Shown piece by piece: positions 1 through 53,095 of a DNA stretch of 53,095 nt; within the stretch, counting starts at the first letter, position 1; each line of letters starts with the position of its first letter. Where the stretch lies: positions 1-53,095 of the forward strand of contig JAFUBX010000043.1 of NCBI GenBank assembly GCA_017459985.1. The letters are read 5' to 3'. This stretch comes from Parasporobacterium sp. GTDB lineage: Bacteria; Bacillota; Clostridia; Lachnospirales; Lachnospiraceae. The notes under the pieces were generated by a model. That model searched no databases and had not been told where the DNA came from. It was given only the letters and a program-made list of their open reading frames with translations. A program made the translations under genes and the position numbers.

Positions 1-71
1 ATAGGCTCTTTTTATAGAGGTACGCTAATTGTTAAATCCGCATAAAATCAATGAATTTGGGCTTGACATAA

Positions 72-327
72 TAGGAAGGGATAGTAATTGGCAGTTTTTT
101 TATATTCAGTCCGAATTGCGAGGTAGAAGAGGACCTGAACTGGACTATATATGAAATTATTGGAAAGTCTTATCCCTGTTTTCGCAAAAATGACAGGGAT
201 AGTAAATGATGATTATTTCCAGGATGGTCCAAATGGCATGACGGAAGCAAGTATGGATGAAGTCAACGGCGGCATGGACTTTACGGCACATTCGACAGCA
301 GGAAGGCACCCACCCAAGGTGCAGAAG
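72..327 (+). repeat. Partial mosaic palindrome element, locus A
   Basis: This locus is homologous to 46040-46344 and, inverted, to 9899-10115. It starts inside the 3' half of one X hairpin (ending at 112). A 29-nt linker (113-141) follows, then a complete 89-nt X hairpin (142-230; core TATCCCTG at 171, CAGGGATA ending at 201, both exactly 29 nt from the unit ends). A conserved tail runs to about 284, and the short motif containing CCAAGGTGCAGAAG lies at 301-327. The middle X unit found at 46103-46191 is absent. A 66-codon reading frame from 151 lies in the hairpin and has no ribosome binding site. Confidence 0.88.
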
Positions 328-418
328 ACCAAAAAATGCAGCAATGCGTGAGATTTTTGACAGGGCATGACGAAAAAATGAAGCATTGTGGGAAATCCGC
401 CCACTACCACGATAAACG

Positions 419-450
419 ATCATGCGGAAACAAAAAACGCATGATATTTT
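419..450 (+). terminator. Terminator-like hairpin
   Basis: ATCATGCG (419-426) pairs perfectly with CGCATGAT (438-445) across an 11-nt A-rich loop and is followed by ATTTT. It may end transcription entering from locus A before the rhomboid gene. From 328 to 684 I see no convincing gene. Confidence 0.45.
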
Positions 451-561
451 CACCGGGCAGGAAGGCCGGACAGATGCAGGAAGAGATATTTAAAAATATA
501 CGTGCATTTCCGGAAAGAATCGGATATGATATCTAGCAGCAGCGTCTGCAGAGAGCGGTAC

Positions 562-668
562 ATGCAGGAAGCGTACAAAAAAGCAGGGCCTGCAGGAAAT
601 GAACAAAAAAAGCAGGGCCGGAAGAGGGCAGCGCCTGCAGGAAGTGTATAAAGTAAGCAGAGGAAAGG
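562..668 (+). repeat. Short imperfect tandem repeats upstream of rhomboid gene
   Basis: Units of about 28-29 nt starting with TGCAGGAA and containing an A-rich run plus GCAGGGCC are repeated with drift (near 563, 592 and 636). They could be read as a 29-codon frame from 562 to 651, but no clear ribosome binding site precedes it. The block ends in the AGGAAAGG (661-668) that may serve the rhomboid gene. Confidence 0.45.
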
Positions 669-684
669 AATTCGACAGATACGG

Positions 685-1311
685 ATGGGTAGGATCAGGG
701 AACTGGCAGCCGAAAAGAAACTCCCGTATGTTACGATCGTACTGATCGTGATTAATGTTGCCTATTATCTGATCGTTGCATTTGGCGGAAGTACATTCAG
801 TATGTCTTACATGCTTTCGAGAGGCGCGGATTATTCTCCCCTTGTGTTTGAAGGGCATGAGTACTGGCGGCTGCTGACCTGTATGTTTCTGCATTTTTCT
901 CTCCGGCATCTGGCGGGCAATATGGTTTATCTGGGGATCGTTGGCTGGAGCTACGAGGGGATCGTCGGTCATCTGAAGTTTTTTCTGGTTTATATGCTGT
1001 CCGGGATCGGAAGCAGTGTGGTCTCCTGCGCCTGGCATCAATTGTCCGGGGAATACGCGGTATCCGCCGGCGCCAGCGGAGCAGTCTATGGGATCATTGC
1101 CATGGTGATCTATCTGATGTATATTGCGAAAAAACGGACCGGATCGAGGATTCTGCTGTCCCGGATCGCGGTGATCCTGGTCTTTCTGCTGTATTCCAAT
1201 TTCGTCAGTGGAGAAGGCGTGGATGTGGCGGCCCATGTAGGTGGACTGTTTTTCGGAGTGCTGCTGAGTCTTCTGTTCCTGCCCTATAAGAAAAAGGGGA
1301 GGACCTATTAG
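685..1311 (+). CDS. Rhomboid-family intramembrane serine protease
   Basis: This 208-residue polytopic membrane protein has the rhomboid catalytic signature: GASG around residues 129-132 (nucleophile Ser131), the partner His184 in AAHVGG, and the oxyanion-type H75-x3-N79 motif. Family members cut transmembrane segments of other membrane proteins inside the bilayer; the substrate here cannot be inferred. The length fits the minimal six-segment bacterial form without an extra cytosolic domain. The ATG at 685 is preceded by AGGAAAGG ending at 668, a rather long spacing, so the exact start is less certain than the family. The gene stands alone between repeat locus A and the HIT gene. Confidence 0.9.
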   Translation: MGRIRELAAEKKLPYVTIVLIVINVAYYLIVAFGGSTFSMSYMLSRGADYSPLVFEGHEYWRLLTCMFLHFSLRHLAGNMVYLGIVGWSYEGIVGHLKFFLVYMLSGIGSSVVSCAWHQLSGEYAVSAGASGAVYGIIAMVIYLMYIAKKRTGSRILLSRIAVILVFLLYSNFVSGEGVDVAAHVGGLFFGVLLSLLFLPYKKKGRTY

Positions 1312-1418
1312 CTGCCAGACCCGGATTTGTGTAAAATAAAACATTCTGTGCATAATAAACATTTCGTGTAAAAAACATTTCGTATATTTTAAAACAGTCA
1401 AAGAAAGGAATGATGATC

Positions 1419-1835
1419 ATGAAGGACGAGAATTGTATTTTTTGTAAACTGGCAAACGGCGATATTCCGACGGACACGCTGTATGAGGATGATGATTTCC
1501 GGGTCATTTTTGATGCGGGTCCGGCCACTGTGGGACATGCGCTGATCATCCCGAAACAGCATGCAGCCAATGTGTTTGAGCTGAATGAGGAAATGACCGG
1601 GAAGGCATTTATTCTTGCGAAGAAAATGGCTGCCGTCCTGACAGAAGTATTTGAAGCCGACGGCATTAATATCCTGCAGAATAATAACCTGGCCGCCGGG
1701 CAGAGCGTCTTCCATTTCCACATCCATTTGATTCCCCGTCATACGGATGATCATGCGATGGCAATGTGGACTCCCGGGCAGCAGGACAGAGCAAAACTGG
1801 AAGCAGCCCTGGCAAAAATCAGAGACCTGGTCTGA
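1419..1835 (+). CDS. HIT-family nucleotide hydrolase
   Basis: This histidine-triad protein of about 138 residues has the active-site run HFHIHLIPR (H99, H101, H103) and an N-terminal CxxC pair (C6, C9) typical of the zinc-binding branch. HIT enzymes hydrolyse phosphoramidate or adenylated nucleotides; the physiological substrate is unknown. I chose the ATG at 1419 over in-frame ATGs at 1410 and 1413. The ribosome binding site AAGAAAGGA ends at 1409, which gives good spacing only to 1419, and family members usually begin MKDENCIFCK. The 108-nt gap after the rhomboid gene is AT-rich with a repeated AACATTTCGT and no clear terminator. Confidence 0.92.
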   Translation: MKDENCIFCKLANGDIPTDTLYEDDDFRVIFDAGPATVGHALIIPKQHAANVFELNEEMTGKAFILAKKMAAVLTEVFEADGINILQNNNLAAGQSVFHFHIHLIPRHTDDHAMAMWTPGQQDRAKLEAALAKIRDLV

Positions 1836-1905
1836 AGGGGAGAACGCCTTGTAAATTTGCATAAAAAAATTATAAGAAAAAGGGTCTATCTCGTGAAAAG
1901 GATGA

Positions 1906-1934
1906 TTGACTAAAAGAGAATTCGTTGTTATGAT
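1906..1934 (+). promoter_or_regulatory. Promoter of xpt
   Basis: TTGACT (1906-1911) and TATGAT (1929-1934) are separated by exactly 17 nt. This predicts a transcript start near 1941 and a leader of about 75 nt. Confidence 0.75.
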
Positions 1935-1974
1935 TTTCACATATTCTTCACAAAGTTGATACGGGACTTCCCGG

Positions 1975-2004
1975 GGCAGGAGCATTCCTGCCACATTCGT
2001 TTTT
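1975..2004 (+). terminator. Attenuator-like hairpin in the xpt leader
   Basis: GGCAGGA (1975-1981) and TCCTGCC (1986-1992) form a 7-bp stem with a 4-nt loop. A T-run follows at 2000-2004, just before the coding region. It looks like an intrinsic terminator inside the short leader. I looked for a purine riboswitch aptamer upstream and did not find its conserved loops. Confidence 0.5.
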
Positions 2005-2017
2005 CAGGTGTATGTCA

Positions 2018-2608
2018 ATGAGATTATTAGAAGAAAAGATCTTAAAGGATGGGAAAGTTTTCCCCGGAGGGGTTCTCAAGGTCGGCTCCTTTCTCAATCA
2101 TCAGATCGACGTTCCTTTTATGAAGGAGATCGGAAAAGAATTCTACAGACGCTTCAAAGACGAACAGATTACCAAGATTCTTACAATTGAAACTTCCGGA
2201 ATTGCCATCGCAGTCGCCTGCGCGGCGGAATTTGACGTTCCGGTGCTGTTTGCCAAGAAGCATCAGACCCGGAATCTGACCAACGACTGCTATGTTGCCC
2301 ATATTCATTCCTATACCCACGGCAATGATTACGAAGCCCGGGTGGAGAAGCAGTTCCTCAATGCTTCGGACCGGGTGCTGGTGATCGATGATTTCCTGGC
2401 CAACGGAGCGGCTCTGGACGGACTGATTGAGATCATCCGCCAGGCAGGCGCTTATCTGGCAGGATGCGGGATTGTGATCGAAAAGGCATTCCAGGAAGGC
2501 GGGCCCCGTCTCAGGAAGCAGGGAATCCGGATCGAATCCCTCGCCATGATCGAAAGCATGTCAGATGACGGAACGATCACCTTTGTAAAGCAGGAGGATG
2601 AGGCGTAA
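2018..2608 (+). CDS. xpt: Xanthine phosphoribosyltransferase
   Basis: This purine-salvage enzyme converts xanthine and PRPP to XMP. The sequence begins MRLLEEKILKDGKV and contains SFLNHQID, both characteristic of Firmicute Xpt. It has the PRPP-binding loop VLVIDDFLANGAAL in its second half. At about 196 residues it matches the family length. Two in-frame ATGs exist (2012 and 2018); I prefer 2018 because AGGTG at 2006-2010 is then 7 nt away. It is followed by a nucleoside-type BMP/ABC transporter, so the neighbourhood as a whole suggests purine or nucleoside uptake and salvage. Confidence 0.93.
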   Translation: MRLLEEKILKDGKVFPGGVLKVGSFLNHQIDVPFMKEIGKEFYRRFKDEQITKILTIETSGIAIAVACAAEFDVPVLFAKKHQTRNLTNDCYVAHIHSYTHGNDYEARVEKQFLNASDRVLVIDDFLANGAALDGLIEIIRQAGAYLAGCGIVIEKAFQEGGPRLRKQGIRIESLAMIESMSDDGTITFVKQEDEA

Positions 2609-2713
2609 GCGGTCATACATCTTACACATCGCAGCGCATCCCATTTCCCCGTTGTTGTACAGTCATTCTCAGCGACTGGTAAAACATATATATCAGAATG
2701 GAGGACAAAGGAA

Positions 2714-3928
2714 ATGAAAACATTCAAGAGAATTGCCGTTATGATCATTGCAGCCGCAATGGTATTCGGCATGGTAGCAGCATTTGGTTCTGCTCAGACC
2801 AAGGCTGATGAAGGCATCGTTGCAGGCTTGATCTGTCTGCATGATGAGAACTCCACCTACGACCTGAACTTCATCAATGCATTCAAGGAAGCATGTGAAG
2901 CAAGAGGCCTTGTGGAAGGCGAGACCTACTTCATCACCACCAATATTCCGGAAGGCCAGGAATGTTACGAAGAAGCCATGAACATGGTTGACAGAGGATG
3001 CACCTGCGTATTTGCCGACAGCTTCGGACATGAAGACTATATGATCGAAGCCGCAAAGGAAGTACCGGAAGTTCAGTTCTGCCACGCAACCGGAACAAAG
3101 GCTCATACCGAGAACCTTCCGAACTATCACAATGCATTCGCTTCCATCTATGAAGGCCGTTTCATGGCAGGCGTTGCAGCAGGCCTGAAGCTGAACGAGA
3201 TGATCGAATCCGGTGCTATCACAGAGGATGAGGCCAAGATGGGTTATGTCGGCGCATACACCTATGCGGAAGTTATCTCCGGATATACCTCCTTCTACCT
3301 GGGCGCAAAGAGCGTTTGCCCGTCTGTTACGATGGAAGTCACCTTCACCGGATCCTGGTATGATGAGACCAAGGAAAAGGAAGGCGCACAGATGCTGATC
3401 AACAACGGCTGTGTCCTGATCAGCCAGCATGCAGATTCCATGGGCGCTCCGACCGCATGTGAAGCAGCAGGCGTTCCGGATGTCTCCTACAATGGTTCCA
3501 CCATTTCCGCAGCTCCGAACACCTTCATCATTTCTTCCAGAATCAACTGGGCTCCGTATTACACCTATGTTATGGACTGTGTTGCAGCCGGCGAAGCCAT
3601 CGATGCTGACTGGACAGGTACCATCGAGACCGGCAGCGTTGAGCTGACAGAAGTCAATGAAGCAGTGGCAGCAGAAGGCACCCAGGCAGTTCTTGATGAT
3701 GTCAAGGCAAAACTGCAGGCAGGCGAACTTCAGGTATTCGATACCGCAACCTTCACTGTAGAAGGCGCTGCCCTGGATTCCTACCTGGCAGATGTTGACA
3801 CCGATCCGGAATACACCCCGGATACCGAGGTTATCGCTGACGGCGCATTCCATGAGTCCCAGTTCAGATCCGCACCGTATTTTGATCTGCAGATCGATGG
3901 AATTTCATTACTTGATACAGCATTCTAA
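2714..3928 (+). CDS. BMP-family nucleoside-type substrate-binding protein without lipobox
   Basis: This 404-residue secreted binding protein belongs to the Bmp/PnrA-like family, which delivers nucleosides to ABC importers. Supporting features are the hydrophobic signal peptide (residues 6-25), the conserved start of the mature domain (GIVAGLICLHDENSTYD) and the three importer genes that follow. Firmicute binding proteins are normally lipoproteins, but the region AAFGSAQTKA at the signal-peptide end contains no cysteine and the first Cys is near residue 42. The product should therefore be cleaved by signal peptidase I or held by its signal peptide. GGAGG precedes the ATG. A terminator-like hairpin follows the stop codon, which would raise binding-protein expression above that of the permease. 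Confidence 0.9.
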   Translation: MKTFKRIAVMIIAAAMVFGMVAAFGSAQTKADEGIVAGLICLHDENSTYDLNFINAFKEACEARGLVEGETYFITTNIPEGQECYEEAMNMVDRGCTCVFADSFGHEDYMIEAAKEVPEVQFCHATGTKAHTENLPNYHNAFASIYEGRFMAGVAAGLKLNEMIESGAITEDEAKMGYVGAYTYAEVISGYTSFYLGAKSVCPSVTMEVTFTGSWYDETKEKEGAQMLINNGCVLISQHADSMGAPTACEAAGVPDVSYNGSTISAAPNTFIISSRINWAPYYTYVMDCVAAGEAIDADWTGTIETGSVELTEVNEAVAAEGTQAVLDDVKAKLQAGELQVFDTATFTVEGAALDSYLADVDTDPEYTPDTEVIADGAFHESQFRSAPYFDLQIDGISLLDTAF

Positions 3929-3946
3929 TCTGACATGATATGTTTG

Positions 3947-3975
3947 GGGAGGTTTCTGATGGAAGCCTCCCTTTT
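3947..3975 (+). terminator. Intercistronic terminator after the binding-protein gene
   Basis: GGGAGGTTTC and GGAAGCCTCCC pair (10 bp with one G-T) around a TGAT loop and are followed by TTTT and a second T-run. Partial termination here would set the ratio between binding protein and transporter. Confidence 0.75.
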
Positions 3976-4012
3976 CACGTTTTTATAAACCAGACAAAAG
4001 AGGAGAGGAAGT

Positions 4013-5551
4013 TTGGAAAATCAGGTTCCGGTATTACAACTGAAACATATCACCAAGAGATTCGGAAATATCACGGCCAACGAAGATGTTTCCATGGACG
4101 TGCATCAGGGAGAGATCCTGGCCCTTCTGGGGGAGAACGGATCCGGAAAGACCACCCTGATGAACGCCATTGCGGGGATTTACTACCCGGAAGAGGGGGA
4201 GATCCTCGTTCGGGGAAAAGAGGTCTCCATCAATTCTCCGAGGGATGCATTTGAGCTGGGGATCGGCATGATCCATCAGCATTTTAAACTGATCGACGTG
4301 CTGACCGCGGCGGAAAATATCGTTCTGGGACTGAAGGATAAGCGGCGGTTTGACCTGAAGGCGGCAAATGCGAAGATCACGGAGATCTGTGAGAAATATG
4401 GGTTCGATATCGATCCCAATCAGAAGATCTATGACATGTCGGTCTCCCAGAAACAGACCGTGGAGATCGTCAAAGTCCTGTTCCGCGGAGCGGACATCCT
4501 GATCCTGGATGAGCCCACCGCTGTTCTGACACCGCAGGAAACGGACAAGCTGTTCCATATCCTGCGCAATATGAAGGCGGACGGCAAATCCATTATCATA
4601 ATCACCCACAAACTCAATGAGGTGCTGGATATTTCGGACCGGGTCGTCATCCTGCGGAAAGGAAAATATATCTGCGAATTCGTAACGGCAGAGGCGGATG
4701 CCCAGAAGCTGACAGATGCGATGGTAGGCCATGCGGTTACTTTGAATATAGACAGACCGGAGCCTGTTGACCCGAAGGATCGGATCCGGGTGAAGGGTCT
4801 TACTGTGAAAAACAGCGACGGAGTGCTGAAATTAAAGGACATCTCCTTTACCGCCAGGACCGGGGAGATCCTGGGGATTGCCGGCATTTCCGGAAACGGA
4901 CAGAAAGAGCTCCTGGAGTCCATTGCAGGGCTGCAGAAGATCGAGTCCGGAAGCATCGCCTATGTCAACGAGGACGGAACGGAAAAGGAACTGGTGGGTC
5001 TGGATCCCAAGAAAATCACCGATCTGGGCGTGACCTTGTCCTTCGTTCCGGAGGACCGCCTCGGAATGGGACTGGTAGGCAATATGAATCTGGGCGAGAA
5101 TATGATGCTCCGGACCTTCCGCCATGGCCACGGGCTGTTTACGGACCGGAAGGCTCCCTATCAGCTGGCGGAGCAGGTGGTAAAGGAACTGGAGGTCAAT
5201 ACGCCCTCTGTCCGGACGGCCGTGCGTAAGCTGTCCGGCGGAAATGTCCAGAAGGTTCTGGTGGGCCGGGAGATCTCTTCGGCGCCGACCGTACTGCTGA
5301 CGGCCTATGCCGTCCGCGGGCTGGATATCAATTCTTCCTATATCATTTATGATCTGATGAACAAGCAGAAGGAGCGGGGCGTCGCCGTGATCTATGTGGG
5401 CGAGGATCTGGATGTGCTTCTGGAGCTGTGCGACAGGATTCTGGTGCTGTGCGACGGACAGGTTTCCGGCATCCTGGACGGCCGGGACGTTGATAAACAG
5501 CAGGTCGGAATGATGATGACCCGATTGGGAGGAGGAGAAGCAAATGAATAA
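4013..5551 (+). CDS. BMP-type ABC transporter double ATP-binding protein
   Basis: This 512-residue protein has two ABC cassettes in tandem, as in nucleoside importers of the NupO/YufO type. Domain 1 has a full Walker A (GENGSGKTT) and Walker B (ILILDEPTAVLT) but a divergent signature (MSVSQKQ). Domain 2 has a degenerate Walker A (GISGNGQKE), a good signature (LSGGNVQK) and a Walker B region TAYAVRGLD without the DE pair. Such asymmetry is usual in this family. Translation starts at TTG (4013) after AGGAGAGG. The gene overlaps the first permease gene by 8 nt, so translation is coupled. Confidence 0.93.
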   Translation: MENQVPVLQLKHITKRFGNITANEDVSMDVHQGEILALLGENGSGKTTLMNAIAGIYYPEEGEILVRGKEVSINSPRDAFELGIGMIHQHFKLIDVLTAAENIVLGLKDKRRFDLKAANAKITEICEKYGFDIDPNQKIYDMSVSQKQTVEIVKVLFRGADILILDEPTAVLTPQETDKLFHILRNMKADGKSIIIITHKLNEVLDISDRVVILRKGKYICEFVTAEADAQKLTDAMVGHAVTLNIDRPEPVDPKDRIRVKGLTVKNSDGVLKLKDISFTARTGEILGIAGISGNGQKELLESIAGLQKIESGSIAYVNEDGTEKELVGLDPKKITDLGVTLSFVPEDRLGMGLVGNMNLGENMMLRTFRHGHGLFTDRKAPYQLAEQVVKELEVNTPSVRTAVRKLSGGNVQKVLVGREISSAPTVLLTAYAVRGLDINSSYIIYDLMNKQKERGVAVIYVGEDLDVLLELCDRILVLCDGQVSGILDGRDVDKQQVGMMMTRLGGGEANE

Positions 5552-6635
5552 AGTTCCTCTGATACATATTTCCAGACGGAAGGATATTGTATGGTACCGG
5601 GCGTGGCTGGTGCGGATCATCGCCGTGGTCCTGGCTTTGGTGGTCTGCGGACTGATTACCATGGTCATGACCGGCCTGGACCCCATCAAGGTATATGCGG
5701 CCATGATCGACGGGACCTTTGGCACGGCCAGACGGGTATGGATGCTGCTTCAGAATATTGCGATCCTCCTTTGTATCTCCATTGCGCTGGCCCCGGCATT
5801 CCGGATGCGGTTCTGGAATCTGGGCGGTGACGGCCAGGCTCTGATGGGAGCCCTTGGCGCTGCAGCCGTCATGATCCTTCTGGGCGATAAGATCCCCAAC
5901 TGGCTGCTGATTCTTGTGATGGTGGTGGTCTCCATCGCGGCCGGCGCATTCTGGGCCGTGATCCCTGCTTTTTTCAAGGCCAGATGGAATACCAACGAAA
6001 CCTTGTTCACCCTGATGATGAACTATGTGGCGATCCAGCTTGTGGCATTCTTCGTCATTGTCTGGGAGGTGCCGAAGGGAGCCGGCAAGATCGGGATCAT
6101 CAATCAGAACAGCAACGCCGGCTGGTTCCCCCAGATCGGCGGTTCCAAATATCTGCTGAACGTGATCATTGTCGCGATCCTTACGATCGTCATGTTTATC
6201 TATATGAAATACTCCAAACACGGATACGAGCTGTCCGTGGTGGGTGAGTCCGAACCGACCGCCCGCTATGTGGGGATCAAGGTCCGCAAAGTCATTATCC
6301 GGACGATGGTCCTCTCCGGCGCGTTATGCGGAGTGGCCGGACTTCTGCTGGTGGGAGGCACCGATCATACCCTGACCACGACACTGGTGGGCGGCCGGGG
6401 ATTCACCGGTGTTATGGTGGCCTGGCTGGCCAAGTTCAATCCGGTCTTCATGGTCATCACCAGCTTTCTGATCGTATTCCTGCAAAGAGGCGCCACCGAG
6501 ATCACCACGACCTTCGGTCTGAATCAGTCCTACGGCGATATTATTACTGGCATTATCCTGTTCTTTATTATCGGATGCGAATTCTTCCTGAATTACAGGA
6601 TCAATTTCAGGAAATCACATAAGGAGGTGGCATGA
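5544..6635 (+). CDS. BMP-type ABC transporter permease 1
   Basis: This 363-residue polytopic membrane permease is of the BPD_transp_2/YufP type. The motif FWNLGGDGQALMGA near residue 90 and the conserved MMNYVA segment identify the nucleoside/sugar importer permease family. It pairs with the second permease to form the membrane channel, energised by the preceding double ATPase. The start ATG lies inside the ATPase gene (8-nt overlap), and the stop overlaps the start of the next permease by 4 nt, so the three genes form a translationally coupled unit. Confidence 0.93.
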   Translation: MNKVPLIHISRRKDIVWYRAWLVRIIAVVLALVVCGLITMVMTGLDPIKVYAAMIDGTFGTARRVWMLLQNIAILLCISIALAPAFRMRFWNLGGDGQALMGALGAAAVMILLGDKIPNWLLILVMVVVSIAAGAFWAVIPAFFKARWNTNETLFTLMMNYVAIQLVAFFVIVWEVPKGAGKIGIINQNSNAGWFPQIGGSKYLLNVIIVAILTIVMFIYMKYSKHGYELSVVGESEPTARYVGIKVRKVIIRTMVLSGALCGVAGLLLVGGTDHTLTTTLVGGRGFTGVMVAWLAKFNPVFMVITSFLIVFLQRGATEITTTFGLNQSYGDIITGIILFFIIGCEFFLNYRINFRKSHKEVA

Positions 6636-7630
6636 TGTTTGAATTTTTACTTTCGTTTATCCCTCGTGCCGTTTCCCAGGGAATCCCGCTGATGTTCGGA
6701 GCTGTCGGAGAGACGGTTACGGAGAAATCCGGCAATCTGAATCTCGGTACGGCCGGAATCATGTATGTCGGAGGAATCTGCGGCGTCATCGGGTCGTTCC
6801 TGTATGAGACCAGGACCGGCGTTGAAAATATGAACGGATTTCTGGCCATCCTGATTCCGATGCTGTGCTGTCTGGCAGGTTCCCTGATCATGGGACTGAT
6901 CTACTGTTTCCTGACGGTAACCCTGCGGGCCAATCAGAACGTCACCGGTCTTGCCATGACCACCTTCGGCGTGGGGTTCGGCAACTTCTTCGGCGGATCC
7001 CTGATCAAGTTATCCGCTGCCGATGTTCCGTCCATTGCGCTTTCCCGCACGAGCCAGTTCTTCAGTGCCAAACTGCCGTTTGCAAAAAGCCTCGGCTGGT
7101 TCGGACAGATTTTCCTGTCCTACAGTTTCCTGGCTTATACGGCGATTGCCATGGCGATCATCGCATCGGTTGTGATCTTCCATACCAAGCTGGGACTGAA
7201 TCTGCGTTCCGTCGGTGAGAATCCCGCCACCGCTGACGCAGCCGGGATCAATGTCACCCGGTACAAATATTTCGCCACCTGCATCGGAGCCATGGTCTCC
7301 GGTCTCGGAGGACTTTACTACGTGATGGATTACGCCAGCGGCGTCTGGTCCAATGATGCCTTCGGCGACAGAGGATGGCTCGCCATTGCTCTGGTTATCT
7401 TTACGATCTGGAGACCTGCTCACAGCATCTGGGCGTCCATTCTGTTCGGCGGATTGTATATCCTGCATATCTTTATTCCGTCCGGGACCAATCTGGCGAT
7501 TAAAGAGCTGTATCAGATGGCGCCTTATGTGGTAACTATTATCGTGCTGATCTTTACCTCCCTGCGCAATAAGCGGGAGAATCAGCCGCCGGCTTCCCTG
7601 GGACTGAGTTATTTCCGGGAAGACCGGTAG
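6632..7630 (+). CDS. BMP-type ABC transporter permease 2
   Basis: This 332-residue membrane permease is of the YufQ type. The N-terminal segment GAVGETVTEKSGNLNLGTAG is the characteristic start of this permease class, and GENPATADAAGINV is the cytoplasmic loop that contacts the ATPase. The ATGATG at 6632 overlaps the upstream stop codon. Together with the binding protein, ATPase and first permease it completes a nucleoside-type importer. No terminator is evident in the 68 nt before the DJ-1 gene, so read-through into it is likely. Confidence 0.93.
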   Translation: MMFEFLLSFIPRAVSQGIPLMFGAVGETVTEKSGNLNLGTAGIMYVGGICGVIGSFLYETRTGVENMNGFLAILIPMLCCLAGSLIMGLIYCFLTVTLRANQNVTGLAMTTFGVGFGNFFGGSLIKLSAADVPSIALSRTSQFFSAKLPFAKSLGWFGQIFLSYSFLAYTAIAMAIIASVVIFHTKLGLNLRSVGENPATADAAGINVTRYKYFATCIGAMVSGLGGLYYVMDYASGVWSNDAFGDRGWLAIALVIFTIWRPAHSIWASILFGGLYILHIFIPSGTNLAIKELYQMAPYVVTIIVLIFTSLRNKRENQPPASLGLSYFREDR

Positions 7631-7698
7631 CGAGGAACCCTGAGGACAAATAAGAATAAAACCGGCTTCACCAGACCGGAATCGAGGAGGAGACTGGA

Positions 7699-8247
7699 AT
7701 GAAACATGTGATTGTATTTCTGGCAGACGGATTCGAAGAGATTGAAGCTCTGTCTGTAGTGGATATTCTGCGAAGGGGCGGGATCCGTGTGGATACCGCG
7801 TCCATCATGGGCCGGCTGGAAGTGGAAGGGGCTCATCATGTAACGGTGAAGACGGATGTGCTGGCCGAGGAGGCGGATTATGCCTCGGCAGACATGGTCG
7901 TGCTTCCGGGTGGAGGCGTGGGAACCCAGAATCTCGGAAAAAGCGATCTGGTGAAAGAGCAGTGCCTTGCTTTTGCCGGGAATAAGCTGGTTTCCGCCAT
8001 CTGCGCAGCCCCCACGGTCCTTGCCGGGATCGGACTTCTGGAAGGAAGAAATGCCACCTGTTATCCGGGAATGGAAACGGAAATGCATGGCGCTGTGATG
8101 AGCGGTCATGCGGTTACGGTGGACGGACAGTTCACGACAGGGCGGGCTCCGGGAGCTGCCATGGCATTTGCGCTGGAACTGGTGAAGCGCCTTGAAGGAG
8201 AGGAAACTGCCCGGGACGTGAAGAAAGGCCTTGTTTATGAGGGGTAA
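7699..8247 (+). CDS. DJ-1/PfpI family protein
   Basis: This 182-residue protein has the DJ-1/ThiJ fold. The conserved acidic residue lies in DGFEEIEA (about residue 15), and the nucleophilic cysteine in AICAAPTVLA on the nucleophile elbow (about residue 102). Bacterial members such as YajL act as protein or nucleotide repair or deglycase-like enzymes; the exact activity cannot be told from sequence. The ribosome binding site GAGGAGGAG lies just upstream of ATG 7699. The gene overlaps the start of the carboxypeptidase gene by 11 nt. Confidence 0.9.
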   Translation: MKHVIVFLADGFEEIEALSVVDILRRGGIRVDTASIMGRLEVEGAHHVTVKTDVLAEEADYASADMVVLPGGGVGTQNLGKSDLVKEQCLAFAGNKLVSAICAAPTVLAGIGLLEGRNATCYPGMETEMHGAVMSGHAVTVDGQFTTGRAPGAAMAFALELVKRLEGEETARDVKKGLVYEG

Positions 8248-9862
8248 ATGGAAACGTGCGCTCCTCGCCGCAGGAGTTTTCGTTTCTGTTTTGGCCGGGA
8301 TGCTTTCTGCACCAGTGAGGACCGGGGCAGAGGAACTGATGACGGCCGTGGATTTTGCAGTCACGGTGGAAGGGAAGGAATTCCCTGACTTTTCCGTGCC
8401 TGCGGCTTCGGATTTGCCGGAAATGCAGGATTCGCCGGAAATGCAGGATTCGCCGGGAGTGCCGGAAATACCGGACTCACCGGACGCGCTGGATCTGTCG
8501 GAGACACAGGATGAGGCGGCGGAACCGGATCATTCGATCCGTACGGATTCCTCCGGGATCCGGTACCGGGAAACCGGTGAAGTACTGTTGGGCGCCTATG
8601 CCAATAACCGGAACAATAAGATGTATTTGTCGCTGCGGGATCTGGCAGCACTTCTGAACGGAACATCAGCACAGTTCGATTTTCATCTGGACCGGGAACT
8701 GGGAAGCTATGTGCTCACAAAGGGGATCCCTTATACCCCTGTGGCGGAACCGGAAGCAGAACCGGAGACCAATCCGGGGGATCATTATGATGGGGAAGGC
8801 AATCTGTATGATGAAGAGGGCAATCTGATCGCAGCAGCTCCTCAGGAAGTGCAGCGCCCCTGGTATGAATACCTGTCTTATTATATCAACCCTCTGATCA
8901 TCGACGGGGAGGAAACCCGATACTATTCCATGCAGCTCAGTCTGACGGAGGATCTTTATATTGATCCGGTGGACGCAGAACTGATCCTGAATATCACGCT
9001 GCAAAAGGAAGCGGACACGATCCGGATCGATCCGTCCGGGTTCCGGATTGACCTGACTGAGTTTTCGGAAGACGGATATTTTGATCTGTTCAACGGTGTG
9101 GTACTGGGAGATGCATCCACCGGGGAGATTTTGTTCGGGTGCAAGGAAACCAACCCGGATGCGATCGCCAGCACATCCAAGCTGATGACATATCTGATCA
9201 TGGCGAGATACCTGGAGCAGGGTCGGATCAGTCTGGACGATCCGGTTGTCCTGTCGGATCAGGTGGGAGCACTGATTGATTTCGGCTATGGGACCCTGGA
9301 AATGCGTGCCGGGCAGGAGGTGAAACTCCGGGATCTGGTGGGGGCGATGATGCTGCCCTCCAGCAATGAAGCTGCCCTGGCAATCGCAGAACATGTGGCA
9401 GGGACGGAGTCCCAGTTTGTGAGGCTGATGAATGAGATGGCGCAGAACCTTGGACTTTCCACCGCCCGTTTTTACAATTCCAGCGGCCTTCCCGTTTATT
9501 CAGATTCCCTGATCGCCTCTCCGCAGCAGAACCACATGAGTGCGGCAGATCTTTTCCGGCTGTCTGCCGCAATCGTAAACAATTATCCGGAGATCCTGAC
9601 CTTTTCTTCCAGGAAGACTATGGAACTGGAAAGCCTGGGCTATTCCGTGGACAATTCCAATTACCTGTTATTCAATATGCAGAATTGCGTCGGCCTGAAA
9701 ACCGGAACTACGGATGAAGCCGGCTGCTGTCTGGTGGCAGCCGCAACCGTGCAGAAGGATGATGGGCCGCATACCCTGATCGCGGTAATTCTGGGAGCAA
9801 ATTCCAATCTGGATCGTTTTCAGGTCCCGCAGCTTTTGCTGACCTGGGGCGGGCAGCAGTAA
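8237..9862 (+). CDS. Serine-type D-alanyl-D-alanine carboxypeptidase with N-terminal extra domain
   Basis: This 541-residue secreted penicillin-binding protein of peptidase family S11 trims the terminal D-Ala of peptidoglycan stem peptides. The catalytic motifs are STSK (about residues 312-315), SSN (about 375) and KTG (about 490). Before the enzyme domain come a signal peptide, a Pro/Asp/Ser-rich linker with near-identical EMQDSP repeats, and a segment around YLSLRDLAALLNG that resembles the copper-amine-oxidase N-terminal beta domain. I use ATG 8237 rather than TTG 8231 because AAGAAAGG at 8221-8228 is then 8 nt away. Membrane anchoring by a C-terminal amphipathic helix is not evident; the protein ends soon after the LLLTWGGQ segment. 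Confidence 0.92.
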   Translation: MRGKWKRALLAAGVFVSVLAGMLSAPVRTGAEELMTAVDFAVTVEGKEFPDFSVPAASDLPEMQDSPEMQDSPGVPEIPDSPDALDLSETQDEAAEPDHSIRTDSSGIRYRETGEVLLGAYANNRNNKMYLSLRDLAALLNGTSAQFDFHLDRELGSYVLTKGIPYTPVAEPEAEPETNPGDHYDGEGNLYDEEGNLIAAAPQEVQRPWYEYLSYYINPLIIDGEETRYYSMQLSLTEDLYIDPVDAELILNITLQKEADTIRIDPSGFRIDLTEFSEDGYFDLFNGVVLGDASTGEILFGCKETNPDAIASTSKLMTYLIMARYLEQGRISLDDPVVLSDQVGALIDFGYGTLEMRAGQEVKLRDLVGAMMLPSSNEAALAIAEHVAGTESQFVRLMNEMAQNLGLSTARFYNSSGLPVYSDSLIASPQQNHMSAADLFRLSAAIVNNYPEILTFSSRKTMELESLGYSVDNSNYLLFNMQNCVGLKTGTTDEAGCCLVAAATVQKDDGPHTLIAVILGANSNLDRFQVPQLLLTWGGQQ

Positions 9863-9997
9863 GACTTCCGGGATAACCGCAATGCTGCAGCTTTTCGGCC
9901 TTCTGCACCTTCGGTGAGTGGTCTTACTGCTTTTGGAGGTTCCGTAAAGTCCATGCCGCCGTTGACTTCATCCATACTTGCTTCCGTCATGCCATTT

Positions 9998-10204
9998 GGA
10001 CCATCCTGATAATAATCGTCATTTACTATCCCTGTCATTTTTGCGAAAACAGGGATAGGATTTTCCAATAATTTCATATATAGTCCAGTTCAGGCTCTCT
10101 CAGGACCTTCATTTTGGACCATATTTTGAAAAATCGTCACTTTCTATCCCTGTTTTCCAGTTCAGCGCAGGGATAGTAATTGGCAATTATTGCGCTGATC
10201 ACCC
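9998..10204 (-). repeat. X-module array, two 89-nt hairpins
   Basis: Two 89-nt imperfect palindromes (9998-10086 and 10116-10204) are separated by 29 nt. Both carry the TATCCCTG/CAGGGATA core. The second unit is a hybrid: one arm matches the first unit of locus C (45985) and the other arm matches the second unit (46191). This is what recombination between adjacent cores would leave. Confidence 0.88.
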
Positions 10205-10252
10205 AAAGGCCTTCGGACTACGCATATTCCTGTATGTCTATTTCTGAAAAAA

Positions 10253-10399
10253 AGCATCTGCATGCTCTTAAATCCGGAATTCGCTGTGGCAGATGCTTCT
10301 GCCTGTAATGTATCCGTAATCAGGCACTATTTTCGATAAACGGATACATTTAAAGACAGCTGTCTCCACAATTTGCAGTTTTCAGAAAAAACGGATACA
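10253..10399. repeat. V and W hairpin modules
   Basis: V: AGCATCTGC (10253-10261) pairs with GCAGATGCT (10289-10297), enclosing a segment AATCCGGAATTCGCTGTGG that recurs in loci at 35.5 and 45.9 kb. W: TGTATCCG (10309-10316) pairs with CGGATACA (10341-10348), and a further CGGATACA copy lies at 10392-10399. W is seen only here. Confidence 0.75.
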
Positions 10400-10445
10400 A
10401 AGCCGCCGGCATCTGGATCAGGCGATTGACTCACAGAGTAAGAGT

Positions 10446-10565
10446 GGAAGGCCTGGTATGGAGTTTACAGGTTTTTTCTGAAATTACCTTCCGGATTTCC
10501 GGTGATTTGCACGGAAAACGGAAGGTAACATATGGAATTTATAAGCTTTTTTGAATTTACCTTCC
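10446..10565 (-). repeat. Z-module array
   Basis: GGAAGG (10446), ACCTTCC (10486-10492), GGAAGGT (10520-10526) and ACCTTCC (10559-10565) alternate. They form two outer hairpins of 47 and 46 nt flanking a 27-nt linker that is itself palindromic. Spacing is the same as at 35329-35449 and 45773-45893. Confidence 0.88.
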
Positions 10566-10651
10566 AAAATATATTTCCCTGCGTCGCCAGACAGCGGCAG
10601 TTGCAAACCAGCTTAATCCGAATCTCCGCTATTGCAAAAATCGGTTGTTAT

Positions 10652-10826
10652 GAGGATGTCAGATATCCTCAGACGGAGATTCTTCGTAAAATGAGACAGC
10701 CGACAATATCCTCAGATCCAGGGCCTTGGATATCTAAGGATGTTTTTTATCCTCAATCGGGGAAAGCTGGTATTCTGAGGATATCCGGCAATATCTCAAT
10801 TTTTTGGATTTTCATATAGAGGATAT
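10652..10826 (-). repeat. Y-module array
   Basis: Three roughly 38-nt palindromes bounded by ATATCCTC/GAGGATAT-type ends (10706-10743, 10747-10784, about 10789-10826) lie next to a 19-nt mini-hairpin (10652-10670). The same set in the same order is found inverted at 45512-45686. Confidence 0.85.
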
Positions 10827-11029
10827 TCACTATCCCCAAATAAGACATTTGGAATCTATGAGATATTCGACGGGCAATTAAAAGGGCTTTCCGGCGTAGA
10901 TTGCGGAAGATGATCACCCACCCAGGGTGCAGAAACACCGATTTTTATAGCTCAATGCCCCCAAGCTGCAGAAGCGCCCAATTTTTCGGCAGCACCTGTC
11001 GAAAACATCGAGATTTCGTCTTATCAGAC

Positions 11030-11072
11030 AGGACAAAACAAAGAGGCCGGCGCTGAATGCGGCGGCCTCTTT
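11030..11072 (-). terminator. Terminator of the telA-xpaC operon
   Basis: AAGAGGCCG (11041-11049) pairs with CGGCCTCTT. On the minus strand the stem is followed by a T-rich tract, TGTTTTG. Confidence 0.85.
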
Positions 11073-11089
11073 CAATGAGATTTATTCAG

Positions 11090-12085
11090 TTAGTTTTCCT
11101 GTGTGGCAGTGGCTTGAGCTTCTGCTGTCTGTGAAGCAGGAGCTGGTGCGGTAGCTGCTGCAGAGGCAAAGGAGGAGGCGGAAATGCCCGCTGCCTTTGT
11201 GGATTCCGGTGTGGTCCGGGAAGCCGGGGCTTCAGCACTCTGCGTCTGTGTGGCAGCCGGTGGGGCAACATTCTGCGCCTGTACAGGTTCCGGCACCTTG
11301 GTTTCGGCCGGCGCGGCAGCACTCTTCGCTGCGTCAACAGCAGCACTCTTTGCCGCGTCGGCCGAAGCTCTCTTCAATGGGTCGCTGGCAGCACCCGGAG
11401 CTTCGCCGCGGGTCAGATCTTTGAAATCTTCGTCGTCCAGCAGGCCATCCCGTTTGATTGCGATGGTCATGGCTTCCATATCCACCGCAACATGAAGTTT
11501 GTCATTGTCGAACAGCCCGTCATACAGCTTGTCCATCGCTGTATCGATATCACCGAGATATTTCTTAAGATTCTCCGGCATCTCCGGGTTGTCTACACCG
11601 CTTTCCTCGATCCTCTGATACTTGGAGAGAACCTTGTCCATCGTTGGCAGATAATAATTAAACAGCTGCCGCGTGGTCTGGATTTTCTCCGGTTTCTCCT
11701 TCAGGGTATGAAGGACCTTCTCGATGGAAGAGCAGGCCCGGATCCCGGTTTCGGAGATCTCCCTGTCCTGAATTCGTGACAGGGTCATCCGGGAGCTTAC
11801 CAGCAGGGAATTCGCTCCTCTGAGACTTTCTTCCTGTTCCTTCGTCAGCGGTTCGCTCCGCTTTACGACAGACTGGGGAGCCGCACTTTCCTGGCTGGCT
11901 TTCCGGGCGAACATCACGATCAGGATGCTCAGGACGATCACTGCGATCACAGCGATGATCCCGACCGTCAGCAGGGTCTTAAGAAGAGAACCGGAGAGTC
12001 CGTTCAGCAGGAAAAGCCCCACGATACAGGCAATGATAGCAATAATACCGGCTGTCAGGCCGCCGGATTTTTTCTTTTTCTTCAT
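11090..12085 (-). CDS. XpaC-family membrane protein
   Basis: This 331-residue protein starts with a Lys-rich cytoplasmic tag and two close membrane segments (about residues 8-30 and 36-58). A soluble helical domain follows (about 80-235; GIRACSSIEKVLHTLKEKPE and YLGDIDTAMDKLYDGLF). The last 95 residues are a low-complexity Ala/Pro/Thr/Glu tail with AADAAKSAA-like repeats. The helical domain and the neighbouring telA gene place it in the XpaC family, whose molecular role is unknown. It lies 8 nt behind telA in one transcription unit and is closed by a strong terminator. The Ala-rich tail is not typical of the family. Confidence 0.8.
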   Translation of the reverse strand: MKKKKKSGGLTAGIIAIIACIVGLFLLNGLSGSLLKTLLTVGIIAVIAVIVLSILIVMFARKASQESAAPQSVVKRSEPLTKEQEESLRGANSLLVSSRMTLSRIQDREISETGIRACSSIEKVLHTLKEKPEKIQTTRQLFNYYLPTMDKVLSKYQRIEESGVDNPEMPENLKKYLGDIDTAMDKLYDGLFDNDKLHVAVDMEAMTIAIKRDGLLDDEDFKDLTRGEAPGAASDPLKRASADAAKSAAVDAAKSAAAPAETKVPEPVQAQNVAPPAATQTQSAEAPASRTTPESTKAAGISASSFASAAATAPAPASQTAEAQATATQEN

Positions 12086-12093
12086 AAGCGCAA

Positions 12094-13398
12094 TTATTCG
12101 GCTCCTTCACCTGAAAAATCATTCAAATCTGCCGCAGCGTCTCTGACAGGAGCAGCTTCCTTAATAAAATCCGCCTTGACCTCCATGTTGGCAGTTGAAT
12201 TCCGGATATCCAGGAGCTTCTGCTTCAGAGTTGCCTCCAGAACACCGAGTTCATTTTCTGCGTCACGGCGTTTGATCCGGCCTTCTTCCTGGATCCGTAC
12301 CACTTCGTCCAGGGAGGTGATCAGCTGTTCATTTGCATACTTCACGGATTCGATATCCACGATGCCTTTCTCGCTTTCTTCGGCGATCTCGATCGTGCTC
12401 TGTTTTAATTTTTCGGAATTCTCCCGGATCAGCTCATTCGTGAAATCGGTAACCAGCTTCTGTGCCTTCATGGCCTCCTGGGAATGGGACATGCCAAGGG
12501 CGAGCACCATCTGGTTTTTCCAGAGCGGAATGGTATTGTTAATAGTGGACTGGATCTTCTCCGTCATCAGCGTATCCGAATTCTGGATCAGACGGATCTG
12601 GGGAGCCATCTGCATGCTGACAGTCCGGGTCAGTTCAAGGTCATGGAGCTTCTTCTCAAAACGGTCGCAGAGGGCAGCAAAATCATTGGCTTTCTGAGCG
12701 TCTTCCGCAAGGCCTGTTTCCTGGGCCTTCTTCTGCAGTTCCACTAAAGTGGTCTCCTGCTCCTTTTTCAGTTTGGCCTTGCCGGCCAGAATATACATGG
12801 TCAGTTCCTTGAAATAGACCAGGTTGGAATCATACATCTTGTCCAGCATGACGATGTCGGTGAGGAGCTGGTTCTGATGATTCTCCAGCACTTCCGTGAT
12901 CTTGTCCACGTTAGCTTCCGTGGTGTCATACCGTGCTTTCAGCGTGTTGATGTCATTAACTTTTTTCTTGAACAGACCCAGGAATCCTTTTGTTTCTTCC
13001 CCGTCCACATCGAATCCCTTCAGCTCGGTGACCAGTGCGGCAACATCCCTTCCGACGGTGCCGAGATCCTTGGTCTTGACCCCTTCCAGAGCCGCGTCAG
13101 AGAACTCCGCGATCTTCTTCTGGGCAGCAGCGCCGTAATGAAGGATCACATTGGTGTCCTGCAGATTGATCTTCTCGGAGAAATCGTCCACCATTTTCTG
13201 TTCCTCCTCGGTCAGAGAAACATCCTCCAGATATTTGGAAGACGGAGCCTGGGGAGCTTCCTTGGACATTCCGGAAATTTCCTGGACTGACTGCGCGGCA
13301 GCAGCTGCAACAGAGGCAGCGGAAGCAGCGGGAAGATCTTCCTCAATATCCAGATTCTGGATGGATCCGCCTAATTCAAGTTTGATTTGTTCTGACAT
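12094..13398 (-). CDS. TelA-like toxic-anion-resistance family protein
   Basis: This 434-residue, almost wholly helical soluble protein is of the TelA (PF05816) family. Recognisable features are the EEEQKMVDDFSEKINLQD region, the central GFLGLFKKKVND segment and the long coiled-coil C-terminal half with SVKYANEQLITSLDEV. The family was named for tellurite resistance. Its actual function is unresolved, though it is linked to envelope stress and antibiotic tolerance in Firmicutes. GAAGGAGG sits 6 nt before the ATG. It is the first gene of a two-gene minus-strand operon with the XpaC-type gene and is divergent from the 13.6-kb operon. Confidence 0.9.
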   Translation of the reverse strand: MSEQIKLELGGSIQNLDIEEDLPAASAASVAAAAAQSVQEISGMSKEAPQAPSSKYLEDVSLTEEEQKMVDDFSEKINLQDTNVILHYGAAAQKKIAEFSDAALEGVKTKDLGTVGRDVAALVTELKGFDVDGEETKGFLGLFKKKVNDINTLKARYDTTEANVDKITEVLENHQNQLLTDIVMLDKMYDSNLVYFKELTMYILAGKAKLKKEQETTLVELQKKAQETGLAEDAQKANDFAALCDRFEKKLHDLELTRTVSMQMAPQIRLIQNSDTLMTEKIQSTINNTIPLWKNQMVLALGMSHSQEAMKAQKLVTDFTNELIRENSEKLKQSTIEIAEESEKGIVDIESVKYANEQLITSLDEVVRIQEEGRIKRRDAENELGVLEATLKQKLLDIRNSTANMEVKADFIKEAAPVRDAAADLNDFSGEGAE

Positions 13399-13513
13399 GC
13401 CATACCTCCTTCGTTTGTATCATCCGTATCGGAACGGACTACTCACAGTTTTCTCAATCATACATCATTCTTCCGTGTTTTTAAATAAATATTTAAATTT
13501 GAATGCAAATGTT

Positions 13514-13542
13514 TTGACGAGAGATACCTTAATGAGTATAAT
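13514..13542 (+). promoter_or_regulatory. Promoter of the lipid / c-di-AMP operon
   Basis: TTGACG (13514-13519), 17 nt, TATAAT (13537-13542): the best promoter match in this part of the window. The predicted leader is about 60 nt. Confidence 0.85.
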
Positions 13543-13607
13543 ATAGATTGCTGTTTTATGCAGTCCTACAGCAAGTGCAAAAACAATTACAGAAGGGATA
13601 ATGATTG

Positions 13608-14810
13608 ATGAAAGATATATTTGGAAAATGTTTTGAACCTCAAAAACAGGACGAGCTCCGGGCAGCGGGGATCTATCCTTATTTCAGGGCACTGGAGAGC
13701 AGGCAGGATGTGGAAGTCATCATGGAAGGCAAACGCCGCATCATGCTCGGATCCAATAATTATCTTGGTCTGACAGTGCAGCCGGAGATCGTAGAAGCCG
13801 GAATTAAAGCCCTGGAACAGTACGGAACCGGATGTTCCGGATCCCGGTTCCTGAACGGAACCCTCCGGATGCATTACGAACTGGAAGATGAGATCAGAAC
13901 TTTCCTCCGGAAAGAAGACTGCATAACCTTCCCCGCCGGATTTATGTCCAACCTGGGAATTATCAGCTCCCTGGTGGGCCGGCACGATTATGTCCTCCTT
14001 GACCGGGAGGATCATGCATCCATTTACGATGCCGCAAGACTGAGCTACGGCAAGATGCTCCGCTACCGCCATGCGGATATGGAGGATCTGGAACGGCAGC
14101 TTCAGCTGGTGCCGGAGGACGCCGGATGCCTGATTATTACCGACGGCGTGTTCAGCATGGGCGGCGATATTGCCAACCTTCCGGAGATCTGCGCACTGGC
14201 AGAGAAATACGGCGCCAGAGTCATGGTGGACGACGCCCACGGACTGGGTGTGATCGGAGAGGGCGGCCGGGGGACGGCCAGCTATTACGGTCTGGAAGAC
14301 AAGGTGGATATTTATATGGGAACCTTCAGCAAATCCCTGGCCTCTCTGGGCGGATATATGGTGGCATCCCATAAGATCGTTGATTACGTAAGGCATACCG
14401 CCAGAGAATATATGTTCGCAGCCAGTGTTCCGCCGGCACAGACCGCCGTCGCCCTGGCAGCGCTGAGATATCTGGAGGCGCATCCGGAACTCCCGGAGAA
14501 GCTTCAGAACAATGCGGCAAGATTCCGTCAGAGACTGAAGGAAAAGGACGTTCAGATCATTGAAGCCAATACTCCGATCGTCCCGATCTATACCTATGAA
14601 CCGGAGAATACCCTGATCAAACAGAAGGGCATTTATGATGAGGGTGTATACGTCAATTCCGTACTGCCTCCGGCCTGCGCGCCGGGCGAGTGTCTGCTCC
14701 GGACCTCTCTGATGGCCTCCCATACAGACGCGCTGATCGATGAAGCCGCAGAGATCATCGCAAAGGTCATGAAAAAGGACAACGCCGAAATCATGGCTCA
14801 GCAGCAGTAA
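13608..14810 (+). CDS. Serine palmitoyltransferase-like alpha-oxoamine synthase
   Basis: This 400-residue PLP enzyme belongs to the alpha-oxoamine synthase family (condensation of an acyl thioester with an amino acid). The PLP lysine is K242 in TFSKSLASLGGY; the conserved VDDAHG is at 207-212 and H136 is in DHASIYD. The N-terminal signature AAGIYPYFR and GTGCSGSRFLNGTLRMH resemble Bacteroides serine palmitoyltransferases more than BioF. The likely product is a 3-keto long-chain base or a related amino-lipid; glycine or cysteate as the amino acid cannot be excluded. Start ATG 13608 is preferred over TTG 13605 because AGAAGGGA lies 9 nt upstream. It heads an eight-gene run. Confidence 0.85.
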   Translation: MKDIFGKCFEPQKQDELRAAGIYPYFRALESRQDVEVIMEGKRRIMLGSNNYLGLTVQPEIVEAGIKALEQYGTGCSGSRFLNGTLRMHYELEDEIRTFLRKEDCITFPAGFMSNLGIISSLVGRHDYVLLDREDHASIYDAARLSYGKMLRYRHADMEDLERQLQLVPEDAGCLIITDGVFSMGGDIANLPEICALAEKYGARVMVDDAHGLGVIGEGGRGTASYYGLEDKVDIYMGTFSKSLASLGGYMVASHKIVDYVRHTAREYMFAASVPPAQTAVALAALRYLEAHPELPEKLQNNAARFRQRLKEKDVQIIEANTPIVPIYTYEPENTLIKQKGIYDEGVYVNSVLPPACAPGECLLRTSLMASHTDALIDEAAEIIAKVMKKDNAEIMAQQQ

Positions 14811-14837
14811 CCGGAAGAAAAGGATATCAGAGGCGTT

Positions 14838-15629
14838 ATGGAAGCAGTAGCGATCGTAACAGGAGGATCCTCAGGGATCGGAAGGGCAGTGGCGGAAAGC
14901 CTGGCCCAAAAGGGACTGACGGTATATGAGTTCAGCCGCAGGCAGATCCCGGATCCCGGGGTGATCCACATGGGAGTGGATGTGACCGATGAAGCCGCAG
15001 TAGATGCGGCGGTAGAGCAGATCCGGAAGAACCATCAGCGGATCGATATACTGGTCAACTGCGCCGGATTCGGGATTTCCGGAGCGGTAGAGTTTACTAC
15101 GCTTGAGGACGCCAGAAGACAGCTGGATGTGAATTTTTTCGGAACCGTGATCTGCACCCGGGCAGTCCTTAAGATCATGCGGGAGCAGGGGCACGGGCGG
15201 ATCGTCTGTGTCAGTTCTGTAGCCGGCGCGATCCCGATTCCGTTCCAGACCTTTTATTCGGTCTCCAAATCCGCGATCAGTACCTACGCCACCGCGCTGG
15301 CCAATGAAGTCCGTCCCTATGGTGTCACGGTATGCGCGGTCATGCCCGGAGATATTGCCAGCGGATTTACCGATGCCCGGGACAAATCCTGTGAAGGGGA
15401 CGATCTTTACGGCGGCCGGATCAGCCGGTCCGTACAGGTTATGGAAAAGGACGAGCGGGGAGGCATGAGCCCTGCACAGGCAGGGGCGTATATTGCCGGG
15501 ATCGCTCTTAAGAAGAAGGTGAAGCCGTTGTACGCGATCGGCTTTACCTATAAACTGTTTTGCGTGATCATGAGGCTGCTGCCCTCGGGATTCAGCAATT
15601 ATCTGCTGTATCAGATCTACGCAAAGTAG
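14838..15629 (+). CDS. Short-chain dehydrogenase/reductase, candidate 3-ketosphinganine-type reductase
   Basis: This classical 263-residue SDR has the cofactor motif TGGSSGIG (8-15), NCAG (74-77), and the catalytic Ser127, Tyr140 and Lys144 (YSVSK). The C-terminal segment after residue 220 is hydrophobic, which suggests membrane association, as in ketosphinganine and acyl-lipid reductases. It lies 27 nt behind the serine-palmitoyltransferase-like gene, so the simplest reading is that it reduces that enzyme's beta-keto product. That assignment rests on context; SDR sequences alone do not fix the substrate. Confidence 0.85.
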   Translation: MEAVAIVTGGSSGIGRAVAESLAQKGLTVYEFSRRQIPDPGVIHMGVDVTDEAAVDAAVEQIRKNHQRIDILVNCAGFGISGAVEFTTLEDARRQLDVNFFGTVICTRAVLKIMREQGHGRIVCVSSVAGAIPIPFQTFYSVSKSAISTYATALANEVRPYGVTVCAVMPGDIASGFTDARDKSCEGDDLYGGRISRSVQVMEKDERGGMSPAQAGAYIAGIALKKKVKPLYAIGFTYKLFCVIMRLLPSGFSNYLLYQIYAK

Positions 15630-15643
15630 CAGGAAAGGGAATT

Positions 15644-16039
15644 ATGGTCAATTCAAAGAAAGTACGCGCCATGGTGCAGAACCGGGTCTTTGAAGACCAG
15701 AACGGGAAAACCGTACTGAAACTGAAAGAACGCTGTGAAGACAGGCCCTTCTGGAAGAGCTTTGGGTTCAACGCTCTCGGAGGGGTGCTGCTGTATATTC
15801 TGGTGATGATCCTGCTGATCGCGGCATTTCCGGACTGGTTCCTGGAACGCTACGAGTCCATGGGAAGCGCGCTGTGCGCAGTATCGATCGCCCTTTCCCT
15901 GGCGGTCTGCGCCATTATTTACAGCATGATCTCCGAAGCGGTGTTTAAGAGATTATACAGAAGAGTCCGCAGCACGCTGTGCAAATACAGGGTCAACCAG
16001 CTACGGCTTGAGAAGATCAAGAGAGAACAGGAACTGTAA
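15644..16039 (+). CDS. Small two-helix membrane protein, function unknown
   Basis: This 131-residue protein is not recognised. It has a charged N-terminus (about 1-38), two hydrophobic segments (about 42-63 and 75-96) and a basic C-terminal tail (about 100-131) rich in Arg and Lys, so both ends are probably cytoplasmic. The start ATG 15644 follows AGGAAAGGGA by 3 nt. A longer in-frame reading from 15560 would overlap the SDR gene and is unlikely. It lies between the lipid-enzyme genes and the c-di-AMP genes in a tightly spaced operon (14 nt before, 6 nt after). Confidence 0.8.
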   Translation: MVNSKKVRAMVQNRVFEDQNGKTVLKLKERCEDRPFWKSFGFNALGGVLLYILVMILLIAAFPDWFLERYESMGSALCAVSIALSLAVCAIIYSMISEAVFKRLYRRVRSTLCKYRVNQLRLEKIKREQEL

Positions 16040-16045
16040 CACAGG

Positions 16046-17020
16046 ATGAGATTTTTGACGGAAATCAAAAACAGAATCGACGACTATTATCTGAAGCATC
16101 CCACCATTGCCGGGTTCGCGACCCGATTCGTGATCTCGATTCTTGCGCTGCTTCTTCTCCGGTTTAATATCGGATTTAATCCGATCCTGTCCAATATCTT
16201 TTTTGTCGTCCTGTTCGCGGCGGTCTGCTCGTTTATCCCCGCCAAATTCATGACACTGGCCCTGGTGGCCTACGCGGCGGTACAGATCTTCTCCCTGTCC
16301 ACGGGGCTGGGCGTTCTGGCCGGGATCCTGTTCCTGATCATGTACCTGATTTATTTCCGGTTTGATGAGAAGACCGGCTATGCCATCGTGCTGGTGCCCC
16401 TGTTATGCATCATCAAACTTCCTTTCCTGGCTCCGGTGGTCCTTGCCATTGTGGCATCCTCCGGCACCATCGTCAGCATCCTGCTGGGATTTTTTGCCTA
16501 TTATTTCCTGCATTATCTGCAGATGAATACCGCTGTTTTCATGGGAGCGACGGACGCCACCGAGATCCGGAAAATGTCCATGGCCCTTTCCGGACTGTTC
16601 TCCTACCGGGAAATGTGGTTTACCATGGCCTGCGTCATGCTGGCGTTTTTCGCGGCTTATTACCTGAAGAAGATCAATATCAACAAGTCCGGGTATATGG
16701 CGATTTCCATCGGTACCGGGATCTATCTGATCCTGACACTGATCAGCAATCTCCTGTGCGATTCCATGACCTACAACAAGCTGTTCTGGATCGTGATCGG
16801 AAGCGTGATCACCTGTTTCCTGGGCATGATCATCACCGATCTGGTGCTTCCGCTGGACTACAGCCGGACAGAGCTTCTGGAATTTGAGGATGAAGAATAT
16901 AAATATTTCGTAAGGGCGGTGCCGAAGGCCTCCGTCACCAGGACTTCGATCAAGATCAAACGGATCTATTCCCGGAAACGGACCGACGGACGAAAGGGGA
17001 AGGAGGAAAAGACAACATGA
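16046..17020 (+). CDS. Polytopic membrane protein preceding cdaA, function unknown
   Basis: This 324-residue protein has about eight to ten hydrophobic segments up to residue 275 and then a charged cytoplasmic tail (ELLEFEDEEYKYFVRAVPKA and a basic end rich in Arg and Lys). The layout is reminiscent of aromatic-acid-exporter or FUSC-like proteins, but I cannot identify a diagnostic motif, so I do not assign a function. The stop codon overlaps the cdaA start by 4 nt. This strongly suggests co-translation with the c-di-AMP cyclase and a possible regulatory or transport link to it. Confidence 0.8.
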   Translation: MRFLTEIKNRIDDYYLKHPTIAGFATRFVISILALLLLRFNIGFNPILSNIFFVVLFAAVCSFIPAKFMTLALVAYAAVQIFSLSTGLGVLAGILFLIMYLIYFRFDEKTGYAIVLVPLLCIIKLPFLAPVVLAIVASSGTIVSILLGFFAYYFLHYLQMNTAVFMGATDATEIRKMSMALSGLFSYREMWFTMACVMLAFFAAYYLKKININKSGYMAISIGTGIYLILTLISNLLCDSMTYNKLFWIVIGSVITCFLGMIITDLVLPLDYSRTELLEFEDEEYKYFVRAVPKASVTRTSIKIKRIYSRKRTDGRKGKEEKTT

Positions 17021-17910
17021 CCTTCTGGCAGAATATTGTCTCCTATTTCCATGAATATTTCTCGATTCCGTCCATCAGTGTGATCGATATCATCGAGATG
17101 GTCATCATTGCGGTGCTGTTCTATTATGTGATCATCTGGCTGAAGCGGACCAGCGCCTGGACTCTGGCCAAGGGCATCATCGTGATCCTGGTCATTTTAC
17201 TGCTGGCCTATATCTTTAATTTCTCAACGATCGTGTGGATCCTGTCCAATACGATCAGCGTGGGGATCATTGCGATCCTGATCATATTCCAGCCGGAATT
17301 ACGGCGGGCCCTGGAACAGCTGGGAGGCCGGGTCCTGTTTAAACGGGTGATGTCCATCAACACCTCCGGAGAACGGTTTTCGGACAAGACGCTGGAAGAG
17401 CTGATCAAATCCGTCGCGGAAATGAGCCGGACACGGACAGGCGCCCTGATCAGCATCGAGCAGGGAGTTTCCCTGGGCGAGTATCTGCGCTCCGGAATCG
17501 AAATGAATGCGGACATTTCCAGCCAGCTGCTGGTGAATATTTTCGTGGACAAGACACCGCTTCATGACGGCGCGGTGATCATCCGCAATGACAAGATCGC
17601 GGCGGCGACCTGCTATCTGCCCTTGTCCTCCAGCCGGATGCTGAACAAGAAATACGGAACCAGACACCGGGCTGCCCTGGGGATCAGTGAAGTGACAGAC
17701 GCCTTTACCATCGTCGTTTCGGAAGAAACCGGAAGTGTCTCTCTGGCCGTGTCCGGCGTTCTGATCGAGGATGTGGATATGACAGAACTCAGGAACCGGC
17801 TGAAATCCGTGCAGAATGACCAGCCGGCCATCAGCTGGTTCGACAAATTCAGGAAAGGAGAGCGGACGGATGAAGCTCAGGAGGATTCTCCGGAAGTACA
17901 TCATCAATAA
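17017..17910 (+). CDS. cdaA: Diadenylate cyclase CdaA
   Basis: This 297-residue membrane-bound cyclase makes the second messenger c-di-AMP from two ATP. Three N-terminal membrane segments (about residues 22-42, 52-70, 76-92) are followed by the DAC domain with both catalytic motifs: DGA (184-186, in PLHDGAVIIR) and RHR (216-218, in GTRHRAALG). c-di-AMP controls potassium and osmolyte transport and wall homeostasis in Firmicutes. The gene overlaps the upstream membrane-protein gene by 4 nt and the ybbR gene by 41 nt. The usual Firmicute order cdaA-ybbR-glmM is broken here: galE, not glmM, follows. Confidence 0.96.
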   Translation: MTFWQNIVSYFHEYFSIPSISVIDIIEMVIIAVLFYYVIIWLKRTSAWTLAKGIIVILVILLLAYIFNFSTIVWILSNTISVGIIAILIIFQPELRRALEQLGGRVLFKRVMSINTSGERFSDKTLEELIKSVAEMSRTRTGALISIEQGVSLGEYLRSGIEMNADISSQLLVNIFVDKTPLHDGAVIIRNDKIAAATCYLPLSSSRMLNKKYGTRHRAALGISEVTDAFTIVVSEETGSVSLAVSGVLIEDVDMTELRNRLKSVQNDQPAISWFDKFRKGERTDEAQEDSPEVHHQ

Positions 17911-18859
17911 TATCGGATATAAGATCCTCGCCGTTGTGTTTTCCTTCCTGCTGTGGGTAGTGATCCTGAACATTACGGATCCGGAATACACCCGGACGAT
18001 CAGCAATATCCCGGTCCAGATCGTCAATGAGAATCTGGTGCTGGACGGCAACCATGTATATACCATTTCCTCCGGGGAGATGACCAATATCATTGTGACC
18101 GGCAAAAGGAGCATCATCTCGACGCTGACTCCGAATGATTTCCGGGTCTACGCGGATTTTGAGGAACTGTCCATCACCAATGCGGTGCCCATCAAGGTGG
18201 AGCTGCGGGGAACGAAGAGCCGGTATTCCAACCAGATCAGTATGACCACCCGGGATACCACCATGATCATCAACCTGGAAGAGATGAGTTCGAAACAGAT
18301 CCCGGTGGAGATCGAATACCGGGGAGAGCCGGTCTCTTATCTGGTGATCGAAGAGGCCAATCTTACCCCGAAGAAGGTGACGGTCTACGCGCCCCAGTCC
18401 GTAATTGACGCGGCGGAGAAGGCGGTGGTGACCGTGGATTATGTGACCGTGGGAGAGGATGCCCAGCTGAGTGTGCAGCCGACGCTGCGGGATGCGGACG
18501 GCAATCCGGTGAAGGATTCCCCGAACACCTCCCTGGATGAGCCGGAGATCCTGATCGATTTCAAGATTTCCTATACCAACCAGGTGCCCATCGAGATCGG
18601 AACCAGCGGGGATCCGGCACAGGGATATGAGCTGACCGGTCTGGAGCTGTCCCAGGATGTGATCACTGTCAAAGGATCCTGGGTGGATGTCAGCAGCATG
18701 GGAGTTTTGGAACTTCCCGACACGCTGCTGGATATCACCGGAGCGCAGGAAGACATTTCCCGGGAAATTGATGTGACAGAGTTTCTTCCGGAAAATGTGG
18801 TGGTCTACGGAGAGTCTCCGATGATCACCGCAACCGCGAAGATTCAGCAGATACAGTAA
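17870..18859 (+). CDS. YbbR-domain CdaA regulator (CdaR-like)
   Basis: This 329-residue protein has one N-terminal membrane anchor (about residues 13-33) and four extracellular YbbR-type beta domains. Each is marked by a stretch such as IPVQIVNENLVLDG, IPVEIEYRGEP or VPIEIGTSG. CdaR modulates diadenylate cyclase CdaA in Firmicutes. I start at ATG 17870 because AGGAAAGGAG lies just upstream and the protein then begins with the basic KLRRILRK stretch before the anchor. The 41-nt overlap with cdaA implies coupled translation. Confidence 0.92.
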   Translation: MKLRRILRKYIINNIGYKILAVVFSFLLWVVILNITDPEYTRTISNIPVQIVNENLVLDGNHVYTISSGEMTNIIVTGKRSIISTLTPNDFRVYADFEELSITNAVPIKVELRGTKSRYSNQISMTTRDTTMIINLEEMSSKQIPVEIEYRGEPVSYLVIEEANLTPKKVTVYAPQSVIDAAEKAVVTVDYVTVGEDAQLSVQPTLRDADGNPVKDSPNTSLDEPEILIDFKISYTNQVPIEIGTSGDPAQGYELTGLELSQDVITVKGSWVDVSSMGVLELPDTLLDITGAQEDISREIDVTEFLPENVVVYGESPMITATAKIQQIQ

Positions 18860-18892
18860 CTGCAGGCAGAAAGAGAAAAGGAGTGAGCGATT

Positions 18893-19912
18893 ATGAAAAT
18901 ATTAGTGACCGGCGGAACCGGATACATTGGCAGCCATACCGTACTGGAACTTCTGGAAGCCGGATATGAAACGGTGGTCCTGGACAACCTGTGCAATTCT
19001 TCCGAAGAGTCGATCCGCAGAGTGGAGCAGATTACAGGAAAGAAAACGACATTTTACAACGCCGATATCCGGGATGAAGAAGCGATGGACCGGATTTTCC
19101 GGGCGGAAGCCCCGGACGCGGTCATTCATTTTGCAGGACTGAAGGCGGTGGGCGAAAGTGTCCGGATCCCCATGGCATATTATGACAATAATATCACCGG
19201 GACATTGACCCTGCTGCGGGCAATGGACAGAGCCGGATGCCGCAATATCGTCTTTTCCTCCTCCGCCACCGTGTACGGCAAACCGGAAACGGTCCCGATC
19301 CGGGAGGACTTCCCTCTGAGCGCCACCAACCCCTACGGAAGAACGAAACTGATGATCGAGAAGATCCTTGGGGATGTGTATGTTTCCAATCATGACTGGA
19401 ATGTGATTCTGCTCCGGTATTTCAATCCCATCGGAGCCCATGAGAGCGGACTGATCGGAGAAGATCCGGACGGGATCCCGAACAACCTTCTGCCCTATAT
19501 TGCCAAAGTTGCCGTTGGAAAGCTGGAGATCGTGCATGTCTTCGGCAACGACTATGACACCCCGGACGGAACCGGCGTACGGGATTATATCCATGTGGTG
19601 GACCTGGCCAAAGGCCATGTGAAAGCCATAGAGAAGATCCAGGAGGCTCCCGGCCTTGAGGTCTACAACCTGGGAACCGGCAACGGCTACAGCGTGCTGG
19701 ACATCATCCGCGCCTTTTCAAAGGCCTGCGGACGGGAACTGCCCTATGTGATCGAGGAACGCAGACCCGGAGATATCGATGTCTGCTATGCGGATCCCGA
19801 AAAGGCCTCCAGAGAACTGCACTGGAGCGCGCAGTATGATCTTGACAGAATGTGTGAAGATACCTGGAGATGGCAGAGTCAGAATCCGGACGGATATGGT
19901 ACTGAGAAGTGA
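18893..19912 (+). CDS. galE: UDP-glucose 4-epimerase
   Basis: This 339-residue extended SDR interconverts UDP-glucose and UDP-galactose, and in some members the N-acetyl forms. The NAD motif GGTGYIGS is at residues 7-14, the catalytic triad is Ser124 (SSSATVYG), Tyr148 and Lys152 (YGRTK), and the C-terminal ERRPGDIDVCYAD is typical of GalE. It overlaps the sugar-transferase gene, so it probably supplies a nucleotide sugar for the lipid-linked glycan that the transferase starts. It occupies the position where glmM commonly follows cdaA-ybbR. Confidence 0.95.
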   Translation: MKILVTGGTGYIGSHTVLELLEAGYETVVLDNLCNSSEESIRRVEQITGKKTTFYNADIRDEEAMDRIFRAEAPDAVIHFAGLKAVGESVRIPMAYYDNNITGTLTLLRAMDRAGCRNIVFSSSATVYGKPETVPIREDFPLSATNPYGRTKLMIEKILGDVYVSNHDWNVILLRYFNPIGAHESGLIGEDPDGIPNNLLPYIAKVAVGKLEIVHVFGNDYDTPDGTGVRDYIHVVDLAKGHVKAIEKIQEAPGLEVYNLGTGNGYSVLDIIRAFSKACGRELPYVIEERRPGDIDVCYADPEKASRELHWSAQYDLDRMCEDTWRWQSQNPDGYGTEK

Positions 19913-21261
19913 AGCGTGACCGGTATAAAAGAATGATCATGTTCACGGAAGTGCTGATCCTTCTTATTGTATTTACATTATTATATGCATATCTGTGGAA
20001 CACCCTGTATGAAGGCGTGATCCTGATCCCATTCTTCCGGAGAGGTAACTGGGCCATGATTGCCATGTATCCTCTCATGCTGCTGGTGTTCGGGAAGATC
20101 TTCGGGATCTATAAAGTGGCGGTAGCCCGCCGGGTGGACATGATCTTTTCCAATGTCTTCACCACCTTTACGGTGAACGTGATCACCTATTTCATCCTGG
20201 TTGCCCTGCTGCGGCATTATCCGGATATGACGCCGCTTCTGATGCTGTTCGCGGTGGAGATCGCCCTGGCGATCCTCTGGGTGCTGGGAGTGAAGGCCCT
20301 CAACAACCTGATCTTCCCGCCCCACAGTCTGCTGCTGATACACGGCAATTATTCCATGAAGGATCTGGTCCTTCATGTGAATGAGCGCAGCGAGCGGTAT
20401 GTGATCTCGGAGGAGATCAATGTCAGCGAAGGCATGGAGAAGATCGTGGAGCGGATCAAAGACCATGACGCGATCCTGATCTCCGATCTTCCGGCGGAGA
20501 CCCGGAATGATATCCTGAAGCACTGCTACGCCATTGACAAACGGATCTATATGCTTCCGAAGATTACGGATATCATTGTTTCCAGTTCCGAGCAGATCCA
20601 TCTGTTCGACAACGTTGCCTATATTTCGAAAAATTACGGACTTTCCCAGGATCAGCGGATCCTCAAGCGGATCCTGGATATTGTCGTTTCTTCCTTAATG
20701 ATCCTCCTGCTGTCCTGGCTGATGGGACTGATTGCGGCGGCCATTAAGATCGATGACGGAGGGCCTGTATTCTACCGGCAGGAGCGGCTGACCATCGGCG
20801 GAAAGGTCTTCATGATCATCAAATTCCGCAGCATGCGGACCGATGCGGAGAAGATGGGGCCGCAGCTTTCCACCAAGAACGACCCCCGGGTCACCCGGGT
20901 GGGACGGGTGCTGCGGGCCGCCCATATGGACGAGCTGCCCCAGATCTTCAATGTATTTGCCGGGGAGATGTCCATGGTAGGCCCCCGGCCGGAACGCCCG
21001 GAAATTGCCGAAGAGTATAAGGCAAAGGTTCCGGAGTTCGGATTCCGCACTAAGGTCAAGGCGGGACTCACCGGATACGCCCAGGTTTACGGCCGGTATA
21101 ATTCCACCCCTTATAACAAACTGCGGCTGGATCTGACCTATATCCAGAATTACAGTTTCTGGCTGGATATCAAGTGTATGGTGATGACCGTAAAGATCCT
21201 GTTCCAGAAGGAAGCCCGGGAAGGGATCGACGAAGACCAGAAAACCGCTCAGAAATCATAA
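19909..21261 (+). CDS. Polyprenyl-phosphate sugar-1-phosphate transferase
   Basis: This 450-residue membrane enzyme moves a sugar-1-phosphate from a nucleotide sugar to undecaprenyl phosphate, the first step of capsule or exopolysaccharide assembly. Four N-terminal membrane segments and a Rossmann-like middle region (about 140-235) precede a fifth segment. The catalytic bacterial sugar-transferase domain follows, with KFRSMRTDAEK, DELPQIFNVFAGEMSMVGPR and GLTGYAQVYGR. It starts with GTG at 19909, overlapping the galE stop by 4 nt. It is the last gene of the operon that begins at 13.6 kb. Confidence 0.92.
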   Translation: MKRDRYKRMIMFTEVLILLIVFTLLYAYLWNTLYEGVILIPFFRRGNWAMIAMYPLMLLVFGKIFGIYKVAVARRVDMIFSNVFTTFTVNVITYFILVALLRHYPDMTPLLMLFAVEIALAILWVLGVKALNNLIFPPHSLLLIHGNYSMKDLVLHVNERSERYVISEEINVSEGMEKIVERIKDHDAILISDLPAETRNDILKHCYAIDKRIYMLPKITDIIVSSSEQIHLFDNVAYISKNYGLSQDQRILKRILDIVVSSLMILLLSWLMGLIAAAIKIDDGGPVFYRQERLTIGGKVFMIIKFRSMRTDAEKMGPQLSTKNDPRVTRVGRVLRAAHMDELPQIFNVFAGEMSMVGPRPERPEIAEEYKAKVPEFGFRTKVKAGLTGYAQVYGRYNSTPYNKLRLDLTYIQNYSFWLDIKCMVMTVKILFQKEAREGIDEDQKTAQKS

Positions 21262-21269
21262 AAATACGG

Positions 21270-21299
21270 TTGACGCGGAACAGAAAGGTATGATATATT
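21270..21299 (+). promoter_or_regulatory. Promoter of rpmG-secE-nusG-rplKA
   Basis: TTGACG (21270-21275) and TATATT (21294-21299) with an 18-nt spacer. The leader of about 130 nt carries a small hairpin, AGAGG/CCTCT (21308-21323), followed by TTTTT. Confidence 0.6.
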
Positions 21300-21437
21300 A
21301 GCCGGGCAGAGGGTAAAGCCTCTATTTTTGATGTGCATGAATCTTATATATCCCGGACGCGGGACCCCACACGTACAGATCTCAGGCACATCCTGTCAAT
21401 ATTAACAGCTCTATTATTTATTAAACGGAGAATACGT

Positions 21438-21587
21438 ATGAGAACAAGAATTACTTTGGCATGCACAGAGTGCAAGCAGAGAAATTATAATACAACCAAA
21501 GATAAAAAGACACATCCGGACAGGATGGAAACCAAGAAATACTGCAGGTTCTGCCAGAGGCACACATTGCATAAGGAGACAAAATAA
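21438..21587 (+). CDS. rpmG: 50S ribosomal protein L33
   Basis: This 49-residue zinc-ribbon form of L33 has two CxxC pairs (C9/C12 and C36/C39) and the typical [20 protein letters not shown] core. ATG 21438 follows CGGAG. It opens the canonical rpmG-secE-nusG-rplK-rplA cluster, and its stop codon shares one base with the secE start. Confidence 0.96.
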
Positions 21588-21781
21588 TGGCTGAGAATGT
21601 GAAGAGCAACAAACCCAGTTTCTGGAAGGGCCTGAAGGCGGAGTTCAAGAAGATCATCTGGCCTTCCAGACAGGATGTGATCAGACAGACCATTCTTATT
21701 ATTGTAGTCACGATTATTCTCGGAGTGATCATTAAGTTCCTGGATACCGGTATCCAGGCGCTTCTCGGCCTGATCGCGTAA
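21587..21781 (+). CDS. secE: Preprotein translocase subunit SecE
   Basis: This 64-residue, single-span SecE is of the short Gram-positive type. The amphipathic FWKGLKAEFKKIIWPSR segment lies on the cytoplasmic face, followed by one membrane helix (about residues 34-56). It clamps SecY in the Sec translocon. It overlaps rpmG by one base and is 10 nt ahead of nusG. Confidence 0.97.
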   Translation: MAENVKSNKPSFWKGLKAEFKKIIWPSRQDVIRQTILIIVVTIILGVIIKFLDTGIQALLGLIA

Positions 21782-21791
21782 AGGAGTCACT

Positions 21792-22307
21792 ATGGCAGAT
21801 GCAAGATGGTATGTTGTGCATACCTATTCCGGATATGAGAATAAGGTAAAGGCCAATATCGAGAAAACCGTTGAGAACAGAAAGCTGCAGGATGAAGTCC
21901 TTGAAGTGGTCGTTCCGGTCCAGGATGTCATAGAGATCAAGAACGGAGCCCGCAAGACGGTCCAGAAGAAGCAGTTCCCCGGATATGTTCTGGTGAACAT
22001 GGTCATGAACGAAACCACTTGGTACGTGGTCCGGAATACCCGGGGCGTGACAGGATTCGTGGGTCCGGGAAGCAAACCGGTACCGCTGACGGAAGAGGAG
22101 ATCAAACCGCTGCTGGGCGGCGGCGAGAAGATCGAGGTTTCCTTCGGCATCGGCGATCTGGTGACCGCCATCTCCGGCGTCTGGGAAGGCACCGTGGGCA
22201 AGGTTACCGCTGTCAATGAATCCAAGCAGACAGTTACGATCAACGTGGATATGTTTGGCCGCGAGACTCCTGTAGATATCGGATTTATTGATATTAAGAA
22301 GTTATAA
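21792..22307 (+). CDS. nusG: Transcription termination/antitermination factor NusG
   Basis: This 171-residue protein has an NGN domain (WYVVHTYSGYENKVKANIEK, KQFPGYVLVNM, RGVTGFVG) and a C-terminal KOW domain (GDLVTAISGVWEGTVGKV). It binds RNA polymerase beta-prime and modulates pausing and coupling to ribosomes. The standard position between secE and rplK supports the call. Confidence 0.97.
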   Translation: MADARWYVVHTYSGYENKVKANIEKTVENRKLQDEVLEVVVPVQDVIEIKNGARKTVQKKQFPGYVLVNMVMNETTWYVVRNTRGVTGFVGPGSKPVPLTEEEIKPLLGGGEKIEVSFGIGDLVTAISGVWEGTVGKVTAVNESKQTVTINVDMFGRETPVDIGFIDIKKL

Positions 22308-22345
22308 GAATCATATTTTATATGGATGAAAGGTAGGAAACTACA

Positions 22346-22771
22346 ATGGCAAAGAAAATCGATGGATACATCAAATTACAGATAGAAGCAGGCAAGGCAA
22401 CTCCTGCACCCCCGGTAGGTCCTGCACTGGGCCAGTACGGCGTAAATATCGTTCAGTTCACCAAGGAGTTCAATGCCCGTACCGCTGACCAGCCGGGTAT
22501 GATCATCCCCGTTGTGATCACGGTTTATGCAGACAAGAGCTTTACCTTTATCACCAAGACTCCTCCGGCAGCTGTTCTGATCAAGAAGGCCTGCAAGATC
22601 CAGTCCGGATCCGGAGAACCGAACAAGAAGAAAGTCGCAACCATCTCCAAAGCGGATCTTCAGCAGATCGCAGAGACCAAGATGCCTGACCTGAATGCCG
22701 CATCCCTGGAAGCCGCCATGAGCATGATCGCAGGTACCTGCAGATCCATGGGCGTTACCATTGCAGACTGA
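22346..22771 (+). CDS. rplK: 50S ribosomal protein L11
   Basis: This 141-residue L11 has the conserved N-terminus [20 protein letters not shown] and the rRNA-binding C-terminal domain with [20 protein letters not shown]. It organises the GTPase-associated centre of the ribosome. It lies upstream of the L1 operator and rplA. Confidence 0.98.
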
Positions 22772-22791
22772 GAACAATCGTTTTTAATTTC

Positions 22792-22820
22792 GTGGGAGGC
22801 TTAAGAGGCCGACACACCAC
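22792..22820 (+). promoter_or_regulatory. Putative L1-binding translational operator
   Basis: GTGGGAGG (22792-22799) and ACACCAC (22814-22820) can form the GTGG/CCAC stem with an internal GGC/GGCC loop that mimics the L1 site on 23S rRNA. It abuts the AGGAGG of rplA, so L1 bound here would block its own translation. Confidence 0.55.
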
Positions 22821-22834
22821 AGGAGGTATATATT

Positions 22835-23533
22835 ATGAAACACGGTAAGAAATATGTTGAGGCAGCCAAGAAGGTTGACCGCACACAGCTCTATGATGTG
22901 GCAGATGCACTGGCTCTGGTAAAAGAGAACGCAACCGCCAAATTCGATGAGACCATTGAAGTCCATATCCGTACCGGATGTGACGGACGTCATGCAGACC
23001 AGCAGATCCGTGGAGCCGTTGTACTGCCGAACGGAACCGGTAAGAGTGTCAGAGTCCTGGTATTCGCGAAGGGCGAGAAGGAAAGAGAAGCACAGGAAGC
23101 CGGCGCTGATTTCGTAGGTGCAGAGGAACTGATTCCGAAGATCCAGAATGAGAACTGGTTTGAGTATGACAAGGTCGTGGCAACCCCGGATATGATGGGC
23201 GTTGTAGGACGTCTCGGTAAGATCCTCGGACCCAGAGGCCTCATGCCGAACCCGAAAGCCGGAACCGTTACCATGGATGTCGCCAAGGCAGTCCAGGAAC
23301 TGAAAGCCGGTAAGATCGAGTACAGACTGGACAAGGCCAACATCGTTCATGTTCCGGTCGGAAAGGCTTCCTTCGATACTGAGAAGCTTCAGGAGAACTT
23401 CCAGACTCTGATCGACGCGATCATCAAAGCCCGTCCGGCAGCCCTGAAGGGAACCTACCTGAAGAGCATCACTCTGGCATCCACCATGGGCCCCGGAGTC
23501 AAGCTGAATGTCAGCAAGATCGTGAACGGCTGA
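22835..23533 (+). CDS. rplA: 50S ribosomal protein L1
   Basis: This 232-residue L1 starts [16 protein letters not shown] and contains the RNA-binding stretches [14 protein letters not shown] and [14 protein letters not shown]. It forms the mobile L1 stalk at the ribosomal E site. AGGAGG at 22821-22826 is directly preceded by the likely autoregulatory L1 site. Confidence 0.98.
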
Positions 23534-23571
23534 GCCGTAACCAAAACTAATCTTCAGATACAAAAAGGTCT

Positions 23572-23600
23572 TTGACAGATCCGGTATTTGATGTTAGTAT
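23572..23600 (+). promoter_or_regulatory. Promoter of rplJ-rplL
   Basis: TTGACA (23572-23577), 17 nt, TAGTAT (23595-23600), giving a transcript that begins just before the L10 leader. Confidence 0.75.
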
Positions 23601-23603
23601 ATA

Positions 23604-23660
23604 GACCGCCGAAGACAGCAGGTGACGAAAGTCGTAACGCATGCAACCTGCCGAGGATTG
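23604..23660 (+). ncRNA. Ribosomal protein L10 leader
   Basis: The blocks GACCGCCGAAGACAGCAGGT and CAACCTGCCGAGGATTG form the AGCAGGT/ACCTGC stem and the internal loop of the known L10 leader, the binding site for the L10(L12) complex. Its position directly upstream of rplJ and before a terminator fits feedback attenuation. Confidence 0.85.
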
Positions 23661-23692
23661 AACAGGATTTCAGAATATTCTATGATTCTTCT

Positions 23693-23726
23693 CCCTCTAT
23701 GTCTTTGCGATATAGAGGGATTTTAT
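23693..23726 (+). terminator. Attenuator terminator of the rplJ leader
   Basis: CCCTCTAT (23693-23700) pairs with ATAGAGGG (23712-23719) and is followed by ATTTTAT. It lies between the L10 leader and the rplJ ribosome binding site. Confidence 0.8.
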
Positions 23727-23786
23727 ATCCTCTTTGAGCGGCAGAGCAGCTCCGGCTGCAAATTATCAAAAGAAGGAGGAAACATA

Positions 23787-24395
23787 ATGGCAAAAGTGGA
23801 ACTGAAACAGCCGATCGTACAGGAAATTTCCGGTCATCTGCAGAATGCAACCGCTGCAGTCCTGGTAGATTACCGCGGACTGACCGTTGCACAGGACACC
23901 GCACTTCGTAAAGAACTGCGTGAAGCCGGCATCACGTATAAAGTTTATAAGAATACGATGATGAACTTCGCTGTCCAGGATACGGTCTTTGCAGATCTTT
24001 CCAAACATCTGGAAGGCCCGACCGCGATCGCTATTACAGACGGTGATTCAACCGCACCGGCACGGATCCTTGCCAAGTTTGCAAAGGCAGCAGAACATCT
24101 GCAGCTGAAAGCAGGCGTGGTGGAAGGAACATACTATGACGAGGAAGGCATCAAGGCAGTGGCAGATGTACCTGCAAGAGATGTACTTCTCGGCAGACTG
24201 TTCGGCAGCATGCAGTCACCGATCACAAATCTGGCCCGCGTTCTGAATCAGATCGCAGAGGCTGGCGGCGCAGATGCCTGCGCAAAGGCTGAGACAGAAG
24301 CTCCGGCCGCAGAGGAAGCCCCCGCAGCAGAGGCTCCGGCAGAAGAAGCTCCGGCTCCCGAAGCCCCCGCAGAGGAAGCTCCGGCAGCTGAGTAA
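23787..24395 (+). CDS. rplJ: 50S ribosomal protein L10 with Ala/Pro/Glu tail
   Basis: This 202-residue L10 forms the base of the L7/L12 stalk. The normal part runs MAKVELKQPIVQEISGHLQN to about residue 165, with VLVDYRGLTVAQDTALRKEL and KNTMMNFA. Beyond it is a tail of about 35 residues made of repeated EEAPA/EAPAE units, making the protein some 30 residues longer than usual. ATG 23787 follows AAGGAGGA. Upstream in-frame codons from 23622 lie in the leader RNA and are not coding. Expression is under its own promoter, L10 leader and attenuator. Confidence 0.97.
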   Translation: MAKVELKQPIVQEISGHLQNATAAVLVDYRGLTVAQDTALRKELREAGITYKVYKNTMMNFAVQDTVFADLSKHLEGPTAIAITDGDSTAPARILAKFAKAAEHLQLKAGVVEGTYYDEEGIKAVADVPARDVLLGRLFGSMQSPITNLARVLNQIAEAGGADACAKAETEAPAAEEAPAAEAPAEEAPAPEAPAEEAPAAE

Positions 24396-24448
24396 TCAGA
24401 CTGGGAAACTGAGACGATTTTTCTTAAATATTACAGGAGGAATATATA

Positions 24449-24820
24449 ATGGCAAAATTAACCACAGAAGAATTTATTGCAGCTATCAAAGAATTATCTG
24501 TACTGGAATTAAATGAATTAGTAAAAGCATGTGAAGAAGAATTCGGCGTATCCGCAGCAGCAGGCGTTGTTGTCGCAGCAGCAGGCCCGGCAGAGGCAGT
24601 GGAAGAGAAGACAGAATTCGACGTTGAATTAACAGAGATCGGCCCGAACAAGGTTAAAGTCATCAAGATCGTTCGTGACTACACCGGACTGGGACTGAAG
24701 GAAGCTAAGGAACTGGTTGACTCCGCTCCGTCCATCATCAAGGAAGGCATCACCAAGGCTGAGGCTGATGACCTGATCGCAAAACTGGCTGAAGAAGGCG
24801 CTAAGGGTACTGCAAAATAA
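24449..24820 (+). CDS. rplL: 50S ribosomal protein L7/L12
   Basis: This 123-residue acidic stalk protein has the N-terminal dimerisation helices ([20 protein letters not shown]), an Ala-rich hinge and the C-terminal factor-binding domain ([20 protein letters not shown]). It recruits translational GTPases. ACAGGAGG lies upstream of the ATG, and a strong terminator follows. Confidence 0.98.
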
Positions 24821-24847
24821 TCCTGCCGCCATTCGGACTGACAAAAG

Positions 24848-24882
24848 AAAACCCGTGACCCGACAGAGGTCGCGGGTTTTTT
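24848..24882 (+). terminator. Terminator after rplL
   Basis: AAAACCCGTGACC (24848-24860) pairs with GGTCGCGGGTTTT and ends in six T. It separates rplJL from rpoBC. Confidence 0.9.
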
Positions 24883-24915
24883 AATGAAAAATCGGGAAAA
24901 TTATCACAAAAACAT

Positions 24916-24944
24916 TTGACAAGTCTTGGTAATTTTGTTATCTT
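24916..24944 (+). promoter_or_regulatory. Promoter of rpoBC
   Basis: TTGACA (24916-24921), 17 nt, TATCTT (24939-24944); predicted start near 24951. Confidence 0.75.
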
Positions 24945-24952
24945 ATACGTTG

Positions 24953-24978
24953 CACTATTATGAAATAGTGGGCTTTTT
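24953..24978 (+). terminator. Terminator-like hairpin at the 5' end of the rpoB leader
   Basis: CACTATT (24953-24959) pairs with AATAGTG (24964-24970) over a 4-nt loop and is followed by GGCTTTTT. It begins only a few nucleotides after the predicted transcript start, so it would act either as an early attenuator or as a 5' stabilising stem. Confidence 0.55.
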
Positions 24979-25021
24979 GTACGCTTAAAATGCGGGTATT
25001 CTTTATGAAGGAGAGGAATGA

Positions 25022-28000
25022 ATGGAGAAGAACAGAATTCGTCCTGTAAAATACGGGAAAGGAATCAGAATGAGTTATGCCAGGCAGCAGGAAGTCCTGG
25101 AAATGCCCAATCTGATCGAAATCCAGAAATCTTCCTATGAGTGGTTTCTGAATGATGGTCTGAGAGAAGTGTTCAGTGATATTTCCCCGATTGAAGATAA
25201 AATTGGCCGTATGGACCTGGAATTTGTCGATTTCAAGATCGCAAAGGACAGTATCAGATACAGCATTGAAGAATGCAAGGAGAGGGATGCCACCTACGCG
25301 GCACCGCTGAATGTTGTTGTCAGACTAAACAACAAAGAGACCGGCGAGATCGTGGAACGTGAGATCTTCATGGGCGATATGCCTCTGATGACCGATACCG
25401 GTACCTTCGTGATCAATGGAGCGGAGCGTGTTATCGTTTCCCAGCTTGTGCGTTCTCCCGGCATCTATTTCACCCTTTCCCACGATAAACTGGGCAAGGA
25501 GCTGTACGCGTGCAACGTGATCCCGAACCGGGGCGCCTGGTTTGAGTACGAGACAGACTCCAATGATGTGTATTACGTACACGCCGACAAGGCCCGTAAG
25601 GTTCCTGTGACGGTCCTGATCCGTGCCATGGGCGTCGGCACCAACGAGGAGATCCTCGAGATGTTCGGCGAGGAGCCTAAGCTCCTGGCATGCTTCGGAA
25701 AAGATCCTTCCAAGAACTATAAAGAGGGAATCCTTGAGCTCTACAAAAAGCTGAAACCCGGCGAGCCTCTGCAGGTGGAGACCGCCGAGAAGCTGATCCA
25801 TGATATGTTCTTCGACCCCAAACGGTATGATCTGGCAAGGGTCGGACGTTATAAATTCAATAAGAAACTGGCCTATAAGAACCGGATCCTTGACCGGGAA
25901 CTGGCGGAGGATGTCATCGACCGCTTTACCGGAGAGATCATCGGAAAGGCAGGGGATATCGTCACTGCCGAGATGTGTGACGACATCCAGAACGGCGGCG
26001 TGCCGGTGGTCCTGATCAAGGGGACGGACCGGGTCGTCAAGGTACTGTCCAATCTCATGGTGGATATCGACTGCTTTGTGAAGTTAACCGCGGCTGACAA
26101 GAAGGAACTGGGACTGACCGTGAATGAGGTCTATTATCCGGTCCTGGAAGAGATTCTGAGAGAGAATAAGACCAAGGCTGAGCGCAAGGAAGCGATCCGC
26201 AAGAGGATCCACGAACTGATCCCGAAGCATATCACCAAGGAAGATATTTTCGCCAGCATCAGCTACGGTCTGAACCTGGATTCCGGCATGGGCAACATCG
26301 ACGATATCGACCATCTGGGCAACAGAAGGATCCGTTCCGTCGGCGAACTGCTGCAGAACCAGTACCGGGTCGGTTTGGCCAGAATGGAGCGTGTAGTCGT
26401 CGAGAGAATGCAGAACCAGGATATCGACAGCGTGACGCCGGTTTCCCTGATCAACATCAAGCCGGTCACTGCTGCAGTCCGGGAATTCTTCGGATCCTCC
26501 CAGCTGTCACAGTTCATGGATCAGTGCAATCCTCTGAGCGAGCTGACCCACAAGAGAAGACTGAGCGCCCTGGGACCGGGAGGTCTGTCCAGAGACCGTG
26601 CGGGGTTTGAGGTCCGTGACGTACATTATACGCATTACGGCCGGATGTGCCCGGTTGAGACCCCCGAAGGTCCGAACATCGGTCTGATCAACTCCCTGGC
26701 ATCCTATGCCCGGGTGAACAAATACGGATTTGTGGAAGCCCCGTACCGCGTGGTGGACAAGTCAGATCCGGAGAATCCGCGGGTTACCGATGAGGTGGTC
26801 TATCTGACAGCTGATGAAGAAGATAAATACAAGGTAGCACAGGCTAACGCCCAGCTGGACAGCGAGGGACATTTCATCCGTAATACCGTCGCCGGACGTT
26901 TTAAAGAAGAAACATCCGAGTATGACAAGACCGAGATCGATCTGATGGACGTGTCTCCGCGGATGGTGTTCTCGGCTGCTACCTCCATGATTCCGTTCCT
27001 GGAGAATGACGATGCCAACCGTGCCCTGATGGGATCCAACATGCAGCGGCAGGCGGTGCCGCTTCTGACCACTGAATCTCCGATCGTGGGAACCGGTATG
27101 GAAGCCAAGACGGCAAGGGACTCCGGAGTCTGCATCCTGGCAAAGAACGACGGTACAGTAGAGCATGTCACTGCGGTTGAGATCGGGATCCGGACCAAAG
27201 ACGGCGGATATGATCTGTACAAACTGGCCAAGTTTGCCCGTTCCAACCAGTCCAACTGCTACAACCAGAGACCGATCGTGGATAAGGGCGAGAAGGTGAA
27301 GAAGGGCCAGATCATTGCCGACGGCGCAAGCACATCCAACGGCGAGATCGCCCTGGGCAAGAATCCGCTGATCGGATTCATGACATGGGAAGGCTATAAC
27401 TACGAGGACGCCGTCCTTCTGAGCGAGAGACTGGTCCGGGATGATGTGTATACCTCCATTCATATTGAGCGATATGAGACTGAGGCCAGAGACACCAAGC
27501 TGGGACCGGAGGAGATCACCCGGGATGTGCCGGGCGTCGGTGACGATGCCCTGAAGGATCTGGATGAGAGAGGCATTATCCGTATCGGTGCGGAGGTCCG
27601 TGCAGGAGATATCCTGGTCGGCAAGGTGACCCCGAAGGGAGAGACAGAGCTGACTCCGGAGGAGCGGCTGTTAAGAGCCATCTTCGGCGAGAAGGCAAGG
27701 GAGGTGAGAGATACCTCCCTGAAGGTACCCCACGGCGCCTACGGCATTGTCGTGGATGCCAAGGTATTCACACGGGAAGCAGGGGACGAGATGAGCCCAG
27801 GCGTCAACCAGACGGTTCGGGTCTACATCGCCCAGAAGAGAAAGATCTCCGTCGGTGACAAGATGGCCGGACGTCACGGAAACAAGGGCGTTGTTTCCAG
27901 GGTGCTGCCTATTGAGGACATGCCCTTCCTGCCGAACGGACGCCCCTTAGATATCGTGCTGAATCCTCTCGGCGTTCCGAGCCGTATGAATATCGGACAG

Positions 28001-28876
28001 GTCCTGGAGACCCACCTTTCCCTGGCATCCAGGGCATTGGGATTCAAGGTCGCCACGCCGGTATTTGACGGAGCAAATGAAGATGATATCATGGACACTC
28101 TGGACATGGCCAACGACTATGTCAATGGCGAGTGGAGTGATTTTAAAGAGAAATACAGCGAGGTCCTCGAACCGGAAGTCATGAAGTATCTGGAGACCAA
28201 TCTGGATCATCGCGGGGAATACAAAGGGGTTCCGATCACCCGGGACGGAAAGGTGAGATTGCGTGACGGACGGACCGGAGAATATTTTGACGCACCGGTC
28301 ACCATCGGCCATATGCATTACCTGAAGCTGCATCACCTGGTGGACGACAAGATCCACGCCCGCTCCACCGGACCGTACTCCCTGGTGACCCAGCAGCCGT
28401 TAGGCGGCAAGGCCCAGTTCGGCGGACAGAGATTCGGTGAGATGGAAGTCTGGGCCCTGGAGGCCTACGGCGCATCCTACACCCTGCAGGAGATCCTGAC
28501 GGTGAAGTCCGATGATGTGGTGGGCCGTGTGAAGACCTATGAGGCAATCATCAAGGGCGAGAACATCCCGGAGGCCGGCACACCGGAATCCTTCAAGGTG
28601 CTGGTGAAGGAACTGCAGTCCCTGGCACTGGATATCAAGGTCCTCGACGAAGACAACGAAGAGATCAAGATGCTGGAATCCGTCGATTACGGCGAAACCA
28701 ATATCAATGCTATCCTGTCAAGCTCCAGCTTCAACAGGGGCAGGGAAAACTTCGGAAGTCAGGGATTCTCCCTTTCCCAGTATGACGAGGTCAAGGGAGA
28801 AGCACAGGACATCATCGAAGATGCATATACGAACGATAATTATGTAGACGATGGCTATGATGACATTGATGAGTAG
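25022..28876 (+). CDS. rpoB: RNA polymerase subunit beta
   Basis: This 1284-residue beta subunit has all main landmarks: the rifampicin-binding region [20 protein letters not shown] followed by [10 protein letters not shown] (near 26496-26582), [40 protein letters not shown], and the C-terminal [19 protein letters not shown]. The Asp, His and Ser residues whose mutation commonly gives rifampicin resistance are all of the wild-type kind. AAGGAGAGG precedes ATG 25022. It is followed after 11 nt by rpoC. Confidence 0.99.
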
Positions 28877-28887
28877 GAGGGCAGGAT

Positions 28888-31800
28888 ATGACACAGATTA
28901 CTAAAGAAGGTTATGCGTCCATGACATTCGATAAGATCCGAATCGGTCTGGCTAGTCCTGACAAGATCCGCGAATGGTCTCATGGCGAGGTGACCAAACC
29001 GGAGACGATCAATTACCGTACTCTGAAACCGGAGAAGGACGGTCTGTTCTGTGAAAGGATCTTCGGACCCAGCAAGGACTGGGAGTGTCACTGCGGAAAA
29101 TATAAAAAGATCCGTTTTAAAGGCATGGTCTGCGACCGCTGCGGCGTAGAAGTCACCAAGGCTTCCGTCAGACGTGAGCGGATGGGCCGCATTGAGCTGG
29201 CTGCACCGGTTTCCCATATCTGGTATTTCAAGGGGATCCCGTCCCGGATGGGTCTCATTCTGGACATGTCCCCGAAGGTACTGGAGAAGGTACTGTATTT
29301 TGCCAATTATATCGTGCTGGATCCCGGCGAGACCAGCCTGGAATACAAACAGATCCTGACCGAAAAGGAACTGCTGGAAGCCCGGGAAGAATACGGTGAG
29401 CTGTTCCAGAGTGCCAGAGTCGGTATGGGCGCGGAAGCCATTGATGAGATCCTGTCATCCATCGATGTGGAGAAGCTGGCGGATGAATTAAGAGAGCAGC
29501 TGGCAACCGCAGCCGGACAGAAAAAGACCAAGATCATCAAGAGACTGGAGGTCGTGGAAGCCTTCCGCAAATCCGGCAACCGTCCGGAATGGATGATCCT
29601 GAAGGTGATCCCGGTCATTCCGCCGGATCTTCGTCCGATGGTACAGCTGGACGGCGGCAGATTTGCCACCTCCGACCTGAATGATCTGTACAGAAGGATC
29701 ATCAACCGGAACAACCGTCTGAGCCGTCTGCTGGAACTGGGAGCTCCGGAGATCATCGTCCGCAATGAGAAGCGGATGCTCCAGGAAGCTGTTGACGCCC
29801 TGATCGACAACGGCCGCCGGGGCCGTCCCGTAACGGGACCGGGCAACCGTTCCCTGAAGTCTCTTTCCGATATGCTGAAGGGCAAGCAGGGACGTTTCCG
29901 TCAGAACCTGCTGGGCAAGCGTGTCGACTACTCCGGACGTTCCGTTATCGTGGTCGGTCCGGAACTGAAGATTTATCAGTGCGGTCTTCCGAAGGAAATG
30001 GCAGTCGAGCTGTTCAAGCCTTTCGTTATGAAGAAGCTGTGCGATTATGAAAAGGCCAATAACATCAAACAGGCCAAGAAAATGGTGGAGAAGCTCCAGA
30101 ATGAAGTCTGGGATGTGCTGGAGGAGGTTATCAAGGAGCATCCGGTTATGCTGAACCGTGCGCCTACGCTTCACAGACTGGGCATCCAGGCCTTCGAGCC
30201 GAAGCTGGTGGAAGGACGTGCCATTCGTCTGCATCCCCTGGTTTGTACCGCATACAATGCTGACTTCGACGGCGATCAGATGGCTGCCCATCTGCCGCTG
30301 TCCGCAGAAGCACAGGCAGAGTGCCGGTTCCTGATGCTTTCTCCGAACAACCTGCTGAAGCCCTCCGACGGAGCGCCTGTGGCAGTGCCTTCCCAGGATA
30401 TGGTCCTCGGTATTTATTACCTGACCCAGCAGAGGGACGGCGAGATCGGGGAAGGCAGAATGTTCAAGAACCTGAACGAAGCCATCCTTGCCTATGAGAA
30501 TCATCAGATCACTCTGCAGAGCAAGATCAAAGTACGTATTACAAGAACCACCGCAGACGGCCGGACCGTGCGGGGGATTATCGATACCTCCCTCGGAAGA
30601 CTCCTCTTCAACGAGATCATTCCGCAGGATCTGGGATTCGTAAAGAGAGAGACCGATGAGGATTACCTGAAACTCGAGATCGATGAGCTGGTCAAGAAAA
30701 AGACCCTCAAGAAAATCCTGGAGAAGGTTATCAATATTCACGGCGCGACCGTGACCGCGGAAGTGCTCGACAACATCAAGAGCATGGGTTACAAATACGC
30801 CACCAAGGCTGCCTTCACCGTCTCCATCGCGGATATGACGGTGCCGGAGGAGAAGAAAGAGATCATCCGGGAAGCGGAGGAAACGGTGGAGCAGATCCAG
30901 GATGAATACCGGATGGGACTGCTGACCGACGAGGAACGTTACAAATCCGTGGTCCGGGTCTGGGAAAAAGCCGACCGGAACGTGGCAGATGTGCTGATGA
31001 ACACCATGGACAAATACAACAACATCTTCATGATGGCCGACTCCGGAGCCCGTGGATCCGAACAGCAGATCAAACAGCTGGCCGGTATGCGTGGTCTGAT
31101 GGCAGATACCACAGGACGTACCATCGAACTTCCCATTAAGTCCAATTTCCGGGAAGGCCTTGACGTTCTGGAGTACTTCATCTCCGCCCACGGCGCGCGG
31201 AAAGGTCTGTCCGATACGGCTCTGCGTACCGCTGACTCGGGTTATCTGACCCGTCGTCTGGTGGACGTTTCCCAGGAGCTGATCATCAATCAGATCGACT
31301 GCTGCGAAGATGATCCGGAGGATATCCCGTTCATGGAGGTCTCCCAGTTCATGTACGGCAAGGAAGAGGTGGAGTCCCTGAGAGAAAGGATCACCGGACG
31401 CTTCGCCGCAGATGATGTGGTAGCAGAGGATGGAACCGTGATCGTAAAGAAGAATCAGATGATCACCCCGTCCAGAGCCGAGAAGATCGAAGCTGCCGGC
31501 ATCCTGAGCGTGAAGATCCGTACCGCCCTGACCTGCCGCAGTGAAACCGGCATCTGCTCCAAGTGCTATGGCGCCAACATGGCAACCGGGCAGCCCGTTC
31601 AGGTGGGTGAAGCCGTCGGTATCATCGCGGCCCAGTCCATCGGTGAGCCGGGTACCCAGCTGACCATGAGAACCTTCCATACCGGCGGTGTGGCAGGTGA
31701 TGATATTACCCAGGGTCTTCCCCGCGTTGAGGAGCTTTTCGAAGCGCGGAAGCCGAAGGGTGTTGCCATCGTATCGGATTTTGAAGGTGAGGCAGAGGTC

Positions 31801-32619
31801 CACCTGAACAAGAATAAACGGGAGATCGTAGTCACCGCCGAGGACGGCAAGGAGAAGACCTATCTGATCCCCTACGGTTCCACCACCAAGTTCCAGGAGG
31901 GCGAAGTGGTTCATGTCAAAGCCTGCGACAGGCTGACAGAAGGCCCGATCAATCCCCATGATATCCTGCGGATCCTGGATGTGAAGGCCGTACAGGATTA
32001 CATCATGAAGGAAGTTCAGCGTGTGTACCGGATCCAGGGTGTTGAGATCAACGATAAGCACATCGAAGTGATCGTCAGACAGATGCTGAAGAAGATCCGC
32101 ATCGAGGAAGTGGGAGATTCCAGTTTCCTGCCGGGCACCACTGTAAATGTGACCGAATTTAATAAAGTCAATAAACAGCTTCTGGCAGAGGGCAAGGAGC
32201 CGGCCACCGGCAAACAGATCATTCTGGGTATTACCAAGGCGTCTCTGGCAACCAATTCCTTCCTGTCAGCCGCATCCTTCCAGGAGACCACCAAGGTCCT
32301 GACGGAAGCCGCCATCAACGGCAAGGTGGATCCGCTGATAGGTCTGAAGGAGAACGTCATTATCGGTAAGCTGATTCCTGCCGGAACCGGTATGAAGCGT
32401 TACCGCAACGTGAAATTAAACACGGATGCCATGATCGAAGAACGCAGGAATACGGAGGAAGCCGTGCAGGAACCGGAGGAGATCCCGCAAATCGATCTGA
32501 ATCCGGATTCGGAGCTTCCGGCCGTGAATGAAGATGCGGAATTTGACGATTATGTATCGGAAAATGAAGCAGCCGGAACAGCTGAGGAAGCGGAAGCAGT
32601 TACACAGACAGAAGAGTAA
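28888..32619 (+). CDS. rpoC: RNA polymerase subunit beta-prime
   Basis: This 1243-residue beta-prime subunit has the N-terminal zinc site ([20 protein letters not shown]), the catalytic magnesium loop [12 protein letters not shown] and the trigger-loop neighbourhood [21 protein letters not shown] second zinc cluster ([13 protein letters not shown]) is present, and the C-terminus is an acidic Glu-rich tail. It is cotranscribed with rpoB and closed by a terminator. The rpsL-rpsG-fusA-tuf block that often follows in Clostridia is absent here; an envelope gene follows instead. Confidence 0.99.
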
Positions 32620-32638
32620 CGATTCCGAATGAAATGAC

Positions 32639-32671
32639 AAGGCGCAGAGCTCACAAAGTCCTGCGCCTTTT
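32639..32671 (+). terminator. Terminator after rpoC
   Basis: AAGGCGCAG (32639-32647) pairs with CTGCGCCTT and runs into a short T stretch. Confidence 0.85.
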
Positions 32672-32760
32672 GAATCGGCCGGTCAAAATCCGGAATTCAT
32701 TTGCGGGAGAGGAAACACAGAATCGACACGGAAAATAAATACTTTGTTCACATATGATAA

Positions 32761-32789
32761 TTGTATTGGATAATCCGTTGTGCTAGAAT
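32761..32789 (+). promoter_or_regulatory. Promoter of the L,D-transpeptidase gene
   Basis: TTGTAT (32761-32766), 17 nt, TAGAAT (32784-32789), then AACCAGG. The stretch TAGAATAACCAGG is almost the same as TAGAATAACAAGG upstream of the NlpC/P60 gene at 37.0 kb. Confidence 0.65.
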
Positions 32790-32862
32790 AACCAGGATGC
32801 CGCGGCCGGTCCGGCGCGGCAGTCTTTTCACTATTTCATATCATTCATACCGGGGTAATACT

Positions 32863-35121
32863 ATGTTCAAGCCGAATGGCGTTCATGAAGATCATACAAA
32901 GAAACCGCACAGAGGAGTCCCTGCATTCCTGAGTGCAGGCATCGTTGCCGCAGGACTTCTTGCACTGATGCTGCTCAGCGGATGTTCCCTGAAGGACGTT
33001 GTAAATCCTGTTTCCGAACTGTTCGGAAAGGAAGCATCTGTGGAGGAGGAGACGGCGCCGTCCATCGAGAATTATCTGACCACTTCCTGGGTCAGGGACA
33101 CCGAGGGCAGAGCAGTTGTCAGCGAAAATGGCGAGCCTCTGACCGTAATGGCCATTTATGAGACAGCCACCGGAGGCGAGCCCCGGATCAGCCCCAAGGG
33201 AGAGCTGGAGACATATCCCATTGGAGAAGTGGTAACGTATGCTCCCGGAAGCGCTGCACTGCGCCCGGACGGCACCCAGGAAACCTATGCCGGCGGCGAG
33301 CCGGTCACTAACGTACTGGGGATACAGGAGAATGACGCCGACGGGAATCCCATGACCCACGCAGCCGGGGAACTGATGACCCACGGAGCGGATGATATCG
33401 TTTATGATGAGAGCGGCGAACGCGTAACGTATAATGGAGAGTACATGACCTACGCTGCCGGAGAAGAAAAGTACGATGCCAACGGCGAGAAGGAGACCCG
33501 GCCGATCCTTATTTATAAGGACGATTCCGGGGAAACGATGACGGATGCCAGCGGACAGATACGGATCGGCGACATTGAGATCGTGACCAATTCCGCAGGG
33601 ACCCCGGTCCTGGAGGCGGACGGTGAGATTGCCACCAAACAGTTAGAGCCCATGGAGCCGGAGAAGGTCGTGGAATCATCACTGCCGGAGGGGCAGTATT
33701 ACATCAATAATATTACATCGAATTATGTCTTTTTCGCAGCTCCGGAAGTGGATGCGGAATACATCAATCTGGTAGCGGACGAAGGCGTCAATCCCTACGA
33801 CTTTTATGGGGAGAACGGCATCGGTATGGTGAAAAACCTGCAGCTGGAGATCATCGGCGATGAACTACCGTATTATGAGGTACAGTATGACCTGGAAGGA
33901 TACGCCTTCTTTACACTGCAGGGAACCAATGAAGTTCTGACGCTCGCCGGGGATCTTCGAAATGGCGTGAATGTCATGCCGAGGGAAGCTGAGATCACGA
34001 TTTATCCCCAGTATAAGTACTGGGATGACCCCAAATACACCGTCGCCGACAATCAGAAATGGATCATTGTGCAGGAAGTGGACGGCAATTATTCGATCCG
34101 CAGCTATCTGGATGAGTCCTATGCCATGACGGTGGATGATGGAGACGGGATCCAGTATGCCAATATCATGATGTGGCAGTACGATGGCAGGGATCAGCAG
34201 AAATTCCATTTCGGACAGGAGCAGGCGATCCAGAAGTATTTTGAGGAAGGAACCTATTACATCAGTTCCGGACTCAGTGACTGGATGATGGTCAGCATCG
34301 GAACGGATAACTACTGGGAGGGTGAGTCCATCTACGCCTATTCCTCCGATGCCGGAAACGGACAAGCCTGGGAGATCAAGTATGATGAGTTCGGATTCGC
34401 GACCTTCATCCACAAGGATTCCAATCTGGCCCTCTCTGTGGCAGGAGGTTCTGCCGCAACCGGGCAGGCGATCGTGCAGGCAGAGTCCGATGGAGGTTTA
34501 TGGCAGAAGTGGATCATTGCGCCTCATAAATACGGCGGATACTATATCCGGAGCGCGCTGAATGTCTCCGAGGTAGTTGACCTCAGCGGCGGCCAGGCCA
34601 GAAACGGCCGGGAGATCCTGCTGCACTGGAACAATGACACCTATGCGGAGTCCTGGAATTTCCATAAAGAGGCGATCCCCAACGGATATGATTTTGAAAG
34701 CATGGATGCCTATGCGCAGAATTTCTCCTCCGAGACAGAGTATCTGATCCTGGTCAGCAGCTGGTACAATGAGGTCTGTGTATACAAAGGCTCCAAGGGC
34801 AAATGGACCAATCTGTTCGAATGGCCCTGTGTCACTGGAAAGGCTTCCACCCCGACCGTGACCGGCGAGTTCTCCATTTACGCCAAGAGTCCGTCCTTCG
34901 ACGGCAATATGGACAGCCCGTCCTGGTATACCTGCTACTATGCATCCATGTGGTATCCGGAGTATTTCTTCCATAGTATTATCTACTATCAGGGAACCTG
35001 GGATATTATGGACGCCTCCATGGGATACAATGCATCCCACGGCTGCGTGCGGCTCTACACCGACAACGCCCAGTGGATCTACGACAACGTTCCGCTGAAT
35101 ACCAAGGTTGTTTCTTACTGA
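32863..35121 (+). CDS. Lipoprotein L,D-transpeptidase with ricin-like repeats
   Basis: This surface lipoprotein of about 752 residues has a lipobox LLSGC (Cys41). Residues 60-280 are a low-complexity region of degenerate Gly/Glu/Thr/Tyr repeats (TYAGGEPVT, TYAAGEEKYDANGE). A stretch of about 350 residues follows with ricin-type carbohydrate-binding features (NQKWIIVQEVDGNYSIRS, GLWQKWIIAPHKYGGYYIRS). The C-terminal YkuD domain has the catalytic SHGCVRL (Cys728) near its end. The enzyme makes 3-3 cross-links or attaches proteins to peptidoglycan. Start ATG 32863 follows GGGGT and directly precedes the signal peptide. It lies alone after rpoC and is closed by a terminator. Confidence 0.9.
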   Translation: MFKPNGVHEDHTKKPHRGVPAFLSAGIVAAGLLALMLLSGCSLKDVVNPVSELFGKEASVEEETAPSIENYLTTSWVRDTEGRAVVSENGEPLTVMAIYETATGGEPRISPKGELETYPIGEVVTYAPGSAALRPDGTQETYAGGEPVTNVLGIQENDADGNPMTHAAGELMTHGADDIVYDESGERVTYNGEYMTYAAGEEKYDANGEKETRPILIYKDDSGETMTDASGQIRIGDIEIVTNSAGTPVLEADGEIATKQLEPMEPEKVVESSLPEGQYYINNITSNYVFFAAPEVDAEYINLVADEGVNPYDFYGENGIGMVKNLQLEIIGDELPYYEVQYDLEGYAFFTLQGTNEVLTLAGDLRNGVNVMPREAEITIYPQYKYWDDPKYTVADNQKWIIVQEVDGNYSIRSYLDESYAMTVDDGDGIQYANIMMWQYDGRDQQKFHFGQEQAIQKYFEEGTYYISSGLSDWMMVSIGTDNYWEGESIYAYSSDAGNGQAWEIKYDEFGFATFIHKDSNLALSVAGGSAATGQAIVQAESDGGLWQKWIIAPHKYGGYYIRSALNVSEVVDLSGGQARNGREILLHWNNDTYAESWNFHKEAIPNGYDFESMDAYAQNFSSETEYLILVSSWYNEVCVYKGSKGKWTNLFEWPCVTGKASTPTVTGEFSIYAKSPSFDGNMDSPSWYTCYYASMWYPEYFFHSIIYYQGTWDIMDASMGYNASHGCVRLYTDNAQWIYDNVPLNTKVVSY

Positions 35122-35126
35122 TCATC

Positions 35127-35165
35127 GGGGAACCATCGCAATCCTGCGGCGGTTCTCCTTTTTTT
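35127..35165 (+). terminator. Terminator after the L,D-transpeptidase gene
   Basis: GGGGAACC (35127-35134) pairs with GGTTCTCC (35151-35158), with an inner CGC/GCG pair, and is followed by a run of seven T. Confidence 0.8.
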
Positions 35166-35328
35166 GTTATATTCGCATATAGCGGGAAAATGGGTTCTTG
35201 TACACCTGCTCTTGTACCCCCTGGGTGGATGATCATCTTCTGCAATCATTACCGGACATCCCTTTTGATTTCCGTGGGATGAAGCTGTTTGTAACTGTCG
35301 CTGTCTGGTGTAGCAGGGAAATATATTT

Positions 35329-35449
35329 GGAAGGTAAATTTAGAAAAAGCTTATAAATTCCATATGTTACCTTCCGTTTTCCGGGCAAATCACCGGAAAT
35401 CCGGAAGGTAATTTCACAAAAAGCCTGTAAACTCCATACCCGACCTTCC
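35329..35449 (+). repeat. Z-module array
   Basis: GGAAGGT (35329), ACCTTCC (35369-35375), GGAAGGT (35403-35409) and ACCTTCC (35443-35449) form two 47-nt hairpins with a 27-nt palindromic linker (period 74). A further GGAAGGC follows at 35460. Confidence 0.88.
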
Positions 35450-35537
35450 GTACATCTGTGGAAGGCCCGCTGCGTAGCTGATGTATATTTTCTCACAAAG
35501 AGATCGAAAATCAGGAATTATTTTAGAAAACTCCGTC

Positions 35538-35579
35538 AAATGCATCTTCCACAGCAAATTCCGGAATTGAGATGCATTT
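35538..35579 (+). repeat. V hairpin module
   Basis: AAATGCATCT (35538-35547) pairs perfectly with AGATGCATTT (35570-35579). The loop contains the palindrome AATTCCGGAATT. The module is homologous to 10253-10297 and to the one-armed copy at 45908-45941. Confidence 0.75.
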
Positions 35580-35768
35580 TAAATGTTCTTAAAATGGCAC
35601 TTCCACTGTAAAAGATGCAGGAGAGAGTCTGCAGCTAAATCGACTGCAGGACAAGGGTATATGTATCCCTGATGCCGTTCACAGCCGCGGTTTTTGCTGC
35701 ATCACCCAGAGCAGGAAGACATCCACTCAAGGTGCAGAAGAATAAAAAAGTCTGATTACGGACACATG

Positions 35769-35805
35769 AAAAAACGCATGACATTCCGGCGAAGAAAGTC
35801 ATGCG
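35769..35805 (-). terminator. Terminator of the glycosyltransferase gene
   Basis: CGCATGAC (35775-35782) pairs with GTCATGCG (35798-35805). On the minus strand the stem runs into TTTTTTC. Confidence 0.85.
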
Positions 35806-35822
35806 TTGATGATGCAGGGATG

Positions 35823-36848
35823 TTACAGCTGTGTGATCTTCCGGGGATATTCGATCCGGGGATTAAAGGCCAGGCCGGTAAAAAGGTTCTTATAAATGAC
35901 TTTTAATCGTTTCAGGCGGCAGGAACGGGCAGCGGTCAGGACTTTGAAGGTGTTGTAGGCGATCACAACCAGATAATAACCGAAGCCTTTCAGACCATAC
36001 TGGCGGTACATGTAATTTTCGTTGCGGAAGGCATAGTTGTAACGGTCGATCCGCTCCGGGTCATCCTTGGCCAGATTGGTCCCCTCGTTATTTTTAATAT
36101 AATGGGTGATCCGGCTGTCCGTGACCACATAGGCAGGAAGGCCATGCTTCAGGGCGATCCGACGGGTAAACTCGATATCATCACACCAGATAAAGAAGTC
36201 GCTGATGGGAAGCCCCACGCGGCAGATCACCGAAACCGGGAACAGAGCGGACACAAAGGTGGAGGACTGAATCTGTACCAGATCCCGGGACAGGTCTGAC
36301 ATCAGCAGATGCCGCTCGCTGCGTTTGGCAGGAGTCGGATATTTGCGCTGCCAGTTCATACGACATAAAGTGCCGTCTTTCCAGAGAACCGCGCTTGTCA
36401 GAAATCCGAATTCCCCAAGGGAAGAGGCCGCTTTCATCAGCTTCTCCAGGCAGTCCGGGTCGGCAAAGGCGTCGTCGTCCATAACCCAGGCATAGGTATA
36501 GCCCATTTCCACCGCCCGGCGCATGCCGTAATTGAAACCGCCGGCCCCGCCCAGATTGGATCCGGTATTTTCATAGATCACATGATGCATGGAATCCTCA
36601 TCCCAGAGCATTGTGGCAGTCACCGCCACCGTATCCTCCTCCGGAAGAACCGGTGAGGGATTGCCCTTGATCAGCTGACGGGTCTCTTTGCTGTTGAGTC
36701 CGGCAGCCCAGACCCGGGTGCCGTCTGTACTGGCATTGTCCACAATCAGGATATCACAGGGAAACGTTTGATTCCGGAGGTGTTCCACACATTCCTTCAG
36801 CATTTCCAGCCGGTTATAGGTAACTACGATTGCTAACACACTGTTCAT
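35823..36848 (-). CDS. Family 2 glycosyltransferase
   Basis: This 341-residue GT-A enzyme begins MNSVLAIVVTYNRLEMLKEC and has the nucleotide-sugar motifs VDNASTDGT and WVMDDDAF (the DxD-like metal site). A GT2 C-terminal region follows, with FFIWCDDIEFTRRI. It is of the rhamnosyl/galactofuranosyl-transferase-like type and probably adds a sugar to a cell-surface polysaccharide; donor and acceptor are unknown. A longer frame to 36941 exists, but the N-terminal beta strand and YNR motif place the start at 36848. It is a single minus-strand gene with its own terminator, between a repeat locus and the NlpC/P60 gene. Confidence 0.88.
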   Translation of the reverse strand: MNSVLAIVVTYNRLEMLKECVEHLRNQTFPCDILIVDNASTDGTRVWAAGLNSKETRQLIKGNPSPVLPEEDTVAVTATMLWDEDSMHHVIYENTGSNLGGAGGFNYGMRRAVEMGYTYAWVMDDDAFADPDCLEKLMKAASSLGEFGFLTSAVLWKDGTLCRMNWQRKYPTPAKRSERHLLMSDLSRDLVQIQSSTFVSALFPVSVICRVGLPISDFFIWCDDIEFTRRIALKHGLPAYVVTDSRITHYIKNNEGTNLAKDDPERIDRYNYAFRNENYMYRQYGLKGFGYYLVVIAYNTFKVLTAARSCRLKRLKVIYKNLFTGLAFNPRIEYPRKITQL

Positions 36849-36998
36849 ACTATAAAAACCCTTACGGGACCTTTCTTCAGATTCAGAAGCCGAACCGAAT
36901 GTTACGCCGGCGCGGGGGACACAGACGATGGTCTCAGTCAACTGTTTCCATTATATAGAAGAAATGTGAAAAAACAAAGAACATCCGGAAAACTTTTG

Positions 36999-37027
36999 TT
37001 GTCATTGCCATCTGACTTTGTTAGAAT
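36999..37027 (+). promoter_or_regulatory. Promoter of the NlpC/P60 gene
   Basis: TTGTCA (36999-37004), 17 nt, TAGAAT (37022-37027), then AACAAGG; closely related to the promoter at 32761-32789. Confidence 0.7.
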
Positions 37028-37074
37028 AACAAGGTGTGTGAAAATAAGTTTTCAAACAGGAGCATAGGAAGAAA

Positions 37075-39591
37075 ATGAAGTATCGTATACAGAAGATAGT
37101 AACTTCGGTGCTGGCAGCCCTTTTGGCACTGACATTGATTGTGCCCGTAACCGGGTACGCACAGGAGTTCGTTGACGGAGAAGAGGCAGCTCTTTTTGCC
37201 GGGCAGGAGACCAGTGACGGATCCCTGGTTCCCGGAATGTATGGCGAGGATGTTCTTCAGATACAGGAAGTTCTGTATTACCTGCAGTATCTGGCTTATG
37301 CTCCGGATGGATATTACGGACCGGTGACGGAGCAGGCAGTGATTGCTTTCCAGTCAGATTACGGTCTTTATGTGGATGGCGTTGTGGGGCCTATGACGTA
37401 TGGCGCTTTAATGGCGGCAGCGCAGGCTCCGGTTGTCAGCTTCCACGAGGATCCTGCAGCAGAGGAAGCAGTACTGGAGGATCCTGCAGCAGAGGGGACA
37501 GACCAGGAGGATCCGGCACAGCAGGATGCAGAAGAACCTGGCATTTCCGAAGGTGCCGGCGAGATACCGTCTCTGGCCCTTGGTTCCACCGGGGATGCGG
37601 TGATCCGGGTGCAGCAGGCTCTGGCAGATCTGGGATATCTGGATTCTGCCATTGACGGATATTACGGACCGGTCACGGAAAGTGCGGTCCTCGCGTTCCA
37701 GAATGCCAATGGATTATATGTGGACGGAGTTGCCGGGCCGATGACTCAGGACGCTTTATTTGCCGGAACGGCAGTGCCGGCTTTAGGCGGGGAGAGCAAA
37801 GCACCGGGCGAAGAGACAGAAGAAACGTCCAAACCCGCGGGTCAGACAGATTATGAATATCTGATGATCGGTTCCGCAGGAGAAGCTGTGGTACGGCTGC
37901 AGAAAACCCTGAAGGAACTGGGGTATCTGGATGCTCCGGCTGACGGGGATTATGGTCAGTATACAGCCAGCGCGGTTTCCGCCTTCCAGCAGGCCAATGG
38001 TCTGTATGTGGACGGAGAAGCCGGGCCGATGACCCAGGCAGTTCTGTATTCGGAGGATGCAGAGGAAGTTCCGGAGGTATCACTGGAGGGCACAGAGACC
38101 CTGACTATCGGCTCTGAAGGAGAGAAGGTAAGGCTCCTGCAGGAAGCATTGGCGGAACTGGGGTATCTGGATGTTCCTGCAGACGGAGTGTACGGACAGT
38201 ATACCGCAGACGCAGTTGCCGCTTTCCAGAAAGCCAACGGAATCTATGCGGACGGAGAAGCCGGATCCTTTACCATTACCACACTGCTTTCCGATCCCAT
38301 TAGCTATTCGGATTACCGTGCCAATGTGGTGGTGGAATACGGCGGAACCTATGTGATCTCTTCCGCCCTGGGCAGCAGTGTTCTGGATGTTCTGTACGCG
38401 TCCACCTCGGATGGGGCCAATGTACAGCTCGCGGATAATGCAGCGGCAGGAAGCCAGAAATGGGTGATGCAGAACGCAGGCGGTGGATATTACCATATCC
38501 GGAATCTCCGCTCCTGGAAGGTACTGGACGGCGTGGACGGCAATGTGCAGCAAAGCGAAGAGAACGGGAGCAGTTCCCAGCTGTGGAAGATCGTCCGTCA
38601 GGAAGACGGCTCCTGCCAGTTCATCAATGCGGAGGGAGTCTATCTGACAGCCGTATCCCCGGAGAGCGGGGCTAATGTCAGCGGCGCAGCAGGCGAAGAA
38701 ACAGAAGGGGAAGCGAAAACAAGTGCTCCGGAAGGCACTTCCTGGTATCTGGAGGAAGTGGATCCGGGAACCGCCCTTGATTTCAAGGTGGACGGCACCC
38801 AGTATCTGGGAATCCGCACCTTTAATATCAGTGAAGGAAATGTAACTGAAACATCCGGATATTATAATATCCAGACCGATATCAATCTCCCCAGCGGAGG
38901 GTACTATCTGAGCGGCGGAAGCAATTACAGCATCGGACTGAAGGTCATGTATGTCAACAGCTTCCTGGCCAGCGCCGGATATCTGAGCTGGGATTACTAC
39001 AATTATAACAGGTACGACGGCGCAACGGTGTGGGCGGTCCAGCAGTTCCAGTATGACAGCGGGCTTCCGGCAGATGGAGTGACCGATCTGGCAACCTGGC
39101 TGGCCATGGGTTATTCCGAGTATGATTACTACAATCTCGGGGCCTACACCACAGACCTGAAGGTTTATGCCTACGGCAGTGACCGCAGTACCTATGTCAA
39201 TGCGATGCTTAATACCGCATATGAATATGCAGCAGCCGGAACCTATTTTGCGGATGGGGCCTCCGGCAAGCCGGGAACCTATGTGGATTGTTCCGGACTG
39301 ATCTTCCAGTGCCTTTATGCAGCCGGGATCGATCCGGATGTCAATATCATCGATCATGCAAGGGTTGTCTATGAATACACCTCCAACTATCTGGGGAACG
39401 ACTGGCAGATGGGCGTAGCAGTTTCCTACGCGCAGCCGGGAGACCTGATCTTCTATGGCGGAAGTGCGATCAATCATGTGGCGATCTACGCAGGAAACGG
39501 AATGATCTATGATTCCTGGCCGGGAATCGGTGTTTCCTATCGGAGCATGTATTCCGGCGGCAATATTCTGAAGATCGTGCGGGTATTCTGA
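37075..39591 (+). CDS. Multi-domain NlpC/P60 peptidoglycan hydrolase
   Basis: This secreted wall enzyme of 838 residues has a signal peptide (about 1-29) and four peptidoglycan-binding-1 domains (about 54-115, 168-230, 262-325, 344-405), each ending in an ANGLYVDG-like motif and separated by acidic Pro/Glu linkers. A ricin-like region (about 415-560), a fifth more divergent PG-binding-like repeat (about 618-680) and a C-terminal NlpC/P60 domain follow. Catalytic Cys739 lies in YVDCSGLIFQ and His801 in NHVAIYAG. It should cut stem peptides (D,L-endopeptidase type). It is monocistronic, from a promoter resembling that of the L,D-transpeptidase, and ends at a terminator. Confidence 0.93.
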   Translation: MKYRIQKIVTSVLAALLALTLIVPVTGYAQEFVDGEEAALFAGQETSDGSLVPGMYGEDVLQIQEVLYYLQYLAYAPDGYYGPVTEQAVIAFQSDYGLYVDGVVGPMTYGALMAAAQAPVVSFHEDPAAEEAVLEDPAAEGTDQEDPAQQDAEEPGISEGAGEIPSLALGSTGDAVIRVQQALADLGYLDSAIDGYYGPVTESAVLAFQNANGLYVDGVAGPMTQDALFAGTAVPALGGESKAPGEETEETSKPAGQTDYEYLMIGSAGEAVVRLQKTLKELGYLDAPADGDYGQYTASAVSAFQQANGLYVDGEAGPMTQAVLYSEDAEEVPEVSLEGTETLTIGSEGEKVRLLQEALAELGYLDVPADGVYGQYTADAVAAFQKANGIYADGEAGSFTITTLLSDPISYSDYRANVVVEYGGTYVISSALGSSVLDVLYASTSDGANVQLADNAAAGSQKWVMQNAGGGYYHIRNLRSWKVLDGVDGNVQQSEENGSSSQLWKIVRQEDGSCQFINAEGVYLTAVSPESGANVSGAAGEETEGEAKTSAPEGTSWYLEEVDPGTALDFKVDGTQYLGIRTFNISEGNVTETSGYYNIQTDINLPSGGYYLSGGSNYSIGLKVMYVNSFLASAGYLSWDYYNYNRYDGATVWAVQQFQYDSGLPADGVTDLATWLAMGYSEYDYYNLGAYTTDLKVYAYGSDRSTYVNAMLNTAYEYAAAGTYFADGASGKPGTYVDCSGLIFQCLYAAGIDPDVNIIDHARVVYEYTSNYLGNDWQMGVAVSYAQPGDLIFYGGSAINHVAIYAGNGMIYDSWPGIGVSYRSMYSGGNILKIVRVF

Positions 39592-39672
39592 CGAATCCGG
39601 CAGATCCTTTGATCTGCTGATGCGGACTTTCCTATCTGGAAGGGCCGGCAGGATCCGGAAGTAAGAAAGAAA

Positions 39673-39701
39673 AGGCAGAGCATTGAGCGTCTGCCTTTTT
39701 G
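39673..39701. terminator. Bidirectional terminator between the NlpC/P60 and gtrA genes
   Basis: AGGCAGA (39673-39679) pairs with TCTGCCT (39690-39696). TTTTT follows on the plus strand and TTTTCTTTC on the minus strand, so it can serve both convergent genes. A further GCAGATC/GATCTGC stem near 39600-39618 lacks a T-run. Confidence 0.8.
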
Positions 39702-39719
39702 TGTGCCGGATTTCGCAGG

Positions 39720-40136
39720 TCATTTCTTCCGGGAACCGGTGAAGATCAGGAATTTGCTGAAAATATAATTCAGGATGATGGTGACGATGCTGGCGATTAA
39801 TTTGATGACAATATCATTGCATCCGATCAGGTCGACGAAGATCCAGATAATGAGGGATTCGATTCCCAGAGTGATCAGTCTGCCGGCCACGAATTTGCCG
39901 GCCTCCTTCAGAACTGGTCCGACGCCGGCGGATTTGCTCTCAAATACCCAGATCCGGTTGGTGAGATAGGCAAATGCCACGGCTGCGATCCAGGAAATGG
40001 CATTGGCGATGAGCACGCTTTTCAGGCCCAATGGACGGGTGAGAGCCAGATAGACAACATAATTGACCACGGTGGTCAGACCGCCGAAAATAATATATAA
40101 GATGTATTCCTTGTATTTAAACCAGAGTTTCTTCAT
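39720..40136 (-). CDS. GtrA-family membrane protein
   Basis: This 138-residue protein has four membrane segments of the GtrA type (YIIFGGLTTVVNYVVYLAL, then AYLTNRIWVF and a C-terminal SKFLIFT). GtrA proteins are thought to flip or help transfer polyprenyl-linked sugars for cell-surface glycosylation. It is a single minus-strand gene; no partner glycosyltransferase is adjacent, although surface glycan genes lie at 19.9 and 35.8 kb. Confidence 0.9.
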   Translation of the reverse strand: MKKLWFKYKEYILYIIFGGLTTVVNYVVYLALTRPLGLKSVLIANAISWIAAVAFAYLTNRIWVFESKSAGVGPVLKEAGKFVAGRLITLGIESLIIWIFVDLIGCNDIVIKLIASIVTIILNYIFSKFLIFTGSRKK

Positions 40137-40270
40137 AACGGAGAATCCTTCAGAAAAATGCGGTGTATTTCTTTCCTGATGATAGCATCCTGAGCCCGGA
40201 AATTCCAGCGGAATCTTGCCCGGGGGTAATAAGTAATACAGCGGAAAACTATTAAATAAGAATCAAAATA

Positions 40271-42124
40271 ATGACGATGAATAAACAAATGACAGAAAAT
40301 CAGAATACAGAAACTCAGAAAAAACAGAGGACGGACTGGAAGCTGCTGATGCGGTTTCTGAAGGGGAGCCTGCATCTGTTTGTGATGGGGGTGATCCTGT
40401 CGGCGGTGGTATCCCTGATGGATATGCTGACGCCGCAGGTGATCCGAATGGCCATCGATAATGCCATCAGCGGACTGGAGCCGGAGTATCCCGGATTTGT
40501 CATGACCCTTGTAAACCGGTTGGGTGGATTTTCCTGGCTGGGAGAGCATCTCTGGGTCATGGCTTTATGGCTGGTGGCGATTGCTCTGGTGCGGGCAGCG
40601 GCCCAGTACGGCATGGGAGTCCTCAACAACAAGGGCTCTGAAAAGCTGGTGAAGACCATGCGGGACCGGGTTTTCCGGCATATTGAGCATCTGCCCTTTT
40701 CCTGGCACATGAAAAATCATACCGGAGACATCATACAGCGCTGTACCTCCGATGTGGACAAGATCCGCAATTTCGTGGCGGAGCAGCTGTCCAACATCAT
40801 CCGGATCGTGGTGCTGCTGGTGCTTTCCGTGTATTTCATGATGACGATGAACATCTGGCTGACCCTGATCGCCGTCGCAGTCATCCCCCTGATCCTGGGG
40901 TATGTGGTTCTTTACGGAAAGAAGCTTCACAAGGGATTTGAGGACTGTGATGAGACGGAGGGACAGGTGTCTGCCATGGTGCAGGAGAATCTGACCGGAG
41001 TCCGGGTCGTGCGGGCCTTTGCCCGGGAACGCTATGAAAAGGAACGGTTTGAAACACACAATGCATATTACTGCGGATTGTGGGTGAAAATGGGAACCGT
41101 GCTGGCCAGATTTTTCACGGTGCAGGATATTCTGTCCATGCTGCAGGTCCTGCTGGTGGTGACGGTGGGCTCAGTGTTCTGCGTCCGGGGCAGTATGACC
41201 GCCGGGGATCTGGTGGCATTTATCTCCTATAACGCCCTGCTGGCCTGGCCGGTCCGGAGGCTGGGCCGGATGCTGGTGGAAATGAGCAAAGCGGATGTTT
41301 CCATCGGACGAATCGGGTATATCATGAATTCGGAGATTGAGACGGAAAGTCCGCAGGACGTGGAGGTTCCTATGGATCAGACGATCTCCTTCGAACATGT
41401 GAGTTTTGCCTATGAGAACTGCCCTGAGGTCCTGCACGACATCAGTTTTGAGATCGAACCTGGAACCACGGTGGGGATCCTGGGCGGCACCGGAACCGGC
41501 AAATCCACCCTGATGCTTCTGCTGGATAAAATGTACGACTTGCCGAAGGAGTGCGGCACGATCCGGATCGGCGGCACAGACATCCGGGAGATCCGGACCT
41601 CCTATCTCCGGAAACAGATTTCCATGGTGCTGCAGGAGCCCTTCCTGTTCTCCCGGACGATCCGGGAAAATATCGGGATTTCGAAAGAAGGAATGACTCT
41701 GGAGGATATCCGGGAAGCCGCCCGGGCTGCCTGCCTGGACGAAAATGTCTGGGGGTTCTCCAAAGGATACGAAACCTTCGTCGGAGAACGGGGCGTCACC
41801 CTGTCCGGCGGGCAGAAACAACGGGCAGCCATTGCCAGAGCTCTGACAGCAAAGACGCCGATCATGATCTTTGACGATTCACTGTCGGCGGTGGATACGG
41901 AGACGGACGCCCGGATCCGGGAGTCCCTGCAGGAGCGGTTCGGATCGGCCACCATCCTGATCATTTCCCACCGGCTGACGACGATCTCCAAAGCGGACAA
42001 GGTGGTGATCCTGTCCGGCGGCCGAATCAGTGAGATCGGAACCCCGCAGGAGCTGAGGCATTCCGGCGGATTATATCAGAAGATTTACGAAATACAGTCG
42101 GGAAAGGAGGCTGCCTGTGAATAA
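40271..42124 (+). CDS. Heterodimeric ABC exporter subunit with degenerate catalytic site
   Basis: This 617-residue half-transporter has six membrane segments (about residues 25-320) and a C-terminal ATPase. Walker A is GGTGTGKST and the signature LSGGQKQR. Walker B is IMIFDDSLSAVD, with Asp where the catalytic Glu is expected, the usual mark of the non-canonical half of a heterodimeric exporter. Upstream the strongest start candidates are ATG 40271 and 40277, without a clear ribosome binding site. It overlaps the partner gene by 8 nt. Substrates of such BmrCD/LmrCD-like pumps are drugs or lipids; the real one is unknown. Confidence 0.92.
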   Translation: MTMNKQMTENQNTETQKKQRTDWKLLMRFLKGSLHLFVMGVILSAVVSLMDMLTPQVIRMAIDNAISGLEPEYPGFVMTLVNRLGGFSWLGEHLWVMALWLVAIALVRAAAQYGMGVLNNKGSEKLVKTMRDRVFRHIEHLPFSWHMKNHTGDIIQRCTSDVDKIRNFVAEQLSNIIRIVVLLVLSVYFMMTMNIWLTLIAVAVIPLILGYVVLYGKKLHKGFEDCDETEGQVSAMVQENLTGVRVVRAFARERYEKERFETHNAYYCGLWVKMGTVLARFFTVQDILSMLQVLLVVTVGSVFCVRGSMTAGDLVAFISYNALLAWPVRRLGRMLVEMSKADVSIGRIGYIMNSEIETESPQDVEVPMDQTISFEHVSFAYENCPEVLHDISFEIEPGTTVGILGGTGTGKSTLMLLLDKMYDLPKECGTIRIGGTDIREIRTSYLRKQISMVLQEPFLFSRTIRENIGISKEGMTLEDIREAARAACLDENVWGFSKGYETFVGERGVTLSGGQKQRAAIARALTAKTPIMIFDDSLSAVDTETDARIRESLQERFGSATILIISHRLTTISKADKVVILSGGRISEIGTPQELRHSGGLYQKIYEIQSGKEAACE

Positions 42125-43928
42125 GAAAGAAACCGGTGCGGAGCTGAAGCTGTTCGGGCTTCCCAAAATGGCCTGGCTGTTCCGTGCCTACAGAAAGGAA
42201 ATGATCCTGATTATTGTGACGATCCTGCTGTTCTCCGCGGCGGATCTGGCAGTGCCTGTGTTCCAGCGGTATGCGCTGAATCATTTTGTGGGCGAAGGGA
42301 CACTGGATACAATGCCAGGGTTTTTGCTGGCATTTCTCGCAGTCATTCTCGTATTTGCCGTCTCCGGATATATTAATACCAAGGTGTGTCTGGCCACGGA
42401 AGTCAGAATGGACCGGGATATGCGCAACCGGGCGTTTTCCCATCTGCAGCAGCTGTCCTTCGATTATTACAGCCAGAACAGCGTGGGATATATCCATGCC
42501 CGGGTCATGAGCGATACCTCCCGGATCGGAGAGACTATCACCTGGAATCTGGGAGATACGGTGTTTTTTGTGTTGGAGATCCTGGGCTCCATCGGGGTGA
42601 TGCTGTATTACAATGCCCGTCTTACCGGCCTGGTGCTGATTATTGTCCCTGTGATCTCCCTGCTGTACGCTCTGTTTCAGGGCAAACTCTTCCGGCTGCA
42701 CAGCGAGGTGCGGGAGATCAATTCCCGGATCACGGGCAATTTCAATGAAGGGATCACAGGAGCCCGCACCATCAAGTCCCTGGTGATCGAGGATAAGATT
42801 TATGGGGATTTTGAAAAGGAGACGGACAGTATGTTCCGTACTTCCATGCGCTCCGCCCGGATGAAGGGGGTATTAAATGCCATGACCACGCTGGCGACCA
42901 GCGCAGCCCTGGCCATTGTGCTGTGGAAAGGCGGCGTCATTGCCCGGGAGGAGGTCGGTACCTTTTCTCTGTTTATGAGCTATGCCCGGGGTCTGATGGA
43001 TCCGGTGAACATCCTGGTGGAGAGCCTGTCCCTGTTCATTCAAGGCAAGGTCAATATCGCCCGCTATTCAAAGCTGATGGAGACGCAGCCGACGGTGAAG
43101 GACCGGCCGGAGGTGACCGAAATATACGGCGACTGCTTTGATCCGAAGAAGGAAAACTGGGAGGAGCTTAAGGGAGACCTGGAATTTGAACATGTGGATT
43201 TCAGGTATCCGGACGGAGACGAAGATGTATTGAAGGATTTCAATCTGAAGATTCCCTTCGGGACCAATCTGGCGATTGTCGGGGAAACCGGCGCCGGAAA
43301 ATCCACACTGGCGAATCTGATCTGCCGGTTCTACGAGCCCACCGGCGGAAGACTTCTGGTGGACGGAAGGGATGCCCGGGAGCGATCCCAGCTGTGGCTG
43401 CATTCCTCCCTTGGGTACGTGCTGCAGACACCCCAGCTGTTCACCGGGACGATCCGGGAGAATCTGAAATACGGAAACCCGGACGCCTCGGATGAGAAGA
43501 TCATGAGGGCGATTGACCTGGTCTCTGCCCGCAGTGTGATCGACAAGCTGGAAAAGGGGCTGGATACCAATGTGGGCGAGGGCGGCGATCTGCTTTCCGC
43601 CGGGGAGAAACAGCTCATCTCCTTCGCCCGGGCGATTCTGGCGGATCCGAAGATCCTCATCCTGGACGAGGCCACCGCCTCGGTGGATACCCTGACGGAG
43701 CAAAAGATCCAGGCGGCTATCGATCAGGTGATCAAAGGCCGTACCTCAGTGGTCATCGCTCATCGTCTGTCCACCGTGCGCAGCGCAGATATGATCCTCG
43801 TGGTGGAGGGCGGCCGGATCGTGGAGCAGGGGCGGCATGAAGAACTGCTGAAACGGAAAGGATCTTATTACCGGCTCTGGATGCGGCAGTTCGAAGAGGA
43901 TGCGGCCCAGCAGGTATTCGGGAAGTAA
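42117..43928 (+). CDS. Heterodimeric ABC exporter subunit, catalytic half
   Basis: This 603-residue half-transporter partners with the preceding gene. It has six membrane segments and an ATPase with Walker A GETGAGKST, a deviant signature (LSAGEKQL) and an intact Walker B with catalytic Glu (ILILDEATASVD). The mix of a canonical site in one subunit and a defective one in the other is typical of heterodimeric exporters. It starts at GTG 42117 after GGAAAGGAGG and overlaps the upstream stop by 8 nt. Confidence 0.93.
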   Translation: MNKKETGAELKLFGLPKMAWLFRAYRKEMILIIVTILLFSAADLAVPVFQRYALNHFVGEGTLDTMPGFLLAFLAVILVFAVSGYINTKVCLATEVRMDRDMRNRAFSHLQQLSFDYYSQNSVGYIHARVMSDTSRIGETITWNLGDTVFFVLEILGSIGVMLYYNARLTGLVLIIVPVISLLYALFQGKLFRLHSEVREINSRITGNFNEGITGARTIKSLVIEDKIYGDFEKETDSMFRTSMRSARMKGVLNAMTTLATSAALAIVLWKGGVIAREEVGTFSLFMSYARGLMDPVNILVESLSLFIQGKVNIARYSKLMETQPTVKDRPEVTEIYGDCFDPKKENWEELKGDLEFEHVDFRYPDGDEDVLKDFNLKIPFGTNLAIVGETGAGKSTLANLICRFYEPTGGRLLVDGRDARERSQLWLHSSLGYVLQTPQLFTGTIRENLKYGNPDASDEKIMRAIDLVSARSVIDKLEKGLDTNVGEGGDLLSAGEKQLISFARAILADPKILILDEATASVDTLTEQKIQAAIDQVIKGRTSVVIAHRLSTVRSADMILVVEGGRIVEQGRHEELLKRKGSYYRLWMRQFEEDAAQQVFGK

Positions 43929-43983
43929 TCCGGGAGGACCCCAGAACTTCCCAGGTTTCCCGGACTTCATGGGCGCCACGGCC

Positions 43984-44020
43984 CGGGCTTCGGATCCATT
44001 TACGGAAATCCCGGATTTTC
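43984..44020 (+). terminator. Possible terminator after the exporter operon
   Basis: CCGGG near 43984 can pair with CCCGG near 44010, followed by ATTTTCT. The loop is long and the stem short, so this is tentative. Confidence 0.35.
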
Positions 44021-44022
44021 TA

Positions 44023-44052
44023 TTGCATTGCAGTGAGGAAATGAGTTAAAAT
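44023..44052 (+). promoter_or_regulatory. Promoter of the ribozyme-nagB transcript
   Basis: TTGCAT (44023-44028) and TAAAAT (44047-44052) with an 18-nt spacer, placing the start about 40 nt before the ribozyme cleavage site. Confidence 0.6.
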
Positions 44053-44101
44053 ACTGAAGTTTCAAGTAACCTGGGAGCAAGGAGGGCAGACGAGGGTTAT
44101 T

Positions 44102-44231
44102 AGCGCCGGGACCGTAATTGGTTGACGAGGGTTGGCAGTGATCGAAAGATTCGGCGGGTGCTGCCACGGCCGGGATGGGCCGTTAGGAAGAAAGCAAAAA
44201 GCAAAATCAACATTGTAACAGAGGTTCTTCC
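44102..44231 (+). ncRNA. glmS-type self-cleaving ribozyme upstream of nagB
   Basis: The core blocks of the glmS ribozyme occur in order: A/GCGCC (cleavage between 44102 and 44103), P2 GACC/GGTT, GTTGACGAGG, P2.1 TGGCAG (44133-44138) with CTGCCA (44161-44166), TGATCGA, TTCGGCGGGTG, and P3 CGGCC (44167-44171) with GGCCG (44178-44182). Next come TTAG and P4 GGAAGAA (44186-44192) with TTCTTCC (44225-44231). The class is activated by glucosamine-6-phosphate as cofactor. It lies 36 nt before the nagB start codon, not before glmS. Confidence 0.92.
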
Positions 44232-44267
44232 GTCATCACGATACTTTTTTAAATAAGGAGATTACAT

Positions 44268-45059
44268 ATGAGAGTTGTTATACAGGATAATTATGAGAAA
44301 ATGTGTAAATGGGCTGCCGACTATATTGCCGGAAAGATCAACGGCCATAAAGAGGACCGCCCCTTTGTTCTGGGCCTTCCGACGGGATCCAGCCCGATCG
44401 GTGTATATAAGGAACTGGCCCGCATGAATCAGGCCGGGGAAGTGTCCTTTGCCAATGTCGTAACATTCAACATGGACGAATATCTCGGACTGCCCCACGA
44501 GCATGACCAGAGCTACTGGTATTTCATGCATGATAATTTCTTTAATCATCTTGTAGATATGAAGCCGGAAAACATCAATATTCTCAACGGCATGACCGAC
44601 GATCCGGAGGGAGAATGCGCGCGTTATGAAGAAAAGATCGCTTCCTACGGCGGCATCGATCTGTTCCTGGGCGGCATCGGTGTGGACGGACACATCGCAT
44701 TCAATGAGCCCTATACAAGTCTGGCATCCCGCACCGGAATCCGGAATCTGACGACAGACACCCGGATCGTAAACAGCCGTTTCTTCGGAAATGATCCGGA
44801 GAAGGTGCCGGCGCAGGCGCTGTCCGTCGGTGTCGGAACTGTGACCGATTCCAAAGAAGTGATGATCCTGATCAACGGACATAACAAAGCCCGCGCCCTG
44901 GCAGCCACCGTGGAGGGCGGCGTGAGCCAGAAATGGACCTGCTCCGCACTGCAGATGCACAATGCCGCCATCATCGCCTGCGATGAGGAGGCCTGCGGCG
45001 AGCTGACCGTGGACACCTACAAATATTTCCTCGATATCGAGAAAAACGAAAGACTGTAA
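44268..45059 (+). CDS. nagB: Glucosamine-6-phosphate deaminase/isomerase family protein
   Basis: This 263-residue NagB has the phosphate loop LPTGSSP (37-43), the FNMDEY motif with Asp70 (general base region) and the catalytic [11 protein letters not shown] with His142. NagB interconverts glucosamine-6-phosphate and fructose-6-phosphate plus ammonia; in most bacteria it serves amino-sugar catabolism. Here its leader carries a glmS-type ribozyme that is expected to destroy the mRNA when glucosamine-6-phosphate is high. That logic suits a biosynthetic role better. No nagA or amino-sugar uptake gene is adjacent. AAGGAG is 7 nt before ATG 44268, and a terminator follows. Confidence 0.95.
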
Positions 45060-45094
45060 GAACCTGCATCTGAAAGTAACTATTCGATTCATAA

Positions 45095-45130
45095 GCCGCC
45101 ATGTCAGAAATGATGTGGCGGCGTTGTTGT
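45095..45130 (+). terminator. Terminator after nagB
   Basis: GCCGCCAT (45095-45102) pairs with ATGTGGCGGC and is followed by the T-rich GTTGTTGTTT. Confidence 0.8.
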
Positions 45131-45235
45131 TTCCGCTTCTGTGTAGTGCTTGGGAGATGGCAGCAAGATGCCGGCGGGATGTTGGCGGGATGCGGGGTGC
45201 TGGAGGAAGGTAGGATGCCGTCGGATGGAGAGATA

Positions 45236-45292
45236 CTGACGGAAGTTTCGCGGGGAAGAATGCTTCATTCTCTATACTGCACCTTCCGTCAG
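45236..45292. repeat. Long hairpin between nagB and locus C
   Basis: CTGACGGAAG (45236-45245) pairs perfectly with CTTCCGTCAG (45283-45292), with an inner AGAATG/CATTCT pair. It resembles the Z family but is 57 nt long. From 45131 to 45365 I see no credible gene; a 93-codon frame (45101-45382) starts inside the nagB terminator. Confidence 0.6.
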
Positions 45293-45511
45293 AAGCATAC
45301 AGACAGATCAGGCGCAGAGCTTATTACCCTGACAGAACGATATGTCTGCGGAACGTACCGCAACGCTCGATGTTTTCGATAGGGGCTGCCGAAAAAATGG
45401 GCGCCTCTGCACCCTGGGTGGTTAATCATCTTCCGCAATCTACGCCGGAAATTCCTTTTAATTACCGCCGGATATCTCATATATTCCAAATGTTTCATTT
45501 GGGGATAGTGA

Positions 45512-45686
45512 ATATCCTCTATATGAAAATTCAAAAAGTTGAGATAACGCTGAATATCCTCAAAATATCAGCTTGCCCCGATTGAGGATATAAAACATCC
45601 TCAGATATCCAAGACCCCGGATCTAAGGATATTGTCAGCTGTCTCATTTTACAAAGAACCTCTGTATGAGGATATTTGATATTCTC
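45512..45686 (+). repeat. Y-module array
   Basis: Palindromes of about 38 nt with ATATCCTC/GAGGATAT-type ends (about 45512-45549, 45554-45591, 45595-45632) and a 19-nt mini-hairpin (45668-45686) are arranged as in locus B. Confidence 0.85.
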
Positions 45687-45772
45687 AAAACAACCGCTTT
45701 TTGAAATAGCGGAGATTCGGATCAAGCTGGTTTGCAACTGCCACTGTCTGGTAACACAGGGAAATAAATTTT

Positions 45773-45893
45773 GGAAGGTAATTTCAGAAAAAGCTTATAA
45801 ACTCCACACGTCACCTTCCGTTTTCCGGGCAAATCATCGAAAATCCGGAAGGTAAATTCTGAAAAAGCATGTAAACTCCATATCCGACCTTCC
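45773..45893 (+). repeat. Z-module array
   Basis: GGAAGGT (45773), ACCTTCC (45813-45819), GGAAGGT (45847-45853) and ACCTTCC (45887-45893): two 47-nt hairpins on a 74-nt period with a palindromic linker. Confidence 0.88.
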
Positions 45894-45984
45894 GTCGTCC
45901 GCACAGGTAGAAGCATTTGCCACAGCGAATTCCGGATTTGAGTACGTGTTCACATACAGGAATATGCGTAGTCTGAAGGTCTTT

Positions 45985-46309
45985 GGGTGATCAGCGCAAT
46001 AATTGCCAATTACTATCCCTGCTCTGATTCGGAAAACAGGGATAGGAATTGGCAACTTTTTTATATACAGTCCGAATTGCGAGGTAGAAGAGGGCCCGGA
46101 TTGGACCAGATATGATATTATTGAAAAATCATATCCCTGTTTCGAAATTGAAAACAGGGATAGAAAATAGCGATATTTCATAATATGGTCCAAAAGGAAG
46201 GACCTGAGAGGGCCCGGACTGGACCATATATGAAATTATTGGGAAATCATATCCCTGTTTTCGCAAAAATGACAGGGATAGTGAATGGCAATTATTTCCA
46301 GGATGGTCC
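45985..46309 (+). repeat. X-module array, three 89-nt hairpins on a 118-nt period
   Basis: Units lie at 45985-46073, 46103-46191 and 46221-46309, with 29-nt linkers at 46074-46102 and 46192-46220. Each unit has the geometry 29 nt, TATCCCTG, about 15 nt, CAGGGATA, 29 nt. Units 2 and 3 have GGACC/GGTCC at their ends. The linkers resemble each other (both end GAGGGCCCGGA plus 2-3 nt), so these are not unique CRISPR-type spacers. Confidence 0.93.
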
Positions 46310-46392
46310 AAATGGCATGACGGAAGCAAGTATGGATGAAGTCAGCGGCAGCAGTAGTATGAAAGCAGCGGTGGCGCAAAACGGGCCGTGGG

Positions 46393-46422
46393 TTGACAAA
46401 ATGAAGTTCGATATGAGATGAT
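46393..46422 (+). promoter_or_regulatory. Promoter of the peptidoglycan-binding protein gene
   Basis: TTGACA (46393-46398) with a GATGAT-type -10 (46417-46422) after 18 nt. It starts about 50 nt after the end of locus C. Confidence 0.5.
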
Positions 46423-46473
46423 ATACAAACTGGCAGCCAATGGATTTGTATGGAAAGAAAGAGGTACCAGCTG

Positions 46474-48564
46474 ATGAAAACGTTGATTTTAAAACATATT
46501 TCGAAATACATCGCTGCGCTGTTGGCAGCGGTTCTTGTTTTGGCGGCTCTGTTGGCATTGGCTCCTGCACGGGCAGAAGCTTATATCTGGCCGGACCGGG
46601 ATCTGGTGCAGGGACTGACCGGAGAGGATGTTCTGTCGCTGCAGACCAGACTTGCGGAACTGGGATACAATGTGGGCGCGCTGGACGGATATTTCGGGGC
46701 TTTTACAGAAGCTGCGGTTATCGCGTTTCAGGAAAATAATGGACTTTATCAGGATGGCGTGGTGGGAGCCTATACATTAAGTGTTCTGTATGACGGACAG
46801 TCTGTCACGCAGGGCAGCAGCCAGTCTGCGACCGACACGTCCGCAGCATCCGGCGGCGGGCAGAATGCTTCCGGGAGCACATCTTCAGGCGACACAACCT
46901 CAGGAAGTACGACTTCCGGGAATGTGTCCGCAGCAACGATCAGCCGTTCCTTATCAAGAGGGATGAGCGGAAATGATGTGCAGACACTGCAGCAGCTTCT
47001 GGAAAATGCCGGGTATTCCCCGGGAGGCATTGATGGAGTTTTCGGCGGTCTGACGGAAGCCGCGGTGATTGCATTTCAGCAGGCCAATGGCCTGTATGTA
47101 GACGGTGTGGCAGGCCCTTATACGTTGGCTGCACTTTCGGATGCACAGGGAAGCTCCGGCAGCGCAGGCAGCGTTGTTTCCGGTGCAGGGAGCGGCGCAG
47201 AAGGTTCTGAGAGCAGCACCGGCGGTACGGGGAGCACAGGCAGTACTGGCCAGCAGAGTACCGGACAGCAAAGTACCAGCAGTACAGCAGAGATCACCAG
47301 TATTTTATCCAGAGGGTCCGGCGGATCCCAGGTCGTAGCGCTTCAGAATATTCTGGCGGATCTGGGGTATTACAGCGGCGGAGCGGATGGGGATTTCGGC
47401 GCCTATACAGAGGCAGCGGTCGTGGCATTTCAGTCAGCCAACCATCTTGATCCGGACGGTATCGTAGGACCATTGACACTGGCAGCTTTGAACAGTCAGC
47501 AGTCTGCAGCGGCCTCCCAGCAGTCAGGCAGCAGTTCGGCGGGGCAGAAAACGGGAACTGCATCGTCTCAGGAAACCGGGGAACCGGAAACGAAAGAGCC
47601 TGAAACCAAGGAGCCGGAGACCAAGGAACCAGAGACAAAAGAACCGGAGACAAAGCAGGAAGTGACAACAGTAGAAGATCCGGAGGAACTGGCAATTGAT
47701 CCCAATTATACCGGATTTGCGACCAGGTCTGACGGGGACTGGTATTACATAAACGGTAAGATCGATACCACCCGGACCAGTTATGTGAAGACTACATTTA
47801 ATGGCCAGACCGGCTGGTGGTATGTGAAAAACGGAAAGGTCATGGGATTTATCGGAACGCCGCAGCTTACCCATATCAGTATGGCGAAGAATGGCGTGCA
47901 GATTGACTGGAACAGTATTACGGGTGTGGCAAAATACCGCGTTTTCCGGTTGAACAGCGCGGGGGAATGGTCTGTGCTGGCGGACACCTCCAATACATAT
48001 TACATCGACACCTCTGTAACATCCGGCGGTTCGTATACGTATACGGTAAGAGCCATTTCTCCGGATGGAGGGACCTTCCTGAGTGATTTTGATCCGAACG
48101 GACTGACCCTTCGATATATTTATGAGTATGACAATTATGTGGCAGCTGCACCGGCTTCGGTCACTAAGGCTGAGGTGGAACGGCTGGCCAAGAATATGGG
48201 GTTTGACAGCAATGAGATCATCGCCCTGCTGGGCTGGGTGGAAGGCGAGGCCTATTTCAATATCGGTGAACCCTATATGGCGTATTTGTCTGCCTGCGTT
48301 ATGATCAACGGGATTTTTGACGGCTACTACGGCAGAGGAGAAGATGTTCTGAAGACGATCGAGAGCTGGGGCAGCTATTACGCGATCAGCTCCCAAAAGA
48401 GCCGTTATCAGAATGTATCCGGCGGAGCGCTGATGGCCTGCTATTTGGCACTGAATCATCTGACAAAGGGGATTCACTACTGCCGGGGGTGGAGTTACAA
48501 GCCGGATAACTGCTACTATGACAGCGGACTGATCCTTCAGGGATCCCATGTATATGTATGGTAA
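46474..48564 (+). CDS. Secreted peptidoglycan-binding protein with SleB-like C-terminal domain
   Basis: This is a 696-residue modular wall protein. A signal peptide is followed by three peptidoglycan-binding-1 domains (about 45-110, 160-222, 276-340) joined by Ser/Gly/Thr-rich linkers. Five EPETK repeats (about 370-394), a WYYINGK-type segment (about 408-462), a fibronectin-III-like domain (about 462-535) and a C-terminal domain (about 560-696) come next. That last domain resembles cell-wall hydrolase SleB/CwlJ: GWVEGEA with Glu590/Glu592, then an NIGEPYMAYLSACVMIN stretch. Lytic activity is therefore inferred, not shown. ATG 46474 is preferred over ATG 46450 because GAGG at 46461-46464 is correctly spaced and the signal peptide then starts with MKTLILKH. 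Confidence 0.85.
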   Translation: MKTLILKHISKYIAALLAAVLVLAALLALAPARAEAYIWPDRDLVQGLTGEDVLSLQTRLAELGYNVGALDGYFGAFTEAAVIAFQENNGLYQDGVVGAYTLSVLYDGQSVTQGSSQSATDTSAASGGGQNASGSTSSGDTTSGSTTSGNVSAATISRSLSRGMSGNDVQTLQQLLENAGYSPGGIDGVFGGLTEAAVIAFQQANGLYVDGVAGPYTLAALSDAQGSSGSAGSVVSGAGSGAEGSESSTGGTGSTGSTGQQSTGQQSTSSTAEITSILSRGSGGSQVVALQNILADLGYYSGGADGDFGAYTEAAVVAFQSANHLDPDGIVGPLTLAALNSQQSAAASQQSGSSSAGQKTGTASSQETGEPETKEPETKEPETKEPETKEPETKQEVTTVEDPEELAIDPNYTGFATRSDGDWYYINGKIDTTRTSYVKTTFNGQTGWWYVKNGKVMGFIGTPQLTHISMAKNGVQIDWNSITGVAKYRVFRLNSAGEWSVLADTSNTYYIDTSVTSGGSYTYTVRAISPDGGTFLSDFDPNGLTLRYIYEYDNYVAAAPASVTKAEVERLAKNMGFDSNEIIALLGWVEGEAYFNIGEPYMAYLSACVMINGIFDGYYGRGEDVLKTIESWGSYYAISSQKSRYQNVSGGALMACYLALNHLTKGIHYCRGWSYKPDNCYYDSGLILQGSHVYVW

Positions 48565-48588
48565 AGCGAAAGCTTTACCATATTTTTT
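48557..48588 (+). terminator. Terminator overlapping the stop codon
   Basis: TATGGTAAAGC, GAAA loop, GCTTTACCATA, then TTTTTT. The stop codon of the preceding gene lies within the 5' arm. Confidence 0.95.
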
Positions 48589-48663
48589 AGAATGCCAAAC
48601 GTGTTGTCGGAAACCCTGTTCAGTCATCGGGCGTTGGTTCAGTGAAGGAGTACCCGGTTCCGG

Positions 48664-48745
48664 CAGGACAGGGAAGTTCTGCAGGTCGGAGCAATTTTAC
48701 GGGACAGGGAAGTTCAGTGGGGGCGGGAAGTTCTGCGGGCCAGAC
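48664..48745. repeat. Short tandem repeat at the 3' end of the acyltransferase gene
   Basis: ACAGGGAAGTTC-like units recur three times (near 48668, 48704 and 48728), partly inside the end of the minus-strand gene. The repeat could have altered where that reading frame stops. Confidence 0.5.
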
Positions 48746-49913
48746 ATCCGGCCACGAACCGGGTCAGACGTCCGGTCAGCAGGGAAATCAGCAGAGAGAT
48801 CAGGAGGGAGATCCCCATCCCCGCGAAGAAATACAGGAGGATCAGCCGGGGATTGGAACCGGTGAGATTGTAGTAGATCGGGGACGCCAGAAACTCTTTC
48901 CGGTCGAAGCCACGGGTGAGGGAAAGCAGCAGATGGCGGCTGCGAAGCGCGAAGAATAACAGATTCAGGAGAAAATACCCGAACAGATGAAATGCCATAA
49001 TGTATTTGGTATGATTTCCTGTAAATAATACGAGTCGGCTGCGGGAGGGGATCAAAGCGAGAAGCCGGGCGATCCTGAGCCACAGTGCAATGCCGGCTAT
49101 ACCGGCAGTGTAATACAGAAATCCGGTACGCCCGAATCCATACAGATTAAATAAGCCCGGAGAAAGAGGGCTGTTCCGGGTGAACAGGATGAGAAGCAGC
49201 TGGACTCCGAATACGATGACGAAATAAGGCAGATTGGAAAGGGTATCACGTTGCTCCAGATAATTCCGGTAGAGAGATCCCAGATGCAGGAAGAACAGCA
49301 TGACAACAGACCTCAGATAAACAATGGCCGGTTCACTCAGGGGATAACTGCTTCTGAGATAGCAGGACGCAATACATAATATGCCAATCAGCACCAGAAG
49401 GACCAGATCCGCAGCCAGGGATTTCCGGATGAGAGCTCCGATGGTTTTACGTAATACGTAATACATGACCTCCGAGATAAACAGGCCCGCCAGAAACCAG
49501 GTCGGAATGGACAGTACTATCGGCTGGCAGTAGATCCAGGGCATGGCAAGAAATTCCGGGATGGTATAGCTGTAATACGTAAATCCGAATGTCCCCATCC
49601 ACATTCCGAACAGGATAAACGCGCCGTTGATCAGATAATAGGGGATCATCAGGCTGCGGAATTTCTTCCACAGAAACCGGCCGAAAGGAAGGAAGAATCC
49701 CTTTTCTGAAGGCGTCCGGAAAAAATACCCGCTGATGAATAAAAACAGCGGCATATGAAATGAGTAATACGGGAACCATCCATCGAAGGTTCCCGGGGAT
49801 ACCAGATCATTCCGCAGATGCCCCAGAAGCACAAAGCAGATCCCGATCAGGGACAGGAGGCACATCTGGTAATTGAAGTTCGATTTTCGTCCGGAAGGAT
49901 TTGCCTCTTTCAT
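48714..49913 (-). CDS. Acyltransferase-3 family membrane protein
   Basis: This polytopic protein of about 399 residues has roughly ten membrane segments. The N-terminal GICFVLLGHLRND and YYSFHMPLFLFISGYFFR carry the His and FISG features of the acyltransferase-3 family (O-acetylation of surface sugars or peptidoglycan). I start at ATG 49913; a frame to 50024 would add a preceding hydrophobic helix. On the minus strand TTGAAA and TATAGT with a 17-nt spacer end 7 nt before this ATG, so the mRNA may be nearly leaderless, and no ribosome binding site is visible. The gene is divergent from the next acyltransferase. Confidence 0.82.
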   Translation of the reverse strand: MKEANPSGRKSNFNYQMCLLSLIGICFVLLGHLRNDLVSPGTFDGWFPYYSFHMPLFLFISGYFFRTPSEKGFFLPFGRFLWKKFRSLMIPYYLINGAFILFGMWMGTFGFTYYSYTIPEFLAMPWIYCQPIVLSIPTWFLAGLFISEVMYYVLRKTIGALIRKSLAADLVLLVLIGILCIASCYLRSSYPLSEPAIVYLRSVVMLFFLHLGSLYRNYLEQRDTLSNLPYFVIVFGVQLLLILFTRNSPLSPGLFNLYGFGRTGFLYYTAGIAGIALWLRIARLLALIPSRSRLVLFTGNHTKYIMAFHLFGYFLLNLLFFALRSRHLLLSLTRGFDRKEFLASPIYYNLTGSNPRLILLYFFAGMGISLLISLLISLLTGRLTRFVAGCLARRTSRPH

Positions 49914-50088
49914 GTGTAATACTATATATTCAAATAACTCTTTTTTCAATCGCCGGGAAGGTTGACTTGAGAAAAATGCGTATATTATAATCGGCAGGAT
50001 AAGCGCTACTGTAAACAAAAGCATTGCCCGCGGCGGCCGGGAAGGGCGGAACCTACGGGAGGCTGAACGGGAGAAAGACGTACAACAT

Positions 50089-51192
50089 ATGACAAGAAAA
50101 CGGGACTTTCAGGGACTTGAAGGCCTGAGAGGGATCTTTATTTTCTTTATTGTGATCATGCATATTCAGGGGATCTTCGAGTATTCCTTTGATTCTGTCC
50201 TGCGGCCAGTCTATGCCTATGGCGGATATCTGGGGAATTACTGCTTCTTCCTGATCTCCGGGTTTTTAATGGCCTACTGGTACTCGGACCGGATCCGGGA
50301 CGAGGGGGCAGAGCGGGTCACTTTCCGGCAATATCTGAAGAAACGGCTGATCCGGATCTATCCGCTGTATTTCGTAACCAATGTATTTGCCATTTTGCTG
50401 GATGTGATCCATTATGGAGCGGCGGCCATCGACCTGAACCGGATCATTCTGTCCTTCTGCATGATGTCTACCGGATGGATCGATGATACCCGCGTTCCCT
50501 ATAACGGCCCGGGCTGGTTCGTCAACGTACTGATGATCTGCTATCTGCTCTTTTACGGGATCTGCAGACTGGGGAAGAAACACCGGACGGCGTTCCTGCT
50601 GCTTGCGGCAGCCTGTGTCCTGCTGGGCCATGCGTTCATGACCCGGGATCTGAGGGTTCCGTTCTGCTTCCGGACCAGCGGGGAGGGGTATTTCAACTTC
50701 TTCCTGGGAGTATTGCTGGCGGAATGGTATAAGAAAGCAGGATCCGTTGCAGCTCTTAGGAAGGCTGTGGGATGGATCTCTCTGGTGCTGGCCGTTCTCC
50801 TGCTGGTCCTTACCCGTCTGTGTGGCGGAATCGCAAATGCAACGTCCGATATCCCGACCACTATTGCCGTTTTCTGCCTGCTGGTGATCCTCGCTGTGAT
50901 CTGTGCACGGCCAGTCGGCCTCGTGGTCGGAAATCCGGTGTTCTCCTTTCTGGGAGGAATCAGCATGTCTGTTTTCCTGTGGCATCTGCCGCTGACAGAC
51001 CTGCTCCGAATGACCGGCGACTTTACCGGATTTAACCGGGCTCCGATGTCCGTTCAGTTCTTTCTCTATCTGGCTGTTGTAATTGCCGTGGCCTTTCTTT
51101 CCCATCGATTCCTTGAACCGGTGCTGAACCGGCTTTTCCGGACATTTGTACTGAAAGAGAAATTTGTTTTGAAAGAGAAGCAGGACAGCTGA
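50089..51192 (+). CDS. Acyltransferase-3 family membrane protein
   Basis: This 367-residue protein has about ten membrane segments. It opens with GLEGLRGIFIFFIVIMHIQG, the OafA-type family signature with its catalytic-site His, and continues with FFLISGFLMAYW and RLIRIYPLYF. It is likely an O-acyltransferase acting on an extracellular glycan; acceptor unknown. It is separated by a 175-nt divergent intergenic region from the minus-strand family member. The C-terminus carries a small repeat (LKEKFVLKEK). A weak GGGAG lies upstream of ATG 50089. Confidence 0.9.
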   Translation: MTRKRDFQGLEGLRGIFIFFIVIMHIQGIFEYSFDSVLRPVYAYGGYLGNYCFFLISGFLMAYWYSDRIRDEGAERVTFRQYLKKRLIRIYPLYFVTNVFAILLDVIHYGAAAIDLNRIILSFCMMSTGWIDDTRVPYNGPGWFVNVLMICYLLFYGICRLGKKHRTAFLLLAAACVLLGHAFMTRDLRVPFCFRTSGEGYFNFFLGVLLAEWYKKAGSVAALRKAVGWISLVLAVLLLVLTRLCGGIANATSDIPTTIAVFCLLVILAVICARPVGLVVGNPVFSFLGGISMSVFLWHLPLTDLLRMTGDFTGFNRAPMSVQFFLYLAVVIAVAFLSHRFLEPVLNRLFRTFVLKEKFVLKEKQDS

Positions 51193-51240
51193 TTTTTTAA
51201 TTAGAACCGAAAGGACTGGATCCGGGAATGGGCAGATGAG

Positions 51241-51399
51241 TTGAATTCTGCGTTTGAGTATCGTTCCTATCTGGCATTGGAGACTTATATTGATGCGCGT
51301 TTTGATTCGGAGAAGTGGTTCACCTTCCGGATCATGGATCCGCACGACTCATACCCGGAATACCGTATCGAGATCGAGAAAAACTCCCGCTTCCGATGA
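51241..51399 (+). pseudogene. Short unrecognised frame, probably the 3' remnant of a gene
   Basis: The frame that ends at TGA 51397-51399 reads as protein-like sequence (DWIREWADELNSAFEYRSYL, then FTFRIMDPHDSYPEYRIEIE) from about 51214. It has no ATG and an in-frame TAG at about 51201. A TTG at 51241 is the only plausible start and gives 52 residues. I do not recognise the product. The good codon pattern without a proper start suggests a 5'-truncated gene. Its stop overlaps the start of the next frame by 4 nt (ATGA), as in a former operon. Confidence 0.5.
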
Positions 51400-51728
51400 A
51401 TCACGCGGAACTGATCAAAAGTGTATCCGGAAAAAATGGGAAAGGCTGGAGATACGATCCGGATGAGATAAATGCGGATATGGAGCAGCGATATTTTCTG
51501 CATGCCGGAAAGGCAACCTATCCGGATTTTGAAAAGACCGAAGAGAATATCAGGAAGAATAAGGGAATCTGCGTATGCCGATATCCGAAAGACAGAAATT
51601 CACTGATTAAAAAGGCAAGCTCCGGAGTGGTGGAAACGCTGTCCGATCTGGCGTCCTCTGGACTGTACGAAGAAATGCTGCGGCAGGGGGAAATAATCAG
51701 AGCGTTTGCGATGATCTTAGGCGAGTGA
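51396..51728 (+). CDS. Hypothetical protein, 110 residues
   Basis: This soluble, charged protein starts MNHAELIKSVSGKNGKGW and ends with a helix (LYEEMLRQGEIIRAFAMILG). It overlaps the preceding fragment by 4 nt, which favours ATG 51396 over the upstream GTG-type extension to 51315. It shares no motif I recognise. It could be half of a two-gene cassette whose first gene is damaged. It abuts the convergent acyltransferase gene with no spacer. Confidence 0.6.
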   Translation: MNHAELIKSVSGKNGKGWRYDPDEINADMEQRYFLHAGKATYPDFEKTEENIRKNKGICVCRYPKDRNSLIKKASSGVVETLSDLASSGLYEEMLRQGEIIRAFAMILGE

Positions 51729-52784
51729 TTACCTGCTGCGTCCGAGGGCCCGGTACAGGAAGCGGTTGAAGAACCAGATCAGGAAAGCGCTGATCAGGAC
51801 GGTGATCAGGAAAACCAGGACCCACTGCACGACCGGGACTGAGAAGTCCGGAAATTTCGTCCCCAGCTTTTCGGAGATCATGACAGCCACGGGAATTGCG
51901 AAGGAGTTCTGGAATGCGTAGGTGACGAAGGTGTTTTTCCCGAAGAAAAGGAGCAGGGAACTGTCCATGTGGTTCGACAGGATCAGGAAAAGCCAGCTGC
52001 CGAACACGGAGGACAGGAAGAAATACACGGGATTGCCGAAAATGCAGGAATACAGATCGTTGATACCGGTGACTCTGAAATTCAGATACGCAAACACAAT
52101 ATTGCCGGCCAGTGCAGGCAGAATCCACCAGGCGTTTAATAAAAGCCGGAGTTTCTCCTTGTAGAGCCTGTAACCGTACCCAAGAGACAGAAAAGCGGTG
52201 CAGACCGGGATCATATCGATGCTCCAGAAAAATCCCTGAACAAACTTCCAGACCAGCCACTGAAGCGCGATTCCCAGAACGCCGAACAAAAAGAACAGCC
52301 ACTGGTATTTCCGGATATATTTTACCAGAAAATAGAACACGAGCTCCGCGGTGAATAAGGCGCAGATAAACCAGAGGGAAAAGTAGTATTCGTGCATGCG
52401 GTATCCCAGAAGCATGGACAGGAAATCATGGAGGGGCCTGTTCTCAGGGGTAAATGGCGTGTGATAGACATAGCCGGCAAAGAAATCCCTGAGATACATC
52501 AGCAGCCAGAGCGAAATGCTGAGGCAGAAATAGGGCAGAACCAGCGTCCGGAGCCGGGAGATCAGGAACGATCTGAAATCCGGGTGTCGGCGGAGGGAAA
52601 ACACCATCCCGGAGCACAGAAAGAACAAAGGCATGTGAAAGGAATAGATCCAGGTGACAATCACCAGCGGCGTCTGATTCATGTGGCCCAGTATAACCAG
52701 AAGAATGGCGATCCCCTTTATAATATCGATACTTTTATCCCTGACGGTTGTCATCTGCGATTCCATAGTCATCTGTGATTCCAT
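51729..52784 (-). CDS. Acyltransferase-3 family membrane protein with duplicated N-terminus
   Basis: This 351-residue polytopic protein carries KSIDIIKGIAILLVILGHMN and IYSFHMPLFFLCSGMVFSLR, the family's His-containing and FxxSG motifs; it is probably a surface O-acyltransferase. The N-terminus is MESQMTMESQMT, an 18-nt tandem duplication that includes a second in-frame ATG at 52766, so two start sites are possible. CGGAG lies about 12 nt before 52784. It converges with the small hypothetical gene and is followed upstream by repeat locus D. Confidence 0.9.
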   Translation of the reverse strand: MESQMTMESQMTTVRDKSIDIIKGIAILLVILGHMNQTPLVIVTWIYSFHMPLFFLCSGMVFSLRRHPDFRSFLISRLRTLVLPYFCLSISLWLLMYLRDFFAGYVYHTPFTPENRPLHDFLSMLLGYRMHEYYFSLWFICALFTAELVFYFLVKYIRKYQWLFFLFGVLGIALQWLVWKFVQGFFWSIDMIPVCTAFLSLGYGYRLYKEKLRLLLNAWWILPALAGNIVFAYLNFRVTGINDLYSCIFGNPVYFFLSSVFGSWLFLILSNHMDSSLLLFFGKNTFVTYAFQNSFAIPVAVMISEKLGTKFPDFSVPVVQWVLVFLITVLISAFLIWFFNRFLYRALGRSR

Positions 52785-52857
52785 ATGATTTGCTACTCCG
52801 AAATAATTTTATACTCATGAAAATTTGCTGCTATTATATAGAATTTTATCAGCGATG

Positions 52858-52903
52858 ACCAGTCTGTTCGGTTAACTTTAACCAGTCTGTTCGGTCAACT
52901 TTA
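52858..52903. repeat. 23-bp tandem direct repeat
   Basis: Two adjacent copies of ACCAGTCTGTTCGGTYAACT plus TTA (52858-52880 and 52881-52903) differ at one base. They lie between the acyltransferase promoter region and locus D. Confidence 0.8.
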
Positions 52904-52927
52904 AAGGTGGTTAGGTGATCTACAGTT

Positions 52928-53095
52928 GGGTGATCTGCGTAAAAATTGCCGAAAGCTATCCCTGCTCTGATGCGGGAAACAGGGATAGTAGATGGCGATT
53001 TTTTCATATATAGTCCAAGGAAATAGCCCGAACTGGACCATGTGTGAAATAATTGGGAATCGATATCCCTGTTCCGATGTAAAAAAGTGGGATAG
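52928..53095 (+). repeat. Mosaic palindrome element, locus D (cut by window end)
   Basis: A complete 89-nt X unit (52928-53016) starts GGGTGATC like the first unit of locus C. A shortened 18-nt linker (53017-53034) follows, then a second X unit from 53035 (GGACC) that runs out of the window. Orientation is the same as in loci A and C. Confidence 0.88.

Follow-up and report, generated by a model that had tools for sequence, protein, structure and literature searches.

The hairpin-rich sequence that recurs between the genes of the 53,095-bp stretch analysed here (the window, contig 46 of a 3.53 Mb Lachnospiraceae genome in 131 contigs) is a genuine composite element, and it very probably belongs to a family of MITE-like mobile elements that are non-autonomous, built of modules in the manner of BOX repeats and moved in trans. 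The original prediction had described such a composite of several hairpin families and had offered a large structured RNA, a non-autonomous mobile element and a chromosome-organisation site as readings of it. The composite element as such is borne out by the module order shared between copies and by folds that are better than all shuffles tried. The mobile reading is in line with inverted ends, dispersed copies in both orientations, a gene junction that exceeds its counterparts in two sister species by about 1.1 kb, the nesting of copies with another repeat family and direct repeats at some copies. The host assembly has an estimated completeness of 94.75%, and among the best 80 of at least 596 RpoB relatives the top identity was 85%, to a MAG from sheep gut.

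The window contains five loci of the element (Table 1). None of them overlaps a called gene, as had been claimed; the genes were called with our own codon-usage script, edge overlaps of up to 60 bp were tolerated, and loci A and D each lack one neighbour gene at the contig ends. Copies C and B have the common module order that had been described for them. Both had also been taken as near-complete, which holds for copy B, running from repeat to repeat, and not for copy C, which starts with an end repeat while its similarity to other copies stops at about 46353 without a 3' repeat. Arms of a second, 221-bp family lie outside the end repeats on both sides of copy B and before the 5' repeat of copy C. 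The remaining three loci had been regarded as partial versions. Locus A is the 3' part of a copy at the contig start and locus D reaches the contig end; the 35.2-kb copy is not simply a fragment, as it has both ends, each with 3-4 mismatches, and encloses a second type of interior. Elsewhere in the window, a glmS element (44091-44241) precedes a gene of the glucosamine-6-phosphate isomerase family in place of glmS itself, and an L10 leader is located at 23591-23734.

Table 1. Loci, modules and flanking repeat remnants of the composite element in the window
Feature	Position	Strand	Remarks
Copy C, type I	45404..46353	+	3' end cut off; modules A, Y, B, V, V, S, X1, X2, X3, T
221-family arm, 5' side of copy C	45356..45399	+	aligned part = 221 positions 1-40
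5' terminal inverted repeat, copy C	45404..45420	+	one mismatch to consensus
Two V hairpins GGAAGGT..ACCTTCC, copy C	45773..45895	+	74-bp spacing
X1 palindrome, copy C	45985..46075	+	followed by T run
X2 palindrome, copy C	46102..46193	+	
X3 palindrome, copy C	46220..46311	+	
Copy B, type I	9899..10975	-	both terminal inverted repeats; Ta A Y B V P W S X1 X3 T Tz
221-family remnant, 3' side of copy B	9876..9898	-	
221-family remnant, 5' side of copy B	10979..11012	-	
Type II copy (35.2-kb copy)	35210..35741	+	both terminal inverted repeats; A B V Q Tz
Locus A, type I 3' part	77..327	+	at contig start; X1 right half, X3, T, Tz
221-family remnant after locus A	331-391		
Locus D, diverged X units	52926..53095	+	reaching contig end

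Fourteen modules were mapped by BLAST on the fetched stretches, with the consensus order Ta A Y B V P W Q S X1 X2 X3 T Tz. The modules are mostly palindromic and the copies differ by absent modules. The outcome named in advance as speaking against the element, modules scattered without preferred order, was looked for and is not what the map shows: among consecutive module pairs of the same orientation in 48 loci, 209 are in order, 16 repeat a module and 5 are out of order, the last confined to two loci (L018 and L026) in which copies of opposite orientation abut. An inverted module is involved in 9 further pairs. Ordered end and internal modules with variable presence, as in BOX-type repeats, are thus found over these 48 loci. 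Few loci hold V alone or X units alone, part of them at contig ends, so the modules can stand alone, although rarely.

The ends are common to two interiors, type I with W, S and X1-X3 and type II with Q instead; the latter is found in the 35.2-kb copy of the window and also in L011, L018 and L020. Over the 48 loci, 31 contain X units, 10 contain Q, 5 contain neither and two joined loci (L018 and L023) contain Q together with X2/X3, the second part having opposite orientation in both. The X units are ordered subtypes with 118-bp spacing. Seven of 67 X units (duplicates included) are hybrids with an X1 left and an X2 (or X3) right half, and this pattern suggests the product that a 118-bp deletion would leave. 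Conservation is about 0.76-1.0 across most of the composite interior and about 0.5 outside. A coding element was considered and rejected, as the 10 long copies have no shared reading frame and their longest stop-free stretches vary in frame and length.

Two short hairpin motifs were observed along with the modules. The V-hairpin arm motif CGGAAGGT is over-represented in the window, with 13 sites against 1.9 expected (e.g. 45281 and 51322), 7 of the 13 inside mapped copies; similar hairpins also occur outside the copies as terminator-like structures, for instance at L036. Hairpins with GTCATGCGG / CCGCATGAC arms recur beside many composite elements (35775-35805 and 8105 in the window) and look like another repeat or terminator family, although within the window the short motif is no more frequent than chance would give.

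The ends of the composite element are inverted repeats of approximately 17-25 bp, as is typical of MITEs, and are shared between copies. The inner end is (GGC)GCTTCTGCACCCTGGGTG with its inverse, and the end sequence has also been given as (GGC)GCTTCTGCACC. With up to 3 mismatches, the (GGC)GCTTCTGCACCCTGGGTG end was found at 59 sites, compared with 4 for a reversed-pattern control. Both ends are recognisable in ten copies of 400-1,264 bp, where one duplicate and chance pairings have been left out.

Copy C as query gave 115 matches in the host genome. After joining of matches and removal of two duplicate loci, at least 48 composite loci were mapped, a lower bound since five additional fetched stretches of this genome stand outside the count. 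At least three modules are present in 40 of the 48 loci, and the total is about 27 kb, or 0.76% of the genome. The copies are dispersed over many contigs in both orientations, and at least seven of them reach contig ends. The G+C content of the composite element is 0.429, as compared with 0.519 for the host window. Genome-wide, none of 40 composite loci (duplicates dropped) overlaps a called gene. The 24 composite loci with both neighbours lie between co-directional (11), convergent (8) and divergent (5) genes, whereas 24 of 156 gaps in the same stretches, occupied gaps included, are convergent.

The second family consists of elements of 220-222 bp in the 20 near-full-length copies chosen for alignment (TACCGCAATGC...GCATTGCGGTA), built of 61-bp hairpin units; a 160-bp member (L064) and a longer one (L170) are exceptions in size. 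It was found at loci L047-L066 and L168-L178 and has its own inverted ends, TACCGCAATGC / GCATTGCGGTA, which begin with TA. In this respect it is nearer to classical MITEs than the composite element is. In the 20 copies the stems are almost invariant while the loops are highly variable at nearly constant length, which suggests a constraint on the stem sequence itself. A CRISPR-like reading of the 61-bp units was dropped, as the loops vary around a shared pattern. The two families are nested: 21 of 35 composite ends (20 of 32 without duplicates) lie inside 221-family sequence, in both orientations, and some 221-bp copies in turn adjoin X-type sequence (L052, L060 and L066).

The comparison with sister species is in line with insertion. 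Copy B sits between two convergent genes that are likewise adjacent and convergent in G006 and G012, the two closest genomes of the same genus as judged by a neighbour protein of copy B. The junction measures 1,227 bp here and 90 and 91 bp in the two sister species, where the gap holds a terminator-like hairpin; the sequence shared between the gaps is too little for a base-exact empty site. For copy C, five sister stretches were searched for an empty site, and in none of them does the downstream gene adjoin the nagB-like gene. Four contig pairs considered for a strain comparison were rejected because they are 99.94-100% identical and look like assembly duplicates; the small contigs C43, C36, C37 and C44 match parts of larger contigs at this identity and are probably such duplicates.

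The proposed search for target-site duplications gave a mixed result. Direct repeats were clear at L036 (9 bp), L019 (10 bp with one mismatch) and L021 (11 bp); copy B has one of 7 bp, and weaker ones were observed at L014, L011 and L028, but L018, L020 and the 35.2-kb copy have none or only poor ones. Among mismatched flank pairs used as control, 11 of 90 reach a score of at least 7, and permuting all ten copies gave 234 of 20,000. As target duplications these repeats are suggestive only, because targets of the 221 type repeat internally and can mimic duplications. The cleanest case is L036, which is in a terminator-like T run outside the 221-bp family.

The element appears to be narrowly distributed. 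Neither the type I query (copy C) nor the 221-bp query matched any of 60 relatives, 13 of them of the same genus (E 0.001), and the type II query gave one 68-bp match of 81% identity in one of the 13 same-genus genomes (G006). The G006 match (L216, G006:C157, ~1365-1470) is a single hairpin, part of Q, without terminal repeats. Absence from relatives is not firm, since many of the genomes were only partly assembled and repeats tend to drop out of assemblies of this sort. A phage or plasmid origin was rejected: the type I copy has no match in plasmid and phage collections, and type II none in plasmids. Exact patterns found no match in viral or genome contigs, from which records of the host genome may be missing, and no title in the literature searches describes such an element in Lachnospiraceae.

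A transposase gene was not seen between recognised ends in the end pairs and loci read, with searches for Y1_Tnp and DDE_3. For the 221-bp family with its TA ends an IS630-type partner was considered and rejected; the sole DDE_3 match is below cut-off, its ORF, as read, is what we take to be a phage terminase, and neither end motif is present at the locus. A transposase between the ends in L052 was likewise rejected, as the ORFs there, read by eye, look like ordinary genes. The mobiliser may be present, may have been lost, or may be in the missing part of the assembly.

Taken together, the data would fit the following scheme for modular mobile elements. A transposase acting in trans would recognise the ends and insert copies, probably making a 7-10-bp target duplication, with hairpin or terminator sequence in which an A/T run adjoins CG as the likely target. 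Recombination or slippage between the repeated hairpins may then delete modules, as the X1/X2 hybrid units suggest. The copies would be retained at intergenic sites that tolerate them, where they may serve as terminators.

A more speculative variant is that the element is a hairpin-collecting platform, in which one pair of ends captures palindromes of various kinds that one mobilising system spreads as cargo, the ordered set growing and dispersing through the chromosome. Such palindromes would include terminator-like hairpins, units of the 221 type and the Q hairpin, a piece of which stands without the ends in one sister species. We consider this variant unlikely.

It is still less probable that the many copies represent a large structured non-coding RNA that is kept for its fold. 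With RNA parameters the region 45356-46344 folds better than all 20 shuffles (z -5.99), and with DNA parameters 45982-46312 folds better than all 100 (z -8.14), although arrays of palindromes would be expected to do so. In all five sets, conservation is slightly higher in paired than in unpaired columns (0.927 vs 0.833 in the 221 set, 0.931 vs 0.844 in X2), and double Watson-Crick changes occur in 3 of 11 pairs in V, 1 of 24 in X1, 1 of 32 in X2, 1 of 21 in X3 and 8 of 72 in the 221 set, while none was found in the 59 RNAalifold pairs of the 221 alignment. The V module prefers G-U over A-C (51:25), but the ratio is 52:36 for X and 36:56 for the 221-bp family, and the disagreement indicates no consistent transcribed strand. 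Compensatory changes with one preferred strand were therefore not observed, the double changes being few and the strand bias inconsistent, and neither covariation nor strand bias lends support to the RNA reading of the original prediction. Around copy C there are 8 promoter-like matches, 6 of which fall within the element, as compared with 2.6 in shuffled sequence, and 4 terminator-like matches as compared with 1.2; this excess is no evidence of function but leaves room for transcription. On the other hand, modules are freely absent between copies, the orientation is even in the 11 co-directional gaps (5 with the genes and 6 against) and the window's copies have no Rfam match in a search of the window. 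Overall, the RNA, strand and gene-context results favour tolerated mobile DNA over RNA.

We attach an equally low probability to the idea that the copies serve to organise the chromosome or to bind a protein and were spread or kept for this purpose. The spread of copies across many contigs and, in the 20 chosen 221-bp copies, the combination of nearly invariant stems with almost constant loop length would fit such a role; the composite copies, however, vary strongly in length and content, and the lack of type I and 221 matches in all 60 relatives also argues against it. Least credible is an origin as REP/BIME-like repeats made by a RAYT transposase: the present repeats are intergenic, palindromic and species-limited, as REPs are described in the cited account (PMC2817692), but the proposed check for RAYT-type genes found only two Y1 transposase genes in the host genome, both of which pass the IS200/IS605 model and score 27.8 and 34.7 against the 80-bit cut-off of the REP-associated model, and five of six tested repeat motifs are absent from both Y1 loci, the sixth (short V) occurring once in one of them about 1 kb from the gene.

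Among known systems, the modular mobile element proposed here is best matched in design by the BOX elements of Streptococcus pneumoniae and S. suis. The cited account describes these as intergenic and rich in stem-loops, with inverted-repeat end modules, variable internal sets and an excess at convergent genes, reports mutual insertion with RUP and SPRITE, and gives two families with seven subsequences for S. suis (PMC3049150). The original prediction had overstated the contrast with known palindromic repeats, given that BOX elements, too, are built of modules and are found inserted in each other (PMC3049150). The likeness lies in the end modules, the ordered internal modules in variable sets, the hairpins and the mutual insertion; it is a likeness of design, and we do not file the present family as a BOX element. 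BOX elements are given as 67-637 bp with few modules (PMC3049150), whereas the both-ended copies here are 400-1,264 bp, comprise as many as 13 of the mapped modules and have either of two interiors between the same ends. What is new compared with the BOX elements covered by that account is thus the larger size and number of modules, while the kind of element is already known.

With bacterial MITEs such as Correia, RUP and ERIC, described as units of less than 200 bp often with TA termini (PMC2229807), the present elements share the lack of a conserved ORF, the inverted ends, the location between genes and a G+C content lower than that of the host window, but they are larger and composite. They resemble REP/BIME repeats, as described, in that palindromic repeats are joined into larger mosaics (PMC2817692), and differ in that no RAYT gene was found and that long ordered modules lie between defined inverted ends. 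Our data indicate that modular MITE-like repeats of bacteria can be longer than 1 kb, combine over ten modules in a set order, have two alternative interiors on shared ends and be nested with another hairpin family. The set of copies opens questions of module gain and loss and of mobilisation. There is also a practical side, since copies run into contig ends and such palindromes are easily mistaken for regulatory RNAs. It is the ordered and variable sets of modules between inverted ends, the feature shared with BOX elements, that best place this family among known repeats.
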